Source: Cryomorphaceae bacterium (GTDB taxonomy: Bacteria > Bacteroidota > Bacteroidia > Flavobacteriales > ECT2AJA-044). Taken from it: 64,000 bases of DNA. How positions within the stretch are numbered: the first letter of the stretch is position 1; the number at the start of each line of letters is the position of its first letter. The notes under the pieces are model-generated. The model was not told the DNA's origin and made no database searches. It worked only from the letters and a program-made list of their open reading frames with translations. Shown piece by piece: positions 1 to 64,000 of the stretch. Location of the stretch: NCBI GenBank assembly GCA_017798125.1, contig CP059070.1:1736001-1800000 (forward strand), read 5' to 3'. Position numbers and translations under genes: made by a program.

Positions 1-1802
1 TTGATCTCGAACGCCACGGACACCTCGTCCGGGTGAAGGAGGAAGTCGATCCCAACCTGGAAATGGCCGCCATTCACCTTCGGGTCTTTGAAGCAGGAGG
101 CCCCGCCATTCTCTTTGAGCGCGTCAAAGGAAGCAAGTTCCGCGCAGCCTCTAACCTCTTTGGTTCGTTGGATCGATCTAAGTTTCTGTTTCGCCACACA
201 CTCGACGCCGTCCAGAAAGTAGTGGAACTCAAAGGAGATCCTACCCTCGCTTTTAAGAGACCTCTTCACTATGCCAGCGCACCCTTCACGGGGTTGACCG
301 CGCTTCCTATGAAGTCCATGGGGCCTGTACCTGTTGCGGCCCACACTTGTGCCGTTTCGAAGTGGCCGCAGATCAAACATTGGTCCATGGACGGTGGCCC
401 ATTTGTCACCTTACCGGTAGTCTACACCGAAGACATTGACAAGCCTGGAGTCATGAACTCCAACCTTGGGATGTATCGCATTCAGCTTGGCGGAAATGAT
501 TACGTGCAAGACGAGGAAATTGGCCTGCACTACCAGTTGCACAGAGGAATAGGGGTACACCAAACTAAAGCCAACGCCAAAGGGCAGCCGCTTAAAGTGA
601 GCATCTTTGTGGGCGGACCACCATCACTGACGCTAGCAGGTGTTATGCCCCTTCCGGAAGGCTTGAGCGAGCTCACTTTTGCTGGAGCATTAGGCGGACG
701 TCGTTTCCGCTACGCTCGAAAAGATGGCTACACCCTGGCCTCGGAAGCGGACTTTGTCATCACTGGCGAGGTTCACCCCGGAGAGAATAAACCCGAAGGC
801 CCCTTCGGTGATCATTTGGGGTACTATAGCCTCAAGCATCCCTTCCCACTAATGAAGGTGCACAAAGTCTTCCACCGCAAGAACGCTATATGGCCGTTTA
901 CCGTAGTTGGCCGTCCACCTCAAGAAGATACTCAATTCGGGGCGCTCATCCACGAAATTACAGGGCCAGCCATACCCAACGAGATTCCCGGATTGCGAGA
1001 AGTCAATGCCGTTGATGCGGCAGGGGTTCATCCGCTTCTCCTCGCAGTGGGCTCAGAACGCTATACGCCCTACTTGGAGAAGAAAAGACCTCAAGAGATT
1101 CTGACGATTGCCAACCATATATTGGGATTTGGTCAGCTCAGCCTGGCCAAGTTCCTCTTCATCATCGATGGAGCGGATAACCCAAATCTGACGACGCACC
1201 ACATCGCCGAATTCTTTGCTCACGTCCTCGAACGCGTAGATTGGACTCGGGATCTCCATTTTCACACGAAAACAAGCATCGATACGCTCGATTACAGCGG
1301 CGATGGACTGAATACCGGCTCCAAGGTCGTCATTGCTGCCGCAGGGGCCGTAAAACGCTCCTTAGGGACCGAAAGACCCTCTGTTGATTGGGGAGAAGAA
1401 GTGCGTGATGTGCAAGTCGCCCAACCGGGCACCCTTGCTGTACAGTTGGATTCTTGGAAGGACTATGCCTCCGCGAAGGAGGAAATTGAGCGCCTCACGG
1501 CGCGATGGTCGTCTGCGGACCTCAGAGCATTTCCACTGATCGTGTTGGTCGACGATGCGCCCTTCGCGGCCCGAACACTCAATAATTACCTCTGGGTGAC
1601 CTATACGCGCTCCAATCCGAGCCACGACATTTACGGGGTAGGAGCAGTCCAGGAAAACAAGCATTGGGGATGTACCGGACCATTGGTCATCGATGCCCGT
1701 ATCAAAACACATCATGCGCCACCAGTGGAGAAAGACCCCGAAGTAGAAAAGCGCGTTGATGCGCTTGGAGCATCTGGAGGAAGCCTCTACGGCATTATCT
1801 GA
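1..1802 (+). CDS. UbiD family decarboxylase (5' end off window)
   Basis: The reading frame is open from base 3 to the TGA at 1800-1802, so the gene begins left of the window; the visible part starts DLERHGHLVRVKEEVDPN, the usual second segment of UbiD proteins. UbiD enzymes use prenylated FMN to decarboxylate aromatic or alpha,beta-unsaturated acids; in Bacteroidota a member of this size (about 600 residues) usually serves menaquinone synthesis, but the substrate cannot be read from sequence. The conserved stretch KPEGPFGDHLGYYS near 260-275 carries the catalytic acidic residues of the family, and later blocks (GAATTE-like cofactor segments are absent, VDWTRDLHFHT and DYSGDGLNTGSK are present) fit the fold. 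Its stop overlaps the 3' end of the convergent M1 peptidase gene by eight bases. A hairpin repeat lies within it at 1490-1506. Family is certain; the pathway is inferred. Confidence 0.9.
   Translation, partial: DLERHGHLVRVKEEVDPNLEMAAIHLRVFEAGGPAILFERVKGSKFRAASNLFGSLDRSKFLFRHTLDAVQKVVELKGDPTLAFKRPLHYASAPFTGLTALPMKSMGPVPVAAHTCAVSKWPQIKHWSMDGGPFVTLPVVYTEDIDKPGVMNSNLGMYRIQLGGNDYVQDEEIGLHYQLHRGIGVHQTKANAKGQPLKVSIFVGGPPSLTLAGVMPLPEGLSELTFAGALGGRRFRYARKDGYTLASEADFVITGEVHPGENKPEGPFGDHLGYYSLKHPFPLMKVHKVFHRKNAIWPFTVVGRPPQEDTQFGALIHEITGPAIPNEIPGLREVNAVDAAGVHPLLLAVGSERYTPYLEKKRPQEILTIANHILGFGQLSLAKFLFIIDGADNPNLTTHHIAEFFAHVLERVDWTRDLHFHTKTSIDTLDYSGDGLNTGSKVVIAAAGAVKRSLGTERPSVDWGEEVRDVQVAQPGTLAVQLDSWKDYASAKEEIERLTARWSSADLRAFPLIVLVDDAPFAARTLNNYLWVTYTRSNPSHDIYGVGAVQENKHWGCTGPLVIDARIKTHHAPPVEKDPEVEKRVDALGASGGSLYGII
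1490..1506 (-). repeat. Hairpin repeat copy 1 (in ubiD-like gene)
   Basis: On the minus strand it reads ATC, GCGCC, loop GTGA, GGCGC: a perfect five-base-pair stem. It lies inside the UbiD gene and is translated as part of ERLTARW. It belongs to the family of 18 intact copies described in the findings. Confidence 0.7.
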
Positions 1803-4140
1803 CGACCGAGAAAGGCAGAACGGCCTCCCCGATTTGCATGTGATAGCTTCCAGAGGATAGCCCAACTAAGGAAAGAGACTCGTCTTCTTTGATGCGCCCG
1901 TTTCGGACGGATCTACCAAGCTCATCATAGATAACGTAGGCGCTTTCTTGATCCAGTCCGTCCAATCGCAAGAGGTCTTCTGCAGGATTCGGATAGAGTC
2001 GAAGAGGAGCTTGACCGCGATCATCGTTTAGCCCAATTGTCGTTGTGCCATTCGCAAAGGCGTAATCTCCAAGGAGTAGGGAGTCGATCAACATGCGTCC
2101 CAATCGGTTCGACGAATTCCCCATCACATCCTTGGTGTAGTAGGGATACTCTCGCCAAGTCTCGGTATGAGGAGCCCTGTAGACCAAGATGAGGCTGTCT
2201 TCGGTTACATTGGCCAAGTCCTCGTCTAGTTGCCCTACACGACCGTCGTAACGCATGGTCGCCATGGCCTTAAAGCTTGAAGAGACCGATCCACGTACAC
2301 TCCAGTAGTGATTGACACTGATCTGAGCCGGGTGAACCGTGGCCAAGGATCCTCTTGGACCAGCCCAGTGATGTTCGCGACGAACGTATGAAGAGTCGTT
2401 TTCTTCAATGACTTCAATGGTCATTCCAGATCGCCCTACGGAACGATTACCGGGAGCATTGAAGACTTCCTCTTCGTAGGTCATTCCCAACATAAGTTTC
2501 GCCTGGGGGTCGAGCACCACAAATTCTGGTGTAGAAGAAAGACCGCTCAATGAGAACTGTCCGGACCCGTTGGGAACAACAACAGGTACAATTTCCATAT
2601 TCCATGAAGCGTCGAAGACGCCAATTTCCAAAGGCACGTTCTCATAGGTTTTCGTTGTAGCCCGCAACCCTTGACTCAACCAAATCTCAGGATTTGCGCC
2701 AAGGCTAACACTGTCAATGCCGAATTCAGCAAATCCTGGCTCGTAGAGCCAATTCTCAAAAAAGTCAGACATATCCATACCAGTGGCGGCTGAAAGCTGA
2801 TGCTGAAAGGAAGCCGAGCTCAAAGAATCAAGAGCATTGTCCGCCAAGATTTGTTGAAGGCCATAGGTGAAAAGAGAGTCTCCAAGGTATCCGCGCATCG
2901 AATGCGCCACTCCTGCACCCTTGTTGTACACGTGGGTCCCATAGGTGTTGCTGTGGCCCACGCCGTCTACCGCCAAGAAACCTCCATCGTTTAAATGGGC
3001 AGCGCTCAAAACCTGCTGCCAATTGTTGCGTACGCGGTTGAGGTAGCTCTCTCGACCATTAAGGCATTCGAAGAACAGATGAGCACTGAATTCAGCCATC
3101 CCTTCGTTGATCCACATATGCTCTGCCTGAGAGCAAGTAACGTAATCACCCCACCAGTGGTGAGCGAGTTCATGAGCCATTAAGTCGTCATAGGCATTGC
3201 TTCCGTCCACTGTAAAGGCCGGATAGGCCACGTTTGTCGGGTGCTCCATAGCGCCTTGACCTGTTAGGACGTATCCGACTCGATCCCAATGGTAGGGTCC
3301 GTACCAGGTTTCAAAGCAACTCAGGGCGTCGGTTAAATGAGAAAAGGACCCTGGAACATCAGCTGTATCCCCGGCTTGTGCGGCGATTTCAATGTCGATG
3401 ACGTCTCCGGTCATGGAGGTGAAACTATCCGTGTAGCGGTAGTAGCGTCCAACCGCTATTCCCGGCAAGTAGCTCGGAATGGGCTGATTCATTTCCCATT
3501 CGGTCCAAAGGGTATCACCTCCTAATAAAGTCTCTACCGTCCGAATGCCCGTACATTGCGATATGCGTCCGCCGGTCGTTAAGGTCTTAAACGTAAACGT
3601 CGAACGTTCAATGAATTGATCAAAGCACGGAAACCAGGTTCGGCCGTAGTTGTGCGGATCCGCATCGAAACCGACTCCTAGGTTGTAGGCAATATTGTTT
3701 CCATAGTAAAAGCCTCCCCAGCCCGATGCATCGGTAGTGGGCTGTCCACCGTAAAAAACGGTAACGGTGTGCTGCTCGCCGCTGTTCCAACTCGTTGGAA
3801 AATCCACCCAGATTACCGGACTGGTGTAGGAGAAAGTCGAAGATGTGCTGTCCACCCAAACACTGTCAACACTGAGATTGAGGAGGTCGAGTCGAAGGTC
3901 GTCCAGGCCATTTTGCAATGCCGTTATCTCGAGATCGGCACGTCCATCCAAGGATTGAGAGCTCCAATCGGAAAAATCCAGTTCTATAGTGGTGTGCGTA
4001 ATGTCAAATGTATCGGAGCGTGTAGGACCAGCAGTGTAGAAGGCGCTGCTTCGGGTGCGGCAGATTTCGTTCGTCTGGCCGTAGGCCGAAAACAGCATCA
4101 ACAATAGGAGGGCACAAGTCCCGTGAATCTTTCGCGTCAT
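1795..4140 (-). CDS. M1 family metallopeptidase with T9SS sorting domain
   Basis: A 781-residue secreted zinc aminopeptidase of the M1 (gluzincin) family. The N-terminus MTRKIHGTCALLLLMLFSA is a signal peptide. The catalytic signature HELAHHWWGD followed after exactly 18 residues by NEGMAEF gives HExxH-18-E, and a GAMEH-like substrate motif appears as QGAMEHPTN just upstream, so the site looks complete. After the peptidase part (roughly residues 30-530) there is a beta-rich region and a C-terminal domain beginning LRLYPNPAEDLLRLDGL, the type A sorting signal of the type IX secretion system, so the enzyme is probably exported to the surface or medium. Residues SAYGQTNE at the signal-peptide end fall on a weak GTA-loop palindrome (about 4080), a possible decayed repeat. 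Function is probably peptide scavenging. Its 3' end overlaps the UbiD gene. Confidence 0.93.
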   Translation of the reverse strand: MTRKIHGTCALLLLMLFSAYGQTNEICRTRSSAFYTAGPTRSDTFDITHTTIELDFSDWSSQSLDGRADLEITALQNGLDDLRLDLLNLSVDSVWVDSTSSTFSYTSPVIWVDFPTSWNSGEQHTVTVFYGGQPTTDASGWGGFYYGNNIAYNLGVGFDADPHNYGRTWFPCFDQFIERSTFTFKTLTTGGRISQCTGIRTVETLLGGDTLWTEWEMNQPIPSYLPGIAVGRYYRYTDSFTSMTGDVIDIEIAAQAGDTADVPGSFSHLTDALSCFETWYGPYHWDRVGYVLTGQGAMEHPTNVAYPAFTVDGSNAYDDLMAHELAHHWWGDYVTCSQAEHMWINEGMAEFSAHLFFECLNGRESYLNRVRNNWQQVLSAAHLNDGGFLAVDGVGHSNTYGTHVYNKGAGVAHSMRGYLGDSLFTYGLQQILADNALDSLSSASFQHQLSAATGMDMSDFFENWLYEPGFAEFGIDSVSLGANPEIWLSQGLRATTKTYENVPLEIGVFDASWNMEIVPVVVPNGSGQFSLSGLSSTPEFVVLDPQAKLMLGMTYEEEVFNAPGNRSVGRSGMTIEVIEENDSSYVRREHHWAGPRGSLATVHPAQISVNHYWSVRGSVSSSFKAMATMRYDGRVGQLDEDLANVTEDSLILVYRAPHTETWREYPYYTKDVMGNSSNRLGRMLIDSLLLGDYAFANGTTTIGLNDDRGQAPLRLYPNPAEDLLRLDGLDQESAYVIYDELGRSVRNGRIKEDESLSLVGLSSGSYHMQIGEAVLPFSVVR

Positions 4141-4181
4141 AGCTTAGGCAGTTAGGTTTGCCCAAGGTACGGAATCGTCAA

Positions 4182-4952
4182 CTAGACCTCGAAACCACCT
4201 TCGTCCAGGCGGCGTAGGGTTTCTTCATAGCCGATTTCGAACATCTCGCGGTCCTTGGCGGTCGAAAAAATGCCGAAATGGGCCAGTTCTAGTGGTTCGA
4301 TGAACAGGTCCATTTTAGGGATATGAGGTCGAATGGTGTTGTAAGTCGCGAGGGTAAATACCCGATCAATCATGGTACTCCACCCGGTCAAGTCGTCCTT
4401 TTCGTCAATGGGATTGACATGGGAACCGATCAAGCGATCGCAGTCATCGGCAATGGGTTCCACGGGAAGGTTGCTCGTCACTCCTCCGTCCACCAGATAA
4501 CTTCCTTCAAATTCCACAGCTTTGAAGAGGATGGGAATGGAGCAGGAAGCGCGAACCAAGGTGGTCAAAGGCCCTTCGTCAAAAAAGCGCATTTTACCGG
4601 TATTGAATTCCGTACACGCAATGCGCAGGGGCAACTGCAAGTCTTCTATGCGCTCCACACTAAGGTTTTCTTTGAGCAGCTTGACCAGTCCGTCGAGCTT
4701 GAGAATTCCCATAGGCTCCAGCCCGAATCGAACGAATCGATAGAATCCTTGTTCTTGAAAGATGCGGAAGATTTCTTCGGGATCCTTTCCGTCAGCGTAA
4801 AGCGCACCCACGATGGACCCTGCACTAGCACCGCTGACAATTTCGGGCTGTATACCGCGTTCGTGCAGGGCTTTTAAAACGCCTAAATGAGCAATTCCCC
4901 GCGCGCCTCCGCCCGATAGAGCGATTCCGATTTTGTATTTTTTCTCCGCCAT
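4182..4952 (-). CDS. Patatin-like phospholipase
   Basis: A 256-residue cytoplasmic-type patatin hydrolase. The start chosen is the ATG at 4952 giving MAEKKYKIGIALSGGGARG; a longer frame exists but would add residues unlike the family. The oxyanion block SGGGARG, the nucleophile elbow GASAGS and the dyad Asp in VDGGV are all visible, so the Ser-Asp catalytic dyad is intact. Family members cleave acyl esters of phospholipids or lysophospholipids (RssA/YchK-like size and layout). Its start codon is separated from that of the divergent ArfB gene by only 12 bases, so its promoter must lie inside or right at that gene; CAAAAGTA at 4957-4964 is, on the minus strand, a match to the -7 element TAnnTTTG and would imply an almost leaderless transcript. 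Confidence 0.9.
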   Translation of the reverse strand: MAEKKYKIGIALSGGGARGIAHLGVLKALHERGIQPEIVSGASAGSIVGALYADGKDPEEIFRIFQEQGFYRFVRFGLEPMGILKLDGLVKLLKENLSVERIEDLQLPLRIACTEFNTGKMRFFDEGPLTTLVRASCSIPILFKAVEFEGSYLVDGGVTSNLPVEPIADDCDRLIGSHVNPIDEKDDLTGWSTMIDRVFTLATYNTIRPHIPKMDLFIEPLELAHFGIFSTAKDREMFEIGYEETLRRLDEGGFEV

Positions 4953-4964
4953 AGCACAAAAGTA

Positions 4965-5393
4965 ATGGACAAAAAGGCTCGTCAGGAACTTCGGCAGCGC
5001 AATTTTGCGCCCGATTTTGAATTCACTACTTCCAGAAGCAGCGGACCGGGTGGGCAGCACGCGAATAAGACGGAAACCCGTGTCACGCTTCGTTTCTCGG
5101 TCGAAGAGAGCGAGGCCCTACGGGCCGATGAAAAGCCTCGAGTACTCAAAGCTTGGCGACGGCGACTCACAGAATCGGGGGAGCTGTTGTTGTCTGAGGA
5201 AGGGTCGCGAAGTCAAGTCAAGAATAAAGAAGCGGTAGTGAAGCGGTTCTTTGAATTGTTGGAAAAGGCACTGACTCCGAGAAAGAAGCGAATTCCAACA
5301 CAGAAATCGCGTGCCGCAAAGCTCAAGCAAGTCCAAGACAAGAAGAGAAGAGGAGAGATCAAAAAGATGCGGCAAAAACCGCCCAAGCCTTAG
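4965..5393 (+). CDS. arfB: Peptidyl-tRNA hydrolase ArfB (ribosome rescue)
   Basis: A 142-residue release-factor-like protein. The GGQ catalytic motif sits early in SRSSGPGGQHANKTETRV (about residues 24-41), preceded by the typical N-terminal helix, and the C-terminus is a very basic tail (RKKRIPTQKSRAAKLKQ...KKRRGEIKKMRQKPPK) that in ArfB/YaeJ enters the empty mRNA channel of stalled ribosomes. It hydrolyses peptidyl-tRNA on non-stop complexes. No stop-codon recognition domain is present, which separates it from RF1/RF2. Start ATG at 4965 is supported by the family N-terminus. The gene is divergent from patatin and its stop lies two bases from the 3' end of rlmB. The segment SEALRADEKPR at about residue 50 is encoded by a copy of the window's hairpin repeat and lies between the GGQ domain strands and a helix. 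Confidence 0.93.
   Translation: MDKKARQELRQRNFAPDFEFTTSRSSGPGGQHANKTETRVTLRFSVEESEALRADEKPRVLKAWRRRLTESGELLLSEEGSRSQVKNKEAVVKRFFELLEKALTPRKKRIPTQKSRAAKLKQVQDKKRRGEIKKMRQKPPKP
5114..5129 (-). repeat. Hairpin repeat copy 2 (in arfB, ALRAD)
   Basis: GGCCCTACGGGCCGAT on the plus strand, perfect GGCCC/GGGCC stem with a TAC loop. Read in the arfB frame as Ala-Leu-Arg-Ala-Asp. Confidence 0.8.
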
Positions 5394-5395
5394 TA

Positions 5396-6151
5396 TTACT
5401 GAATTTTAAAGCGCTGCCGTGCCGCTTCGTACAAGGCCATTCCAGCGGCGACACTCACGTTCAAAGAATCAAATCCTCCAGGCATCGGAATGAGGGCATT
5501 CTGATCAGTCAAGTTCAAATACTCTGGTGAAATACCGTCCTCTTCGGACCCCATGATTAGACAAGTGGGAATGGTATAGTCAACCTCCGAGAGTGGCTTT
5601 TCTACTTTTTCTGTAATTCCGACAAGCTGAATACCGCTGTCTTTTAGGTACTGAAAAGTCTCTTTCAGGAAACGGACTCGGCTAATCGGTAGACGAAGCA
5701 ATGCACCCGCCGATGTTTTAACCGCATCTCCGTTCACCTGGGCGGACCCCTTTTCGGGAATAAGTATACCGTGTGCGCCCATGGCCTCAGCAGATCGGAC
5801 AATGGCTCCGAAGTTCCGCACGTCCGTCACGCGATCCAAGGCGACAAACAGAGGTGTTTCACCACGCTCGTATACCATCTGCAACACTTCTTCAAAGGGC
5901 TGGAAGGAAACTGGAGAAATGAAGGCCACCACACCTTGGTGGTTTTTTCTGGTAATGCGATTCAGCTTCTGGTAGGGGACGTGCTGAAAGGGGAGTCCCG
6001 CTGCTCGTATTTCTGCAAAGAGTTCTTGAAAAGACTCGCCTTGTCCTCCCTTTTGCAGTAGAATTTTGTCGAATTCCTTTCCGCTGCGAATCCCTTCTAG
6101 GACAGGCTTAATACCAAAAATAAGGTCTGGAGAATTGTCTTTCGGATTCAT
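5396..6151 (-). CDS. rlmB: 23S rRNA 2'-O-methyltransferase, RlmB/TrmH (SpoU) family
   Basis: A 251-residue SPOUT methyltransferase. The N-terminal substrate-binding domain (DLIFGIKPVLEGIRSGKEFDKILLQ, about residues 8-80) is the SpoU_sub type, followed by the knotted catalytic domain with motif 1 LDRVTDVRNFGAIVRSAEAMG, motif 2 LIMGSEEDGISPE and motif 3 IPMPGGFDSLNVSVAAGMALYE. RlmB methylates the 2'-OH of G2251 in the peptidyl-transferase loop; paralogues such as TrmL/TrmH share the motifs but lack this N-terminal domain. ATG at 6151 was chosen because it precedes the family N-terminus; it overlaps the end of the upstream GWxTD gene by 44 bases in another frame, so the two are likely translationally coupled. 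The 3' end meets arfB convergently. Confidence 0.9.
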   Translation of the reverse strand: MNPKDNSPDLIFGIKPVLEGIRSGKEFDKILLQKGGQGESFQELFAEIRAAGLPFQHVPYQKLNRITRKNHQGVVAFISPVSFQPFEEVLQMVYERGETPLFVALDRVTDVRNFGAIVRSAEAMGAHGILIPEKGSAQVNGDAVKTSAGALLRLPISRVRFLKETFQYLKDSGIQLVGITEKVEKPLSEVDYTIPTCLIMGSEEDGISPEYLNLTDQNALIPMPGGFDSLNVSVAAGMALYEAARQRFKIQ

Positions 6152-7409
6152 CTTGTGCGCGTTGTACATCAGAGACGTTGAAGATTCGACCCTGACGCCA
6201 CGTGTCAACGGCTTGACTCCAGCTGTATCGGTAGATGCTCGACCGATTGAGTGCAAAGTCGTTGGCGGAGAAGGGGTTTTGAACGCGTACAAAGTTAAAA
6301 TTATAGCTCAACATCGAATTCTCTTCACCGTAGATCCAACTCTCACTGTCCGCGGTCTTATAAATGATGTTGGGAGGACCAAAGATGGTGTAGACGATTC
6401 CCCGGTCCGTTCGCCAGCCTTCGGTGTAGGACGAAAAGAAGGAGTTGGCATCCTCAACGCGGTTGTAGTAAGTTCGAATCAGCATTTTCGCCCGGTCCGG
6501 TGTGCCGGCGTTTTTGATCCAGAAGGCATCTATGTTCTTTTTGGATGTAAGCGCCGCAAATTCCTTTTTGGTCGTGATATAGCGCATCGGCGGAGCTAGG
6601 TGCTCAATCTTGGTGACGTACGGGAAGTCGTTGTAGAAGCAAAAGACCGTAAACCCTTCCGTAGAGGTAGTGTCGAACTGGAAGTGGTAAAACCCTGGAT
6701 TTGAAAACTGAAAAGTGTCCTTCAGGGCAACTTGGAAGACGCTGTCCGCTGTGTAATCAAAGGCCACGTCATTTTCAATGACGTACGGTGGGCTCGCCAG
6801 TGGAAAATCTCGTTGATAGACCCGAACATAAAGCGAATCCGAAGGAGGGTTATCGTGGTACAACGTGAAGGCCTCGTCTGTATTGACAAACGGTTTGTAC
6901 ATGCGCTCACCGCTGGGGCGCGACATGGCAAAATAATTTCTAGAGCTGTTCGTGGTTTTCCGCAATTCAACATAGCTCTGGTGCATGTAATCGCGGTTGA
7001 GATCCTGAAGCTGAACTTCCAGGATGTACTTCTGTGCGTCGGGGGTGGCAAAGGGAATAGAACCCTCAAGCACCTTGTCGCGCATTTCATTTTGCTCATC
7101 CACGAACATATAGGACGTAGAATCCAACATCACCGGGTTCTCAAGTGACGTCAGGAGTCGCAAACGAATACGGACTTCAGCGGCGTATGGAACGTCTTCA
7201 GTTGCCCGCATGTACAAAAGGTCATGTGATAACATGCGGAAATGAAGCTCAGAGCTGTCAGGAGTTTGATTGAAGACGTAGTAATCCGGACGCATCAAAA
7301 CCGACTCTTGTTGATACAGGTGTGCCATGTTCCGGCTGGTCAGTCCCTTGTTACCGCCACAAGAGGCCAGCAGAAAGCCCATAAAGCCAAAGAGCGCTAT
7401 CTGCTTCAT
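6108..7409 (-). CDS. GWxTD domain lipoprotein
   Basis: A 433-residue predicted lipoprotein. Start ATG at 7409 gives MKQIALFGFMGFLLASCGG with a clear lipobox (LASC); a longer in-frame start would bury this signal. The C-terminal region holds the name-giving motif TEGWRTDRGIVYTIFGPPNI (around residue 350) followed by SESWIYGEE, typical of the Bacteroidota GWxTD domain, whose biochemical role is unknown. The middle is beta-rich and shows no enzymatic motif. The gene follows rmuC by 25 bases and overlaps rlmB, so the three may be one transcript. Location is probably the outer or inner membrane facing the periplasm. Confidence 0.85.
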   Translation of the reverse strand: MKQIALFGFMGFLLASCGGNKGLTSRNMAHLYQQESVLMRPDYYVFNQTPDSSELHFRMLSHDLLYMRATEDVPYAAEVRIRLRLLTSLENPVMLDSTSYMFVDEQNEMRDKVLEGSIPFATPDAQKYILEVQLQDLNRDYMHQSYVELRKTTNSSRNYFAMSRPSGERMYKPFVNTDEAFTLYHDNPPSDSLYVRVYQRDFPLASPPYVIENDVAFDYTADSVFQVALKDTFQFSNPGFYHFQFDTTSTEGFTVFCFYNDFPYVTKIEHLAPPMRYITTKKEFAALTSKKNIDAFWIKNAGTPDRAKMLIRTYYNRVEDANSFFSSYTEGWRTDRGIVYTIFGPPNIIYKTADSESWIYGEENSMLSYNFNFVRVQNPFSANDFALNRSSIYRYSWSQAVDTWRQGRIFNVSDVQRAQDESERQFSRPYFWY

Positions 7410-7434
7410 AATATGTACACCCGAACGATATTTT

Positions 7435-8757
7435 CTATTCGTCTTCACTGTGTTCTTTTAATCCTTTCGGCAGACTTTTGTTCGTCTTTAGCCCAAGCCC
7501 CTTCAATTGTTCGGCTTGACGTATGAGGTTTCCAGGCCCATCTTTCAATTGCCCAAGGGCCTTGTCATATGTGACGCGGGCCTGATCTAAGCGCTGCCCG
7601 ATGGCCGTTAAGCTCTCTACAAAGCCCACGAACTTATCGTACAACTTGGCACCGCGATCCGCTATTTCTTGAACGTTTTTCGCCTGCGTTTCTTGTTTCC
7701 AGATGTAGCCTACGGTTCTCAAGGTTGCTAGTAGGGTAGAAGTGCTGACCAATACCACGTTTTTATCCAGGGCTTCGGCGTATAGCTGACCGTCTTCATC
7801 TTGCTCCAAGGCTAGCAGGAAAGCCGGTTCTACCGGAATGTACATCATAACATAATCCGGTGTGGCAATTTGATAAAGGTCTTCGTATCGCTTGCTTCCC
7901 AGTCCTTTGATGTGGGCTTTAATGCTGGCTAAATGTCGCTTTAATGCATCTGAGCGGTCCGCATCGGTTTCGGCACTGTGATAAGCCTCATATGCCTTGA
8001 GTGAGACCTTGGCGTCAATGATGAGGTGTTTGTCTTCTGGGAGGTGAACGATGAAATCCGGGCGCTTTTGATGACCCTCACCATCGGCAAAGCTGTTCTG
8101 CGTCTGGAAATGCACATTTTCCTTTAGCCCAGCCTGTTCCAGCAAACGCGTCAGTTGGAATTCGCCCCAGTCTCCCATGGATTTGCTGTCCCCCTTAAGC
8201 GCATTGGTCAACTCTAAGGCTTCCTTAGCCATCTGTTGATTCAGCTTCTGTAGACCATCAATCTGAGTTTTCAGGCTGATCTGCTCATCTCTGTTTTCCT
8301 TGTAGGTTTTGTCGACCTTCTCTTCAAACTCCTTCAAGCGAGTTTTAAAAGGAAGCAGGATCCGGTCCAATTCCTTCTCGTTTTGCTCGGTGAATTTCTT
8401 TGACTTTTCCTCTAATAGCTCATTTGCTACATTTTTGAACTCAACTTTAAACCGTTCTTGAAGATCTTCGATTTCTTTTTTGGTTTCCCGAAGACGTTCG
8501 GATAAATTCAGGAGTTCCTGATTTTTGGCAGCCAATTGCCCGGATAATTCCAAGCGCTCGTTTTCCATTTTCGAGCGTTCAGTTTGTGCCTCATCAAGTC
8601 GTTCTTCAAGGGTAGAGTAGAGGGCTCTCAGAACGTATTTTTCGTCGAGATCTGATTCCGAAATAGTGCCTGCGGCACGATGCGAATTTCGCTTCCCTAA
8701 TAGGTAGCCAATCACCACACCCAATACAACACCAGCAAGCAAAAGTCCGTACTCCAT
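7435..8757 (-). CDS. rmuC: DNA recombination protein RmuC
   Basis: A 440-residue protein with one N-terminal membrane anchor (MEYGLLLAGVVLGVVIGYLLG), a long charged coiled coil (about residues 35-190) and the RmuC nuclease-like domain with GDWGEFQLTRLLEQAGLKE, RPDFIVHLPEDKHLIIDAKVSL and VMMYIPVEPAFLLAL. The Asp/Asp-Ala-Lys arrangement resembles a PD-(D/E)xK core. In E. coli RmuC limits inversions at short repeats, which is noteworthy in a genome rich in short palindromes, but that link is only a thought. It is the first gene of the rmuC-GWxTD-rlmB group. Confidence 0.93.
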   Translation of the reverse strand: MEYGLLLAGVVLGVVIGYLLGKRNSHRAAGTISESDLDEKYVLRALYSTLEERLDEAQTERSKMENERLELSGQLAAKNQELLNLSERLRETKKEIEDLQERFKVEFKNVANELLEEKSKKFTEQNEKELDRILLPFKTRLKEFEEKVDKTYKENRDEQISLKTQIDGLQKLNQQMAKEALELTNALKGDSKSMGDWGEFQLTRLLEQAGLKENVHFQTQNSFADGEGHQKRPDFIVHLPEDKHLIIDAKVSLKAYEAYHSAETDADRSDALKRHLASIKAHIKGLGSKRYEDLYQIATPDYVMMYIPVEPAFLLALEQDEDGQLYAEALDKNVVLVSTSTLLATLRTVGYIWKQETQAKNVQEIADRGAKLYDKFVGFVESLTAIGQRLDQARVTYDKALGQLKDGPGNLIRQAEQLKGLGLKTNKSLPKGLKEHSEDE

Positions 8758-8880
8758 GGAGCTAAAATACGGGAAATTGACGAGGATTACGGGACGTTAC
8801 CCCGAGATTATGTGTGGTTATAAAATACTTTAGTCAATCTGTGTAAATAGCTGGATAAAAGAGAATAAAGAATTCATTTG

Positions 8881-8904
8881 CGAAAATCAATAATGCGATT
8901 TTCG
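8881..8904 (-). terminator. Hairpin just after the Omp85-like gene
   Basis: CGAAAATC (8881-8888) and GATTTTCG (8897-8904) form a perfect eight-base-pair inverted repeat with an eight-base spacer, starting one base after the stop codon of the Omp85-like gene. It lacks a following U run, so a factor-independent terminator is possible but not proven. The rest of 8758-8905 shows no gene. Confidence 0.4.
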
Positions 8905-8905
8905 A

Positions 8906-10591
8906 CTAGAATTGATTGATCAGTCCGATGTGAACCTTGGCTTGATCAAGTTGAAAATCGCTGCCGCTTCTACGACCGAGCGCATAGGTTAAATTGAGTA
9001 ATCCAGCGGGTGTTTGAAAGGCTGCTCCTGCACCAAAACTCCATGCGCTTCCACTGTCCGGAAGATTGATCTCGAACAGTTGTCCGGGGTCTAAAAAACC
9101 AAAATCGGAGAAGGCGAAAATGAACCCGTCCCGACCTGTCAAGAGACGGAGTTCAACGGTGCCGATGAGGTATTGAGCAATGAATATACTCTGTTCGTCA
9201 AATCCCCTTAAATTTTGGATTCCTCCAAAGCGAAAGAGTTCGTTGTAATAGCTCGGTCCCAAGCCGGCGTTTTGCAGTTGCCCGTCAAATCTTCCGAATT
9301 GAATTCGATTGTGCAGAACAAGAAGAGAGCTAAAGTTCCAATAGCTTCCGGCATCGATTGTGGTTCGAAGCTGGGTGGTGCGAGAATCCTCGGCCCGTCG
9401 TTCTCCAAGGCCAAATTGAGCGTCAACGCGAACTCCATTTTTGGGCGCTACTCGGCGATCCGTCGTCCGCAAACGCAGTCCTACACTGTAAAATGAGCTG
9501 GAGTAGTCCACAACTCCCGCTACGGCTTCTTCGCCCAGTAGACTGGAACTCTTGCTGCTGAAACGGAAGTTGACACTCGATCTGGGGCTAATGAAGTACC
9601 GAATCCCCAAATTCGAACTCAAGTTCAAAAAAGAGGAGTCTTGTTTCAGTAGGTTCAATCCGCCTTCAAGCGCCCAGTTCCAGCCAAATAGGTAAGGATA
9701 CGAAGCTTTCAGGTCGAGCTTTTGTGTGGTGTTCCCCGGACTGCTCCAATCCACAACGACTTCTTCACCCCTATTGAAAGCGTTCAAAAGTCGTAAGTAG
9801 ACATTTCCGGTAACCGTTACACCTTGGTCGTTGGCGTTGAATCCAAGAATTCCGTCAAATTGATTGGCTTTTTCCTTCTCCAGATAGGCGAACACGACGG
9901 TTTTTTCTCGATTGAACAGCACCTGAGGGCTTCTCGGCATACTGAGATATTCGATATCGGCAACGGTTTGGCCTAAATCGGCTAAGGTCTTCTCAGAATA
10001 GGGCGCTCCGACCTTTAAACCGAGTAGGTTGGCGGTCATGGACTCCGTCATTTCGTCGTATCCGCGGACATTGACACTGTCATATCGAATGTAAGGTCCC
10101 GGCTCAAAGGCAAGTACGCCAGAAACGGAGTCCGTAGATACTGTGAGCTCTTGCCAATCCAGTCTAGCAAAGGGATAGCCGTTGTTTTCGGCTAGATCCA
10201 GTACGCGGCTTTCCCAGCGCATCCAGTCGGTTCCGCTCCATCTTTTTCCGCTCCATCGCTGTAGTTTTGGATCGGTAGGTAGTAATTCGAAACGCTCATC
10301 GGACCAATCCACAGAAGCCCATTGAATGGGCTGACCTCTTTCCAATTGAGCCTCAAGCGTTGATCCACGCCAAGTTGTTGATTGGATGCGTGCGCTCCAG
10401 AACCCATCGGCCCGAAGGGCCCGAACCTCCTCATAAAGAGCTTTCTCTGCGTTTAGGGTATCCGCAAAGGATCGGTCCAAAGGCCATTGCCGTTCGGGTA
10501 AATCCGAAACGGTGATGTGGAGCTTCAATTCCTGAGCATTCAGCGTCCAAGGAAGCAGTAGAAGCAGGCCGTATTTTAAGAAAGTTGCCAG
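8906..10591 (-). CDS. Omp85/BamA-like outer membrane protein, atypical start
   Basis: The protein has POTRA-like repeats (VNVRGYDEMTESMTANLLGLKVGAPYSEKTL, about residues 165-200) followed by a beta barrel ending in FGAGAAFQTPAGLLNLTYALG...IGLINQF. The Omp85 signature is represented by FGGIQNLRGFDEQSIF. It is shorter than BamA (about 540-560 residues) and nearer to TamA-like or surface-antigen D15 proteins. A signal peptide is encoded upstream of the first ATG-like codon: the frame reads RLATFLKYGLLLLLPWTLNA before QELKLHIT, yet there is no ATG between the upstream stop and this signal; CTG at 10591 is the best candidate and overlaps ung by 16 bases. TTG at 10528 would remove the signal peptide. 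The segment EVRALRADGFW is encoded by a hairpin repeat. Role in insertion or secretion of outer membrane proteins is inferred from the family. Confidence 0.8.
   Translation of the reverse strand: MATFLKYGLLLLLPWTLNAQELKLHITVSDLPERQWPLDRSFADTLNAEKALYEEVRALRADGFWSARIQSTTWRGSTLEAQLERGQPIQWASVDWSDERFELLPTDPKLQRWSGKRWSGTDWMRWESRVLDLAENNGYPFARLDWQELTVSTDSVSGVLAFEPGPYIRYDSVNVRGYDEMTESMTANLLGLKVGAPYSEKTLADLGQTVADIEYLSMPRSPQVLFNREKTVVFAYLEKEKANQFDGILGFNANDQGVTVTGNVYLRLLNAFNRGEEVVVDWSSPGNTTQKLDLKASYPYLFGWNWALEGGLNLLKQDSSFLNLSSNLGIRYFISPRSSVNFRFSSKSSSLLGEEAVAGVVDYSSSFYSVGLRLRTTDRRVAPKNGVRVDAQFGLGERRAEDSRTTQLRTTIDAGSYWNFSSLLVLHNRIQFGRFDGQLQNAGLGPSYYNELFRFGGIQNLRGFDEQSIFIAQYLIGTVELRLLTGRDGFIFAFSDFGFLDPGQLFEINLPDSGSAWSFGAGAAFQTPAGLLNLTYALGRRSGSDFQLDQAKVHIGLINQF
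10406..10421 (+). repeat. Hairpin repeat copy 3 (in Omp85-like gene, ALRAD)
   Basis: ATC, GGCCC, loop GAA, GGGCC: a perfect stem with a variant loop. On the coding strand it encodes Ala-Leu-Arg-Ala-Asp (CTT CGG replaces CTA CGG), so the peptide is kept although a base differs. Confidence 0.75.
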
Positions 10592-11250
10592 ACGATTGAT
10601 TTTTGTCCGTTCTCTTCCAATAACGCATTAACCTGGGAAAAATGTCGGCATCCAAAAAATCCGCTGTGCGCACTGAATGGACTGGGGTGTGCTGCCTTTA
10701 GTACGTGATGCTTGTCCGCGTTGATACGGGCGGCTTTGTTTTGCGCAAAACGACCCCAGAGTAGGAAAATGAGCCCCTCACGTTGTTCGGAAAGCACGTC
10801 TATCACTCGATCTGTAAACTGCTCCCAGCCTTTACCTTGGTGGCTTCCAGCTTGATGAGCACGAACAGTTAATGTGGCGTTAATCAGCAGTACCCCCTGA
10901 TCGGCCCAGGGTTCAAGATTTCCGGAAACGGGGTAGGGGTGTCCCAAATCGCTTTCGATTTCTTTAAAGATGTTCCGAAGTGAGGGCGGGTGTTTGACGC
11001 CGTCGGCAACAGAGAAGCACAGCCCGTTGGCCTGTCCTAGTCCGTGATACGGATCTTGACCAATGATGACCACCTTGACATCGGGTAAGGGTGTTCGGTC
11101 AAATGCAGCAAAAATTCGATTTCCCGGAGGAAATACCTGGTGCTGAGCACGTTCCTCTACGAGAAACGATTTGAGGTTGTGAAAGTATTCTTTTTGAAAT
11201 TCGGATTCCAAGGCTTCTAACCAACTGGCTTCCAAGTTCGGACGTTTCAT
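10576..11250 (-). CDS. ung: Uracil-DNA glycosylase (family 1)
   Basis: A 224-residue family 1 UDG. The water-activating motif GQDPYHG, the uracil-binding region LLINATLTV and the minor-groove intercalation motif HPSPFSAHSGFFGCRHF are all intact. It removes uracil from DNA as the first step of base excision repair. ATG at 11250 (MKRPNLEASWLEALESEF) matches the family start; an upstream in-frame ATG would add 13 atypical residues. Its 3' end overlaps the probable start of the Omp85-like gene, and it diverges from the small lipoprotein gene. Confidence 0.95.
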   Translation of the reverse strand: MKRPNLEASWLEALESEFQKEYFHNLKSFLVEERAQHQVFPPGNRIFAAFDRTPLPDVKVVIIGQDPYHGLGQANGLCFSVADGVKHPPSLRNIFKEIESDLGHPYPVSGNLEPWADQGVLLINATLTVRAHQAGSHQGKGWEQFTDRVIDVLSEQREGLIFLLWGRFAQNKAARINADKHHVLKAAHPSPFSAHSGFFGCRHFSQVNALLEENGQKSIVWQLS

Positions 11251-11273
11251 ACTTAGAGGCTTGGTATTTTCGT

Positions 11274-11281
11274 TACCTTTG
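11274..11281 (+). promoter_or_regulatory. Candidate -7 promoter element
   Basis: TACCTTTG fits the Bacteroidota -7 consensus TAnnTTTG and lies 33 bases before the ATG of the small lipoprotein gene. A TTTG at the ideal -33 spacing is not present, so support is partial. Confidence 0.4.
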
Positions 11282-11313
11282 TATTCCATCCCTTAATAGA
11301 CTCGAAAACAAAG

Positions 11314-11442
11314 ATGAAAAAGATTTTGTTAGTTCTAGCGGTGAGTGTTTTTGTTGGTTTGACCCTGTCAGCCTGCCATGCGTATGAAGAATGTCCTGCA
11401 TACGGCCAAGTAGAAGAAGCGCCCGCTGAAAGCAATGGCTGA
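11314..11442 (+). CDS. Small 42-residue lipoprotein
   Basis: A short gene, ATG at 11314 and TGA at 11440-11442. The product begins MKKILLVLAVSVFVGLTLSAC, a textbook lipoprotein signal with lipobox LSAC at residue 21, leaving a mature peptide of 22 residues with a second cysteine in the motif YEECPAYG and an acidic tail. The stop overlaps the start of the next gene (TGATG), which argues for a real translated unit with translational coupling. Similar tiny lipoproteins with a CPAY motif seem to occur in other Bacteroidota from memory, but no function is known. A matching -7 promoter element lies upstream. Confidence 0.7.
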   Translation: MKKILLVLAVSVFVGLTLSACHAYEECPAYGQVEEAPAESNG

Positions 11443-12194
11443 TGATGAAAAAAGCAGTAATCGTAGGAGTTTTAACCTTGTTTGGCCTCGGTACCGTCCG
11501 GGCTCAACAGACTTCTGCTGATTACAGCCGATTGCTATATCGAAATGAAATGACCTTTGGGATCACCATCCACACTGCCGGATGGGGAGGGTCATTCAAG
11601 AGGTTACGGAATCCAGACGGCAGCACCAAGAAAGGTCTGCTCATCGATTTCGCCACCATTCAACATCCTAAAGAGGTTAAACTCTTTCACCCTTTTTACG
11701 ACAACGCCCGAGGATACAAGTTTGGCAAGCTGAATTATTTCAGCACGCTGCGCATCGGCTATGGTTGGGAAAAGATGATTGCCGGAAAAACGGATCGCGG
11801 TTCGGTTGCCATTCACGCCCACTACTGGGGAGGAATTAGCAATGGGATTACGCGCCCGGTTTACCTGGAGGTCATACGCCCGTTCCCGAACAATCCCGAG
11901 GACTTCTTCATCAGTACAGAAGCCTACAATCCTGATGAGCACTTTGCGAACAATATCTACGGCCGTGCGTCTTTCTTCAACGGCTGGAACGAACTGGGGT
12001 ATCACCCGGGGGTGTTCTTTAAAGCCGGAGCGAATTTCGAGTATGGCATCACCGAGGAAAAGGTGAGCATGATCGAGATTGGAATTATCTTTGACTACTT
12101 TTTTGAAGAAGTGCCGATTATGGCGGTAGAAGAGAACATGCAACTCTTTACCACCTTATATCTTTCGATGTATTTCGGCAAGAAGTGGAATTAA
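11442..12194 (+). CDS. Predicted outer membrane barrel protein, unknown function
   Basis: A 250-residue exported protein. The N-terminus [22 protein letters not shown] is a signal peptide cleaved near Ala-Gln. The mature part is rich in aromatic and glycine residues with alternating pattern ([65 protein letters not shown]) and ends in a strand with a terminal aromatic pair, as expected for a small outer-membrane beta barrel. I do not recognise a named family. It is coupled to the small lipoprotein upstream and followed by lipA after five bases; a structural partnership with the lipoprotein is possible but unproven. Confidence 0.75.
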
Positions 12195-12199
12195 GCCCT

Positions 12200-13093
12200 A
12201 TGTCAAAAGAAACCTTAACGGCTCCTGTTCAGGAGACGAATACCGATACAAAAAAGCGCAAGCCGAAATGGCTACGCGTCAAACTCCCAACCGGTGAAAA
12301 CTACCGGAATGTGAGGGGTTTGGTGGATAATTACAAACTGCACACCATTTGCGAGAGCGGTAACTGTCCCAACATGGGAGAGTGTTGGGGAGCTGGAACG
12401 GCGACCTTCATGATCCTGGGGAATACCTGTACGCGCTCATGTGGATTCTGTGCGGTTGCGACAGGAAGGCCCGACGCGGTGGACTGGGATGAACCGGAAC
12501 GCGTTGCTCGCTCCGTGAAGCTCATGAAGGTCAAGCATTGCGTCATTACTTCCGTAGATCGCGATGATCTTGCCGATGGAGGTTCCATTATTTGGGCCGA
12601 AACCGTGAATGCGGTTCGGCGAATGAGTCCAACGACGACCATGGAAACCTTGATCCCCGATTTTAAAGGAGAGATGCACAATGTGGATCGTTTGATTGAG
12701 GTGGCTCCCGAGATTATCTCACACAACATGGAAACCGTGCGTCGTTTAACGCGTCAAGTACGAATTCAAGCGAAGTACGACCGCAGCTTAGAGGTATTGG
12801 CGTATCTCAAGGAGTGCGGACAAAAACGCACCAAGAGTGGGATTATGCTCGGCTTAGGTGAGCGGGAAGAAGAAGTTCTGGAAACCTTGCGCGACTTGCG
12901 CAATGCGGATGTGGATATCGTAACGCTCGGCCAGTACCTACAGCCTACGCCTAAGCATCTGCCTGTTCAGGAATACATCACTCCGGAGCAATTCGACAAG
13001 TACAAGGAAATAGGCTTGGAAATGGGCTTTAAGTATGTCGAAAGTGGACCTCTGGTTCGTTCGAGCTATCATGCCGAAAAACACCTCTTCTAA
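12200..13093 (+). CDS. lipA: Lipoyl synthase
   Basis: A 297-residue radical SAM enzyme that inserts two sulfurs into octanoyl groups on lipoyl domains. The auxiliary cluster motif [12 protein letters not shown] (C-x4-C-x5-C pattern with the Cys at residue start CESGNC) and the radical SAM motif CTRSCGFC (Cx3Cx2C) are both complete, and the C-terminal [10 protein letters not shown] carries the conserved RSSY serine ligand. ATG at 12200 gives [10 protein letters not shown]; an alternative upstream frame start lies inside the previous gene. The gene overlaps the following gap start by 23 bases. Confidence 0.95.
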
Positions 13094-14096
13094 ACGAATC
13101 GGGGTTAATGGTTTTGGCCGTATTGGTCGAACCCTAGCCCGAGTTCTTGAACGAACGCCGGGATATGAACTGGCGGTTGTCAATGATTTGAGTGATGCGC
13201 CCACTTTAGCGCATCTACTGAAATACGATTCGCTACACAGAGCCTTCCCTGCTGAAGTTGCCTCTGATGAAGATCACATCTACATTGAGGGACGGAGCAT
13301 TCCAGTGTTGAATCACAAAACTCCGGACACGATCCCGTGGTCGGCCTACGAAGTAGACGTCGTCGTAGAAGCTACGGGGCAATTCAAATATACCGAGCAA
13401 GTGGCTGGTCACCTGATGGGCGGAGCTCCCTGGGTAGTGTTGAGTGTTCCTCCCATAGACCAGAACATGCCCACCGTAGTTCTCGGGATAAATGATGAAA
13501 TCCTGGACGGTTCGGAACATATGATTTCAAATGCGTCCTGTACCACGAACTGTGCGGCTCCCATGGTCGGACTGATCGACGAGCTATGCGGAGTGGAGGA
13601 AGCCTACATCACCACAGTTCACAGTTTTACGGGTGATCAACGACTGCACGATGCACCGCACAAGGATTTGAGAAGGGCTCGCGCCGCCACTCAAAGTATT
13701 GTTCCAACAACCACGGGTGCTGCAAAGGCCGTGACCCGAATTTTCCCACATTTGGAGGGAAACATCGGCGGTTGTGGTATTCGAGTTCCCGTGCCAGATG
13801 GATCGCTTACTGACATTACCTTCATTGTCAAGAAACCCGTATCCGCGGAGGAAATCAATGCCTATTTCAAGCAGCGGTCGGAGGGAGATCTAAAGGGTAT
13901 TCTAGGCTATACGGAAGATCCAATTGTGTCGAGTGACGTCATTGGTAGTCCGTACAGTTGCCTTCACGACGCACAGATGACCAGTGTTCTTGGGAACATG
14001 GTCAAGATTATCGGATGGTACGATAACGAAATGGGTTATTCGACCCGGTTGGTCGACTTGATCAAGAAGCGATCTGAGGGATTCTTTTCAAAGTGA
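13071..14096 (+). CDS. gap: Glyceraldehyde-3-phosphate dehydrogenase, type I (first copy)
   Basis: A 341-residue NAD-dependent GAPDH. The Rossmann start [19 protein letters not shown] follows the chosen ATG at 13071 (MPKNTSSK), which lies inside the end of lipA. The catalytic motif [12 protein letters not shown] with its Cys, the C-terminal [15 protein letters not shown] and the phosphate-binding TGAAKAV are intact. It acts in glycolysis or gluconeogenesis. A second, longer GAPDH is encoded at 47491-48933. The 3' end overlaps the convergent lpxH gene by 61 bases, so both C-termini share DNA. Confidence 0.93.
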
Positions 14097-14830
14097 TCCA
14101 AACGGAATTCACCGTTTTCCATCACCCCAAAAGTGTTGTAGGAGATCATATCCCCTAGGTTGAAGTAGGTAGCGTTGTCTTTGAGCTCTACTTGAAGGGG
14201 AAGGTGACGATGTCCGAAGACGAAATAGTCAAAATGCTCTTTCTTGAGAAGGCCTTGACAGTATTGTGTTAGGTATTCACCGTCATCGTGGAATTGAGCA
14301 TCCCCGTCGCTGTGGGCGTCTCTAGAGCGTCCGCTAAAGTAGTTTCCGGCCCAAATACCCGTATTGGGATGTACTCGAGCAAAGAGCCATTGAAAGAATC
14401 CGTTGTTAAATACTTTTTTTAGGAACTTATAATTCCAGTCTCCAGGTCCTAAACCATCGCCATGAGCCATGTAAACTCTTTTGCCCTGAAGTTCGCGGAC
14501 CAGTGGTTTCTTGTGGACCTGAATCCCCAGCTCATCTTCGAAGTACCCGTAGGTCCAGATGTCGTGATTTCCTCCAAAAAAGTGAATGGGAATTCCGGCA
14601 TCGCTCATCTCTCCCAGAGTCCCGAGGAGCCGGACAAAGCCCTTGGGTACCACCTGTTTGTACTCAAACCAAAAGTCGAATAGATCTCCGAGGAGGTAGA
14701 GCTCGTCGCAATTATCCTGAATGCTGCGAAGCCATCGAACCACTTTGCGTTCACGTTCTTGACTGGCCTCGTGATTTGGGGCGCCCAGATGAAAATCTGA
14801 GGCGAAGTATATGTTGCCAGATTTACTCAC
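14036..14830 (-). CDS. lpxH: UDP-2,3-diacylglucosamine diphosphatase
   Basis: A 264-residue calcineurin-like metallophosphoesterase. Metal-binding motifs are in the order SDFHLG, GDLFDFWFE, GGNHDIW, MAHGDG and GHRHLP, which matches LpxH-type enzymes that cleave UDP-2,3-diacylglucosamine to lipid X in lipid A synthesis; the FDFWFE segment is characteristic. It ends a minus-strand operon that begins with lpxK, another lipid A gene, which supports the assignment. Its first bases overlap the tlpA-like gene by eight bases. Confidence 0.88.
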   Translation of the reverse strand: MSKSGNIYFASDFHLGAPNHEASQERERKVVRWLRSIQDNCDELYLLGDLFDFWFEYKQVVPKGFVRLLGTLGEMSDAGIPIHFFGGNHDIWTYGYFEDELGIQVHKKPLVRELQGKRVYMAHGDGLGPGDWNYKFLKKVFNNGFFQWLFARVHPNTGIWAGNYFSGRSRDAHSDGDAQFHDDGEYLTQYCQGLLKKEHFDYFVFGHRHLPLQVELKDNATYFNLGDMISYNTFGVMENGEFRLDHFEKNPSDRFLIKSTNRVE

Positions 14831-15983
14831 CGAAGATTTCTGCGAGTTTATCGTCTAGCGCTTGCCCTCGAAGGTTTTTGGCAATGATACGCCCTTCACG
14901 ATCGAGCAGCACGGCATGAGGAATCCCGTTGAACTTGTAGAGCTCCTTGACAATGGTGCTCCAACCATTCATCTCTGAAACATGAGTCCAGGTGAGCCCG
15001 TCGTCTTCGATAGCCTTGAGCCAAGCGGCACGAGGTTTTTGTTGGTTTGGCAGTCCATCGAGAGAGACACCCAAAACTTCAAATCCACGGTCGTGATAGG
15101 TGTTGTAGGCCGCAACTACATTGGGGTTCTCTCGGCGGCATGGCCCACACCAGCTCGCCCAGAAATCAACCAACACGACCTTTCCGCGATAGCTGCTTAG
15201 AGAAACGTCTTCTCCGTCCGGAGTTGGCAAGGTAAAATCTGGAGCAACCGATCCAACGGCAATGGCACGATTCGCCTCTACCTGCTCGTGTAGGAATTGA
15301 GCGTGAGCGCTTTTGGGGTAGTTTTTCTGGAGGTTTTGATCAATTTCATCAAATAGCGGGAAGTCCTCATCAACTTTATATACCGCTTGTTTTTGCACTT
15401 GAGCGTACAGAATAAAAATAGCCACGGGATGATCTTTGTGCCCTTCCAATAGCCCGCTCAATGCGGCTTGATGATCGTCCATCAAACGAACATACTCGGC
15501 CACTAACTCTTCTCTTTTCTCCAAAAAGTCGTCTTGGCCTTGATAACTCATTAAGGTCTCATTCAATGCGTCAATGCGACCAGTGGTTTCCATGGCCTTT
15601 TGATTGATTTGACGAAGAACCTCAGTCTCTTCGTTTCCTTCCACGGTGTATACAGGTATCCCTTCTTCGAAAGAACCTTCTAATACTATCTGATCTCCTG
15701 GTTCAGCGCTGACCAAGAGGCGTACACCGTTCTCAAACTGAAGCGTGTAAAAGGCCTGTTCGCTGTTGTCGAGTTCAAAGGTAAATTGACCTTCGTCTGC
15801 AAACACTGTATCCACAGCTACGGTATTGCGCGGCTCCATACGGCTGAGAATAATCTTTCCCGCATCTTCCATGTTTCCGGAGATGCTTCCAGAGCCATCT
15901 TGTGCTGCCCCAGCTCCCGCGTTACTGTTACATGACCACAGCATTCCGGCCGTGATCACCAAAGTCATCAGTGTTCTTTTCAT
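14823..15983 (-). CDS. TlpA-like thiol-disulfide lipoprotein with DUF4369
   Basis: A 386-residue lipoprotein: signal with lipobox LWSC at residue 18, an N-terminal beta domain of the DUF4369 type (about 30-130), a helical linker (about 135-235), then a thioredoxin fold with the active site WASWCGPCRREN and cis-proline region FNGIPHAVLLD. Such proteins keep periplasmic or cell-surface thiols reduced; partners are unknown. It overlaps gatB by four bases (start at 15983, gatB stop at 15980), so it is translated from the same operon. Confidence 0.9.
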   Translation of the reverse strand: MKRTLMTLVITAGMLWSCNSNAGAGAAQDGSGSISGNMEDAGKIILSRMEPRNTVAVDTVFADEGQFTFELDNSEQAFYTLQFENGVRLLVSAEPGDQIVLEGSFEEGIPVYTVEGNEETEVLRQINQKAMETTGRIDALNETLMSYQGQDDFLEKREELVAEYVRLMDDHQAALSGLLEGHKDHPVAIFILYAQVQKQAVYKVDEDFPLFDEIDQNLQKNYPKSAHAQFLHEQVEANRAIAVGSVAPDFTLPTPDGEDVSLSSYRGKVVLVDFWASWCGPCRRENPNVVAAYNTYHDRGFEVLGVSLDGLPNQQKPRAAWLKAIEDDGLTWTHVSEMNGWSTIVKELYKFNGIPHAVLLDREGRIIAKNLRGQALDDKLAEIFGE

Positions 15984-17443
15984 GCTTCTAATTGTTCTCT
16001 AATGATGGCACTCGCTTTTTTGGGATCAGCTTTCCCACGGGACATTTTCATGACTTCGCCCATAAACAGTCCGATCAGACCTTTTTTACCATTGCGGTAC
16101 TCTTCGACCTTGTCCGGGTACATACCAATTGCCTCCTTTGCCCATGCAACAAGCGCATCGTCATCTTGTTCTTGAATCCAGCCATTCGCTTCAGCCAATG
16201 CCTTGGGAGAGGCCTCGGGCTGTTCCAGAAGTGCCGGAAAGAGTTTTTGGCTAGCCATTGAATTGCTGATCACCTGACTGTCAATGAGTTCAATGATTTC
16301 TGCAATCGCCTGCGGCGCGATGGGAAACTTCCCGATATCAACAGCCTTCTCGTTGAGGTAGGACTTAATGGCCCCCATCATCCAGTTGGCTGCCGCCTTG
16401 TGATTCTTTGTGTGGTGGGTCATCTCCTCGAAGTACAGGGCGATTTCCTTGTTTTCCGTAAGAATCTGAGCATCGTACTCAGATAGTCCGAATTCCTCCG
16501 TATAGCGCTTGAATAGCTCATCGGGCAGGGGAGGGAGCTCGCTTTTTACACGGGCGATGTAATCCTCTTTCACCAGAACCGGAGCCAAGTCTGGTTCCGT
16601 GAAGTATCGGTAATCGTGGGCCTCTTCTTTAGAACGCATTACGGTTGAAGAGCCACTTATAGCATCAAATCCGCGCGTTTCTTGATCGATGACGCCTCCG
16701 GCTTCCAGCACTTCGATTTGGCGCTTCATTTCGCCTTCAATCGCCCGCATTACGTTCCGCATGGAATTGATGTTCTTGATCTCATTCCGTGTACCGAGTT
16801 TGCTCGTTCCTTTCAAGCGAACAGAGACGTTGGCATCACAACGCATAGATCCTTCTTCCATGTTACCGTCACAGATTTCGAGATATCGGACCAACTTACG
16901 AACCTCCATGAGGTAGTTGTAGGCCTCCTGAGCATTGGCGATCTCCGGTTCAGATACAATCTCTAGAAGCGGTACTCCCGCACGGTTGAGGTCGATCAGC
17001 GTATTGAACGGATCAATGTCGTGAATGGATTTTCCTGAGTCCTCCTCCATGTGGATTCGGGTCAAGTGGATGGTCTTTGGGTTGCCTTCGGCATCCTTGA
17101 TGTTGATTCCTCCACCGGTACAAATGGGCGTATCGTCCTGTGTAATCTGATAACCCTTGGGCAAATCGGCGTAGAAATAGTTCTTTCGAGCGTACTCATT
17201 CCGTTCGCGAATGTCTGCACCTACCGCGAGGCCTAATCTCACGGCGTACTCTACGGTATTCGTATTTGCCATGGGCAAGGTACCCGGATGCCCCAATGAA
17301 ATGGGGTGAACATTCGTGTTGGGGGCCGCCCCGTATGTTGTCGGGTCGGAGGAGTATGCTTTTGAGTCGGTCAGGAGTTGAACGTGGACCTCGAGTCCGA
17401 TGACCGGTTCGTACTTATCGTATGGTGTTTCCAAGACTGTCAT
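15980..17443 (-). CDS. gatB: Aspartyl/glutamyl-tRNA amidotransferase subunit B
   Basis: A 487-residue GatB. It begins YEPVIGLEVHVQLLT, contains the zinc/kinase core (HPISLGHPGTLPMANTNTVEYAVRLG, RKNYFYADLPKGYQI, HMEEDSGKS, LNRAGVPLLEIVSEP, MRCDANVSVR) and the C-terminal YqeY-like tRNA-binding tail ending LFMGEVMKMSRGKADPKKASAIIREQLE. With GatA and GatC it phosphorylates and amidates mischarged Glu-tRNA(Gln) or Asp-tRNA(Asn). The segment PIAPQAIAEI is encoded by a hairpin repeat at 16306-16321. Confidence 0.96.
   Translation of the reverse strand: MTVLETPYDKYEPVIGLEVHVQLLTDSKAYSSDPTTYGAAPNTNVHPISLGHPGTLPMANTNTVEYAVRLGLAVGADIRERNEYARKNYFYADLPKGYQITQDDTPICTGGGINIKDAEGNPKTIHLTRIHMEEDSGKSIHDIDPFNTLIDLNRAGVPLLEIVSEPEIANAQEAYNYLMEVRKLVRYLEICDGNMEEGSMRCDANVSVRLKGTSKLGTRNEIKNINSMRNVMRAIEGEMKRQIEVLEAGGVIDQETRGFDAISGSSTVMRSKEEAHDYRYFTEPDLAPVLVKEDYIARVKSELPPLPDELFKRYTEEFGLSEYDAQILTENKEIALYFEEMTHHTKNHKAAANWMMGAIKSYLNEKAVDIGKFPIAPQAIAEIIELIDSQVISNSMASQKLFPALLEQPEASPKALAEANGWIQEQDDDALVAWAKEAIGMYPDKVEEYRNGKKGLIGLFMGEVMKMSRGKADPKKASAIIREQLEA
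16306..16321 (-). repeat. Hairpin repeat copy 4 (in gatB, I-A-P-Q-A)
   Basis: On the minus strand ATC, GCGCC, loop GCA, GGCGA; four of five stem pairs form. The coding strand reads Ile-Ala-Pro-Gln-Ala, the second recurrent peptide of the family. Confidence 0.6.
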
Positions 17444-17464
17444 TTATGGCGCAAAGATACAAGA

Positions 17465-18280
17465 CTAAAGCGCTTCGGATAAAAAACGTTCAACCAGGCG
17501 GCTCAGTATGACCTCGGCTTTTTGAGCGACTTCCTGCACTTCTTCGTGGGTCACTTCAACGATCTTGCCTTCAACACCCAAATCGGTGATTACGGAAAGG
17601 GCCATGCACTTAAGGCCCATGTGACGAGCGACCAGTACCTCAGGTACCGTGCTCATACCTACGGCGTCTCCGCCGATGCGTCGAATGTAGCCGTATTCAG
17701 CAGGGGTTTCAAAGTTGGGGCCGGGAACCGAAGCGTAAACCCCTTCTTGAAGCGCTACGTTCTCTTTAGCGGCAATAGCGTGCATTTTCGAGATGTAAGA
17801 ACGGTCGTAGGCTTCGCTCATATCCGGGAATCGAGGACCCCATTCATCAATATTAACACCGCGAAGAGGGTTTTCGGGCTGAAGGTTGATGTGGTCATTC
17901 AAGAGCATGATATCGCCAATCTCGAAGTCCGGATTGACGCCTCCCGAGGCATTCGAAAGCAAGAGCAAGTCGATGTTAAGCAACTTCATCACGCGAACGG
18001 GGAAGGTTACTTCTTCCATGCTGTAGCCCTCATAGTAGTGGATACGTCCTTGCATGGCAATGACGCGCTTACCTCCGAGTTGGCCGTAGATCATTTGACC
18101 TGGGTGACCCTGTACTGTGGACTTCGGAAAGAACGGAATGTCGCTGTAGGAGATGTTGATCGGGTTCTCGATTTTTTCGGCTAGTCCCGCTAGACCAGTA
18201 CCCAGAATAATGCCCACTTCAGGAACCTCTGGGAGCAGGTCTTGGATGTAGCGAACAGCTTTATTTACTTTTTCCAACAT
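17465..18280 (-). CDS. punA: Purine nucleoside phosphorylase
   Basis: A 271-residue trimeric-type PNP. Phosphate-binding GTGLAGL, MQGRIHYYEGY, the base-binding LSNASGGVNPDFEIGDIMLLNDHIN and VYASVPGPNFETPAEYGYIRRIGGDAVGMSTVPEV are all typical. It phosphorolyses guanosine and inosine for purine salvage. It overlaps lpxK by 20 bases and is followed by gatB after 21 bases. Confidence 0.95.
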   Translation of the reverse strand: MLEKVNKAVRYIQDLLPEVPEVGIILGTGLAGLAEKIENPINISYSDIPFFPKSTVQGHPGQMIYGQLGGKRVIAMQGRIHYYEGYSMEEVTFPVRVMKLLNIDLLLLSNASGGVNPDFEIGDIMLLNDHINLQPENPLRGVNIDEWGPRFPDMSEAYDRSYISKMHAIAAKENVALQEGVYASVPGPNFETPAEYGYIRRIGGDAVGMSTVPEVLVARHMGLKCMALSVITDLGVEGKIVEVTHEEVQEVAQKAEVILSRLVERFLSEAL

Positions 18281-19277
18281 AGTCGAAAATCATTTGATCA
18301 AATTTTGCTTTGGGCTCAATTCGAGCCTCGATGGGGAGCACATAGAGGGCCCATTCCTTCCAAATGTCGCGAAATGGAAGCAAACGCGTAAAGTCCTTTT
18401 CCGTGGTCACGATTGCGGTCGTTTCCTTTCCATGCTGTTCGACATCGCGCCGTAGGCGCAATAGGTCTTTCTTTGAGAAGCGATAATGGTCCCGAAAAAC
18501 ATGTTCGGAAACCACGTTGTACCGATTCTTCAGTTCATCCAGAAAGGGTTCAGGTTTTGCGATTCCGGCAAGGGCGATCACCTGCATCGGATTCGCTATT
18601 TCCACAGGGCTTTGAGCTTCTATGTCTCCGTAGGTAAAGGTCGAGAAAAAGAGCGGCTGGTGCGGCATAGGAGCCAATTCTTTTTTCCAAGATTGACGAT
18701 CTTCTTCGCTGAGTGAATGGGGGCATTTGGTGAGGATGATGGCATCTGCTCTGTGGGCTCCATCGGCCCGTTCACGCAGACGGCCTTTTGGAAGCAACTG
18801 ATCTCGAGAATAGGGTTCTTGATGCGTAGTCAGCAATAGCTGGAGACCCGGTTTAATCTGACGATGCTGGAAGGCGTCATCCAGGACAATGACATCTGGG
18901 TCGGTATCCGCAATTAATTCGGAGGCGCCCAGGACTCTTTTTTCAGATACTGCTACTTGAACCTGGTTGTCGAATTTTCGCCGGTATTGATAGGGCTCAT
19001 CTCCTAAGGTCTCGGCGGAATCATTAGGGCCTGCGAGGCGATATCCTTTGGTCTTCCGTCCATAGCCGCGACTGAGAATACCGAGCTTATATTGGTCTTG
19101 AAGCAGGCGAACGAGGTACTCTACATGAGGAGTTTTTCCCGTGCCGCCTGTGTTGAGGTTCCCGATGGAAATGATTGGTCGATCAAACGAAACCGAAGGG
19201 CGTTCCCCAGAATCGAATGCGCGATTGCGCCGATCCGTGAAATAACCGTAAATCTTGGAAAGCCATGAGAGCATCAT
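18261..19277 (-). CDS. lpxK: Tetraacyldisaccharide 4'-kinase
   Basis: A 338-residue membrane-associated P-loop kinase of lipid A synthesis. The N-terminal hydrophobic helix (MMLSWLSKIYGYFTDRRN) and the Walker A IGNLNTGGTGKTPH are followed by LSRGYGRKTKGY, GDEPYQ and VLDDAFQHR, all LpxK signatures. It phosphorylates the 4' position of the tetraacyl disaccharide. ATG at 19277 was chosen since a longer frame adds residues before the anchor. LLRLRRDVEQ is encoded by a hairpin repeat. It heads the operon lpxK-punA-gatB-tlpA-like-lpxH and diverges from the Nif3-like gene with 40 bases between starts. Confidence 0.93.
   Translation of the reverse strand: MMLSWLSKIYGYFTDRRNRAFDSGERPSVSFDRPIISIGNLNTGGTGKTPHVEYLVRLLQDQYKLGILSRGYGRKTKGYRLAGPNDSAETLGDEPYQYRRKFDNQVQVAVSEKRVLGASELIADTDPDVIVLDDAFQHRQIKPGLQLLLTTHQEPYSRDQLLPKGRLRERADGAHRADAIILTKCPHSLSEEDRQSWKKELAPMPHQPLFFSTFTYGDIEAQSPVEIANPMQVIALAGIAKPEPFLDELKNRYNVVSEHVFRDHYRFSKKDLLRLRRDVEQHGKETTAIVTTEKDFTRLLPFRDIWKEWALYVLPIEARIEPKAKFDQMIFDYVGKSK
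18444..18460 (+). repeat. Hairpin repeat copy 5 (in lpxK, RLRRD)
   Basis: ATC, GCGCC, loop GTA, GGCGC, A: perfect stem. The coding strand gives Arg-Leu-Arg-Arg-Asp, the same frame and orientation as the ALRAD copies but with the other stem sequence. Confidence 0.75.
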
Positions 19278-19317
19278 ACAAAGATGCGTTTTATACTTTA
19301 GAGGCAAATTGAACGCT

Positions 19318-20412
19318 ATGCGGATTGGAGAAATTACCTCGTACTTGGAAAGCATCGCTCCGCGAGACTTTCAAGAAGGTTATGACAACAGCGGTTTGAT
19401 CGTTGGAAACGCGAATGATGAGGTGGAAAAAGTGTTGGTGTCTCTGGACGTGACAGAGCCCATCATCGACGAAGCGATTGAAAAGGGCTGTGGTCTGGTC
19501 ATCGGTCATCATCCAATAGTCTTCGGTGGACTGAAGCAATTGAATGGAAAGAACTACGTCGAGAGAACCGTACTCAAGGCTATTCGAGCAGGAGTGGCCA
19601 TTTATGCGATACATACCAATTTGGATAATGTCTCTTCGGGTGTCAATGCCGAAATTGCTCGCCGGCTTGGAGTGGTCAACCCTAGAATCTTGGCTCCTAA
19701 AAAAGACCTGTTGACCAAGCTTGTTGTCTTTGTCCCAACAAAGGACTTGGGTCAAGTACGCGATGCCATATTTTCCGCTGGTGGCGGGCAAATTGGAAAG
19801 TATGATGAATGCAGCTACGTTGGGAAGGGTGAGGGAACTTTCCGAGGAGGAGAGGGTACGGATCCTCATGTAGGCTCGCCAGGAACACGGCACACTGAAG
19901 AAGAAATGCGCCTTGAAGTCGTAGTGCCGCGAACGATTCAGTCTAGGGTTGTGCGCGCCATGATCAACGCACATCCCTACGAGGAAGTCGCCTATGATCT
20001 TTATCCTCTGCTAAACGAGTATTCCGAGGTAGGTGCCGGCATGGTCGGAGATCTAGACGCACCAATGGACACCATGGAGTTTTTGGCCTCTTTAAAGAGC
20101 AAGCTGAATACAGCCTGCGTTCGCCATACGAAAGTGCTTGCGCCAACAGTTAAGCGAATCGCGTTTTGTGGGGGAGCGGGGAGTTTCTTGCTCAGTGCTG
20201 CAAAGGGCGCTGGGGCCGACGTCTTTATCACAGGAGACTATAAATACCATCAATTCTTTGATGCCGAGGAAGATGTGGTTATAGCTGATGTGGGTCACTA
20301 TGAAAGCGAACAGTATACCAAAGACCTTATAAAGGCCTTGCTTATGCAAAAATTTCATAAATTTGCAGTCCTTTTGTCGGAAGTAAACACGAACCCCATC
20401 AACTATTTATAA
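19318..20412 (+). CDS. Nif3-like dinuclear metal centre protein
   Basis: A 364-residue member of the NIF3/YbgI family (often named GTP cyclohydrolase I type 2 homologue). Metal ligands appear in VIGHHPIVFGG, AIYAIHTNLDN and near the end in FITGDYKYHQFFDAEE and VGHYESEQY. Between the two NIF3 halves (roughly residues 125-230) is the PII/CutA-like insert domain common to the long form. The start ATG at 19318 (MRIGEITSYLESIAP) matches the family. Biochemical role is not settled. It is followed after six bases by the zinc-ribbon protein gene, as in many bacteria. Confidence 0.92.
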   Translation: MRIGEITSYLESIAPRDFQEGYDNSGLIVGNANDEVEKVLVSLDVTEPIIDEAIEKGCGLVIGHHPIVFGGLKQLNGKNYVERTVLKAIRAGVAIYAIHTNLDNVSSGVNAEIARRLGVVNPRILAPKKDLLTKLVVFVPTKDLGQVRDAIFSAGGGQIGKYDECSYVGKGEGTFRGGEGTDPHVGSPGTRHTEEEMRLEVVVPRTIQSRVVRAMINAHPYEEVAYDLYPLLNEYSEVGAGMVGDLDAPMDTMEFLASLKSKLNTACVRHTKVLAPTVKRIAFCGGAGSFLLSAAKGAGADVFITGDYKYHQFFDAEEDVVIADVGHYESEQYTKDLIKALLMQKFHKFAVLLSEVNTNPINYL

Positions 20413-20418
20413 AGAGGT

Positions 20419-21213
20419 ATGGCGAAGTCAACCAAGAAAAAAGAGATTTCTGTAGAGGAGAAACTGCGCGCATTGTACGATTTGCAGTTGGTTCACTCTC
20501 GTATCGATAAGATCCGCTCAGTTCGCGGAGAGCTTCCATTGGAAGTAGAGGATCTGGAAGATGAGATTTCTGGCTTGAACAAGCGTATCGAAAAAGTCGA
20601 GAACGAAATCAAGGACCTCGAGTCTGAAATTTCAGGAAAGAAAACCTTGATCGCCAACGCTAAGGAATTGATCAAGAAGTACGAAGGTCAACAAATGAAA
20701 GTGCGTAACAACCGTGAGTTTGACGCCCTTTCGAAAGAGATCGAGTTCCAGACTTTGGAGATCGAATTGGCCGAAAAGCGCATTAAAGAGTTCAAAGCCA
20801 AAATTGAGAACAAGACCGAAACTTTGGACGGGTCTAAAGAAAAGCTCGATGAGCGCAGCAAGCACTTGGAGCACAAGAAAGCGGAGCTGGACAACATCTT
20901 AGGAGAGACTGAAAAAGAAGAGAAAGCTCTTTTGAAGAAGTCTAAGGACTTTGAGAAGTCAATCGAAGACCGCCTGTTGAATGCTTACAACCGTATTCGC
21001 GAGAACGCTAAGAACGGTTTGGCGGTTGTGACTATTGAGCGCGGTGCAACTGGGGGAAGTTTCTTCACGATCCCACCACAGCAGCAAATGGAAATTGCTC
21101 AACGCAAGAAAATCATGACGAGCGAGCACTGCGGGCGCATCTTGGTGGATCCGGAACTTGCTGGAGAAGAGGAAGAAAAAATGGCTAAGTTGTTCGAAGG
21201 ATCGAGCTTCTAA
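20419..21213 (+). CDS. Coiled-coil protein with degenerate zinc ribbon (CT398-like)
   Basis: A 264-residue, highly charged protein: a long antiparallel coiled coil (about residues 12-190) and a short C-terminal domain. In relatives the C-terminal domain is a C4 zinc ribbon; here only one cysteine remains (SEHCGRILVDPEL) and the expected first pair is replaced in RGATGGSFFTIPPQQQ. Thus zinc binding is unlikely. Loss of these cysteines may be shared by related Bacteroidota, which I cannot check. The family is often found beside nif3 genes, as here, but its function is unknown. A strong terminator follows at 21234. Confidence 0.85.
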   Translation: MAKSTKKKEISVEEKLRALYDLQLVHSRIDKIRSVRGELPLEVEDLEDEISGLNKRIEKVENEIKDLESEISGKKTLIANAKELIKKYEGQQMKVRNNREFDALSKEIEFQTLEIELAEKRIKEFKAKIENKTETLDGSKEKLDERSKHLEHKKAELDNILGETEKEEKALLKKSKDFEKSIEDRLLNAYNRIRENAKNGLAVVTIERGATGGSFFTIPPQQQMEIAQRKKIMTSEHCGRILVDPELAGEEEEKMAKLFEGSSF

Positions 21214-21233
21214 GCACAACATAAGTTTGAATA

Positions 21234-21267
21234 AAGGGTTTCTTTTCACGGAGAAACCCTTTTTTTG
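21234..21267 (+). terminator. Rho-independent terminator after the zinc-ribbon gene
   Basis: AAGGGTTTCT and AGAAACCCTT pair as a hairpin around a TTTCACGG-type loop and are followed by a run of seven T. It separates the nif3-like operon from the TPR gene, which starts at 21275. Confidence 0.85.
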
Positions 21268-21274
21268 TGCCCGT

Positions 21275-22744
21275 ATGCGTGGATTCTGGACAATTGTATT
21301 GACTTTTCTCGCCACTGGTTTGACTATTGGGCAGGTCCATTTTGATTGGACTTCGGAGGTCGATTCAGCCTACGACTTGGTTTTGCAATTCCGAATGGAT
21401 GAAGCAGGGGAATTAGCCCGCAAATCCTCTATGAGTCACGCCAACAATATTGCATGGGATTATGTCTTAGGCGATATTTCCATGCTTACAGTTCTTGTCG
21501 AAGAAAGGCCCGAGGAATTGAGCGGGTTCTACAATAACGTGGAACAATTTATAGACCGAGCCGAAAGACTGCCGGAGGACAACCCATGGCGGAATGTGCT
21601 ATTAGGAGAGTATTACTTCAAGAGAGGTCTTATCAACACGATGAATGAGCACAATTTATCGGCAGCACGGGATATTTTTAAGGGTTATCACAAGTTTGAG
21701 CGTGCATATGAGGTTGATTCAACCTTTTATCCAGCCCGTCTGGGATGGGGACTTGTGCAATTCTTTGTTGGAGCCCTCCCGCAAAGCTACAGCAGGTATG
21801 CGGGTTGGTTCGGGATAACGGGAAATTCTGAGGTTGGAGAGCGTCTTATTCGCAGTACAAAGCCTGCAAGTGGCGGATCTTCCTTTGCGGCCTTTGATTT
21901 TATTCACACATGGTTTGTTGGAGCTTATGTTTTCCCAGAAGAATATGACACTAGTGAATTGAATGTCAATTTTCAGGAGCGGATTCAGGAGTATCCCATT
22001 CTTGTTTTTACTCTTGCTAGGAAAGCAGTACTGCAGAAAGAAACTGATCGGGCATTAAGGATTTTAGGTGAGCGGGAGGTTGACGAGCGCAGGTTGACTT
22101 TTTGGTATTTGGACTACTTAGAGGGAATCAACTTGACACGTAAACTCGATCCTCGAGGCGCTCGTATTTTATTGGATTATCTATCGGGATTCCCAGGATA
22201 CTCCTACAAAAAGTCCACTTTGATGTTCCTGAGTTGGTATTTCTTTTTAGACGGTGATTATTCGTCTTCGTACTACTACAAGGAGCGGGTTCAAAGGGAT
22301 GGTAAAGCTTTTACCGGGGCGGACAAGGAAGCTCAAAATCTTTCGACCCAAGACATACCTGGAGAGTTAATCGAAGCTCGTTTATTGTGCGATGGTGGGT
22401 ACTACTCTGAAGCGGAGAAACGCCTAATGCAGAAGGATCCTGAGAAGTATGTGGATGTGTTGAATGTGCAAGAATGGTATTATCGGAATGCCCGAATCCA
22501 AATGGGCTTGAAGGACTTGGATCAAGCCATTCAGTCTTTCAAAAAAGTTGTTGAGACTCCTTTTGATAATCGGCGAAAATTCCTTCCTGTCAGTTGCTAT
22601 GAACTTGGCCTTATCTACCTTGATCGCGGTGATGAAGAGGAAGCAAAATATTGGTTGGAACGCGCGTTGAGTTATTCTGGATATCCGTATGTCGCAGATT
22701 ACCAACGAATAATCAAGCCCATTCTAAAAAAACTTGACCATTAG
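21275..22744 (+). CDS. Secreted TPR-like protein, unknown function
   Basis: A 489-residue protein with signal peptide MRGFWTIVLTFLATGLTIGQ. The rest is helical and contains TPR-like units, clearest near the C-terminus (WYYRNARIQMGLKDLDQAIQSFKKVVE and CYELGLIYLDRGDEEEAKYWLERAL). No enzymatic motif is seen. ATG at 21275 was chosen because it starts a signal peptide; the longer frame runs through the terminator. Base composition is slightly more A+T-rich than the neighbours. It ends three bases from the convergent FadL-type gene. Confidence 0.8.
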   Translation: MRGFWTIVLTFLATGLTIGQVHFDWTSEVDSAYDLVLQFRMDEAGELARKSSMSHANNIAWDYVLGDISMLTVLVEERPEELSGFYNNVEQFIDRAERLPEDNPWRNVLLGEYYFKRGLINTMNEHNLSAARDIFKGYHKFERAYEVDSTFYPARLGWGLVQFFVGALPQSYSRYAGWFGITGNSEVGERLIRSTKPASGGSSFAAFDFIHTWFVGAYVFPEEYDTSELNVNFQERIQEYPILVFTLARKAVLQKETDRALRILGEREVDERRLTFWYLDYLEGINLTRKLDPRGARILLDYLSGFPGYSYKKSTLMFLSWYFFLDGDYSSSYYYKERVQRDGKAFTGADKEAQNLSTQDIPGELIEARLLCDGGYYSEAEKRLMQKDPEKYVDVLNVQEWYYRNARIQMGLKDLDQAIQSFKKVVETPFDNRRKFLPVSCYELGLIYLDRGDEEEAKYWLERALSYSGYPYVADYQRIIKPILKKLDH

Positions 22745-22747
22745 GTT

Positions 22748-24205
22748 TTACTGAAAAGGAAAGCCAATTGTCAGCACAACACGCTGATCTTCGCGCTCGA
22801 CAGAGACGAGCTGATCCGTAATAGGTGCCCCCTCATGAATGTATCGATCGGCGCTGGTGCGTGTTGACGAAAGAGCCAAGTCTGCTTGAAAGTCTGAATT
22901 GCGGAAGCCAATTCCTCCGGAGATAATGGTTCGATCAAAGCTGAAAATGCTGTTTTGGACAACTGGACTTCCCCAAAGCTGGTACCCTGCTCTGAAATAG
23001 AAGTGACCTAGACGCCATTCAGTTCCAAAGCGCCAGATGGCCATGTCGGTATAGCTTTGGGCAATTTCTGAATTTGTAATTCCGTAGTTAACCTCGTCGG
23101 CATTAAACTGTGCATTCCCGTAATCTGCCCATTCGTAATCCACACTAATCAATCCTGCTGGAGCAATAACAATAGCACCACCGAGGTGAAGTCTTTGAGG
23201 TGTACGCAAGTTGTATATGAAGTTTCCTTCTGGACTATCGCGGACAAGTTCTCCACCGTCCGAAAAAGTAGTCCGCATCCGGGTCGAATAAAAGTCCTCA
23301 AGACCATACCAAGTAGGAGAGTGATAGGCCACCGCTAATCTCAACCAACCCGCTGGACGGTAAATTAGACCGAGTTTAAAATTGAAACCTCCACCGGTAG
23401 TCTCCAGAAACTCATCGTAGCTGAAACCACTTACGGTATTCGTCGCCGAGTCCAGTCCAGACTCAAAATAGCGTCGCTCTTCTGAATACGTGATAAGGGG
23501 GAAGTTCATGCTCAATCCCAAGTGCAGTTTATCTTGGTAGGTAGAGCTAACCCCAAAGTTGATTTCGCTTTGCCCGCCTTGGGAGGTCAAGTATTCCGAG
23601 GCATTTCCACCCGGATTTTGAACAAGTGGTATGTAGTTGTCTGGAGCGCCCAGAGTGTCAATTAAAAAGGTGTACCAAGCCAGTTCTGCGTCAAATTGAT
23701 TGGTAAAGATCAAGTCTTCGTAGTGCGTTCCTTGAGCTAGGTCGGCGAAGTACTGGGCCTTGGTTTGTTGCGTTTCACCAGCAATGAGCTGCTCGCGGTT
23801 AAAGTCGTTGGTCCTGCTGTATCCGATGGTTAAGGTTAGGTCATCCCATTTCGGTGTTCTAAATACGTCTTCGTAGCGCTTGACGAATCCAGCTCCCGTA
23901 ACATAGAAGTTTGCCGAGGATTCCGTCACCATGTTCCCTCCGTAGTTCGTAGTGGACTGAGGGGTATGGACGCCCATGGTCATTTCAAACTGAGAGGTTT
24001 TGTATATGCTTCCCCCGGCGGGGTTGATAAGGATACTGCTATAGTCTCCTCCCAAGGCATTGAAGGCACCTCCTAGTGCTTCATAGCGCGCTGTTCCTTG
24101 ATAGTTCAACAAGCTATATCGAAGAGCTTCTGATGCTGTCTGGGCGGTGGCGCCAGAGCATACCATTCCCATTATAGCTAATATGTAAAGTGCCTTCTGT
24201 TTCAT
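22748..24205 (-). CDS. OmpP1/FadL/TodX-type outer membrane transporter
   Basis: A 485-residue outer-membrane barrel. Signal peptide MKQKALYILAIMGMVCSGATAQ is followed by the typical plug start LNYQGTARYEALGGAFNALGGDYSSILINPAG, equivalent to the NPA hallmark of the FadL family. Repeated amphipathic strands run to the C-terminal QRVVLTIGFPFQ with the terminal aromatic. Family members take up hydrophobic molecules; the cargo here is unknown. It begins three bases after the stop of the W/N/G-rich protein gene, so they are co-transcribed. Confidence 0.88.
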   Translation of the reverse strand: MKQKALYILAIMGMVCSGATAQTASEALRYSLLNYQGTARYEALGGAFNALGGDYSSILINPAGGSIYKTSQFEMTMGVHTPQSTTNYGGNMVTESSANFYVTGAGFVKRYEDVFRTPKWDDLTLTIGYSRTNDFNREQLIAGETQQTKAQYFADLAQGTHYEDLIFTNQFDAELAWYTFLIDTLGAPDNYIPLVQNPGGNASEYLTSQGGQSEINFGVSSTYQDKLHLGLSMNFPLITYSEERRYFESGLDSATNTVSGFSYDEFLETTGGGFNFKLGLIYRPAGWLRLAVAYHSPTWYGLEDFYSTRMRTTFSDGGELVRDSPEGNFIYNLRTPQRLHLGGAIVIAPAGLISVDYEWADYGNAQFNADEVNYGITNSEIAQSYTDMAIWRFGTEWRLGHFYFRAGYQLWGSPVVQNSIFSFDRTIISGGIGFRNSDFQADLALSSTRTSADRYIHEGAPITDQLVSVEREDQRVVLTIGFPFQ

Positions 24206-24208
24206 GAT

Positions 24209-25489
24209 TTATCGTCTTCCGCCGCCGCGTGACCCTCCTCCGGAACTCCCACCGCGGGACCCACCTGAGCTGCCTCCTCGTGAACCACCTCCAAAGTTGA
24301 AGCTCGGACTTGAAGAGCCTCGGTTAAAGCTGGGCGTGCTTCCGCTATTGCTTCCGCGGTTCCAGCTCGGGCTAGTATTACCTCTATTGAAGTTCTGCCC
24401 TTGATTTTGATTTAGGGTAGGTGTCCATCCTCGATTGACATCACCACGCGCTCCATTCTGTGCTTCTTGGACAAAGCTCTCGAAGTTGCGCAAGAACCGT
24501 GGCATTTCGGATCGCTCGGTTTGAGCGCCACGTCCTTCGAATGGGTTCACTCCACGACGGAATTGCTCCATTTGTCGGTAATACTGATTTCCTCGGGCTT
24601 GAGCTTCGCGCATTTCAATGCGATCTGCATTTGTCTTTGTGATGCCCCGATTGCTTACGACATCCAATTCATTCATGCGAGAAGTACTGCGCTCAGAGGC
24701 TACATTTCTAGGGCGATCATTCTTGACCGTTCGCGGAGTGTGGCTTGAAGCGCGTTCAGATGAAGCTACTAGATCCTCGGCGACCGGCGCTTCAATGGTG
24801 CCTCGCTTTAGGGCTCCTTCGTACGCATTTTGCGTGTATCCTGTTGTAGGTCTGTTTTGGCCTCTTGGCGCATAAACCACTTGAGACATCACGTCAAAAG
24901 AGTTGTAGTATCCTGGGCAGTTCCAAGGACTCCATGGATTCCATGGGTTGAACCCAAAACCCGAACCGTACCAGGGGTTGTAGCCGTACATCGGGCCGTA
25001 GGCCCCGTTCATTCCTCCCCAACCCCAAGAATAACCTAGGCCCACGTTCCAGCCGCTCCAGCTGTTCCATCCGAGGCTGCTGTTCCATCCGGAATTGTTC
25101 CAACCATTGTTGTTCCAACCGTTCCAGTTTCCGGTATTCCAAGCATCGCTGTACAAGCTTGTTCCGAAGTTGCCCGGAGAAGGATCGTACCAACCCATAT
25201 TGGTGTGATACGGATCGTAGTATCCGAAGTCCGAGTCGCTGTGAAAACGACGGATTCGAGAACTGTACTCGTAAGGGTTTGCTTGGTTGGGGTCGAAGTT
25301 TGGATCGACGTAGTCAAAGTCCGCTGGATCTTGTGATTCTGGTTCTGGCTCAGCGTAGGCATAAACGTCAACGACGTCACCGCCGGGATCGTAAACACCA
25401 TCGTACTCACCGTTTTGGGCGAGGTACGCTGAAGAGCAAAGAGCTCAAAGAACTAAGGACAGGGGATATATAAGGAGATTCGCTTTCAT
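24209..25489 (-). CDS. W/N/G-rich exported protein, interrupted in signal peptide by TGA
   Basis: The intact open frame starts at ATG 25198 (329 residues), but the same frame continues upstream without gaps to ATG 25489 and there encodes a signal peptide MKANLLIYPLSLVL, a TGA at 25447-25445, then ALCSSAYLAQNGEYDGVYDPGG. So the natural gene is 426 codons and is broken at codon 15, or the TGA is a sequence error (TTA to TGA would restore Leu). The mature protein has an acidic Y/D/P-rich start, a tryptophan/asparagine/glycine repeat region (WNTGNWNGWNNNGWNNSGW type), a charged middle with many RG and SR, and a C-terminal glycine/serine/arginine repeat tail. Function is unknown; such low-complexity surface proteins occur in gliding Bacteroidota. 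Co-transcribed with the FadL-type gene. Confidence 0.65.
24990..25005 (+). repeat. Hairpin repeat copy 6 (in W/N/G-rich gene)
   Basis: ATC, GGGCC, loop GTA, GGCCC: perfect stem of the third stem type. It encodes Gly-Ala-Tyr-Gly-Pro-Met on the coding strand and is embedded in the glycine/tyrosine-rich repeats, where chance is more likely than elsewhere. Confidence 0.6.
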
Positions 25490-25518
25490 ACTCGAACGTT
25501 TTGGCCTTAAATAATTAA

Positions 25519-25526
25519 TACCTTTG
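25519..25526 (+). promoter_or_regulatory. Candidate -7 promoter element for proS
   Basis: TACCTTTG matches TAnnTTTG and lies 50 bases before the proS start. A TTTG occurs upstream at 25500 but with a 15-base rather than 19-base spacer. Confidence 0.4.
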
Positions 25527-25575
25527 AGGGCTTCAAGGTTCACATAATAAGATACAACTATTATACCAAACTCTT

Positions 25576-27048
25576 ATGGCAGCCAAGCTGACTAAAAGAT
25601 CGGACGATTACAGTAAGTGGTACAACGAATTGGTGGTGATGGCCGACCTCGCAGAAAACTCTGGGGTTCGGGGATCCATGGTGATCAAACCATATGGATA
25701 TGCCATCTGGGAAAAGATGCAGGCGGAATTGGATCGCATGTTCAAAGAAACAGGGCACGTGAACGCCTATTTCCCCTTGTTCATCCCGAAGTCCTATTTC
25801 AGTAAAGAAGCAAGCCATGTGGAGGGTTTTGCCAAGGAGTGCGCGGTGGTTACACACTACCGTTTGAAGAATGGAGAAGATGGGAGTATAGTCGTGGATG
25901 AAAAAGCCAAGCTCGAAGAAGAGCTCATCGTTCGCCCAACGTCGGAGACCATCATCTGGGACACCTACCGCAAGTGGGTACAGAGCTACCGCGATTTGCC
26001 GATTCTCGTGAACCAATGGGCGAACGTGGTGCGCTGGGAAATGCGTACTCGTTTATTCTTGCGTACAGCAGAATTCTTGTGGCAAGAAGGGCATACAGCG
26101 CATGCGACAAAGGATGAAGCGGTTGCTGAGGCGGAACAAATGCTCGATGTCTACGCCACCTTTGCGGAGCAGTTCATGGGTATTCCCGTTTTGCGCGGTG
26201 TGAAAAGTCCGAATGAGCGATTTGCGGGTGCATTAGAGACCTATTGTATTGAGGCCCTGATGCAAGACGGCAAGGCGCTTCAAGCGGGAACGAGTCACTT
26301 CTTGGGTCAGAATTTCGCCAAGGCCTTTGACGTACAGTTCCAGAGCAAAGAAGGTAAGTTGGAGCATGTGTGGGCCACCTCATGGGGTGTAAGTACGCGT
26401 TTGATGGGTGCTTTGGTCATGACGCACAGTGACGACAACGGCCTTGTGTTGCCTCCAAATTTGGCGCCTTATCAAGTGGTGCTGATTCCGATTTACCGAA
26501 GTGATGAGCAGCGCGATGCTGTAGTCGGTAAGTTGAAAGAGATTCAAAAGGAATTACGGTCTGCAGGTGTGCGTGTACACTTGGATGATCGCGACACCCA
26601 TAAGCCAGGTTGGAAATTCAATGAGTACGAGCTCAAAGGAGTGCCTGTACGCATTGCGATGGGGCCACGTGACTTAGAGAACGGAACCGTTGAATTGGCG
26701 CGCCGCGATACTTTGGAGAAAGAGTTCCTGCAACAAAGCGATATTGCCAATAAGGTGGACCATTTACTGGAAGCCATTCAGAAGAACTTATTCGATAAGG
26801 CCCTGACTTATCGGGACGATAATACGCACAGAGCGGATACCTGGGAGGAGTTCACTGACCTTATTGAAAACAAAGGCGGATTCGTATATGCTCATTGGGA
26901 TGGGACGCCTGAAACCGAAGAGAAAATCAAGGAAATGACCAAGGCGACAATCCGCTGTATCCCAATGGAGGCGCCGGAAGAGGAAGGGAAGTGCATCTTG
27001 ACTGGGGCGGCGTCGAAAAGACGCGTTGTCTTTGCCAAGGCATATTGA
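25576..27048 (+). CDS. proS: Prolyl-tRNA synthetase (archaeal/eukaryal-like type)
   Basis: A 490-residue class II synthetase without the bacterial editing insert. Motif 1/2 regions ([69 protein letters not shown]) and motif 3 ([27 protein letters not shown]) are clear, followed by the anticodon-binding domain and a C-terminal zinc-type domain starting near residue 400. It charges tRNA-Pro. Start ATG at 25576. This form is standard in Bacteroidota. Confidence 0.96.
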
Positions 27049-27067
27049 TGATTTTTCTCAAAAGTCT

Positions 27068-27098
27068 TTGTGAAAAATAAAAAGTGCATTACATTTGC
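27068..27098 (+). promoter_or_regulatory. Bacteroidota-type promoter for tRNA-Glu/rpsT
   Basis: TTTG at 27068-27071, a 19-base spacer, then TACATTTG at 27091-27098: a full match to the Bacteroidota sigma-A consensus TTTG-N19-TAnnTTTG. It lies 18 bases before the tRNA and probably drives both tRNA-Glu and rpsT. Confidence 0.8.
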
Positions 27099-27115
27099 AC
27101 TCCCTTAACAACAAG

Positions 27116-27187
27116 GCCCGTTCGTCTAGGGGTTAGGACGCCAGGTTTTCATCCTGGTAGCAGGGGTTCGAATCCCCTACGGGCTAC
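27116..27187 (+). tRNA. tRNA-Glu (anticodon TTC)
   Basis: Cloverleaf of 72 bases: acceptor stem GGCCCGT/ACGGGCT (first pair G-U), D arm with TCTAGGGGTTAGGA, anticodon stem CCAGG/CCTGG around loop TTTTCAT with anticodon TTC, T arm AGGGG-TTCGAAT-CCCCT, discriminator A. The CCA end is not encoded. Confidence 0.96.
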
Positions 27188-27208
27188 AAAGAATATAGTT
27201 GAGATATT

Positions 27209-27460
27209 ATGGCTAATCACAAGTCAGCACTTAAGAGAATTCGCAGCACGGAAACCCGTCGTTTGCGCAATCGTTACTACCACAAGACGATGCGTAACGC
27301 ACTTCGTGAGTTTCGCGCGATGACCGAAAAGAAACAAATGGAAGATCGTTACCCAGCAATCGCAAGCATGATTGATCGCTTGGCGAAGAACAACGTGATC
27401 CACAAGAAAAAAGCCGCGAACTTAAAAAGCGGTATGATGCAGCAAATCGCAAACGCGTAA
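27209..27460 (+). CDS. rpsT: 30S ribosomal protein S20
   Basis: An 83-residue basic protein starting [27 protein letters not shown], with the C-terminal [17 protein letters not shown]. It binds 16S rRNA early in 30S assembly. It follows tRNA-Glu by 21 bases and is followed by a terminator. Confidence 0.97.
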
Positions 27461-27482
27461 GCCCATCACGGATAGAATAAAG

Positions 27483-27509
27483 AAGCCTCGCTTTAGCGGG
27501 GCTTTTTTT
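27483..27509 (+). terminator. Rho-independent terminator after rpsT
   Basis: AAGCCTCGC pairs with GCGGGGCTT around a TTTA loop (one T-G pair) and is followed by seven T. Confidence 0.9.
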
Positions 27510-27511
27510 AT

Positions 27512-27527
27512 GGCCCTACGGGCCGAT
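27512..27527 (-). repeat. Hairpin repeat copy 7 (intergenic)
   Basis: GGCCCTACGGGCCGAT, identical to the arfB copy, placed directly after the rpsT terminator and before the 3' end of egtD. It shows that the element also occurs outside genes, so coding meaning is not what defines it. Confidence 0.8.
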
Positions 27528-27583
27528 TATAGGCCTTTGCCAAGTAATTGTCTGGATAGGGGAATGGACTGCAGAGGGGCGCC

Positions 27584-28552
27584 TTAAACCGCTTTCCAGT
27601 AGCTGTTGACGAAGTAATGCTTGCAGTCGAACGTATTCCCCACGTGTTCAAAGCCGTTCCGACGAGCGAGTTCCGGAAGGCGATCCAGCCTGAACTTCCG
27701 GCTGATCTCAGTGTGAATGATCTCCCACTGCTGAAAATCAAAGGACTCTTCGAGGGCATCGATTCTGACACTCTGTTTCACCTTACTGACTAAATAGGAC
27801 CGCACTTCTCCCGATTCCGGTGAATAGTTGCAGTAGAAGTCAAATTTCATGGGATCAAAGTGTCCACCGAGTTCTCGATTGATGCGCTCCAGTAGATTTA
27901 GATTAAAGGCCTTGGTGATTCCTTCTGGGTCGTCGTAGGCGCGAAGGATCACAGAAGGGTCTTTCTGTAGGTCTAGCCCTATAAGGAGGCCGTCACCGGT
28001 GTCCAAGTGAGCACGAAGCTCGGCAAGGAAACCGTCCGCCGACGCAACGTCGAAATTACCCAAGTTGGAACCGAGAAAGAGGACAATGTTTCGGGTATCG
28101 TCACGGCGCAACACATCTAGGCCACTGAAATAGTCGTTGTGGAGCGAATGCACATTTAATGCAGGCCATCGCTCGCACAAATCTTGCTCTAGCTTGTCTA
28201 ATGCAGACTTAGAGATATCAATAGGAGCGTAGGTAAAGTCCGCTTTGCGCTTGAGAAAGTGCTCAAGTAGGACTTTTGTTTTAAGCCCGTCCCCAGCACC
28301 AAACTCCACGAGGTTAAAGGGCCCAGAACCGGGATCAAAATGCTGAAGTATAGCCTCCTTGTTGGTCTCGAAAATTTCAAACTCACTATCCGTCAGGTAG
28401 TACGAAGGCATGCGCATAATGGCCTGAAAAATCTCACTCCCTCGCTTGTCGTAAAAGTACTTGGAAGAAAGGTGCTTTTCTTCGGAACGAAGTCCTGCTC
28501 GAACATCTTCGGCAAAGGTGGACATGGTTTTGGTTTTGATCGTCGTAGACAT
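27584..28552 (-). CDS. egtD: L-histidine N-alpha-methyltransferase EgtD
   Basis: A 322-residue SAM-dependent methyltransferase of the EgtD family. Family blocks are present: SSKYFYDKRGSEIFQAIMRMPSYYLTDSE near the start, the SAM loop LVEFGAGDGLKTKVLLEHF, LFLGSNLGNF, LLIGLDLQKDP and the C-terminal SRKFRLDRLPELARRNGFEH. It trimethylates histidine to hercynine, the first step of ergothioneine synthesis. An internal ATG (28525) is an alternative start. It is the last gene of the minus-strand operon, 20 bases after egtB. Confidence 0.92.
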   Translation of the reverse strand: MSTTIKTKTMSTFAEDVRAGLRSEEKHLSSKYFYDKRGSEIFQAIMRMPSYYLTDSEFEIFETNKEAILQHFDPGSGPFNLVEFGAGDGLKTKVLLEHFLKRKADFTYAPIDISKSALDKLEQDLCERWPALNVHSLHNDYFSGLDVLRRDDTRNIVLFLGSNLGNFDVASADGFLAELRAHLDTGDGLLIGLDLQKDPSVILRAYDDPEGITKAFNLNLLERINRELGGHFDPMKFDFYCNYSPESGEVRSYLVSKVKQSVRIDALEESFDFQQWEIIHTEISRKFRLDRLPELARRNGFEHVGNTFDCKHYFVNSYWKAV

Positions 28553-28572
28553 GGTTTTCGATTCTGCAGGCT

Positions 28573-29727
28573 TTATTTTTCAGCCAGTCGGATTCCGTTG
28601 AACTGCCAACGAAGATGCGGATGAAAAAAGTTTCGATACGTCGGGCGGTCGACATGTCCTGGAGGAGAGGCCAAGGAACCCCCGCGAAGGACCATTTGGT
28701 TAATCATGAATTTGCCATTGTACTCTCCAATGGCCCCTGGGGCCGTCTCAAATCGCGGATAGGGTAGGTAAGCACTTCCCGTCCACTCCCAGAGCTTTCC
28801 AGTGTTCAGTCGATCCGCGACTACCTCGTGCTCAAATTCCGTGAGCAAGCGTTTCCCAGCCCACGTAGCGTAGGCCTCAGCCTCAAAATAACTCAGATGA
28901 TGGACCGGAGCCTGCGGCTCGATGGGATGTAGTCCATCCAGTCGATACTGGTGCCAGGCACCATCGATCTCATGCCAATACAAGGGAGCTTTCCATCCCT
29001 CGGATTGCACCGACCCCCAAGCTTCGCTCAGCCAATGACGAAAGTCGCCGTAGCCTCCGTCTTCCATGAAAGCGAGGTAATCCGCATTGGTAACGTAGTC
29101 TGCATGAATTCGAGTTCCCTCGAGGTAGACCTTGTGGCGACCGTGCTCATTGTCAAACGAAAAACCGGGGCCGTTATAACCGATATCATATAAACCCTCG
29201 GGTAAGTCAATCATCGCGCCGTGAGGCGCAGAAAAATTTCGTTCCCAATCATTCTCAGGGTCGTAGGCAGGAAACAGGGGATTATGCGCCAGCATGTACT
29301 TGAGGTCCGTGATCAAGAGCTCCTGATGCTGCTGTTCGTGCTGAAGCCCCAGCTCCAAAGTGTCTTCAAGGCCCTCAAAGCCGTGGTCTTCGGCAAAGCG
29401 ATTCATGGCTTCGTTGACGTGCGATCGATAGGCGTAGACTTCCTGAACGGTCGGTCGGCTCATGTGCCCACGACGGTCGCGCAGTACCCGGTCACCCACG
29501 CTCTCGTAATAGCTGTTGAACAAGAAGCTGTAGCGCGGGTGAAATTCTTTGTAGTCCGGTTGGTGAGCTTTGAGGATGAAGGTTTCAAAGAACCACGTGG
29601 TATGGGCTAAGTGCCATTTTGGGGGACTCACGTCCACAACGGCTTGCGGCACATAGTCCTCAATTTCCAAAGGTTGACACAGCTGCTCTGTGTAGGCTCG
29701 GACTTGGTTAAATCGGTCGATCATCAT
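28573..29727 (-). CDS. egtB: Ergothioneine biosynthesis protein EgtB (sulfoxide synthase)
   Basis: A 384-residue non-haem iron enzyme. An N-terminal DinB-like four-helix domain carries the iron ligands His42 (HLAHTTWFFE) and His130/His134 (LQHEQQH); the C-terminal FGE-sulfatase (C-type-lectin-like) domain runs from about residue 165 to the end (YFEAEAYATWAGKRLLTEFE, LRGGSLASPP, YRNFFHPHLRWQFNGIRLAE). EgtB joins a cysteine-type thiol to hercynine; whether cysteine or gamma-glutamylcysteine is used cannot be read here. It is shorter than the mycobacterial enzyme. No EgtC or EgtE gene is in the window. The start codon directly abuts the stop of the receiver/reductase gene. Two hairpin repeats lie inside it. 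Confidence 0.92.
   Translation of the reverse strand: MMIDRFNQVRAYTEQLCQPLEIEDYVPQAVVDVSPPKWHLAHTTWFFETFILKAHQPDYKEFHPRYSFLFNSYYESVGDRVLRDRRGHMSRPTVQEVYAYRSHVNEAMNRFAEDHGFEGLEDTLELGLQHEQQHQELLITDLKYMLAHNPLFPAYDPENDWERNFSAPHGAMIDLPEGLYDIGYNGPGFSFDNEHGRHKVYLEGTRIHADYVTNADYLAFMEDGGYGDFRHWLSEAWGSVQSEGWKAPLYWHEIDGAWHQYRLDGLHPIEPQAPVHHLSYFEAEAYATWAGKRLLTEFEHEVVADRLNTGKLWEWTGSAYLPYPRFETAPGAIGEYNGKFMINQMVLRGGSLASPPGHVDRPTYRNFFHPHLRWQFNGIRLAEK
28908..28923 (-). repeat. Hairpin repeat copy 8 (in egtB, I-E-P-Q-A)
   Basis: On the minus strand ATC, GAGCC, loop GCA, GGCTC: a perfect stem of a fourth type with an A-T pair. It encodes Ile-Glu-Pro-Gln-Ala, the same frame as copies 4, 11 and 15. Confidence 0.65.
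29213..29230 (+). repeat. Hairpin repeat copy 9 (in egtB)
   Basis: ATC, GCGCC, loop GTGA, GGCGC, A: perfect stem, four-base loop. It encodes Ala-Pro-His-Gly-Ala-Met, which may also be a conserved EgtB segment, so independent origin is possible. Confidence 0.55.
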
Positions 29728-31392
29728 TTAATTTTCGCTCAGGTATTGATGTACCAAGCTTATACTCATCGCTCCTTCTCCGACGGCTGAGGCTACTCGG
29801 TTCATGGCTCCGCTGCGCACATCGCCTGCAGCGAACACGCCGGGAACTGAAGTTTCCAGGGTGAAGGGGTCTCGCTCGAGCGGCCACTCCTTGCGGAAGT
29901 CCTCTTGGAGTACCAAATCGCGTCCCGTTAAAAGGAATCCCTTCGGGTCACGCATGTAGTCTCCAGGCAACCATTCGGTATAAGGTTTTGCTCCGATAAA
30001 AATAAAGAGGGCTGTAGCGGGTGCCTTTCTGGTTTCGCCCGATGACTTGCTTCTGAGGGTCACTTCCTCGAGTCGATCGGCGCCGTGGGCCTCCGCGATT
30101 TCTGTCTCCCCGTGTACTTCGATATTTTCGATGCTGTCGATTTGATCGATCAAGTACTGCGACATGGTCGTACTCAAATCCTCACGGCGTACACAGATGA
30201 ATACCTTCCGGGCAAACTTGCTGAGATAGACCGCGCCTTGACCAGCGGAATTTCCGCCTCCCACGATGTACACATCTCCATTTTTACAGGCCGAAGCTTC
30301 TGTTGTTGCCGCGCCGTAGTAGATTCCAGCTCCGGTAAACTGATTCATGCCAGGCGCCTCCAGTTTGCGGTAGTCAACACCTGTAGTAATGACCACAGCC
30401 CTGGCTTTCAACTCGGTTCCGTCCTTGAGGGTCAGGATTTTATAAGGATCAACACGCTCAATCTGATGTACTTCAGCGGGGGATAGGAACTCAATACCGA
30501 AGCGGGTGGCTTGGGTAATGGCCCGGCGCGCTAGGTCGGCACCACTTAGTCCATTGGGGAAGCCCAGGTAATTCTCTATACGGCTCGATGTTCCCGCCTG
30601 CCCGCCGGGGGCTCTTCGTTCCACTAAAGCTGTAGTCAATCCTTCTGAACCTCCATAAACACCTGCAGCTAGCCCAGCAGGTCCCGCGCCAATGATCACT
30701 ACGTCGTAAGGCTTCTCGCTTGCGGTCTGACTCATACCCAAGGCACGGGCAACTTCTTGCACACTAGGCTTTTTCAGGGCTTCTCCATCCTCCGTAACCA
30801 AGACGGGAAGGTCCGGTCCGTCAATGCCGAATTGCTCTTGATACGGCCCGCTGCGTTCCGTGTTTTCAAATTCAATCCACTCGTACGGAATTAGGTTCCC
30901 CGCTAAGAAATCCTTGATTTCATGACTCAGTGGACTGTATTGGTATCCGATTAACCTTGCTCCGTGAAATTCTGGAACGTACTGCGCCCACCAATCCTCA
31001 AGCAAGTCGTGTATAACAGGGTAGAGTTTCTCGCTCGGTGGATCCCATGGCTTGAGTAGATAATAGTCCAATTGCACGTCGTTAATGGCCTTGATGGCCG
31101 CATCCGTATCGGAATAAGCAGTAAGTAATACCCGCTTCGCCGCTGGGTAAATCTTCTTTGCGAGTTCCAAAAACTCAACTCCAAGCATTTCAGGCATGCG
31201 TTGGTCGGAGAGGAATAGGGCAACGGTTTCCCCATTCTTTTTAAGCTCTTCTAGAGCCTGAAGGCCCTCACGGGCCGATGGCGTATTCATTACGCGGTAT
31301 TCCTTTCGGAATTCCGCTCTTAGGTCTCGATTTATGGCCCTCAGTACCTGAGGGTCATCATCAATACTGAATATGATGGGTTTCTTATCCAT
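29728..31392 (-). CDS. Receiver domain / thioredoxin-like / thioredoxin-reductase-like fusion
   Basis: A 554-residue three-part protein. Residues 1-135 are a response-regulator receiver: acidic DDD at 11-13, phospho-acceptor Asp63 in FLSDQRMPE, then LLTAYSD and LLKPWDP. Residues about 143-215 resemble a glutaredoxin/thioredoxin fold (ARLIGYQYSPLSHEIKDFL ... PVLVTEDGEAL) with the CxxC position occupied by SPLS. From about 228 on there is a thioredoxin-reductase-like flavoprotein: FAD site IIGAGPAGLAAGVYG, GGQAGTSSRIENYLGFP, NADPH site YIVGGGNSAGQGAVYL, and C-terminal VFAAGDVRSG. The redox dithiol of true thioredoxin reductase is missing: the site reads TEASACKNGD with one cysteine. So it is probably a phosphorylation-controlled pyridine-nucleotide flavoprotein with an unknown acceptor. 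It shares TAATG with the kinase upstream and abuts egtB downstream. Confidence 0.88.
   Translation of the reverse strand: MDKKPIIFSIDDDPQVLRAINRDLRAEFRKEYRVMNTPSAREGLQALEELKKNGETVALFLSDQRMPEMLGVEFLELAKKIYPAAKRVLLTAYSDTDAAIKAINDVQLDYYLLKPWDPPSEKLYPVIHDLLEDWWAQYVPEFHGARLIGYQYSPLSHEIKDFLAGNLIPYEWIEFENTERSGPYQEQFGIDGPDLPVLVTEDGEALKKPSVQEVARALGMSQTASEKPYDVVIIGAGPAGLAAGVYGGSEGLTTALVERRAPGGQAGTSSRIENYLGFPNGLSGADLARRAITQATRFGIEFLSPAEVHQIERVDPYKILTLKDGTELKARAVVITTGVDYRKLEAPGMNQFTGAGIYYGAATTEASACKNGDVYIVGGGNSAGQGAVYLSKFARKVFICVRREDLSTTMSQYLIDQIDSIENIEVHGETEIAEAHGADRLEEVTLRSKSSGETRKAPATALFIFIGAKPYTEWLPGDYMRDPKGFLLTGRDLVLQEDFRKEWPLERDPFTLETSVPGVFAAGDVRSGAMNRVASAVGEGAMSISLVHQYLSEN
31263..31279 (-). repeat. 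Hairpin repeat copy 10 (in receiver/reductase gene)
   Basis: On the minus strand ATC, GGCCC, loop GTGA, GGGCC: perfect stem. It encodes Ser-Ala-Arg-Glu-Gly-Leu within the receiver domain; the ATC frame is not used. Confidence 0.65.
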
Positions 31393-32783
31393 TATTCCGT
31401 AGGTAAGGTGATTCTGAATTCAGTTCTTCCCGGTTGGGAAAGTAATTCAATGAACCCTCCGTGTTGGTCAATAATTCTCTTTACTACATCCAGGCCGAGC
31501 CCTGTTCCTTTTCCCATTTCTTTGGTCGTAAAGAAAGGGCTGAAGATTTCCTCTTGAACATCTTCCGGGATGCCCGGTCCATTGTCAATAATGGAGACGA
31601 CAAGGTTCTTGGATTTGCGTTCGGTTTTGATGGTAATGACGCTGTCCTCAGACTCTTCCAAGGCATCCAGGGCATTGTCAATGATGTTGGTCCAGACCTG
31701 ATTCATCTCGGACGGATACATCCGAACTTCACCCGTTTGCTCGTCAAAATCTTCGTCGAATACGACCTGGTTTTTTCGGGCTTTGTGCTCCAGCATCCGC
31801 ATGGTGTTTCTCAGACCTTCAAGGGGCGAAACTGACTGCTTGTCCGTGCTCCGATCCATGTAACTGTAGTTCTTAACGGACTGAACCAGATCGCTAATTC
31901 GGGAGGAGGCCTCTTTGATCTCTTCTACAATGCGCTCGGTTGTGAGCACATTAACAAGCCACCCGAGGGTAGGCCCAAGTGCTTCCGATCCCGTCGCCTG
32001 ACAAATTTCTTCAAGTTCGTCCGCGGTCACACCGTATTCCACGAGCTGTTCTACCCAGTCATCCCCATAATCGATGTCGTGATCGTCCAGCCAGTCCAAG
32101 AGTTCGTCTTCCTTGTCGGCCCGTTCCATCATTCCAAAATCCCGTACTCCAGCTTCTATTTTAGCACTAGCCAAACCGTTTACGGAGTCAATAGAGGCAT
32201 CATTGAGCCTCATGGAAATGACCTTCTTAAAACGATCAGGAACATGCCCGAGGTGTTCTTTGAGAAAATCAGCAGAACGGACAATTGCAGAGGCGGGATT
32301 ATTTAATTCATGTGCCAGCCCGGCGGATAGTTTGCCCAGTGCGGCCAGTTTATCCACTTGTTGCTGCCGACTCGTAAAATCACGTACCCGAGTGGTCATC
32401 TGTTGGACCAGCGCAGCGGTCGTCTCCGGGCAATCTACAGTGAGCTGGCGCATTTGCGAACGGTGTAAAACCAAGGCTTTGATCCGTTTAAGCGCCACGC
32501 CATTTCCCCGAGCAACCTTCATGCGGGAATAGGGGAGTAATCCTGTAATCACACCAGCTCCCGAGGTTCCAAAATCGCGACGTTCGCCATTTTGCATGAT
32601 GTAGAATAAAGCCTCACCTTCCATGATGAGGTACATAAAGTCGGCCGCGTCATCTGGAGCAAACATCTTTGTGCCTTCCTCGTACTCCTGGATCTCACAG
32701 TGGTCTATTAACCACTGCAGTTCGGAATCAGGAACTTCTGATAGGGTTTCAAAAATCCGAAGGTCTTTAGGGGTATAACTCAT
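31392..32783 (-). CDS. Soluble sensor histidine kinase with cyclic-nucleotide-binding-like domain
   Basis: A 463-residue cytoplasmic kinase without membrane segments. Residues 10-130 form a Crp-type effector domain (EEGTKMFAPDDAADFMYLIMEGEALFYI). Then a dimerisation helix carries the phospho-acceptor His158 in LGKLSAGLAHELNNPAS, and the HATPase has the N box NQVWTNIIDNALDAL, G1 IIDNGPGIP and G2 GKGTGLGLDVV. It presumably phosphorylates the receiver of the next gene, with which it overlaps by one base. The ligand of the Crp-like domain is unknown; the usual cAMP phosphate-binding RxA cluster is not evident. Its start overlaps the stop of the S41 peptidase gene. Confidence 0.9.
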   Translation of the reverse strand: MSYTPKDLRIFETLSEVPDSELQWLIDHCEIQEYEEGTKMFAPDDAADFMYLIMEGEALFYIMQNGERRDFGTSGAGVITGLLPYSRMKVARGNGVALKRIKALVLHRSQMRQLTVDCPETTAALVQQMTTRVRDFTSRQQQVDKLAALGKLSAGLAHELNNPASAIVRSADFLKEHLGHVPDRFKKVISMRLNDASIDSVNGLASAKIEAGVRDFGMMERADKEDELLDWLDDHDIDYGDDWVEQLVEYGVTADELEEICQATGSEALGPTLGWLVNVLTTERIVEEIKEASSRISDLVQSVKNYSYMDRSTDKQSVSPLEGLRNTMRMLEHKARKNQVVFDEDFDEQTGEVRMYPSEMNQVWTNIIDNALDALEESEDSVITIKTERKSKNLVVSIIDNGPGIPEDVQEEIFSPFFTTKEMGKGTGLGLDVVKRIIDQHGGFIELLSQPGRTEFRITLPTE

Positions 32784-34159
32784 TCTTGTGATTCTTGTGA
32801 ATTCTGTTCATCCAGCAATCCTTCAAGTAATTCGATTACTGGATCACGTTGGTCAAGGTAATCTTCCATTTGCGGGTATACCACGTAATTGGGGATCACA
32901 CCTTGGTTGCTTGTCGGTTGTTTTGAAGATGAGGCGTATTCGTTTAAATACCGCGGAATTCCAATTTCCAACCCGGAATGAGGAAGCGTTATGTACTGTT
33001 TTGACCCTGCTACATACCCTTCATATCGGCTACCCGACTCTTCACCGATAATGACCGCGTTGGAGTACTCTTTCAAATAACGAGCAAGTGTACTACCTGC
33101 AGAGAAGGTATGTCCGTTGATTAATACGTACACGTTTCCTTTAAAGCTGTGTTTTGAAGCTTTAGGCACTTTGTGTTTGCGGGTTTTGCCTTCCCAAGAC
33201 ACGGAGTTGAAGAGCAAATCGGAAGCGGTCGGATTTTGCAGGATATATGGGACCATTTCACTGGCAAATTCTTTTTTTCCGCCCATATTTCCGCGTAGAT
33301 CAATGATTAAGGTTTCAACTTCTTTTTCTTGAATCTCCTTAAAAACGGTCTTGTAGTATTTCTTTGCTTTCAAGTCTGCTGCTTCCATTCGCCCTCGCGA
33401 AAAACTTCTCATTTTCAACTGCGCTACATCACCATCAATATCAAATTCGAATACCGATGGATCCTCACCCGTTGATTTCTTGTTTCGCAAATAGTAGTTT
33501 TCAAACTGCTTCTCTTTAGTCAGCGCTTTTAGGACTACCACCCGACTACCGCTTTTTGGTGAACGCAGGCTCAGTTCATAAGAGTTCGATTGCTCTATAT
33601 TCAAATGATATCGCCAATTAAAACCCCCTTCCAATGTTCGGTCTAAATAGGTTTGAATATTCCCATCTCCAGGAGTACAACGATAGAGCTGTTCCAGTAT
33701 GCGTTGTGTTGATTGCCCATTGATGGATAGAATCTCTTCACCTCTTTCAAGCTCACCTGCATCGGAGAGATCAATCCAGACGAAAATGCGTCCTTCAATG
33801 ATCTTCACGGAAATAGGCATGTACGAAGCAGTGTTTCCAGGAATTCCGCTGTGAATTGTGTCGCCCCAATTCCCAACGGCGTAGTGCCCCTCGTTTCCAA
33901 GAGCGATAATTTGATTTACGGCTCTAAAAAATTCAAGAGGAGTTCGCTCGCCGGCCATGTTGGCTTGAATTCGCTCGGCTTCAACGGCAAAACGAGGGTT
34001 GTATTTCTCCAGTCCCGGATGGTAGGTATACATGCCCTGAACAAGGGCGTTTAGATCTTCGCGTATATGGTCCGCTGGCCAAAGCGTTTGGGACCAACCC
34101 AATGTGCTGAAAGCCAGGAGAGTGAGCGATAGGAGGATTTTTGATCGAATCAGTTGCAT
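32780..34159 (-). CDS. Exported S41 family peptidase
   Basis: A 459-residue protein with signal peptide MQLIRSKILLSLTLLAFSTLGWSQ. A PDZ-like region (SLRSPKSGSR area and GELERGEEILSINGQS, about 120-170) precedes the S41 protease core: LIIDLRGNMGGKKEFASEMVPYI, NGHTFSAGSTLARYLK with the likely catalytic Ser in FSAGS, and IIGEESGSRYEGYVAGS. It is a C-terminal-processing/tricorn-like peptidase of the periplasm or surface. It is the first gene of the operon with the kinase, reductase, egtB and egtD; why a peptidase is included is unclear. Confidence 0.88.
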   Translation of the reverse strand: MQLIRSKILLSLTLLAFSTLGWSQTLWPADHIREDLNALVQGMYTYHPGLEKYNPRFAVEAERIQANMAGERTPLEFFRAVNQIIALGNEGHYAVGNWGDTIHSGIPGNTASYMPISVKIIEGRIFVWIDLSDAGELERGEEILSINGQSTQRILEQLYRCTPGDGNIQTYLDRTLEGGFNWRYHLNIEQSNSYELSLRSPKSGSRVVVLKALTKEKQFENYYLRNKKSTGEDPSVFEFDIDGDVAQLKMRSFSRGRMEAADLKAKKYYKTVFKEIQEKEVETLIIDLRGNMGGKKEFASEMVPYILQNPTASDLLFNSVSWEGKTRKHKVPKASKHSFKGNVYVLINGHTFSAGSTLARYLKEYSNAVIIGEESGSRYEGYVAGSKQYITLPHSGLEIGIPRYLNEYASSSKQPTSNQGVIPNYVVYPQMEDYLDQRDPVIELLEGLLDEQNSQESQE

Positions 34160-34173
34160 ATGGACTATCGAAC

Positions 34174-34193
34174 TTAAGCATTTGAGCGCTTAA
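34174..34193. promoter_or_regulatory. Inverted repeat upstream of the redox operon
   Basis: TTAAGC, eight bases, GCTTAA form an inverted repeat 15 bases upstream of the S41 gene start, between it and divergent radC. It could be an operator for the operon; only symmetry and position support this. Confidence 0.3.
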
Positions 34194-34270
34194 ATCCAGA
34201 CCCCCAAGCAAGTTCTAAAAATGTCAGATTCGTTCTTGTCGCTGTCCTTTGACCGAGCTTGATTCGTAGC

Positions 34271-34966
34271 ATGGATCAACGACCAGAAAAGAAACAGAAT
34301 TCCTGGCTTCCGGAGGAACGGCCAAGGGAGAAGTTCTTGAATTGGGGGCGAGCTTATTTGAGCAATGCGGAATTGATTGCTCTTCTATTAGGTTCGGGCA
34401 CTTCGTCGGAAAATGCGCTTGAATTGGCCAAGCGTATTCTTGCCCTGACCCAGGAAAATCTGTACGATTTAGGAAGGCTTGATCAAGACCGATTGATTAC
34501 GGTACGCGGCATGGGGCTGGTTAAATCCATTCGACTATTGGCCGCAATAGAATTAGGACGAAGAAGAGAAGGTGAGCAGGCTCAAATAAAAAGCACCATT
34601 CATTGTAGCAAGGAGGCCTATGAGATGCTAAAGCCCCAATTGGCAGATCTAAACCATGAAGAGTTTTGGGTGGTCTACCTTAACAATGCCAACAAGGTGC
34701 TCAAGAAAACCTCGATAAGCAAAGGAGGTATAAGCGGAACCGTTGTGGATTTAAGGGTCCTTTTCAAAGAGGCCTTTGCGCATGGAGCCACTTCATTGAT
34801 CATGGCACATAACCATCCCAGTGGCAACAAGGTTCCCAGTACAGCGGATCTTCAACTCACATCTCGCGTAAAAGAAGCGGGTAAACTGATGGATATTAAG
34901 GTCTTGGATCATTTGATCATCACTGAGCGAGAATATTATAGCTTTGCTGATGAACAGCAACTTTAA
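34271..34966 (+). CDS. radC: RadC family JAB-domain protein
   Basis: A 231-residue protein with an N-terminal helix-hairpin-helix region (LGSGTSSENALELAKRIL, ITVRGMGLVKSIRLLAAIELGRR) and a C-terminal JAB/MPN+ metalloprotease-like domain: EEFWVVYLNNANKVL, then the metal motif AHNHPSGNKVPSTADLQLTSRVKEAG. ATG at 34271 was taken over an upstream TTG. A DNA repair role was long assumed from the name but is not established. It is followed by wecB after three bases. Confidence 0.93.
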   Translation: MDQRPEKKQNSWLPEERPREKFLNWGRAYLSNAELIALLLGSGTSSENALELAKRILALTQENLYDLGRLDQDRLITVRGMGLVKSIRLLAAIELGRRREGEQAQIKSTIHCSKEAYEMLKPQLADLNHEEFWVVYLNNANKVLKKTSISKGGISGTVVDLRVLFKEAFAHGATSLIMAHNHPSGNKVPSTADLQLTSRVKEAGKLMDIKVLDHLIITEREYYSFADEQQL

Positions 34967-34969
34967 GCC

Positions 34970-36100
34970 ATGCTCAAACTCCATACAGTTGTTGGCGCTC
35001 GCCCTCAGTTTATAAAAGCCTCGGCACTAGACCGAGTACTGCGTAGAGATTACTCTGGCCGAATTGAAGAATCAATCATTCACAGCGGCCAGCACTATGA
35101 CGACAATATGTCCGCTTCATTTTTTCGCGAATTGGAGTTGCAAGAGCCCAAGTACAATCTTGGGGTGAGTCAAGGTCGCCCTGCTGTTCAAACAGCGCGG
35201 ATTACCATGGAATTGCACAAATTATGGGAAGCCGATCGACCAGATGTTGTGCTTGTCTATGGGGATACGAATACAACTCTAGCCGGCGCCCTGGCTGCTA
35301 GCGATTGGGAAATTCCTGTACTTCATGTAGAAGCGGGTCTTCGCTCGTACAACCGGTCTATGCCCGAAGAAGTAAACCGTCATCTAACGGATCATTTAAG
35401 CAGCATACTTGCTTGTCCAGTTCCAAAAGCGGTAGAACAATTGAAAGCGGAAGGAATTACTCACTTGGAAGAAGGGCATCCTTCCCCAGTAAACCCGAGT
35501 GTTGTTTTAACTGGAGATGTGATGTACGATAATGCCATGTACTTTGCAGACAAAGGATCGCTACCCGAGGGTCTGTCTTCGAAAAATTTCGTTCTCTTCA
35601 CACTTCATAGAGCTCAGAACACGGATGAGCCTGGCCGACTCCATATATTGCTTAAAACAATACTAGAGTTAGCGGAGCAAACTCAAACAGTGGTCTATTT
35701 CCCCTGTCACCCGAGAACCCGTACGGCCATTGATATTCACTTTCCGGAATTTTGGCCGCTCATCCGCGATCACGAGTATTTCAAGTTCGTTTCTCCTACC
35801 TCATACTTTGAAACATTGGCACTCGAGAAGCATGCTCGATTTGTCGTTACCGATTCTGGAGGGATTCCGAAAGAAGCCTTCTTTTTTGGTACACCGAGCA
35901 TCATCCTAAGGACGGAAACGGAGTGGAATGAATTGGTTGAGAGCTCATTCGCCCATTTGGTCGATTGCGATGTCGATCTCTTGGCGCAAAACTGGCAGGA
36001 GCTACTAAAAGACGGCCATACCCGCGATTTAGATGGGGCTTTCGGCAACGGAAAAGCTGCGGAAAGAATAGCAGAACTTATTTGGTCTACTTACGGATGA
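34970..36100 (+). CDS. wecB: UDP-N-acetylglucosamine 2-epimerase (non-hydrolysing)
   Basis: A 376-residue GT-B-fold epimerase. It opens VVGARPQFIKASALDRVL and contains SGQHYDDNMSASFFRELEL, VLVYGDTNTTLAGALAA, HVEAGLRSYNRSMPEEVNRHLTDHLS and VVTDSGGIPKEAFFFGTPSIILR, all hallmarks. It interconverts UDP-GlcNAc and UDP-ManNAc for surface polysaccharide. The stop overlaps the next gene's ATG (ATGA). Confidence 0.95.
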   Translation: MLKLHTVVGARPQFIKASALDRVLRRDYSGRIEESIIHSGQHYDDNMSASFFRELELQEPKYNLGVSQGRPAVQTARITMELHKLWEADRPDVVLVYGDTNTTLAGALAASDWEIPVLHVEAGLRSYNRSMPEEVNRHLTDHLSSILACPVPKAVEQLKAEGITHLEEGHPSPVNPSVVLTGDVMYDNAMYFADKGSLPEGLSSKNFVLFTLHRAQNTDEPGRLHILLKTILELAEQTQTVVYFPCHPRTRTAIDIHFPEFWPLIRDHEYFKFVSPTSYFETLALEKHARFVVTDSGGIPKEAFFFGTPSIILRTETEWNELVESSFAHLVDCDVDLLAQNWQELLKDGHTRDLDGAFGNGKAAERIAELIWSTYG

Positions 36101-37416
36101 TCCTGGTATATACATACAAGAAAACCCCCAGAGTCGTCTATGCTTTTAAGCAGATCTTTCAACAGGTCTTGGGTGTACCTGTCGAATTGACTACCGAGAT
36201 CAATGAGTTCATTGAACACAAGGGACCCAAAATGAGCTATGCGCCTAGGGCTCTTGGAAAGGAGCTTCATTTTCGCAACTCCAGTCTCTTGTTTGAAAGT
36301 GGAATCAACGAATGGGAACTCAAGGTAGATGAATTCGAAGGGTTGGTGTCATTCTTTAGTGTCCCTGAACCCTCTGCTTTGCCCTTTGACCCTTTCGCAG
36401 CGTCCTTTTATTTACTGTCTCGATACGAGGAATATCTCCCGCATATCAAGGACAAACACGAGCGTTTTTCAGCGGAGTCCAGTGTAGCGCACAGAGGAGG
36501 ATTCCTTCAGCGCCCAGTGGTCGATGAATGGGCCTTGGCTATTCAAGATCTCCTTGTGGAGCGATTCCCAGAATTTCAATGGCCGATTCGGAAATTTCAA
36601 TTCGTCAATACCATTGACGTAGACAACGCCTATGCCTATCGGGGTAAAGGTCTAATGCGCTCCCTTGGAGGCTTTCTTCGTGCATTTACTCAGTTAGATG
36701 GAAGAAGTATGTGGGCGAGACTTAGCGTATTAGCGGGTCTCCGTTCTGATCCCTATGACACGTTTGCTTATTTGAAAAGAATCCAGAAGGAGTACAGTCT
36801 TGAGACTATCTATTTCTTCCTTTTGGCGGATTACGGTTTGAACGATAAAAACGTACCCTATACAAACAACCGATTTCGCAATCTGATCAAAGACATAGCG
36901 GATTACGCCCAAGTCGGTATTCACCCGAGCTATGGGAGCAATAGAAAAAAGACCAAGCTGACTTCAGAGGTCCAAAGACTTGAAGGGATCATTCATCGCG
37001 ATGTAACCAGAAGCCGACAGCATTTCCTGAAGCTTACCGTTCCCGAAACATACAGGAATCTCATCGACTTGGATATAACCGATGACTACACCATGGGCTA
37101 TGCTTCAGAAATAGGTTTTCGCGCAGGTACTTGTTCCACATATTACTTTTATGACTTGGACCTCGAGTTCATGACTCCATTGCGCCTTCATCCTTTTGCT
37201 GTGATGGAAGGTACACTGAAGTTCTATCAAGGGCTAGGGCCGGAACAAGCACTTAAAGAGGTCCTACCTGTAATGGATCACGTTGCTGCAGTAGGAGGAA
37301 CGTTCATCTCGCTATGGCACAATGAATCCGCTTGCGAAGGTCCATTGTGGAAAGGGTGGCGGTTGTTTTATGAAGAAATGATAAAGGCCGCCCATGCTAA
37401 AATGGAACGGCCTTAA
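36097..37416 (+). CDS. Polysaccharide-deacetylase-like protein with N-terminal DUF7033-type domain
   Basis: A 439-residue protein typical of Bacteroidota glycan loci. The start ATG at 36097 (MILVYTYKKTPRVVYAFKQIF) overlaps the wecB stop. Residues 1-165 form a conserved N-terminal domain with LPFDPFAASFYLLSRYEEYL. The following NodB-like part carries FVNTIDVDNAYAYRGKG (metal Asp pair), VGIHPSYGSN (motif 2) and a final SLWHNESA. It may trim acetyl or similar groups from a polysaccharide made with ManNAc supplied by WecB; the substrate is unknown. Confidence 0.82.
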   Translation: MILVYTYKKTPRVVYAFKQIFQQVLGVPVELTTEINEFIEHKGPKMSYAPRALGKELHFRNSSLLFESGINEWELKVDEFEGLVSFFSVPEPSALPFDPFAASFYLLSRYEEYLPHIKDKHERFSAESSVAHRGGFLQRPVVDEWALAIQDLLVERFPEFQWPIRKFQFVNTIDVDNAYAYRGKGLMRSLGGFLRAFTQLDGRSMWARLSVLAGLRSDPYDTFAYLKRIQKEYSLETIYFFLLADYGLNDKNVPYTNNRFRNLIKDIADYAQVGIHPSYGSNRKKTKLTSEVQRLEGIIHRDVTRSRQHFLKLTVPETYRNLIDLDITDDYTMGYASEIGFRAGTCSTYYFYDLDLEFMTPLRLHPFAVMEGTLKFYQGLGPEQALKEVLPVMDHVAAVGGTFISLWHNESACEGPLWKGWRLFYEEMIKAAHAKMERP

Positions 37417-37436
37417 ATCACATATATTCTGGTTTT

Positions 37437-38945
37437 CTACTGCCCTTTCGGGTGCGCAGTCATGCTTTGAACCACCTTGTCAATACTCAATGAGCTTCCC
37501 ATTACTGGTGGGTAATCTTGGAATGTTTGAAGGAACTGAGCTGTTAGCGCTTGGGCTGGGACAAACAACCACATGTTGTCTCCGTACCATCGGGTATACA
37601 GTGCTGATTTCCAAGACACCTCATAAGGGTCTGCACGCAAATTAATGACAATTGGCCAGGCTGGAGTCTTCCGATAAGCCTCGTTGATAGATCCTTCCAT
37701 AATCGCAAAATGTAGCTTCCAATTGTTATAGCGGATGGCATTTAAGTTGCCAATCGCATCGAAGTAGTAGATTTCGCGTCGAGGAGACTCTTCCTCTTTT
37801 CCTTCAAAGTAGGGGAGTAAGTTATAGCCGTCAAGGTGACATTTAAACGTCTTTCCATCGGCTTTGTGACCATTCAAGAGACTTTCTTTAACGTCGTCTT
37901 CTCCGGCAGCTGCCAAGAGGGTCGGCATCATATCTTCATGAGAGAAAATATCATTGTAAATGGTTCCGGGCTCAATGACTCCAGGCCATCGAATGGCGCA
38001 AGGAACACGGAAACCTCCTTCCCAAGTGGATCCTTTTTCTCCGGCAAAAGGTGTGGAGCCTCCATCAGGCCAAGTGAACTTTTCCGCTCCATTATCCGTG
38101 GAGTACATGATGATCGTGTTGTCAATAATGCCCAATTCTTCCAATTTGGCGAGTACTCTTCCAATTTGCTTGTCGTGTTCGACCATACCATCGGGATACA
38201 AGCCGATTCCGGTCACACCAACACTCTCCTCTTTTAAATGTGTCCATACGTGCATTCGAGTAGCACTGAGCCAAACGAAGAAGGGCTTGCCGTCTGCGTG
38301 AGCTTTCTCGATAAATGCGATAGCCGCATCCGTGAATTCATCATCAGCCGTTTCCATGCGCTTCCGTGTCATGGGGCCTGTATCCTCAATCTTCCCATCC
38401 GCATAGGAGTGAAGGACACCACGGGGTCCAAATTTTTTGTGGAATTCAGGGTCCTTAGGATAGTAATAAGTCTCAGGTTCTTCTTCGGCATTCAAATGGT
38501 AGAGGTTCCCGTAGAACTCATCGAAGCCGTGGTTCGTAGGGAGGTGATTGTCTCGGTCTCCCAAATGATTCTTGCCAAACTGCCCACTTGTATAACCGTG
38601 ATTGGCCAGAAGCTCAGCGATGGTCGGCTGATTCTCATCTTGAATACCTTGTTCTGACCCCGGCATTCCGATGGTGAGTAACCCACTACGAAAAGGATGC
38701 TGGCCGAGAATAAAGGCTGCTCGCCCCGCTGTACAGGATTGCTGAGCGTACCAATCTGTAAACAATGCACCTTCCTTAGCAATCCGATCGATGTTTGGTG
38801 TTTGGTAACCCATCATGCCGTGGTTATAGGCACTGATGTTTCCCCAGCCAATATCGTCTCCCCAAATCACAAGAATATTAGGCTTATCCTGTCCAGATGC
38901 GAAAAGGAAACAGAAAAAGCTAAAGAGTAAAAGGCCTTTTTTCAT
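37437..38945 (-). CDS. Exported arylsulfatase (S1 family)
   Basis: A 502-residue sulfatase with signal peptide MKKGLLLFSFFCFLFASGQ. Metal ligands Asp30/Asp31 in VIWGDDIGWGN and the formylglycine site Cys71 in QQSCTAGRAAF are present. The site reads C-T-A-G-R, where the common consensus is C-x-P-x-R, so alanine replaces proline; such variants exist in the family but the effect on maturation is not known. Further motifs: KNHLGDRDNHLP, STDNGAEKFTWPDGGSTPFAGEKGSTWEGGFRVP. It removes sulfate esters from polysaccharides or aryl sulfates. No sulfatase maturase gene is in the window; EgtB has an FGE-like domain but a different role. Confidence 0.9.
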   Translation of the reverse strand: MKKGLLLFSFFCFLFASGQDKPNILVIWGDDIGWGNISAYNHGMMGYQTPNIDRIAKEGALFTDWYAQQSCTAGRAAFILGQHPFRSGLLTIGMPGSEQGIQDENQPTIAELLANHGYTSGQFGKNHLGDRDNHLPTNHGFDEFYGNLYHLNAEEEPETYYYPKDPEFHKKFGPRGVLHSYADGKIEDTGPMTRKRMETADDEFTDAAIAFIEKAHADGKPFFVWLSATRMHVWTHLKEESVGVTGIGLYPDGMVEHDKQIGRVLAKLEELGIIDNTIIMYSTDNGAEKFTWPDGGSTPFAGEKGSTWEGGFRVPCAIRWPGVIEPGTIYNDIFSHEDMMPTLLAAAGEDDVKESLLNGHKADGKTFKCHLDGYNLLPYFEGKEEESPRREIYYFDAIGNLNAIRYNNWKLHFAIMEGSINEAYRKTPAWPIVINLRADPYEVSWKSALYTRWYGDNMWLFVPAQALTAQFLQTFQDYPPVMGSSLSIDKVVQSMTAHPKGQ

Positions 38946-38999
38946 AGCAGTTTATTTGATTTTAATTCGATAGTAAGTTAAGTAAGATATGCGCGAGCT

Positions 39000-40277
39000 T
39001 CAAGGATTAATCCAATCTGAGGTTTTGGATGCCCTATTTTCATCCAGCGCTTTGCGGAGCGATCGCCAAGCGCTTGGATTCATTTCGACTAAGGTCCTGG
39101 GGGGTTGATTACCCTGATTAAATGCTGCTTCCAAGGTAGGAGAGTGGAGAGGTAATGTGTCGAGCCAATGATATACGGCGTTGGCGTGCTCTTTGGAATC
39201 GGGATTTTTTGCGAAGTGGAGGACCTGCTTAAAAGCATAGGATTCGGACTTAAAATAACGAGTTCTTCTTTCGCTTCTATTCGCCCTCCAAATGGGAACT
39301 CTTCGGTAAATTACAAATGCAAAGAAGAATACTGAAGTACCGGCCACAGCCAGTATTAACCATTGCGTCCAAGACTTCTTGCCTCCTCCTTCAATCGACT
39401 CCATGGAGTCTGTGCTTTCCATTAGCGAAAGGGAATCCCGAATGGTTTGTAACATGCCGAGATCGGGATTGGCGGCTACGTAGACGGTGTGTGAGGGAAG
39501 TGTTTTTTTAAAAAGTTTTTGACGACTCGGGTGGAACCAGTAGAGAACTTGTTCCGGAAAATCGACTTCCCCCTCGTCTTCAAAAAGATACTGCACACGA
39601 TCCGTACGTCGAGCGCTGAATTGAGTTCGGCCTTTTATGTTTTCCACTGACGGACGTTGAAGGTACATGCGTGTCCCATCAACACTATCCCACGAAATCG
39701 GGGGGATTAGATCGGCAACGGTCTCATCAGCATTGCGGACGACACTGCGTTCGACAACGTCGCCTACGCGAATGTCATTCAAGGACTTAGAATAAGTTTC
39801 GGACACTCGAAGTCCTGGTGTAACCAGCCAATCCTCGGACTCGAGCGTTGCAGGAGCTGGCTTCACCCTGATCCGAACGGCCTTGGATCGTACGTTTTGA
39901 GTAATTCCTCTGTATCCTCCTTCTTCAGGGCTTTCCACTTGAATATTTAATTCAGGAAAAAGGAGATCCTTCTGTGTGTAAGGAAAGACCTTATAGATCA
40001 GCTGGACGCCGGCGTACGTATTTCCAGCATCGGTTTTGGTGGTACTTACGGGTCTAAAATAAACCGTAAAGGCGTTTTCAACTCTTAGATTACCTAAATC
40101 TATACCCCTGGTAAACCAAGTCGAGGTATAAACGGTGATGGAAACTTGTACAGGCTCCCCAACATAGACCGAGTTCTTGTCAACTTCTACTTCAGCCCAG
40201 AGTTTTTGACCATTTAGAAATGGTGCCGAGGAAATCAACATTCCGAGTATGAGTCCAATATGTAGAACTCTAGACAT
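39000..40277 (-). CDS. batD: BatD-like membrane protein
   Basis: A 425-residue protein: signal peptide (MSRVLHIGLILGMLISSAPFLNGQ), beta-sandwich domains (LWAEVEVDKNSVYVGEPVQVSITVY, about 25-300), and one membrane helix near residue 315 (WLILAVAGTSVFFFAFVIY) with a cytoplasmic tail. This is the BatD layout. Start ATG at 40277 overlaps the stop of the BatB/C gene (TGATG). Bat proteins support aerotolerance or envelope-stress resistance in Bacteroides and other bacteria; the mechanism is unclear. It is the last gene of the locus. Confidence 0.85.
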   Translation of the reverse strand: MSRVLHIGLILGMLISSAPFLNGQKLWAEVEVDKNSVYVGEPVQVSITVYTSTWFTRGIDLGNLRVENAFTVYFRPVSTTKTDAGNTYAGVQLIYKVFPYTQKDLLFPELNIQVESPEEGGYRGITQNVRSKAVRIRVKPAPATLESEDWLVTPGLRVSETYSKSLNDIRVGDVVERSVVRNADETVADLIPPISWDSVDGTRMYLQRPSVENIKGRTQFSARRTDRVQYLFEDEGEVDFPEQVLYWFHPSRQKLFKKTLPSHTVYVAANPDLGMLQTIRDSLSLMESTDSMESIEGGGKKSWTQWLILAVAGTSVFFFAFVIYRRVPIWRANRSERRTRYFKSESYAFKQVLHFAKNPDSKEHANAVYHWLDTLPLHSPTLEAAFNQGNQPPRTLVEMNPSAWRSLRKALDENRASKTSDWINP

Positions 40278-41863
40278 CACTTTTTCGCTTGTTTTTTCTT
40301 CCACTGATAGGCGAATTTTCGCTTGAGAAAAAGCTGTGGGTCGTCGTCCGTTCGACGCATCAGGACTTTACTGGAGACCGGCTCATTTCCAATCTCTATA
40401 TCATCTGGAACTTCTTCTAACTCCTTGCCCTTTCGAACATCGGTGGAGACGGTTTCTTCTTTGCGTTCTCGTTGCATGTCTTCCTCGGTCGCCTCTTGAC
40501 CGCCGCCGCCAAGGTCCTCCATGTCCTGATTCTGCATGTTTTGTGCGCGCTCAGGATCGTTGTTTTCGCTCGCTTCAGAAGGGTCGATGTCTTGCTGAGA
40601 TCCAATGATTTGTTGCAATTGATCTTGCCACTGTTTTGCCTGATTCATTGAAGAGTCTTGAGCGTAGGCTTCACCAAAGGCCATAAGAGCAGCCAGGGTA
40701 TCCCCATTTTCATAATAGGCTACGCCTAAATTGAATTGCCCCATGCTCGTCGTATCCCTTTTAAATGCTGAAATGGCAGATTCAAAATCTCCACTTTTAA
40801 AGTAGGCCACCCCTTTCCTTAAAGGATCGGTATATAGTCGAGCTGCATCTGTGTACCGCTCCTTCTCACTCAATCGTTGGCCTTGGTAGTCAGGCGTGAA
40901 CCACCAGTTTGCTGAATCTGATGTACAAGAGGTTGTGAAGATTAAAAGGAAAATCACCCAGCCTCGTCGGAACCATAGTAGCAGGAGGAGAGCAAAAGGA
41001 ATCAATAGTAGTGGTCCTTTATCCGTCCAATTCTCTTCTGATCGTTCTGTATCTTCCGTGTAGTCGAGTTGATCGAATACCTCTTTATTTAGTTGCTCAA
41101 TATCACTATTGTCCAGGGTCAACGGTAGGAATTCGAAACCGGCCTTTCCCAGTTCTCCATGGGGAGAACTTGAGACTTGGGAATAGCGGATGGCCTGATC
41201 TGAAGTGTCACAGAAAACACTCATGTATGCGATTTCCTCGGCAATAGGAACAGTTCCAAGGATCCATATAAATCCAGGGGCTTCTGTTCTTCGCGCCGTC
41301 GAATCCGCAAGTGTTAATGCATCCGATAAGACTCTGCCTTCTACGGGCATCACATCTGGGGACAGTCCCATAAGATGCTCCAGGTGTATGTCGTAGTCCG
41401 TCGTTAAGGGCACAACGGTATGTGCGCTGCCGCTGAAAACAATTAAGGCTACTTGGGCTCTGGGATTTAGAGCCAGAAAGTCTCTGATTTTGAATAGCGC
41501 TTGCTCCACTCGAGAAGGTGCAATATCCGTCTTCTCCATCTCCGGAGTCAGCTCTAGCACTACCACAACTGGAGTTTTGAGTGTGCGTCCAGGAACCTCC
41601 GCTTTTTCCCAAGTAGGTCCAGCGAGGGCAAGAATACCGAGCATCATGGTGATGTAGCTCGTAAACATCACAACGTTGGCCTGACGTCTTTGGCCTTCGG
41701 AAATCATGAAGGGCCTGAGATGTGGGGCAATGGCTTTGGCCCAACGAATGCGGTCACTTCGTTCGAGTAGAAGGAGCACGCCAATAAAGATCCAGGGAAC
41801 CATCAGCCAGAAGGCCTGGGGACGTAAAAAGTGGAACTGTGAGAATCCTACCAAATCAAGCAT
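40277..41863 (-). CDS. BatB/BatC-type VWA-TPR membrane protein
   Basis: A 528-residue protein. Two N-terminal membrane helices (AFWLMVPWIFIGVLLLL and VVMFTSYITMMLGILALAG), a von Willebrand factor A domain (about 85-275), further hydrophobic segments (LLLIPFALLLLLWFRRGWVIFLLIF) and a periplasmic TPR region (WWFTPDYQGQRLSEKERY, GVAYFKSGDFESAISAF, LGVAYYENGDTLAALMAFGEAY) ending in a charged tail. It combines BatB and BatC in one chain, an arrangement common in proteobacterial Bat loci. The MIDAS motif DxSxS is degenerate: VVVVLELTPEMEKTD has Glu-Leu-Thr-Pro-Glu at that place, so metal-dependent ligand binding is doubtful. ATG at 41863 was preferred to an upstream GTG. Confidence 0.85.
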   Translation of the reverse strand: MLDLVGFSQFHFLRPQAFWLMVPWIFIGVLLLLERSDRIRWAKAIAPHLRPFMISEGQRRQANVVMFTSYITMMLGILALAGPTWEKAEVPGRTLKTPVVVVLELTPEMEKTDIAPSRVEQALFKIRDFLALNPRAQVALIVFSGSAHTVVPLTTDYDIHLEHLMGLSPDVMPVEGRVLSDALTLADSTARRTEAPGFIWILGTVPIAEEIAYMSVFCDTSDQAIRYSQVSSSPHGELGKAGFEFLPLTLDNSDIEQLNKEVFDQLDYTEDTERSEENWTDKGPLLLIPFALLLLLWFRRGWVIFLLIFTTSCTSDSANWWFTPDYQGQRLSEKERYTDAARLYTDPLRKGVAYFKSGDFESAISAFKRDTTSMGQFNLGVAYYENGDTLAALMAFGEAYAQDSSMNQAKQWQDQLQQIIGSQQDIDPSEASENNDPERAQNMQNQDMEDLGGGGQEATEEDMQRERKEETVSTDVRKGKELEEVPDDIEIGNEPVSSKVLMRRTDDDPQLFLKRKFAYQWKKKQAKK

Positions 41864-42863
41864 TTCCTTTGGAATTAGATTTGACACTACCCATCCTTTT
41901 CCAGAACTGTGCTATAAACGTGGACGTTAACAAGAGGATCAACGCAAGCCCAAGCGGATACATGTAGAGCAAGGTGATGGGCCTTTGCTCCTCTTCTTCA
42001 AATTCCATGGGCTCGAGTAGATCAATTTCCTCGTAAATTCTCTCCAGGTCCTCTGCGTCCTCTGCTCGGAAGTATCTCCCGTTGGTGAGCTCGGCTATGT
42101 CCTGAAGTGTTCGTTCATCCAGTCCCTGTCCCGTGTTGTCTGGCTTCCCAATCCCAACGGTATAGATGACAATGGAATCTTCAAGAGCCATCTGAGCCGC
42201 ATCTAACGGCATGATCTCCGTTCCGGCGTCTATACCATCTGTTAGAACCAACATGACTTTGGCCTCAAGGGTATCTCGATCAAACAATTCAATTCCTTTG
42301 ACTACGGCCTTTCCAATATGTGTCATTTGCCCAGCCATCCCGACGTCGGCTTCGTCCAACAGTTGATTAACCGTTTGTAAATCAGTTGTAAATGGCGCTT
42401 GGATGTAGGCATTTGTTCCAAAGAAAAGCAAGCCCATTCGATCTCCCGTACGCTCTTCAATGAAGTCCTTCATGACTCTTTTGAGCGCCTCCCATCGGGT
42501 TGTGGAAGAACCTTCAACTTTCCAATCTTTTTGCGCCATGCTGAAGCTGATATCCGCTACGATGAGAAAGTTTCTGGTTGTTTTGACCTTTAGTTCTGGT
42601 TGAGCAATGAATTGAGGTCCTGCGATTGCCGTAACTGTACAGCCCCAGATTACGTAGAGGATTAGCCATGAGAAGACAGACCTTCGTTTTACTTCAGCGG
42701 CTTTACGCGGCTGTGCTCCGTATGTTTTTGAGACTTTATAAAAAGACGGAAGATTCAAGGACGGACCTCTCAAACGCACTGGAGGTAGTCCCCGAGCAAC
42801 GAGAAAAGGCAGCGCGAGCAGCGTGAAGGCCCAAGGCCAAGCGAATTCGAATACCTCATTCAT
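41856..42863 (-). CDS. batA: BatA-type VWA membrane protein
   Basis: A 335-residue protein with two N-terminal helices (FAWPWAFTLLALPFLVARG and SVFSWLILYVIWGCTVTAIAG), a VWA domain with an intact MIDAS (LIVADISFSMAQKDW, then TDLQTVNQLL and LVLTDGIDAGTE) and a C-terminal helix (LLYMYPLGLALILLLTSTFIAQF). This is the BatA architecture. It overlaps the BatB/C gene and the DUF4381-like gene by eight bases each. Confidence 0.9.
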   Translation of the reverse strand: MNEVFEFAWPWAFTLLALPFLVARGLPPVRLRGPSLNLPSFYKVSKTYGAQPRKAAEVKRRSVFSWLILYVIWGCTVTAIAGPQFIAQPELKVKTTRNFLIVADISFSMAQKDWKVEGSSTTRWEALKRVMKDFIEERTGDRMGLLFFGTNAYIQAPFTTDLQTVNQLLDEADVGMAGQMTHIGKAVVKGIELFDRDTLEAKVMLVLTDGIDAGTEIMPLDAAQMALEDSIVIYTVGIGKPDNTGQGLDERTLQDIAELTNGRYFRAEDAEDLERIYEEIDLLEPMEFEEEEQRPITLLYMYPLGLALILLLTSTFIAQFWKRMGSVKSNSKGNA

Positions 42864-43299
42864 GACTCTTGATCCATTGAATGAGTTCTTGAAGAACGGC
42901 CCGTGCGGTGGGCTCGGAGGGTAATTCGGCTCCGTATATACCCTGATGAATGGCTGTGGAATGAGCCATCAGGTTAACGTTTTTACCCGTTTTTTCTAGA
43001 AAGGATAGCCAAGCCAAACCTTTTAAGGATGCTGTTCTCTCTCTTCCGAATCGATGGATAGCCACTTGACGTGTAAGAATCCACATGGTCATCCAACCAT
43101 CCCTTCCCGGAGCCAACTCCTTCATTTGAAGCAGCGCTTTTCTGCGGTAAGCGTTTCTCAAATAGGAGCGCCACTGACGGTAAATAAGAAGTGACAATGA
43201 AATAAGGAGGATTATACCTACAACCTTCCATCCGGGCGCATCAAAAGTAAATGCTATTCGATCGGGCTCTATCAATGTTGGGGTGGTCCAAGTGTCCAT
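42856..43299 (-). CDS. DUF4381-like membrane protein of the Bat locus
   Basis: A 147-residue protein with one membrane helix (WKVVGIILLISLSLLIY, about 25-41) and a helical cytoplasmic part (RRKALLQMKELAPGRDGWMTMWILTRQVAIHRFGRE). Size, position between DUF58 and BatA, and the helix layout match DUF4381 proteins. Function unknown. It overlaps the DUF58 gene by one base. Confidence 0.75.
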   Translation of the reverse strand: MDTWTTPTLIEPDRIAFTFDAPGWKVVGIILLISLSLLIYRQWRSYLRNAYRRKALLQMKELAPGRDGWMTMWILTRQVAIHRFGRERTASLKGLAWLSFLEKTGKNVNLMAHSTAIHQGIYGAELPSEPTARAVLQELIQWIKSHE

Positions 43300-44246
43300 T
43301 AGCTGTTCCTGCTTTTGAAGATTTCAGCCAGCTGGTCTACCGTTGGTATGGCGGTGGAAACGGTGAAAAAAGGAATGTGGTGCTTCTTTAGATCAGATTC
43401 GAAGGATTGCATTTCCCGGTCAAACTCTTTACGCCAAGACTCGAGAAGATTCCGGTTTTGTCCATTGAATACGGCCTGGTGCACTTCGGGCGAAGCGTCG
43501 TGTAGAGCGCTTCCGGCTGTGAACCTTAGCGGCGGCAGCTCTCGCTCCATAGGGTCCATGACCTTCGCTACGAGCACGTCATTTTTGCGCCCCATTCGCT
43601 GAAGGGCTTGAAGAACACGAGGGTTGTATCGATGAAAATCACTGATGACGATGATGAGAAAATCATGCGTGACGAGGTTGTTGATTCGTGCCAGCATCTT
43701 ACCAAGAGAGCCTTCAAAATCCCCTGGTTCACTTTCTGCCAACGCTACATTTCGATCGACAATACGCTCCAGAAAGCGCAAGATATTTCTGCGGTCTCGC
43801 TTTGGATAGACAACGTCAGCTGCGTCGTCAGAAAGAACGACTCCGCCTACGCGGTCACCTTGCTTAAGCACCCTAAAAGCGGCCATTGCTGCCAACTCAC
43901 CTGCTATTGCAGCCTTGGTTTTAAATGAAGAGCCAAAGAACATGGATTTGGATTGGTCAACAATGATCAAGGCGGGTTTCTCCTTTTCCTCACTGTACAC
44001 CCGAGTATGCGTTTGTCGCGTTCTCGCCGTTACTTTCCAATCAATATTCCGGATATCATCCCCTTGAACGTAGGCTCGTACTTCCTCAAAGTCCAAACCG
44101 CGTCCCCGAAGTTTGGATGCATGTCTTCCTCCGAGCAATGAACGTACACGCTGCTTTCGAGCGAGTAGGCTAAAACCTATGGCTTCATGCTCGAGCCGAA
44201 GAAGATCGGGAAGAGAAAGAAAAACGGAAGGGTCAGAGCTGGACAT
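43299..44246 (-). CDS. DUF58 domain protein
   Basis: A 315-residue soluble protein. It contains the DUF58 core GRGLDFEEVRAYVQGDDIRNIDWKVTARTRQTH, followed by a VWA-like segment ALIIVDQSKSMFFGS (DQSKS as a MIDAS-type motif) and LIIVISDFH. DUF58 proteins regularly stand between MoxR ATPases and BatA proteins and probably link them. Four bases separate it from the MoxR gene upstream. Confidence 0.9.
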   Translation of the reverse strand: MSSSDPSVFLSLPDLLRLEHEAIGFSLLARKQRVRSLLGGRHASKLRGRGLDFEEVRAYVQGDDIRNIDWKVTARTRQTHTRVYSEEKEKPALIIVDQSKSMFFGSSFKTKAAIAGELAAMAAFRVLKQGDRVGGVVLSDDAADVVYPKRDRRNILRFLERIVDRNVALAESEPGDFEGSLGKMLARINNLVTHDFLIIVISDFHRYNPRVLQALQRMGRKNDVLVAKVMDPMERELPPLRFTAGSALHDASPEVHQAVFNGQNRNLLESWRKEFDREMQSFESDLKKHHIPFFTVSTAIPTVDQLAEIFKSRNS

Positions 44247-44250
44247 GGAC

Positions 44251-45216
44251 TTAGGCGATTACGGCAACCTGCTTGAGTATTTCATTGAGGACATCATCGG
44301 CACTTTTTCCTTCGGCCTCTGCATCATAGCTCAGAATGATTCGATGACGAAGGCATTCGTGAACTACCGAACGAATATCGTCCGGTTCCACCTGCGCGCT
44401 TCCTCTCATCCACGCATGTGTCCGAGACGCACGATCCAAGGCTATGCTCCCTCTTGGACTTGCGCCAAAATCAATCCATCCCGCCAGTTCGTCGCTGTAC
44501 TTTTCCGGTCTGCGCGTGGCGGCAACTAAATCTACGATGTATCGATCCGAAGCCTCACTGCTGTTGATTTGGGCAATTTCGGCACGAGCATCAAAAATGA
44601 CCTGAGCCGAAATTTTCTCATCGTTCTTTGCACCACCGCCATGGTGCTCTTCTCGATTTAGTTTCATGATGGCCAACTCAGCCTTATCGTCCGGATAATC
44701 AATGACCACATGCATGAGAAAACGATCCATTTGAGCCTCGGGCAGTGGGTAGGTTCCTTCTTGTTCCACCGGGTTTTGTGTCGCCATGACCAAGAAGAGT
44801 GGTTCCATAGGATAGGTCTTGCCGGCAACCGAAACTTGGCGTTCCTCCATGGCTTCCAGCAGGGCAGATTGAACTTTCGCCGGAGATCGGTTGATTTCAT
44901 CGGCTAAAATGAGGTTGCTGAAGATGGGGCCGCGTTGAAACACAAAAGGGTCCTTCAATTCGGGCTGGTAAATCTCGGTCCCGGTGATATCGCTCGGAAG
45001 CAAGTCGGGCGTGAATTGAATTCGACTGAGCTGAGCGTCCAAGGCGGAGGCTAAAGCTTTAATGGCCCGAGTTTTGGCTAATCCGGGCAAGCCTTCCAAT
45101 AACAGGTTTCCATCTGAAAGTAGAACGAGAATCAATCGATCCACCAGTCGATCCTGTCCGATAATAGAAGCGCTCATGCGCTTTCGCAATTCATTTATCT
45201 GATCCAATGCTGCCAT
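44251..45216 (-). CDS. MoxR family AAA+ ATPase
   Basis: A 321-residue AAA-3 family ATPase. Walker A is in LLSDGNLLLEGLPGLAKTRAIKAL, Walker B in LILADEINRSPAKVQSALLEAMEERQVS, sensor 1 in FLVMATQNPVEQEGTYPLPEAQMDRFLMH, and the C-terminal lid has GASPRGSIALDRASRTHAW. MoxR ATPases act as chaperone-like factors for VWA proteins. It is first in MoxR-DUF58-DUF4381-BatA-BatB/C-BatD. ATG at 45216 was taken; a GTG eight codons upstream is an alternative. Confidence 0.93.
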   Translation of the reverse strand: MAALDQINELRKRMSASIIGQDRLVDRLILVLLSDGNLLLEGLPGLAKTRAIKALASALDAQLSRIQFTPDLLPSDITGTEIYQPELKDPFVFQRGPIFSNLILADEINRSPAKVQSALLEAMEERQVSVAGKTYPMEPLFLVMATQNPVEQEGTYPLPEAQMDRFLMHVVIDYPDDKAELAIMKLNREEHHGGGAKNDEKISAQVIFDARAEIAQINSSEASDRYIVDLVAATRRPEKYSDELAGWIDFGASPRGSIALDRASRTHAWMRGSAQVEPDDIRSVVHECLRHRIILSYDAEAEGKSADDVLNEILKQVAVIA

Positions 45217-45288
45217 AGAAAGAGGATTATTTAAGCTCACTCAGACTTCCGAGCAAACTTTCCTCAATATAGCGTGTTCTCCGATTTT

Positions 45289-46149
45289 ATGCTGCGATTC
45301 ATACATCAAAACGATCTGGACGAAGAAGCTTGGAATAAGTGCGCTCGCCGGTATGCCCAAGGGCGGCCCTATTTCCAAACGTGGTTCTTAGACACCGTAT
45401 GCCCAGATTGGGATGCGCTTGTGGTAGGCGACTACGAAGCCATTATGCCGCTTCCTCGTTATGCGAAGTATGGGGTAGAATGGAGCGTTACACCGCCTTG
45501 GGTCGGATCTCTGGGTTTTATCGGGCCGCAGGCCCAAATTCCTCAAGAAAAGGAATGGAAGGCGCTCCTCCCTAAGTCCCTTAAGTACATTGATTGGCCT
45601 TTAAGCCCTTCTGGTGAAGGAGGCGAACGCCTTTATCAATGGCATTGCGGCCCGGAAACTTTGGCCCTACGGGCCGATGATGAGATTCCGCGACAGGCCG
45701 AGGACTACACGGTGTTTCACAACGATCCCCCAGAGGCCTTGATTGGATTACTCAAAGAACAAGGCTTGGCAAATCATCCCTTTGAGGAAATGGACGAAGA
45801 GCGATTGAAGCACTTGATGCATGTGGGAATTCACAAGCGGAAAGGACAGGTCTGGAGCCTCTATGACCGAAGCAATACACTCGTGGCTGGAGCCTATATA
45901 TTCTACGACGCCGAAGCCATCACCGTTCATACCTTAGCTCAAGCCAGTTCTTCCGAGGTGTCCACGGCGCGATTGATGTTATGGGCCATTTTGAAGGAAT
46001 CAGAACCCTATCCAGTGCGGGTCGAAGTACTCGAGCGCATGGCTGATCCTTCAGTGGTTCAAGGCTTGAATCCGGAGGTTAAATTTATTCCTAAATTCAC
46101 CTTGAATCGACTACCTTGGTACCTTAAATGGTATCGACCCGAGGTATGA
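45289..46149 (+). CDS. Conserved hypothetical protein, acyltransferase-like
   Basis: A 286-residue soluble protein starting at ATG 45289 (MLRFIHQNDLDEEAWNKCARRYAQG). The sequence pattern (YFQTWFLDTVCPDWDALVVGDYEAIMPLPRY, then SLYDRSNTLVAGAYIFYDAEAITVHTLAQAS, ARLMLWAILKES, VEVLERMADPSVVQGL) resembles GNAT/FemX-like acyltransferase folds seen in Bacteroidota, but I cannot name a family with certainty. Two hairpin repeats lie in it, encoding FIGPQAQIP and ETLALRADDEIP. Its stop overlaps the upp start (ATGA). Confidence 0.7.
   Translation: MLRFIHQNDLDEEAWNKCARRYAQGRPYFQTWFLDTVCPDWDALVVGDYEAIMPLPRYAKYGVEWSVTPPWVGSLGFIGPQAQIPQEKEWKALLPKSLKYIDWPLSPSGEGGERLYQWHCGPETLALRADDEIPRQAEDYTVFHNDPPEALIGLLKEQGLANHPFEEMDEERLKHLMHVGIHKRKGQVWSLYDRSNTLVAGAYIFYDAEAITVHTLAQASSSEVSTARLMLWAILKESEPYPVRVEVLERMADPSVVQGLNPEVKFIPKFTLNRLPWYLKWYRPEV
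45520..45536 (+). repeat. Hairpin repeat copy 11 (I-G-P-Q-A)
   Basis: ATC, GGGCC, loop GCA, GGCCC, A: perfect stem. It encodes Ile-Gly-Pro-Gln-Ala-Gln in the acyltransferase-like gene. Confidence 0.75.
45663..45678 (-). repeat. Hairpin repeat copy 12 (ALRAD)
   Basis: GGCCCTACGGGCCGAT, identical to the arfB copy; encodes Ala-Leu-Arg-Ala-Asp. It is only 126 bases from copy 11 and in the opposite orientation within the same gene. Confidence 0.8.
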
Positions 46150-46796
46150 AAATCATCGATTTAGGCGCACAACCCAGCATCGTTAATCAGTACATGTCCG
46201 AGATTCGTGATGAACGAATCCAGCAGGACCGCATGCGTTTTCGCAACAACATCGAACGCATTGGCCAGCACCTGGCCTACGAACTGTCCAAAACTATGAA
46301 CTACCACCTGAGATTGGTGCATACCCCCTTGGGTGTGAGTGAAGTTCCGGTTCCCAACGAACAGCCTGTAGTGGCCAGCATCTTGCGCGCTGGAGTTCCC
46401 TTGCACAACGGAGTACTTGAGGTATTTGACCAAGCGGACAATGCGTATATCAGTGCCTACCGCAACGTTCATGAAGATAACAGCTTTGAGGTCGTTGTTG
46501 AGTATCTCGCGTGCCCTGATTTGACGGACCGTCATGTGATTCTTTGTGACCCTATGCTAGCGACAGGACAATCCATGGTATTGGCTTATGAAGCACTGCT
46601 TCAGCGCGGTACACCAAAGAGGGTGGATTGTGTTTCGGTGATTGCCAGTCGTGAAGGAGTAGACTACGTTTCAGACAAGCTCAAGGATAAAGGAACCCTA
46701 TTTGTCGCTGCCATTGACGAAGAAATGAACGCCAAGAAGTACATCGTACCGGGGCTAGGGGATGCAGGAGACTTGGCCTTTGGCCCAAAACTCTAA
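46146..46796 (+). CDS. upp: Uracil phosphoribosyltransferase
   Basis: A 216-residue PRTase. The PRPP-binding loop LCDPMLATGQSMVLAYEALLQRG, SILRAGVPLHNGVLEVF and the uracil-binding end YIVPGLGDAGDLAFG identify Upp, which makes UMP from uracil. ATG at 46146 (MKIIDLGAQPS) overlaps the stop of the gene before it. Length fits the family. Confidence 0.95.
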   Translation: MKIIDLGAQPSIVNQYMSEIRDERIQQDRMRFRNNIERIGQHLAYELSKTMNYHLRLVHTPLGVSEVPVPNEQPVVASILRAGVPLHNGVLEVFDQADNAYISAYRNVHEDNSFEVVVEYLACPDLTDRHVILCDPMLATGQSMVLAYEALLQRGTPKRVDCVSVIASREGVDYVSDKLKDKGTLFVAAIDEEMNAKKYIVPGLGDAGDLAFGPKL

Positions 46797-46797
46797 C

Positions 46798-47490
46798 ATG
46801 GGCTATAAGCACCTCTTTTTTGACTTAGACCACACCCTCTGGGACTTTGAGAAGAACGCCCACGAGACCATGACCGAGCTCTTGGCCGAGTTGGCTGAGG
46901 ATGGTTTGTACAAAATAGACGTGGAAGAATTCTTTCCGCGCTATCAGGTCCACAACGATGAAATGTGGCGTCGGTATCGCTTGGGCGAAATTGATAAAGC
47001 CACGTTGAGAACAACGCGATTTCAAAAAGCGCTTGAAGAGTTCGGGATTAAGGACCGCACGGTTGCAAAGTGGATGGAATTCGAATACTTGGACCGCAGC
47101 CCGTATAAAAAGAACCTCTTCCCAGAAGCCATTGAGACCTTGGAGTACCTGCGTGATTCTTATGTGCTCCACATCATCACCAATGGCTTTGAAGAAGTCC
47201 AGCACATCAAGCTGCGCGAGAGTACACTGGGGGAGCATTTTGACGTGATCGTGACCAGTGAGCAAGCAGGGGTGCGTAAACCGCACGAAAACATTTTTCG
47301 CTATGCGCTGAGTAGAACCGGAGCGGAGAAACAAGAAAGCTTGATGATTGGCGACAATCTAGAAGCCGATATTCTAGGAGCCAAAAAAGCCGGCTGGGAT
47401 CAAGTATTCTTTAACCCAACCGGCTTGTTGCATAGCGAACAGCCGACTTATGAGATTATGCACCTCAAAGAGCTGCGCTCAATTCTCTAA
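46798..47490 (+). CDS. yjjG: YjjG family noncanonical pyrimidine nucleotidase
   Basis: A 230-residue HAD hydrolase: motif I FFDLDHTLWDF, motif II HIITNGFEEVQ, motif III KPHENIF, motif IV IGDNLEADILGAKKAGW. The LDHTLWDFEKN block is typical of YjjG 5'-nucleotidases, which clear noncanonical pyrimidine nucleotides. Start ATG at 46798, one base after the upp stop. Its stop directly abuts the 3' end of the second gap gene. Confidence 0.92.
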   Translation: MGYKHLFFDLDHTLWDFEKNAHETMTELLAELAEDGLYKIDVEEFFPRYQVHNDEMWRRYRLGEIDKATLRTTRFQKALEEFGIKDRTVAKWMEFEYLDRSPYKKNLFPEAIETLEYLRDSYVLHIITNGFEEVQHIKLRESTLGEHFDVIVTSEQAGVRKPHENIFRYALSRTGAEKQESLMIGDNLEADILGAKKAGWDQVFFNPTGLLHSEQPTYEIMHLKELRSIL

Positions 47491-48933
47491 TCAATAGTAA
47501 CGCAGGCGTCGTACGTTCGAAATGTACTTAGCCAAGCGTACTACTTGACAGCTGTATCCGTACTCGTTGTCGTACCAAACGTATAGGTTCATGCTGTGAC
47601 CGTCTCCAGAGACAATGGTTGCCGGACTGTCGAAAATCGAAGGTTGTGCACGACCTACAATATCACTCGAAACGAGCTCGTCGTCCATGCTGTACTCAAT
47701 TTGCTCGACCAAGTCACTGTACAAGGCTGCTTTGCGCATCGTCAAGTTGACGTCCTCTTTGTCTGTTGCCTTCTCAACGTTCAGGCTGAGAATAGCCAAA
47801 GATCCGTTCGGGGTAGGGACGCGGATGGCATTGGAAGTCAACTTGCCTTCCAATACGGGTAGCGCTTTAGATACCGCCTTTCCGGCTCCCGTTTCCGTGA
47901 TGACCATGTTCATGGCAGCTGCACGGCCTCGTCGATATTTCTTGTGCATGTTGTCCACCAAGTTCTGGTCGTTGGTGTAGGCATGTACGGTTTCAATGTG
48001 GCCCTTAACAATACCATACGCATCCTCAATCACTTTCAAGACTGGGGTGATGGCGTTGGTCGTACAAGACGCTGCAGACCAAATTCTGGTATTGGCTGGG
48101 TCAAAGTCCTCTTGATTGACTCCGTGAACGATGTTTGGAACACCTTTCCCTGGAGCAGTCAAAAGCACCTTGTCTGCACCTTTTGAGGTCAAATGACGAC
48201 TCAAGGCTTCTTCGTCGCGGAAGGCTCCTGTGTTGTCGATGATCAGGGCGTTGTCAATGTCGTACTTCGTATAGTCGATTTCCTCCGGTCCATTGGCACT
48301 GATGATCTGGATCGGGCGACCGTTGACAATCATACGGTTGTTTTCGACATCCACTTCTACGGTTCCTGGGAAATGTCCATGAACAGAATCTTGACGCAAC
48401 AAGGAGGCGCGTTTCATCAACTGCTCAGGTGTTTTGTCTCGCGTAACAATGGCTCGTAAGCGCAATTGCTCTCCACGACCTTCTTTTGCCACGAGGATTC
48501 GCGCAAGAAGTCGTCCGATACGACCAAATCCGTAGAGCACCACATCTTTCGGCACCAAGTCGTTGGCGCGATCGATCATGTGGTCGAGTTTGGCGTGCAC
48601 AAAGGCCTCCATGGAGTCAAACTGACTTCCTTCCTTCAACCATTCCGCTCCGAGGCGACCGACGTCAATTCGCGCAGGCGCTGCGTCTACTTGACTAATG
48701 GTGCGAAGCAGACCCAGGGTCTCAGTGATGGTGATCGGCTCATCTTTGATTTGACGACCGTACTCGTGAATGTTGAGAATCTCGCTGATGCTCTGGTCAA
48801 TCAAGGGCTTGCGGAAGAGGGTGATTTCGATTGACTTGTCGAGCCAAAGATCGGTGACCAATTTTACGAATTCAGCCGCCGCTTTGTCTTGTTGGATACG
48901 GAGCGCAATTTGCTCCTCATAGGATTGGGACAT
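47491..48933 (-). CDS. gap: Glyceraldehyde-3-phosphate dehydrogenase, long form (second copy)
   Basis: A 480-residue GAPDH with an N-terminal helical extension of about 125 residues (KAAAEFVKLVTDLWLDKSIEITLFRKPLIDQSISEIL) before the Rossmann domain VLYGFGRIGRLLARILV. Catalytic SAASCTTNAITPVLKVI and C-terminal LYVWYDNEYGYSCQVVRL are intact. This long form occurs in several Bacteroidota and gammaproteobacteria and may serve gluconeogenesis, with the shorter copy at 13071 serving glycolysis, but this division is inferred. Start ATG at 48933. Confidence 0.93.
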   Translation of the reverse strand: MSQSYEEQIALRIQQDKAAAEFVKLVTDLWLDKSIEITLFRKPLIDQSISEILNIHEYGRQIKDEPITITETLGLLRTISQVDAAPARIDVGRLGAEWLKEGSQFDSMEAFVHAKLDHMIDRANDLVPKDVVLYGFGRIGRLLARILVAKEGRGEQLRLRAIVTRDKTPEQLMKRASLLRQDSVHGHFPGTVEVDVENNRMIVNGRPIQIISANGPEEIDYTKYDIDNALIIDNTGAFRDEEALSRHLTSKGADKVLLTAPGKGVPNIVHGVNQEDFDPANTRIWSAASCTTNAITPVLKVIEDAYGIVKGHIETVHAYTNDQNLVDNMHKKYRRGRAAAMNMVITETGAGKAVSKALPVLEGKLTSNAIRVPTPNGSLAILSLNVEKATDKEDVNLTMRKAALYSDLVEQIEYSMDDELVSSDIVGRAQPSIFDSPATIVSGDGHSMNLYVWYDNEYGYSCQVVRLAKYISNVRRLRYY

Positions 48934-48971
48934 GACTTTTCTTTTGTGTAGTTATCAAGTCTTTGACGGCG

Positions 48972-48979
48972 CAAAATTA
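48972..48979 (-). promoter_or_regulatory. Candidate -7 element of the long gap gene
   Basis: On the minus strand it reads TAATTTTG, matching TAnnTTTG, 38 bases before the start codon. No TTTG is found at the ideal -33 spacing. Confidence 0.35.
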
Positions 48980-49044
48980 GAGTTTTAGCGGTTATTACCA
49001 TCTATTTTTGAAAAAAGGAATACACGCGAACAGCCCCTTCAATC

Positions 49045-49082
49045 CACAAAAAAAGGCGGCCCTATTTGATAAGGCCGCCTTT
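49045..49082 (-). terminator. Rho-independent terminator after htrA
   Basis: AAAGGCGGCC and GGCCGCCTTT form a perfect ten-base-pair stem with an 11-base loop, followed on the minus strand by further T residues. It lies 16 bases after the htrA stop. Confidence 0.9.
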
Positions 49083-49098
49083 CATACGTTCGCGCAAG

Positions 49099-50583
49099 TT
49101 ATAGTCCAAAGGCGTAATAGCGCACCTTTCCTCCAGGGTAGAACCCTTTCACGAAGACGCCGACATCTTCTCGACCTTCCAGAGCTTTAGCGACATCACT
49201 GGGAGCATCGATATCAAAAGACTGCTCATCTACCGTGATTTCCGTGATGATGAATCCTTCTCGAATACCTTCACGACGCAGTTTTCCGTCATCTAGAGCT
49301 TTAATTCTTACCCCGTTCTCTACGCCGTAGCGCTGTAACTCTTGAAGGCTCGGTTGCTCCAATTCTGCACCGAGGATGCGGGCAGCGACGACCTCCTCTC
49401 GGTTGATCAAGTTGGTATTTCCTTGAACATTTCGAAGGACCAAGCTGAAGTTGCGCTCATTGCCTTCGCGGTTGACCAGTACATTCACTCGATCACCAGG
49501 GCGATAGCGTGCAATTTGTTCTTGAAGTTCGGAAGTGCGCTCGACGGGTACGTCGTTCACGGCAATAATAACATCACCTACTTCCATTCCAGCATCTTCG
49601 GCTGCTCCACCTTCCGTGAGGCCTCCGACGAATACGCCATTGTTCAAGTTCAACTCCAGTTCGCGAGCTAGTTGAGCATTCATGTCCCGGATATTGACCC
49701 CGATGAAGGCCCGTTGAACGGTACCGTAATCCTTGAGGTCGCTAACCACTTTGCTCACCATATTGGAGGGAACGGCAAAGCTGTAGCCTTCAAAAGATCC
49801 CGTCCGGGTAGAGATCGCAGTATTGATTCCAACCAGTGCACCTTCTGTGTTGACGAGCGCTCCTCCGGAATTTCCCGGATTCACTGCGGCGTCTGTTTGG
49901 ATGAATGATTCAATAGCGAAACGCTCGGGGATGATGTTGATGTTACGTCCTTTTGCGGAGACGATTCCTGCGGTCACGGTACTCGTCAAATTAAAGGGAT
50001 TTCCAACGGCCAATACCCATTCTCCAACCTGTACGTCATCACTGTTGGTGAAAGGAATGGACGGAAGGCTTGTTTCTTCCACCTTGAGTAGAGCGATGTC
50101 AGTGGTCGGGTCGGTACCGACCAGATCAGCGCTGAATACGCGATTGTCATCCATGGTCACGCGAATCTTGTCCGCTCCGTCAATGACATGATTGTTGGTC
50201 ACGATATATCCTTCAGAGTCGATGATCACACCGCTTCCACTGCTCAAAGTAGGCATGGAGCGACGAGGACTCTGTCCGTAGAAATATTCGTAAAAGGGAT
50301 TGCTGTATTGGGCTTCCTGGCTGCCCATGGCTTCGACATGGACCACCGCTTCGAGGGTCTCGTTGGCCGCATGTACAAAATCAGGAGCTTCACCCGGAGC
50401 CATTCGACTTGCGGATCGCGCCGTAGGCGCATTCGATCTAGAAGGTTCATAATGGGTAGGGTAGGCAGCTGGTTCAACCATGCGCACTTCGTAGGCGCTG
50501 TCCGGTTGGAAATATGTATAGGTTCCCAAAGCAACGGCTCCTCCGAGGAGGGCGGCGGTAAACGTACCGAGTAACTTCTTCAT
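49099..50583 (-). CDS. degP: HtrA/DegP-family periplasmic serine protease
   Basis: A 494-residue protease-chaperone. ATG at 50583 gives the membrane anchor or signal MKKLLGTFTAALLGGAVALGTY. The trypsin-like triad is visible: His in GYIVTNNHVIDGAD, Asp in TDIALLKVE, Ser in NPGNSGGALVN. Two PDZ regions follow (GVFVGGLTEGGAAEDAGMEVGDVIIAVND and a second, weaker one near the end). It degrades or refolds misfolded envelope proteins. APTARSASRM after the anchor is encoded by a hairpin repeat. Confidence 0.94.
   Translation of the reverse strand: MKKLLGTFTAALLGGAVALGTYTYFQPDSAYEVRMVEPAAYPTHYEPSRSNAPTARSASRMAPGEAPDFVHAANETLEAVVHVEAMGSQEAQYSNPFYEYFYGQSPRRSMPTLSSGSGVIIDSEGYIVTNNHVIDGADKIRVTMDDNRVFSADLVGTDPTTDIALLKVEETSLPSIPFTNSDDVQVGEWVLAVGNPFNLTSTVTAGIVSAKGRNINIIPERFAIESFIQTDAAVNPGNSGGALVNTEGALVGINTAISTRTGSFEGYSFAVPSNMVSKVVSDLKDYGTVQRAFIGVNIRDMNAQLARELELNLNNGVFVGGLTEGGAAEDAGMEVGDVIIAVNDVPVERTSELQEQIARYRPGDRVNVLVNREGNERNFSLVLRNVQGNTNLINREEVVAARILGAELEQPSLQELQRYGVENGVRIKALDDGKLRREGIREGFIITEITVDEQSFDIDAPSDVAKALEGREDVGVFVKGFYPGGKVRYYAFGL
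50415..50431 (+). repeat. Hairpin repeat copy 13 (in degP)
   Basis: ATC, GCGCC, loop GTA, GGCGC, A: identical to the lpxK copy. Here the coding frame differs and gives Ala-Pro-Thr-Ala-Arg-Ser, in the flexible linker after the signal anchor. Confidence 0.75.
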
Positions 50584-50711
50584 GGGGTTTATTATTTTTA
50601 TGTTTGGTGTCTCTGATTGCATGGCCATACGAATGCTCGTGCAGCACAGACAAATAACGCCACAGAATCGTGCCAAGTTGCAAGATTTGGGCGCTTTAAC
50701 AGGATTTTAAC

Positions 50712-51488
50712 GTGCGTATACCCTTTGACAAATACCAAGGTACGGGAAACGACTTCATTTTAGTCGATGATCGACAGGGCTTTTTCCCCGCGGCTGAGGC
50801 GAGTCAAATTGCCTATTTATGCGATCGACGCTTCGGAATAGGAGCTGACGGGCTCATACTCTTGCGCAACAGCGAGCGATATGATTTCGAGATGGTTTAC
50901 TTCAATGCAGACGGTCACGAGGGCTCGATGTGTGGAAATGGCGGGCGATGCACGGTCAAGTATGCGGCCGCCTTGGGTCTGATCTCGGGCAGAACTGAGT
51001 TCATGGCTGTCGATGGGGTGCATCACGCCGAACTTGTGCCGGAAGGAGTAGCGCTTGGAATGAGTGATGTTTCGGGCATTCAAGATCTAGGAGATGCGTA
51101 CTTCACGGATACAGGCTCTCCGCACTACGTCGCTTTTGTTGATTCTTTAGCTGACTTCGATGTCGTAGGCGAGGGACGGGCTATTCGATATAATGATACC
51201 TACCGAGAGGAAGGAACCAACGTCAATTTCATCGTCGAGCACGACCATTTTCTGGAGATTCGAACCTATGAGCGGGGTGTTGAAAATGAAACGCTGAGCT
51301 GTGGTACTGGGGCAACGGCCGCCGCCTTGGTTTGGGCCGAAAAGAAAGGCGTGCAAGAGGGTCGGATTCCCCTTTTGTTTCCCGGCGGTGAAGTACAGGT
51401 GACTTGGAAAAAGGAAGGCGGAATCTATACCGATATTCAACTGATTGGCCCAGCAGAGCAATCCTTTAAGGGGGAAGTTGAATGGTAA
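50712..51488 (+). CDS. dapF: Diaminopimelate epimerase
   Basis: A 258-residue PLP-independent epimerase making meso-diaminopimelate for lysine and peptidoglycan. It starts with GTG at 50712 (RIPFDKYQGTGNDFILVDD), required by the family N-terminus. The two catalytic cysteines are in GSMCGNGGRC and LSCGTGATA. It overlaps the GNAT gene by seven bases and leads a four-gene operon. Confidence 0.95.
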   Translation: MRIPFDKYQGTGNDFILVDDRQGFFPAAEASQIAYLCDRRFGIGADGLILLRNSERYDFEMVYFNADGHEGSMCGNGGRCTVKYAAALGLISGRTEFMAVDGVHHAELVPEGVALGMSDVSGIQDLGDAYFTDTGSPHYVAFVDSLADFDVVGEGRAIRYNDTYREEGTNVNFIVEHDHFLEIRTYERGVENETLSCGTGATAAALVWAEKKGVQEGRIPLLFPGGEVQVTWKKEGGIYTDIQLIGPAEQSFKGEVEW

Positions 51489-52015
51489 GGCTTCAGAACG
51501 ACAAAGTTCAATTACGAGCACCAGAGGCCAGTGATTTGGATCTGTTTTACCGTTGGGAAAACGATCCGGAGGTCTGGTTAATCACGCAGACGCAAGCGCC
51601 ATTCTCTAAGGATACCTTGAGAGCTTATCTCGAGAACGCGCACAAGGACTTGTACGAATACCGCCAACTCCGCTTGGTGATTGAAAACGTGGAAGATCTA
51701 GCCGGCCTTGGATCGGTCGATTTCTTTGATTTTGACCCCGCCAACAAAAGATTAGGCGTTGGCGTTTTCATAGCAGAAGAGGAAAACCGCCGTCGCGGCA
51801 TCGCTAGGGCTGCATTGAGCCTGGCGCTTGACTTCGTTTTTGAACAGTACGATTTGGAACAAGTGTATTGCAATATTCTTTCCGGCAACGAAGCCAGCTT
51901 AGCGCTTTTCGAAGGCCTCGGCTTTGAGCGTGTTGGATTAAAGAAGCGCTGGGTCCGCGAAGGCGACCTCTGGCACGACGAATACCTGCTCCAAAAAATT
52001 CGAGCCTCATCATGA
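51482..52015 (+). CDS. GNAT family N-acetyltransferase (RimJ-like)
   Basis: A 177-residue acetyltransferase. Opening VRLQNDKVQLRAPEASDLDLFYRWENDPEVW, the strand VGVFIAEEENRRRGIARAALSLALDF with the acetyl-CoA loop, and CNILSGNEASLALFEGLGFERVG fit the Acetyltransf_3 group that acetylates ribosomal proteins or small molecules. Substrate unknown. It overlaps dapF and the cytochrome gene. Confidence 0.9.
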   Translation: MVRLQNDKVQLRAPEASDLDLFYRWENDPEVWLITQTQAPFSKDTLRAYLENAHKDLYEYRQLRLVIENVEDLAGLGSVDFFDFDPANKRLGVGVFIAEEENRRRGIARAALSLALDFVFEQYDLEQVYCNILSGNEASLALFEGLGFERVGLKKRWVREGDLWHDEYLLQKIRASS

Positions 52016-53997
52016 AAAAGGTTCTGGTAATCAGTTTGCTGACCCTCGGGGTCGCGCTGTTGGCCGTGCGCTGTTCGGGTGGGGGAAAGCAAGAAGAAAA
52101 GGCCCTACGGGCCGATGCAGACATTCCAGAGTACAAGAACCTCTCGGACACCGTCGCGTATGTGGGCAAGGAGGTCTGTAAGGCTTGCCATGCGGATATC
52201 TACGAGACCTATGTGCATACCGGAATGGGACTCAGCTTCGATGAAGCCTCGCGAGTCAAGAGCTCCAGCAAGCTCTCGGATGATTCAAAGATTTACGACG
52301 AGCACCTCGATCTCTGGTATCACCCCTATTGGTCCGACGATGAACTAAGACTCCTGGAATACCGCCTGGAAGGTGAGGATACGACCTATCAGCGAGAGGA
52401 GGTAGTAGATTACATTATCGGCTCCGGGCAGCATACCAATTCGCATATTCAAAATGTGAATGGCTACCTCCATCAGGTGCCATTTACCTACTACACCCAG
52501 GATGGGAAGCTGGACTTTCCCCCGGGTTTTGAAGACGGGAACAACACGCGATTTAGTCGGACCATTGGCTTAGAATGCATGAGTTGCCACAACTCTCTTC
52601 CGGAGTTTGTGATGGGGTCGGAAAACAAGTTTACGGGCGTGCCGGACGGGATCAGCTGTGAGCGTTGTCATGGACCCGGGCAGGTTCACGTCATTGAAAA
52701 GAGCCAAGGAATCATGGTGGACACCAGTCAGTATGTGGATTACAGCATCGTTAATCCATCCAAATTGGCGGACGAACTTCAGTTTGAAGTGTGTCAGCGC
52801 TGTCATCTTCAAGGAAATGCCGTCCTCAAACCCGGAAAGGATTGGTATGATTTTAAACCGGGCATGGAGCTTTCCAGCGTCATGAGCGTATTTCTGCCTC
52901 GCTATGAAGATGCCGAGAACGAGTTCATTATGGCCTCGCACATCGACCGGTTTAAACAGAGTAAATGTTACTTGGAAGCGGAACGGACCTACAACTGCAT
53001 CAGCTGTCACAATCCGCACAAAAGCGTTCACGAGACCAATCTCATTCAATTCAACAGCACGTGCGGTGATTGCCATTCCGGTGCGCCTCGCTTTGACTGC
53101 ACAGCTCCTGAACCGGATCTGGTCGCAGAGGATTTCAACTGCGTGGGCTGTCATATGCCCAGCAGTACGAGTATCGATATTCCGCACGTGACGGTTCACG
53201 ACCATAAGATTCGCGTGCCTGGAGAGAGGGGCATGGCGGACATCGCGCCGCAGGCGCAGAAAGTGAAGAAATTCCTCGGATTGGTCAGTGTTAATGAAGA
53301 TGCTCCGGATGACCGAACCGTGGCAAGAGCGTACTTGCAGCAATACGAGAAGTTTACTTCGGATCCCCAGTTTTTGGATTCGGCAGCCGTATATCTGGAT
53401 CGAGCCGGACGCCCGCTCTTTGAAACGGTCAATTGGTACTTTTTGAAAGCTGATTATTCCGGACTGTGCGCAGATATTGATGTGCGTGGAGTAGAGGTTG
53501 TCCTGGAATCGCTGAAGACCACGGACTTTACCAACGACGATGCCTGGACCGCTTATCGCGTTGGCCAGAGCTATCGCAACATGGGGAACAAGGACGCAGC
53601 GTATCCATTCCTCAAAAAGGCCGTTACGCTTGCTCCTTATCAACTCGAGTTCCGAAATAAGATGGCCACCTTGCTGGTTGATTTGGGCTTACGTGAAAAG
53701 GCCTTGTCCCAAATGGAGTTTGTCTATCAGGAGTATCCCTACTATCCCGAGAACGTCAATAATCTGGGCTATTACTGGCTTCAAGAAGGAGACTTGGAAA
53801 AGGCAGCCGAGTTTTACGATGAATCTTTGGCCTTGGATCCTGATTACGTGCCCGGGCTTTTGAATCGCGCTGGATTGGCTCTATACCAGGAGCGCTGGGC
53901 GGAGGCTGAACGAGACTTGGAACACATCCTGAGTATTGAGCCTGATCACCCGCGAGCGACCCAAGTGTACGCTCAGCTGAAACAAATTTATCCATGA
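52012..53997 (+). CDS. Heptaheme c-type cytochrome with C-terminal TPR domain
   Basis: A 661-residue exported protein. N-terminal MKKVLVISLLTLGVALLAV is a signal sequence; Cys21 follows Arg (AVRC), an unusual lipobox, so lipidation is uncertain. Seven CxxCH heme sites are present: CKACH, CMSCH, CERCH, CQRCH, CISCH, CGDCH and CVGCH (about residues 57-385), in a cytochrome c554-like arrangement. The C-terminal third is TPR (AWTAYRVGQSYRNMGNKDAAYPFLKKA, NNLGYYWLQEGDLEKAAEFYDESLAL and others). Role in electron transfer is inferred. EEKALRADADIPEY right after the signal and ADIAPQAQKVKK before the TPR part are both encoded by hairpin repeats. Start overlaps GNAT (ATGA) and stop overlaps mltG (ATGA). 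Confidence 0.88.
   Translation: MKKVLVISLLTLGVALLAVRCSGGGKQEEKALRADADIPEYKNLSDTVAYVGKEVCKACHADIYETYVHTGMGLSFDEASRVKSSSKLSDDSKIYDEHLDLWYHPYWSDDELRLLEYRLEGEDTTYQREEVVDYIIGSGQHTNSHIQNVNGYLHQVPFTYYTQDGKLDFPPGFEDGNNTRFSRTIGLECMSCHNSLPEFVMGSENKFTGVPDGISCERCHGPGQVHVIEKSQGIMVDTSQYVDYSIVNPSKLADELQFEVCQRCHLQGNAVLKPGKDWYDFKPGMELSSVMSVFLPRYEDAENEFIMASHIDRFKQSKCYLEAERTYNCISCHNPHKSVHETNLIQFNSTCGDCHSGAPRFDCTAPEPDLVAEDFNCVGCHMPSSTSIDIPHVTVHDHKIRVPGERGMADIAPQAQKVKKFLGLVSVNEDAPDDRTVARAYLQQYEKFTSDPQFLDSAAVYLDRAGRPLFETVNWYFLKADYSGLCADIDVRGVEVVLESLKTTDFTNDDAWTAYRVGQSYRNMGNKDAAYPFLKKAVTLAPYQLEFRNKMATLLVDLGLREKALSQMEFVYQEYPYYPENVNNLGYYWLQEGDLEKAAEFYDESLALDPDYVPGLLNRAGLALYQERWAEAERDLEHILSIEPDHPRATQVYAQLKQIYP
52101..52116 (-). 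repeat. Hairpin repeat copy 14 (in cytochrome gene, ALRAD)
   Basis: GGCCCTACGGGCCGAT, identical to arfB and intergenic copies; encodes Ala-Leu-Arg-Ala-Asp in the linker after the signal peptide. Confidence 0.8.
53242..53258 (+). repeat. Hairpin repeat copy 15 (in cytochrome gene, I-A-P-Q-A)
   Basis: ATC, GCGCC, loop GCA, GGCGC, A: perfect stem; encodes Ile-Ala-Pro-Gln-Ala-Gln between the heme region and the TPR region. Confidence 0.75.
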
Positions 53998-55037
53998 GTC
54001 GTCAGTCGATTCGCATTGTAGCTACCATTCTCCTGGCACTAGGGGCCATTTTAGGGTGGTTCGGATATCGAGCCATCTGGTCAAACAATGTATCCGAAGG
54101 GATTGAGCAATACGATCTTTATATTCCCTCGGATGCACCTTTTGAGGCCGTGGCGGAGCAGTTGAAAGAGGACTCGGTATTGAGGTCAGTGGCTACTTTT
54201 CGCTGGGTAGCCAGCCTAAAGCGCTATGATCGAAAAATAAAGAGTGGGCGGTATCAATTGTATGCGGGAATGAGCAACAACGATATGGTCAACCTATTGC
54301 GTTCTGGAGGGCAAACCCCGGTGCGCATTACCTTCAATAATATTGATCATATCTACGAATTGGCTGAGGTGGTGAGTTCACAGCTCGAGGCAGATTCGAC
54401 AGAGCTTGTTCAGCTTCTTTCGGATCCCATCTACTTAGATTCACGAGGCTGGAATGAAGAGACCATACTCGGAGCCTTCCTACCAAATACCTACGAGATG
54501 TATTGGAATACTTCGGCTGAAGGTTTTGCTGAGCGCATGTTCCAAGAGTATGAATGGTATTGGGATGAGGATCGCCAAATGAAGGCCGCTGCGCTGGGCA
54601 TGGATCCAAACCAAGTCAGTGCACTGGCATCTATCGTGGAGCGAGAAACGGTCCAGCCCGCAGAAATGAAGACTGTTGCAGGTCTATACCTCAATCGCCT
54701 TCGCCGGGGGTGGAAGCTTCAGTCAGATCCAACCATCGTATTTATTCTGAAGCAGTTGAATCCCGATACGGTGATCCGTCGAGTCTTGACGAAAGACCTA
54801 CAAATTGAATCTCCATACAACACCTATCTGAACGAGGGACTTCCTCCTGGGCCTATTGGAGCACCGAGCTTACGGGCCATAGAAGCCGTATTGGCCAATG
54901 AACAGCACAACTACATGTATATGTGCGCCAGTGTGGACCGATCTGGATACCATGAATTCGCTTCAACCCTTAGCGAGCACAACCGGAACGCCGCGCGCTA
55001 CCGGCAATGGTTGAACCAACAGCGGCTCTACCGATAA
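53994..55037 (+). CDS. mltG: Endolytic murein transglycosylase
   Basis: A 347-residue inner-membrane protein: one helix (IVATILLALGAILGWFGYRAI), a LysM-like region (DLYIPSDAPFEAVAEQL ... KSGRYQLYAGMSNNDMVNLLRSGGQ) and the YceG catalytic domain with the glutamate in ALASIVERETVQPAEM and the later LQSDPTIVF and SPYNTYLNEGLPPGPIGAPSLRAIEA. It cleaves nascent glycan strands. It is the last gene of dapF-GNAT-cytochrome-mltG; dapF and mltG are both cell-wall genes. Confidence 0.94.
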   Translation: MSRQSIRIVATILLALGAILGWFGYRAIWSNNVSEGIEQYDLYIPSDAPFEAVAEQLKEDSVLRSVATFRWVASLKRYDRKIKSGRYQLYAGMSNNDMVNLLRSGGQTPVRITFNNIDHIYELAEVVSSQLEADSTELVQLLSDPIYLDSRGWNEETILGAFLPNTYEMYWNTSAEGFAERMFQEYEWYWDEDRQMKAAALGMDPNQVSALASIVERETVQPAEMKTVAGLYLNRLRRGWKLQSDPTIVFILKQLNPDTVIRRVLTKDLQIESPYNTYLNEGLPPGPIGAPSLRAIEAVLANEQHNYMYMCASVDRSGYHEFASTLSEHNRNAARYRQWLNQQRLYR

Positions 55038-55053
55038 ACCGAGCGAGCGGTCT

Positions 55054-56154
55054 TTATTGAACCACTACTTTTTCAGCCTGGTCCGCCCACTGGACGTAGT
55101 AGATTCCCTTTGGGATTTCACTCAAGTCGTACAAGCGAACGAAGGGTTGAGAGCCTTCATGCTTCGGCACATCGATTTGCTGACCCAATTGGTTGAACCA
55201 AAGGATGGGCCCATCCACACGACCTTCAATAGTGATCACTGAACTAGCAGGATTCGGATAAATGTGCAGGAACTCCTGAGGTTCTTCCAGACCGACGGTG
55301 GAATAGTTGACCACCTGGCAAGAATCAGAACTGCAGCCTTGGTCATCGGTCGTGGTCATGCACACAGTGTAATTACCGTCCTGAGCATAAGTATGGGTGA
55401 CCAAGTTTCCCTGGTCCGTATTTCCATCGCCAAAGTCCCAATCGTAGGTAAAGGCACTACTGCCACTTGAAGTGAAAGTGAACTGTTGACCGGCTTGAAG
55501 TGCTGAGAACCCAAATGCGGGTTCAGGTCCTACATAAACACTTTTTGAAGTACTGTCTGTACATCCTGGGTCTATGGCGACTTGAGAAATCTCCACAGTG
55601 CCGGATAGTCCAGTTAAATTAAAATCACCAACACCACTGTGGTCAAATGCTCCGTTCACATACCAATCGACATTGGTCGTTCCGGCACTATTGTCCGTGA
55701 CTTGAATGGGTGCATCCCAACAGTATAGACTGTCGTTGGTGCTGAAATTGGCCGAAGCCGGACAGCAACTTCCCAAGGTAAAGGTCTGTGGGAAGGTCGA
55801 GGTGATCTGCGAAAAGGGCGTAAAATACGCCTCCATGATGAGGGTGGTCAGTCCAGGCGTGCCCACATTGGCTGGAACGGTTACGGTATGGGTGTAAGGC
55901 GTAATGACCGTTAGTCCAAAGCCCGGCGCATCAAAAGTGACTCGAACGGTCATGGTATTTCCGCTCACGGTTACATTATCCCCGGTGACAATGTAATTGG
56001 TTGCCGGCAAATCCCCCGCAATGTTAACGGTGAAGGGCTGGCAGTCCAGTGGGTTAGCAGAAATTACGGCACTCGTTATGGTTTGAGCTGAAGCAATACT
56101 AGAGCACAAAATCACTGCTAGGAACGAATGAAGGAGCGGCTTTAAATTTTTCAT
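55054..56154 (-). CDS. PKD-domain protein with T9SS sorting signal (tandem copy B)
   Basis: A 366-residue secreted protein. ATG at 56154 gives signal peptide MKNLKPLLHSFLAVILCSSIASAQ. Domains: a unique N-terminal beta region (about 25-135), a Cys-containing conserved block from LGSCCPASANFSTNDSLYCWD, a PKD domain (YDWDFGDGNTDQGNLVTHTYAQDGNYTV, about 245-285) and a C-terminal T9SS sorting domain (LHIYPNPASSVITIEG to the end). It is a paralogue of the gene just upstream: from about residue 130 on the two are nearly identical, while the N-termini differ strongly. The stop and start of the two overlap as ATGA. Role may be surface adhesion or binding; this is inferred. Confidence 0.85.
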   Translation of the reverse strand: MKNLKPLLHSFLAVILCSSIASAQTITSAVISANPLDCQPFTVNIAGDLPATNYIVTGDNVTVSGNTMTVRVTFDAPGFGLTVITPYTHTVTVPANVGTPGLTTLIMEAYFTPFSQITSTFPQTFTLGSCCPASANFSTNDSLYCWDAPIQVTDNSAGTTNVDWYVNGAFDHSGVGDFNLTGLSGTVEISQVAIDPGCTDSTSKSVYVGPEPAFGFSALQAGQQFTFTSSGSSAFTYDWDFGDGNTDQGNLVTHTYAQDGNYTVCMTTTDDQGCSSDSCQVVNYSTVGLEEPQEFLHIYPNPASSVITIEGRVDGPILWFNQLGQQIDVPKHEGSQPFVRLYDLSEIPKGIYYVQWADQAEKVVVQ

Positions 56155-57236
56155 TGAATCACAATTTTTTCGGCTTGATCTGCCCACTGAACATAGTAGA
56201 TTCCTTTGGGAATTTCACGAAGGTCATAAAGCCGTACAAAGGGCTGAGAGCCCTCGTGCTTCGGTACATCGATCTGCTGACCCAATTGGTTGAACCAGAG
56301 GATGGGTCCATCCACGCGGCCTTCAATCGTGATCAATGAACTTGCTGGGTTCGGGTAGATGTGCAGGAACTCCTGAGGCTCATCCAGGCCTACCGTAGAG
56401 TAATTCACAACCTGACAGGAATCAGCATTGCAGTTTTGATCATCAGTCGTGGTCATGCAAACCGTGTAATTGCCGTCTTGGGCGTAGGTATGGGTCACTA
56501 AGTTTCCTTGTGCTGTGTTTCCGTCTCCAAAGTCCCAATCGTAGGTATAGGCACTGCTGCCACCTGCCGTGAACGTGAACTGCTGACCTACTTGAAGGGC
56601 CGAAAATCCAAAGGCTGGCTCAAGGGCCACATAAACACTCTTCGAAGTACTGTCGGTACATCCAGGATCAATCGCCACCTGTGAGATTTCAACGGTCCCC
56701 GTGTGTCCGGATAGGACAAAATCTCCAACTCCGCTATGATCAAAAGCGCCGTTGACATACCAGTCTACGTTTGTCGTTCCCGCGCTGTTGTCCGTGACTT
56801 GAATAGGGGAGTCCCAACAGTAAAGACTGTCGTTGGTGCTGAAATTGGCGGATGCTGGACAGCAACTTCCTAAAGTAAATGGAGTGGTGAACGAAGCCGA
56901 GTTTTGACCAATGGGTACACTGAAAATGGTGATATTCAATTGGTAGGACCCCGCAGGTACAGCGTTTGCCGGAATGTTGATGACGTGGGTGTAGGGTGCA
57001 AACATCGGATTCCCAATAGGCGGTGCATCGAAGGTGATCAGCACATCGAGATTGCTGCCATTGACGGTATAGCTATCCGCCGAGACAAAATACTGGGGCA
57101 TGGGCTTCATTCCATCTACGGTAATGGTCCAGGCCTGACAATCTAGAGGGTTATTGGAAACGGCAACGGCTGTAATGCTTTGGGCCATTGCAAAAGTGGT
57201 GCTCACCAAAGCGAGCAAGAGTAGAAACTTCTTCAT
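56151..57236 (-). CDS. PKD-domain protein with T9SS sorting signal (tandem copy A)
   Basis: A 361-residue secreted protein with signal peptide MKKFLLLLALVSTTFAMAQ, N-terminal domain opening ITAVAVSNNPLDCQAWTITVDG, a PKD domain (YDWDFGDGNTAQGNLVTHTYAQDGNYTV) and T9SS sorting domain (LHIYPNPASSLITIEG). It is the first copy of the tandem pair. Many third-position differences to copy B in the shared part show an old duplication kept similar by selection on protein. A hairpin lies upstream at 57257-57282. Confidence 0.85.
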   Translation of the reverse strand: MKKFLLLLALVSTTFAMAQSITAVAVSNNPLDCQAWTITVDGMKPMPQYFVSADSYTVNGSNLDVLITFDAPPIGNPMFAPYTHVINIPANAVPAGSYQLNITIFSVPIGQNSASFTTPFTLGSCCPASANFSTNDSLYCWDSPIQVTDNSAGTTNVDWYVNGAFDHSGVGDFVLSGHTGTVEISQVAIDPGCTDSTSKSVYVALEPAFGFSALQVGQQFTFTAGGSSAYTYDWDFGDGNTAQGNLVTHTYAQDGNYTVCMTTTDDQNCNADSCQVVNYSTVGLDEPQEFLHIYPNPASSLITIEGRVDGPILWFNQLGQQIDVPKHEGSQPFVRLYDLREIPKGIYYVQWADQAEKIVIQ

Positions 57237-57256
57237 AGGTGTAGTTGTGTAGTTAA

Positions 57257-57282
57257 CGCGCTAGACCTCTCAACCTAGCGCG
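57257..57282 (-). other. Hairpin between pgm and PKD copy A
   Basis: CGCGCTAG and CTAGCGCG form a perfect eight-base-pair stem with a ten-base loop, 20 bases upstream of the PKD gene start. It could be a terminator of pgm lacking a U run or a 5' leader structure. A second, shorter inverted repeat (GTTAGC/GCTAAC) overlaps the pgm stop. Confidence 0.45.
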
Positions 57283-57327
57283 CCCAAGTTACGCAAATCT
57301 CACCTAATGTTAGCTCCAGGTTAAGGG

Positions 57328-59049
57328 CTAACGAAGTCCCATGGAATCGATAATTCCGTCAATTCTCTCTTCCAATCCAGCCTCTACGGAATCAAAGTCC
57401 CCTTTGCTTTCTAGAGCTCCTTTGACGGAGAAATAGAACTTGATCTTGGGTTCCGTTCCCGACGGACGTGCTGAAATCTTTGAGCCGTCCTCGGTGTAGA
57501 ATTGAAGCACATTTGAAGAGGGTAGGTCTATGGCTTGAGTGGAACCATCGACGAGGTTCTTCTCTACCAGGCTTCCGTAGTCCAACATGCGAACTACTTT
57601 CGATCCATTGATTTCTGCCGGGGATTATTGGCGGTACGCTTCCATCATCGCCTTGATCTCAGCGGCTCCGTCACGTCCCTTCTTGACAATACTGATTAAG
57701 CGCTCTTTATAGAAGCCGTATTTGATGTACACATCGAGCAATCGGTCGAAGAAAGAAGATCCTCGAGATTGCGCTTCAGCACCAATTTCTGAGGCGATGA
57801 GGGCACTGGTTACGGCATCTTTATCGCGAACGAAATCGCCGACCATGTATCCGAAACTTTCTTCACCACCTCCGACAAAGGTCTTGAGGCCTTCGCGTTC
57901 GCGAATCAATTCGGCGATCCACTTGAATCCCGTAAGGCAAACGGGGCACTCCAGGTTATTTGCTTCCGCGATGTCCATGAAGAGTTCGCTGGTCACAATA
58001 GTAGAGGCGATGAATTCATTTCCGGCGAGCTTCCCTGCCTTACCCCATTGTTCGATGAGATAATCGGTCATGACCGCTCCAGTCTGATTACCGTTGAGTA
58101 AGCGCAATTCACCTTTGTGGTCGCGGACAGCGATTCCAATTCGGTCCGAATCAGGATCGGTACCGATGACCATATCCGCACCTTTTTCTTCGGCGAGGGC
58201 AACGGCCATACTCAAGGCTTCAGGCTCTTCAGGGTTGGGCGAAACGACTGTAGGGAAGTTTCCATTGGGTTCGGCTTGTTCTTGAACGATATAGACGTTC
58301 TGAAATCCAGCACGCTCGAGTACTTGAGGAACTCCATTGATGGATGTTCCATGGATAGAGGTGAAAACGACCTTGAAGGTGTCTTTACCACCAACATCAA
58401 ATCCTTGTGAGACGGAAGCATTGTAAAAGGCCTCGTCGACTTCCGCGCCAATGACCTCGATCAATTGATCATTACCCTCGAATTTGACCTGATCTGGGCT
58501 CGTTATTTTTTCGACTTCCGCAATGATGAGCTTGTCGTGAGGACGTACGATTTGCGCGCCATCGTTCCAGTATACCTTGTATCCGTTATACTCTTTTGGA
58601 TTGTGCGAGGCCGTCAATACAATTCCGCTGTGACAGCCCAGGTGTCGTATGGTGAAGGACAACTCGGGAGTTGGTCTAAGACTTTCGAAGAGGTATACCT
58701 TGATGCCGTTAGCGCTGAAAACCTCTGCTACCTGTCGGGCAAAGGTGTCCGAGTTATTTCGGCAGTCAAAGGCAATGGCCACTTTGAGCTCTTCGCCCGG
58801 GAAGCACTCGATCATGTAGTTGCACAATCCCTGAGTAGCCATTCCAAGGGTGTACTTGTTGATACGGTTGGTTCCCGGCCCCATGATTCCGCGCATACCT
58901 CCTGTGCCGAAGGTGAGGCTTTGGTAAAAGGAATCGGTGAGTTCTTGGGGATCGCTATCAATCATGTGACGAATCTGAGACTTGGTCTCTTCGTCATAGT
59001 TTCCGTTGAGCCACTCTTGGGCTTTATCCAGGATCGCTTGTTCGATCAT
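57328..59049 (-). pseudogene. Phosphoglucomutase/phosphomannomutase interrupted by an in-frame TAA
   Basis: The full gene would be about 573 codons. The first 474 residues (57625-59049) contain LTFGTGGMRGIMGPGTNRIN, the catalytic serine loop GIVLTASHNPKEYNG, the metal loop IGTDPDSDRIGIAVRD and the sugar-binding GGGEESFGY. The frame then meets TAA at 57627-57625 and continues in the same frame as SPAEINGSKVVRMLDYGSLVEKN to the phosphate-binding end ARPSGTEPKIKFYFSV (57328). So the C-terminal domain that holds the phosphate-binding loop is detached by one nonsense codon, without frameshift. An ATG at 57588 could start the 86-residue fragment. A sequence error, a recent mutation, or reinitiation giving two chains are all possible. 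The enzyme normally interconverts hexose 1- and 6-phosphates. Confidence 0.85.
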
Positions 59050-59070
59050 GATGGGAGGTGGGTTTGGTTT

Positions 59071-59769
59071 TTACTCGGTTTTTCGGCTGACGCTACTGGC
59101 GCCGCTTGTGCTTTTGTTGATGGTCGGATTGCCTTTGTACTTGACAGAGGAGGCTCCACTGGCATTGATGGAGAGCTCTTCTTCCGCCCAGACGAGCACA
59201 TCTGCTGCTCCGGCAACACTGACATCGGCCCGTAGGGCCTTCATTTCAAGGGCATTAATCTCAGAAGCCCCATTGACTTCAAATTGGAGTTCGCCTACAG
59301 TCCCTCGGAAACGAAGATCGCTGCCTCCATTGGATTCCACAGAAAGGCGGCTGCCCTCAAATTCCACGCGCATTTCCGTAGCCCCATTGGCCTCGACACT
59401 CAATGAACGGCCTTTAAGGCCGCCGCGGGTTTCGAGCTCATTGGCTCCATTGATGTTGATGTGGCGCATGTTGCGGACGGTGATGTAGATGTTTCGCGCT
59501 TCGGCTTTGCTGATCATCCGTTCGGACTCGATTTCCAGTTCCCCTTCGTTCTGGTCGATTTCCAGGTAGTCAAAGAGGTTCTCATCCATTTCGATTTCGA
59601 GATTGGGCTCGTCGCCTTGTCGGACGTAGATCATGTAGGCGCCGTTGACTTCAAGTTGGTCGAAGTCGTCCACTGGGATGACGCGTTTCACGACCTTTCC
59701 GTTCCCGACAACGCCCGGTTGACAGGAGACCACGGCAAAGGCCAATAGGAGTAGGGTAAGTGTTCTCAT
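59071..59769 (-). CDS. DUF2807 (head GIN domain) lipoprotein
   Basis: A 232-residue lipoprotein with signal MRTLTLLLLAFAVVSC and lipobox VVSC at residue 16. The rest is a right-handed beta-helix-like DUF2807 domain: GNGKVVKRVIPVDDFDQLEVNGAYMIYVRQGDE, then repeated short strands with NGA/NGG turns (INGANEL, VEANGATEM, VESNGGSDL, EVNGASEI, VAGAADV, NASGASSV). Function is unknown, perhaps a surface scaffold. MKALRADVSVAG is encoded by a hairpin repeat at a place where other repeats of the helix have different residues. Confidence 0.88.
   Translation of the reverse strand: MRTLTLLLLAFAVVSCQPGVVGNGKVVKRVIPVDDFDQLEVNGAYMIYVRQGDEPNLEIEMDENLFDYLEIDQNEGELEIESERMISKAEARNIYITVRNMRHININGANELETRGGLKGRSLSVEANGATEMRVEFEGSRLSVESNGGSDLRFRGTVGELQFEVNGASEINALEMKALRADVSVAGAADVLVWAEEELSINASGASSVKYKGNPTINKSTSGASSVSRKTE
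59224..59239 (+). repeat. Hairpin repeat copy 16 (in DUF2807 gene, ALRAD)
   Basis: ATCGGCCCGTAGGGCC, perfect stem, GTA loop; encodes Ala-Leu-Arg-Ala-Asp on the minus strand. Confidence 0.8.
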
Positions 59770-59821
59770 GTTGTTGTGTTTTCAGACTAAAGATAGGAAG
59801 TTAACCTCTTTGGTCCACGTT

Positions 59822-61195
59822 TCATGATGTTGATTCGAAGTACCGGATATCCGCTTTTTGGTTTTGCCTTAAAAATCCGAGAATCAAGCTTTGGGTATGG
59901 CGGTTGTCTTCGTACGGTGTGATGTACAGACGTAGTTGATCCACAAGCTCTACGGGCTGATCGGTAGGAATATACCCAAAGCCCTTGTATCGGCCTTCTT
60001 CAATGAGTACGGCGCTCTGCTCAGTATCGTCGCGCCCTCGGTCCAAAATGAAGAAGTTGGGCTCGGGATAAGCAAACTGCTCCAGCACTCGGTCCACTTT
60101 GGCATTGTACTTCCTCAGCAGGCTCTGCCCCAGATGTGCTCCGCTACATTGCCCCACAGAGACGTGAAAACACCCTTTTTCGCTTTTGTACAGTCCGCAT
60201 AAACAGGGGCAGAGCTCGTATTCTTCCTTGAGCCATTCGAGATGCCGGCGACCTTCCGTCATGGTGGAATAGGTGCATAGCGGCACCTCCTGTTCTTTTT
60301 GGGATTTGACCTTTAGCTCGCGATATCCCTTACTGTTCATGTGCTCATATAGACCGTAGGTGTAGCTGTTGCGCCTTGCGGCGCGATTAAACTTTGGCCG
60401 ATGCTTCTTGATCTCGTGGCTTTCCAGCAGAAGGGAAATCAACTCGCTTCCACAGATTTCGAAGTCGATCGAGGCGATCTCCTCCATCATACGTACGCCT
60501 TTTTCCGTCTCGTAATTGTTGAGGTGCTGAAGAATTCGAGACTTGATATTGGTGCTCTTACCGACATAAATCAGCATACCGTCAGCATCGTACAGGTAGT
60601 AGACACCAATTTTATTCGGCAGGTTCTGGACGACGGCCGGACTCAGTCCGGTGGCGTATTCCCCTTTGCTCGGAGCTTTTCCTCCGCCAATGATCCCTTC
60701 AAAATCATTGGCCAAGAGCATCTCAAAAAGCGTAACCGTGGCACGGGCATCTCCGGCGGCACGGTGACGGGCCGATATCTCGATGCCCAGCTCAGCGGAT
60801 AGCTTCCCGAGGCTGTAAGAACGTTTGCCTGGCAGTAGCTTTCGACTGAGTTTGACCGTGCACAGTGTATCGCGTTCATACTCGTAACCCAGCGCCCTGA
60901 ATTCCGCCTTGAAAAAGCCGTAATCGAACTTGCTGTTGTGCGCCACAAAGACGCAATCCTCCGTAAACTCGACGATCTCCTTCGCCACCTCATAGAAGTG
61001 CGGCGCGTTTTCGACCATTTCATTGGTGATGCCCGTAAGACCAGTAATGTTATAGGGAATTCGCTTTTCGGGATTGATCAGGCTTTGCCACTCCGCAACG
61101 ATTTTAAAACCGTCGTGCTTGTACATGGCAATTTCGGTAATGCGCTCATTACGCGCACTTCCGCCCGTGGTCTCTATATCTATGATGCAATACAA
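59822..61195 (-). CDS. DEDDh exonuclease fused to GIY-YIG nuclease domain
   Basis: A 457-residue protein. Residues 1-165 are a DnaQ-like 3'-5' exonuclease with IDIETTG (DxE), VFVAHNSKFDYGFFK and HRAAGDARAT (the H...D of DEDDh). From about 195 a UvrC-like GIY-YIG domain follows (KIGVYYLYDADGMLIYVGKSTNIKSRILQHL), then a region resembling the UvrC C-terminal part with four cysteines in LCPCLCGLYKSEKGCF. The combination is known as a PolC-epsilon-like/Cho-like fusion in Bacteroidota and actinobacteria; it is thought to act in DNA repair. RAARRNSYTY is encoded by a hairpin repeat. It follows the phosphoesterase gene immediately. Confidence 0.9.
   Translation of the reverse strand: MYCIIDIETTGGSARNERITEIAMYKHDGFKIVAEWQSLINPEKRIPYNITGLTGITNEMVENAPHFYEVAKEIVEFTEDCVFVAHNSKFDYGFFKAEFRALGYEYERDTLCTVKLSRKLLPGKRSYSLGKLSAELGIEISARHRAAGDARATVTLFEMLLANDFEGIIGGGKAPSKGEYATGLSPAVVQNLPNKIGVYYLYDADGMLIYVGKSTNIKSRILQHLNNYETEKGVRMMEEIASIDFEICGSELISLLLESHEIKKHRPKFNRAARRNSYTYGLYEHMNSKGYRELKVKSQKEQEVPLCTYSTMTEGRRHLEWLKEEYELCPCLCGLYKSEKGCFHVSVGQCSGAHLGQSLLRKYNAKVDRVLEQFAYPEPNFFILDRGRDDTEQSAVLIEEGRYKGFGYIPTDQPVELVDQLRLYITPYEDNRHTQSLILGFLRQNQKADIRYFESTS
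60370..60387 (-). repeat. Hairpin repeat copy 17 (in exonuclease/GIY-YIG gene)
   Basis: On the minus strand ATC, GCGCC, loop GCAA, GGCGC, A: perfect stem, four-base loop; encodes Asn-Arg-Ala-Ala-Arg-Arg-Asn. Confidence 0.65.
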
Positions 61196-61861
61196 CTACT
61201 TGATGTCGCGCTTGTCTGTAGAAAGATAACACACGTCCTTCACATTTCCTTTCTTACTGACCTTAATTCCGGTCAATCCAATACCCAAGTAGGCACCGGT
61301 GTCAATGGTCCAACAATTGGCCCGTTTGTCAAATTTGGGTTTGCCGTTTTTCTGCGGGGTATGTCCAATGACCTGAGTCTTGCCGACATTTAAAATCGGT
61401 CGACGGTTATTTAAGACGCTGAGGCGGCTATCTTCTTTAAAGGGGTCGGTGGCGCTCAAGGCCCAACCGGCATGGCTGACCAATGCGCAGTCATTCTCCC
61501 ACGAAAGGGGTAGAGCATGAATCCACTTCACAAAGCTCATATATGCATCTGGCTGAGCGTAAAGTTGTTTGAGGAGCTTAGACCCGCCACCGCGCAACCA
61601 TTTCAGGCGTGGACTTCCTTGAAGGTATTGGAGTAAGTCCCATTCATGATTCCCCTTCATAAAGGCTACACGCCCTGGGTACTTCAATTCAAGTTCTTGA
61701 CAGTACTGAACGGTTTCTAAGCTGTATTTGCCTCGATTGATGAGGTCACCGACTTGGATGAGTATTTCTCGGTCAGGATTCCAATGCTTACTGATGAGCG
61801 CTTCATAGGTATGAAGGCAGCCATGAACATCTCCAATGACAAAAAGCCGGGATTTTTCCAC
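61196..61861 (-). CDS. Metallophosphoesterase (PPP-type protein phosphatase family)
   Basis: A 221-residue phosphoesterase with GDVHGCLHTYEAL, VGDLINRGKYSLET, MKGNHEWDLL, VSHAGW and VIGHTPQKNGKP, the ordered metal ligands of bacterial PPP-like phosphatases such as PrpA/ApaH relatives. Substrate unknown. It lies 12 bases after dnaN and its stop abuts the exonuclease gene. Confidence 0.9.
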   Translation of the reverse strand: MEKSRLFVIGDVHGCLHTYEALISKHWNPDREILIQVGDLINRGKYSLETVQYCQELELKYPGRVAFMKGNHEWDLLQYLQGSPRLKWLRGGGSKLLKQLYAQPDAYMSFVKWIHALPLSWENDCALVSHAGWALSATDPFKEDSRLSVLNNRRPILNVGKTQVIGHTPQKNGKPKFDKRANCWTIDTGAYLGIGLTGIKVSKKGNVKDVCYLSTDKRDIK

Positions 61862-61873
61862 GGCAATAGGGTC

Positions 61874-62995
61874 TTAGTTATTCAGCATCACAGGCATGAC
61901 GAGCATCAAAACGTCCTCGCCTTCCTCGCTGCCGTCCAGCGGCAAAAGGATACCCGCACGGTTAGGTGCAGACATTTCCAAGTTGACGTTCTCACTTTCT
62001 AAGTTGCTCAGCATTTCTACTAAAAAACGGCTGTTGAAGCCGATTTCGATGTCTTCTCCTTCGTATTGACACGTCAATCGCTCGTCTGCCTTGTTGGCAA
62101 AATCAAGATCTTCAGCGCTGATTTGCAGCTCATTACCCGCGATCTTCAAGCGGATTTGATGGGTCGTTTTATTGGAGAAGATACTCACACGACGGACCGA
62201 GCTCAGGAAAGCAGTTCGGTTAACGGTGAGCTTATTCGGGTTCGTTTGCGGAATGACTGCTTCGTAATTCGGATACTTCCCGTCGATCAGACGACAGCTC
62301 ATATCGATGCCGTCAAAAAGGAATCGGGCATTGCTATCGTTGTACTCAACGGTTACTTCTCCGTCTGCACTTCCCAAAATGCTCTTCAATAAATTCAGAG
62401 GTTTCTTCGGCATGATGAATTCGGCGGAAGAATCTGTTGTGGCATCTGTTCGTGTGTAGCGTACGAGCTTATGCGCATCGGTGGCCACAAAACGAACATG
62501 CTCGGAACTAAATTGGAAAAAGACACCAGACATTACGGGGCGTAAATCGTCGTTCCCACTCGCAAACAAAGTCTTGTTGATGGCTGTCGCCATAATCTCA
62601 GGCTGAATACTCGCTGTACTGGGGTCTTCCAAAGCCTGAGCTTTAGGAAATTCTTCACCGTCCAAATAGCTTAGAGAGTACTTTCCATAGTCGGAACTCA
62701 ATTCCACTTTTTTGCTCTCAGGGTCGAGCAAGAAGGTCAAGGGCTGCTCGGGAAAAGTTTTCAGCGTATCGAGGAGAAGGCGAGAGGGGATAGCTGCGCT
62801 TCCTTCTTCATCGCTCTGTGCTTCCAAGCGCGTAGAAATAGTGGTTTCCAAGTCGGAAGCCGTGATCTTCAATTCGTTTTCTTTAATCTCGAACAAGAAG
62901 TTGTCGAGAATCGGAAGCGTATTGCTGCTGTTGATGACCCCGCCAATCGTCTGTAGTTCCTTTAAAAGCTGGGTGCTCGAAACAATGAATTTCAT
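61874..62995 (-). CDS. dnaN: DNA polymerase III beta subunit (sliding clamp)
   Basis: A 373-residue clamp with three DnaN domains. The ATG at 62995 gives MKFIVSSTQLLKELQTIGGVINSSNTLPI, the standard start; an upstream in-frame start would read through a hairpin repeat and is unlikely. Conserved end MLVMPVMLNN closes domain 3. It tethers DNA polymerase III to DNA. No oriC or dnaA is in this window. The 94 bases before it hold two hairpin repeat copies. Confidence 0.96.
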   Translation of the reverse strand: MKFIVSSTQLLKELQTIGGVINSSNTLPILDNFLFEIKENELKITASDLETTISTRLEAQSDEEGSAAIPSRLLLDTLKTFPEQPLTFLLDPESKKVELSSDYGKYSLSYLDGEEFPKAQALEDPSTASIQPEIMATAINKTLFASGNDDLRPVMSGVFFQFSSEHVRFVATDAHKLVRYTRTDATTDSSAEFIMPKKPLNLLKSILGSADGEVTVEYNDSNARFLFDGIDMSCRLIDGKYPNYEAVIPQTNPNKLTVNRTAFLSSVRRVSIFSNKTTHQIRLKIAGNELQISAEDLDFANKADERLTCQYEGEDIEIGFNSRFLVEMLSNLESENVNLEMSAPNRAGILLPLDGSEEGEDVLMLVMPVMLNN

Positions 62996-63014
62996 GCGTA
63001 GAATGTCTTGGTTT

Positions 63015-63033
63015 TGGGCCTCAACGGCCCGAT
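63015..63033 (-). repeat. Hairpin repeat copy 18 (dnaN upstream)
   Basis: On the minus strand ATC, GGGCC, loop GTTGA, GGCCC, A: perfect stem, five-base loop, 20 bases before the dnaN start, probably in its leader. Confidence 0.7.
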
Positions 63034-63062
63034 TTTCGCCTAAGAGCAAATATAAATTTTTA

Positions 63063-63078
63063 GGACTCTACGGCCCGA
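63063..63078 (-). repeat. Decayed hairpin repeat copy (dnaN upstream)
   Basis: On the minus strand TTC, GGGCC, loop GTA, then GAGTC; only the two or three inner pairs form. Its spacing, loop and left arm match the family, so it reads as a damaged copy 30 bases from copy 18. Confidence 0.4.
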
Positions 63079-63089
63079 AAAGAAATCAA

Positions 63090-64000
63090 CTACTTACTAA
63101 CAAGCGCCTCTCCTTCAAAGTAGTTTCTGCTCCTAAGAACTCGACGTAAGGCGTAGTTCTGAATTAAGATGAAATCCTTCCCATTGAGCAGAGCGTAAAA
63201 GCGGTCCAAATCGTAGGACCGAGGGGTTCCGTCCTCATTCACTGTTCCTGGAAGTGCCTTTTTGTAGTAAGCCACAAGCTCTGTGTCTCGATCTCCAGCG
63301 CCTTCAATGCGCAAAGTGAATACAGGTTCACTTCCGAGAATGCTGTCCTTCTTAGCCCAGATACGGTCTTCTTCCGTGATTAACCCTTCGAAATAAATTC
63401 GCCCGAACTCACTCAAGTATCCCAGAGCAGCCGCCGAATCAAATAAAATGGGCTCATTACCTGGCCAGCTGCGAACCCCAACGGTTCCTGCGGAAGGCTG
63501 CTCTATGGCAAACCCGGCTTCAGGCTCTCGATGATATTGCAACGTAAGACGCTCAATGCGATCAGCACTAATTCCGACAATGCTTCGATCTCGCCACAGC
63601 ATGGGGTCTGCGAAGTACCGTGTGTTCAGGAAACCGTTGAATCCTGGGATATGTACCAAATAGGGGCCATCGGAGCCCTTGATCATCATGTATGTCCCAA
63701 GCAAGTCCGGAGCGTTTCCACCCACGTAGAAGTGCTTTACCGCGGCGCCTTTGCTCTCCACAATAACTTCGAGACCGCGAGTGCTCATCATATTCATCAC
63801 GCGCTCCTTGGCATTTTCCGGTGCAAAGCTTCTCATCTCTTGGCGCTTCAAGGTCTCCATCAGTACCTCCATAGCATCAGGACGTACGGGATATTGACCG
63901 TCGACCATCCAGCCGTCTTCGGTTCTGATCAACACTGTTTCTTTTGGACGCTTGTCTTTAATCACAATTCGATCCACTGCTGCGGTATCTTCAACTGTGA
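63090..64000 (-). CDS. DUF4340 protein (5' end off window)
   Basis: The frame is open to the right edge; it reads TVEDTAAVDRIVIKDKRPKETVLIRTEDGWMVDGQYPVRPDAMEVLMETL. DUF4340 proteins have an N-terminal membrane helix (missing here) and a large extracytoplasmic beta-rich part with repeated I-x-x-I-x-L segments; family members often follow gliding-type ABC transporter genes gldF/gldG in Bacteroidota, which should lie just right of the window. The stop is 95 bases upstream of dnaN. Function unknown. Confidence 0.85.
   Translation of the reverse strand, partial: TVEDTAAVDRIVIKDKRPKETVLIRTEDGWMVDGQYPVRPDAMEVLMETLKRQEMRSFAPENAKERVMNMMSTRGLEVIVESKGAAVKHFYVGGNAPDLLGTYMMIKGSDGPYLVHIPGFNGFLNTRYFADPMLWRDRSIVGISADRIERLTLQYHREPEAGFAIEQPSAGTVGVRSWPGNEPILFDSAAALGYLSEFGRIYFEGLITEEDRIWAKKDSILGSEPVFTLRIEGAGDRDTELVAYYKKALPGTVNEDGTPRSYDLDRFYALLNGKDFILIQNYALRRVLRSRNYFEGEALVSK

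Follow-up and report, generated by a model that had tools for sequence, protein, structure and literature searches.

Does the stop codon near the start of a conserved surface lipoprotein gene belong to this bacterium, or only to its genome as assembled? On the minus strand of the window (the whole 64-kb stretch of DNA that was analysed), an ATG at 25489-25487 opens a signal peptide, MKANLLIYPLSLVL, and 13 further signal-peptide codons follow it before the frame is closed by a TGA at codon 15. Past the TGA the frame begins ALCSSAYLAQNGEYDG and is open for 411 codons, up to a TAA at 24211-24209 on the same strand. The first in-frame ATG, GTG or TTG in that stretch is the ATG at 25198 (Met98), ahead of which lies an acidic stretch. 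The signal peptide, the TGA at codon 15, the acidic region and the apparent start at 25198 had been reported in a preliminary description of the window and were found in the sequence as described. Three readings were offered there: sequence error, ongoing gene decay, or silencing of a surface protein by something like phase variation. The choice between them has consequences, for if the TGA were taken at face value, a conserved surface lipoprotein would be missing from the annotation of the genome, and arguments for decay or silencing would draw on its absence. The features of the locus are as follows.

24209 to 25489, minus strand: conserved lipoprotein gene, 426 codons (with the stop read through) plus the final TAA; intact orthologue in a congener, 65% identity
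25445 to 25447, minus strand: TGA at codon 15, in the sequence as given
22748 to 24205, minus strand: FadL-like outer membrane protein gene (PF03349, E 1.8e-9), directly downstream and kept in relatives
25576 to 27048, plus strand: proS, prolyl-tRNA synthetase (by Pfam), the divergent neighbour, kept in relatives

The lipoprotein gene is present as a single copy in the 2.84 Mb, single-contig genome, and no further break beyond the TGA was seen in it. Its product is a low-complexity protein, with a conserved region of the SSRIRRF type, a middle rich in Trp, Asn and Gly, and an Arg/Gly-rich tail. Neither the window ORF nor any of five relatives matched a Pfam family, and the members tried against NCBIfam gave one match, far below the cut-off, so that no model there covers them. 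A scan of genome contigs with the window ORF as query found no relative, and one with the family alignment as query found five distant Bacteroidota loci, of which four (L138, L139, L141 and L142) have N-termini that by eye are lipoprotein-like. Because three bases separate the end of the lipoprotein gene from the FadL-like gene, the two probably share one transcript, and gene order allows the guess that the lipoprotein has a role beside the FadL-like porin, with which it may work.

The searches of relatives bore directly on where the protein starts. A match to the FadL-like protein was obtained in 120 of the 148 genomes of the order that were searched (the window's own genome and the congener included), and the neighbourhood was retrieved from 20 of the other genomes, mostly ones high in the list of those matches. 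The arrangement seen at 22748-27048, i.e., a divergent proS, a gene with a signal peptide (judged by eye) and a FadL-like gene, was present in the congener and in 19 of these 20 relatives, the twentieth (L040) stopping at a contig edge, and is thus widely kept in the order. None of the 19 relatives, nor the congener, has a stop in the signal peptide; the window genome alone has one. In L042 (3844-4841), the lipoprotein gene appears to be split between two ORFs that overlap in different frames, perhaps through a frameshift in the repetitive middle.

That the gene starts at 25198, with a non-coding frame upstream, is an explanation that has in its favor the position of this ATG as the first start codon past the TGA. 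The preliminary description had itself allowed for relatives that start at the later methionine and lack a signal peptide, and had proposed an orthologue alignment of the N-terminus. In that alignment, codons 1-97 are gap-free against the orthologue of the congener (G001), which is intact at 418 residues (MKATLLILTLSTAFITACSSGYLAQNGEYDG), and the relatives start at the signal peptide. Over codons 16-97 (the 82 codons from the TGA to Met98), pN/pS was 0.17, compared with 0.36 from Met98 on, 0.21 for the FadL-like gene and 0.07 for proS, all rough values with synonymous sites near saturation. We consider that the conserved N-terminus refutes the later start, which is highly improbable. Based on these values, the post-TGA frame looks constrained, and the relaxed constraint after the lesion that would be a sign of a pseudogene was absent, a picture that a very recent loss would give as well. 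Ongoing decay thus fared poorly among the three readings, given a frame with the appearance of constraint past the TGA and no further break.

The continuation of 411 codons under constraint past the TGA could also be accommodated if the codon were read through or recoded, by selenocysteine insertion or a suppressor tRNA. The probability of this is close to nil, as the window's other nonsense codon is a TAA, TGA terminates 14 of the 52 long ORFs of the window, and a stop at the position of the TGA occurs in none of the relatives examined. In addition, none of the eight matches to a tRNA-Sec model in the genome exceeded the cut-off (best, 44 versus 47 bits), although this is a weak test, since such matches occurred in all 14 control genomes, and above the cut-off in five of them.

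The letters around the TGA carry a second irregularity, which concerns the lipobox.

25439 to 25447, minus strand: frame-slipped patch, codons 15-17, written stop-A-L; one base earlier it reads L-S-S
25436 to 25438, minus strand: Cys18, the expected lipidation site; 15 of the 21 rows aligned have Cys here

As written, the lipobox is broken, with a stop at -3 and Leu at -1, and it is present one base out of frame. A regular expression for the lipobox matched 16 of 20 proteins (those of the 19 relatives and the congener), and the exclusion of L035 and L039, judged to be signal peptidase I types, left 14, in which the residue just before the Cys is Ser (13) or Ala (one) and never Leu. Against a profile of positions -4 to -1, the shifted reading scored 10.2 and the written reading -0.74, and of the 11,712 shifted readings tried at 366 signal-peptide-like N-termini (loci sampled from both genomes), 6 reached 10.2. 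With L035 and L039 retained, the scores were 9.9 versus 1.99, and among 4,475 codon positions from 10 genes of the window, 6 reached 9.9. Compared with the congener alone, the patch gives a weak signal (gain 9; 5.3% of the 5,391 diverged columns do as well), as would be expected where a signal peptide changes fast. Short one-base runs flank the patch.

These observations bear on the proposal that a real and recent null mutation, either a nonsense substitution or a small paired indel in the signal peptide, has cost this strain its lipoprotein. The TGA is present in the sequence as given, and a single-copy gene that is not known to be essential could be lost in this way. However, a lone substitution would leave Leu before the Cys, a residue found there in none of the 14 lipobox relatives, and the TGA, to judge by its sequence context, is probably not a single nonsense substitution. 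For the paired indel, the question becomes whether similar patches occur in other genes.

Antisense frames overwhelmed a survey of all stop-free frames, and a frameshift-aware alignment of orthologues and a scan for patches were used instead. The sample comprised 400 kb of the window's own genome, half of it adjoining the window, and ~1.23 Mb of the congener; congener proteins yielded 167 alignments on own DNA, and the reverse direction yielded 170. Of the 27 stops called on own DNA, 24 were dropped by eye, with no coded rule, as belonging to antisense ORFs or preceding the probable start. The three judged to be inside real genes, those for the lipoprotein, a phosphosugar mutase and mreB (the names mutase and mreB, like MacB-like below, are ones we presume from recognition of the sequences), all resemble frame-slipped patches. 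The preliminary count of two clean nonsense codons within the window holds, the other being the TAA at 57627-57625 in the mutase gene, and each of the two stops sits in a patch of ~3 codons for which a reading shifted by one base fits better. The window also contains a patch of this kind that has no stop.

57625 to 57627, minus strand: TAA, the window's second nonsense codon, in the phosphosugar mutase gene (57334-59049); the patch reads N-N-P one base later
60110 to 60124, minus strand: stop-free frame-slipped patch within the gene at 59825-61195; written S-L-L-R-K, and E-P-A-E-E one base earlier

The mutase patch had a gain of 19, reached by 0.58% of the 5,391 diverged columns, and the patch in mreB, which has a TGA at L094 11762 and was compared with the congener alone, had a gain of 21, reached by 0.26%. 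This is the only mreB of the genome, the other two matches being distant (28% and 35% identity). Since a comparison of two genomes cannot tell which of them is slipped, relatives from the order were aligned for three genes, namely the mutase gene, the gene at 59825-61195 and a MacB-like permease gene (L094 14215-15453) with two frame-slipped patches, and in all three they favor the shifted reading. At the third position of the mutase patch, all seven other rows (the congener and six relatives) have Pro, where own DNA gives Ser as written and Pro when shifted. In the gene at 59825-61195, the four other rows all have Glu and then Glu or Asp before a Tyr, and own DNA gives Arg-Lys as written and Glu-Glu shifted. 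The first MacB-like patch, where seven of seven other rows have L-G-A, is written L-G-G and shifts to G-A-K-N-S, and the second, where six of seven have Gly, is written with Arg and shifts to Gly.

Several other places were recorded in passing. The highest gain of the scan, 27, was in L083, in the gene matched by L056 3-1667, where three residues in a row fit the congener only when the frame is moved by one base; the comparison was with the congener only, and either genome may be the slipped one. High gains were also recorded for an N-terminus in L080 (23) and for one in L094 (17; L123|12600). A tandem duplication lies at 55054-57236, where two adjacent ORFs match one congener protein, with 60% and 56% identity.

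On congener DNA, 14 stops were called, and 8 were dropped on the same by-eye grounds, leaving 6 in genes judged real (L130 16091, L054 2210 and 5273, L119 14958, L118 1416 and L056 7956). Five of these were scanned and gave gains of 10, 2, 1, -3 and 5, and the sixth fell short of the identity that the scan required. A strong patch is thus not the usual company of a stop, and stops of another origin therefore occur in the genus or its assemblies. Given these six stops, null alleles may be common in the genus, which would suit a genuine loss of the lipoprotein in this strain. A real compensating pair that encloses a stop gains nothing under selection, however, so that evolution would not be expected to produce several of them, and yet the patches recur, with mreB among the genes affected. 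Taken together, we regard a real null mutation as unlikely.

The recurrence of the patches also bears on two further ways in which the TGA could be real. Surface protein genes broken in their early codons are usual targets of phase switches, and this gene is broken in just that place, so its silencing could be phase-variable, the ON form being carried by other members of the population. By eye, however, the runs near the patch are of four bases or fewer, no long homopolymer or short tandem repeat was found at the patch, and the same type of slip is found in mreB, the mutase gene and the MacB-like gene; this third reading of the preliminary description did not hold up, and there is very little chance that it is correct. 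Alternatively, the patches could all be real, if a mutational process of the lineage were to make one-base slips in pairs that preserve length, at short runs close to one another. Were that so, slipped patches of 3-5 codons would be scattered through its genes, and some, by including stops, would silence surface proteins. This we consider very unlikely.

Evidence that the contig itself is at fault came from the 20 kb directly left of the window (L082). Of the 23 frameshifts called here, two are in antisense ORFs and 21 fall in six translation genes that adjoin one another and that, by sequence recognition, are presumably fusA, rplC, rplD, rplN, rplX and rplE. This cluster of ribosomal protein genes and fusA (L082 787-8398, i.e., 1716787-1724398 of own genome), with its one-base frameshifts, is probably a stretch of poor assembly. 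The 23 are part of 36 frameshifts called on own DNA, of which the 13 elsewhere were presumed to be wrong starts or antisense; three of those fall inside the window, each at or before residue 39 of the reference ORF. The rplN of the cluster has in-frame stops, and a genome search found no second copy of it. A cell is not expected to be viable with its sole uL14 gene broken in this way, and the contig therefore contains sequence errors. Two single-copy essential genes, rplN and mreB, have lesions in this same contig. Dense and in part unpaired, the errors of L082 differ from the patches, which are isolated and paired, and the two need not share one cause.

Since the contig contains errors, and since recurrent compensating pairs are not expected from evolution, error is the most likely source of the TGA. 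Of the three original readings, sequence error is thus the best supported; the TGA most likely arose in assembly or consensus and would not then be a biological nonsense codon, and the lipoprotein gene of the organism is probably intact. Two compensating one-base length errors close together would put a patch of ~9 bases out of register, and in that slipped patch a normal lipobox codon would read as TGA. In the organism, the gene, adjoining the FadL-like gene and back to back with proS, would then encode an intact surface lipoprotein, with export, lipidation at Cys18 and a final location in the outer membrane. The errors usual in long reads occur singly, and do not account for the compensating pairs seen here. 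With slipped patches in the housekeeping genes of a single-contig genome, its other odd stops and short divergent stretches deserve the same check.

Among the papers listed by literature searches, none contained the phrase "compensatory frameshift", and the one listed on errors in long-read metagenome genomes concerned a eukaryote. The fragmentation of genes by indel errors in bacterial long-read assemblies is well documented (PMC12007338, PMC8812927); these are one-base errors, often at runs of one base, that produce false stops, in housekeeping genes too. Unlike the errors in those accounts, the patches in this genome are mostly compensating pairs that preserve length. The family resembles the lipoproteins of Bacteroidota with type II signal peptides, in that 14 of its 20 members have a lipobox, and the window gene has Cys18 and, out of frame, the L-S-S that precedes it; unlike those lipoproteins, its lipobox is broken as written. 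In its place between proS and the FadL-like gene, its direction, its signal peptide and its SSRIRRF-type region, it matches the conserved gene of Flavobacteriales-like genomes, and among the genomes compared a stop in the signal peptide was seen in the window genome alone.
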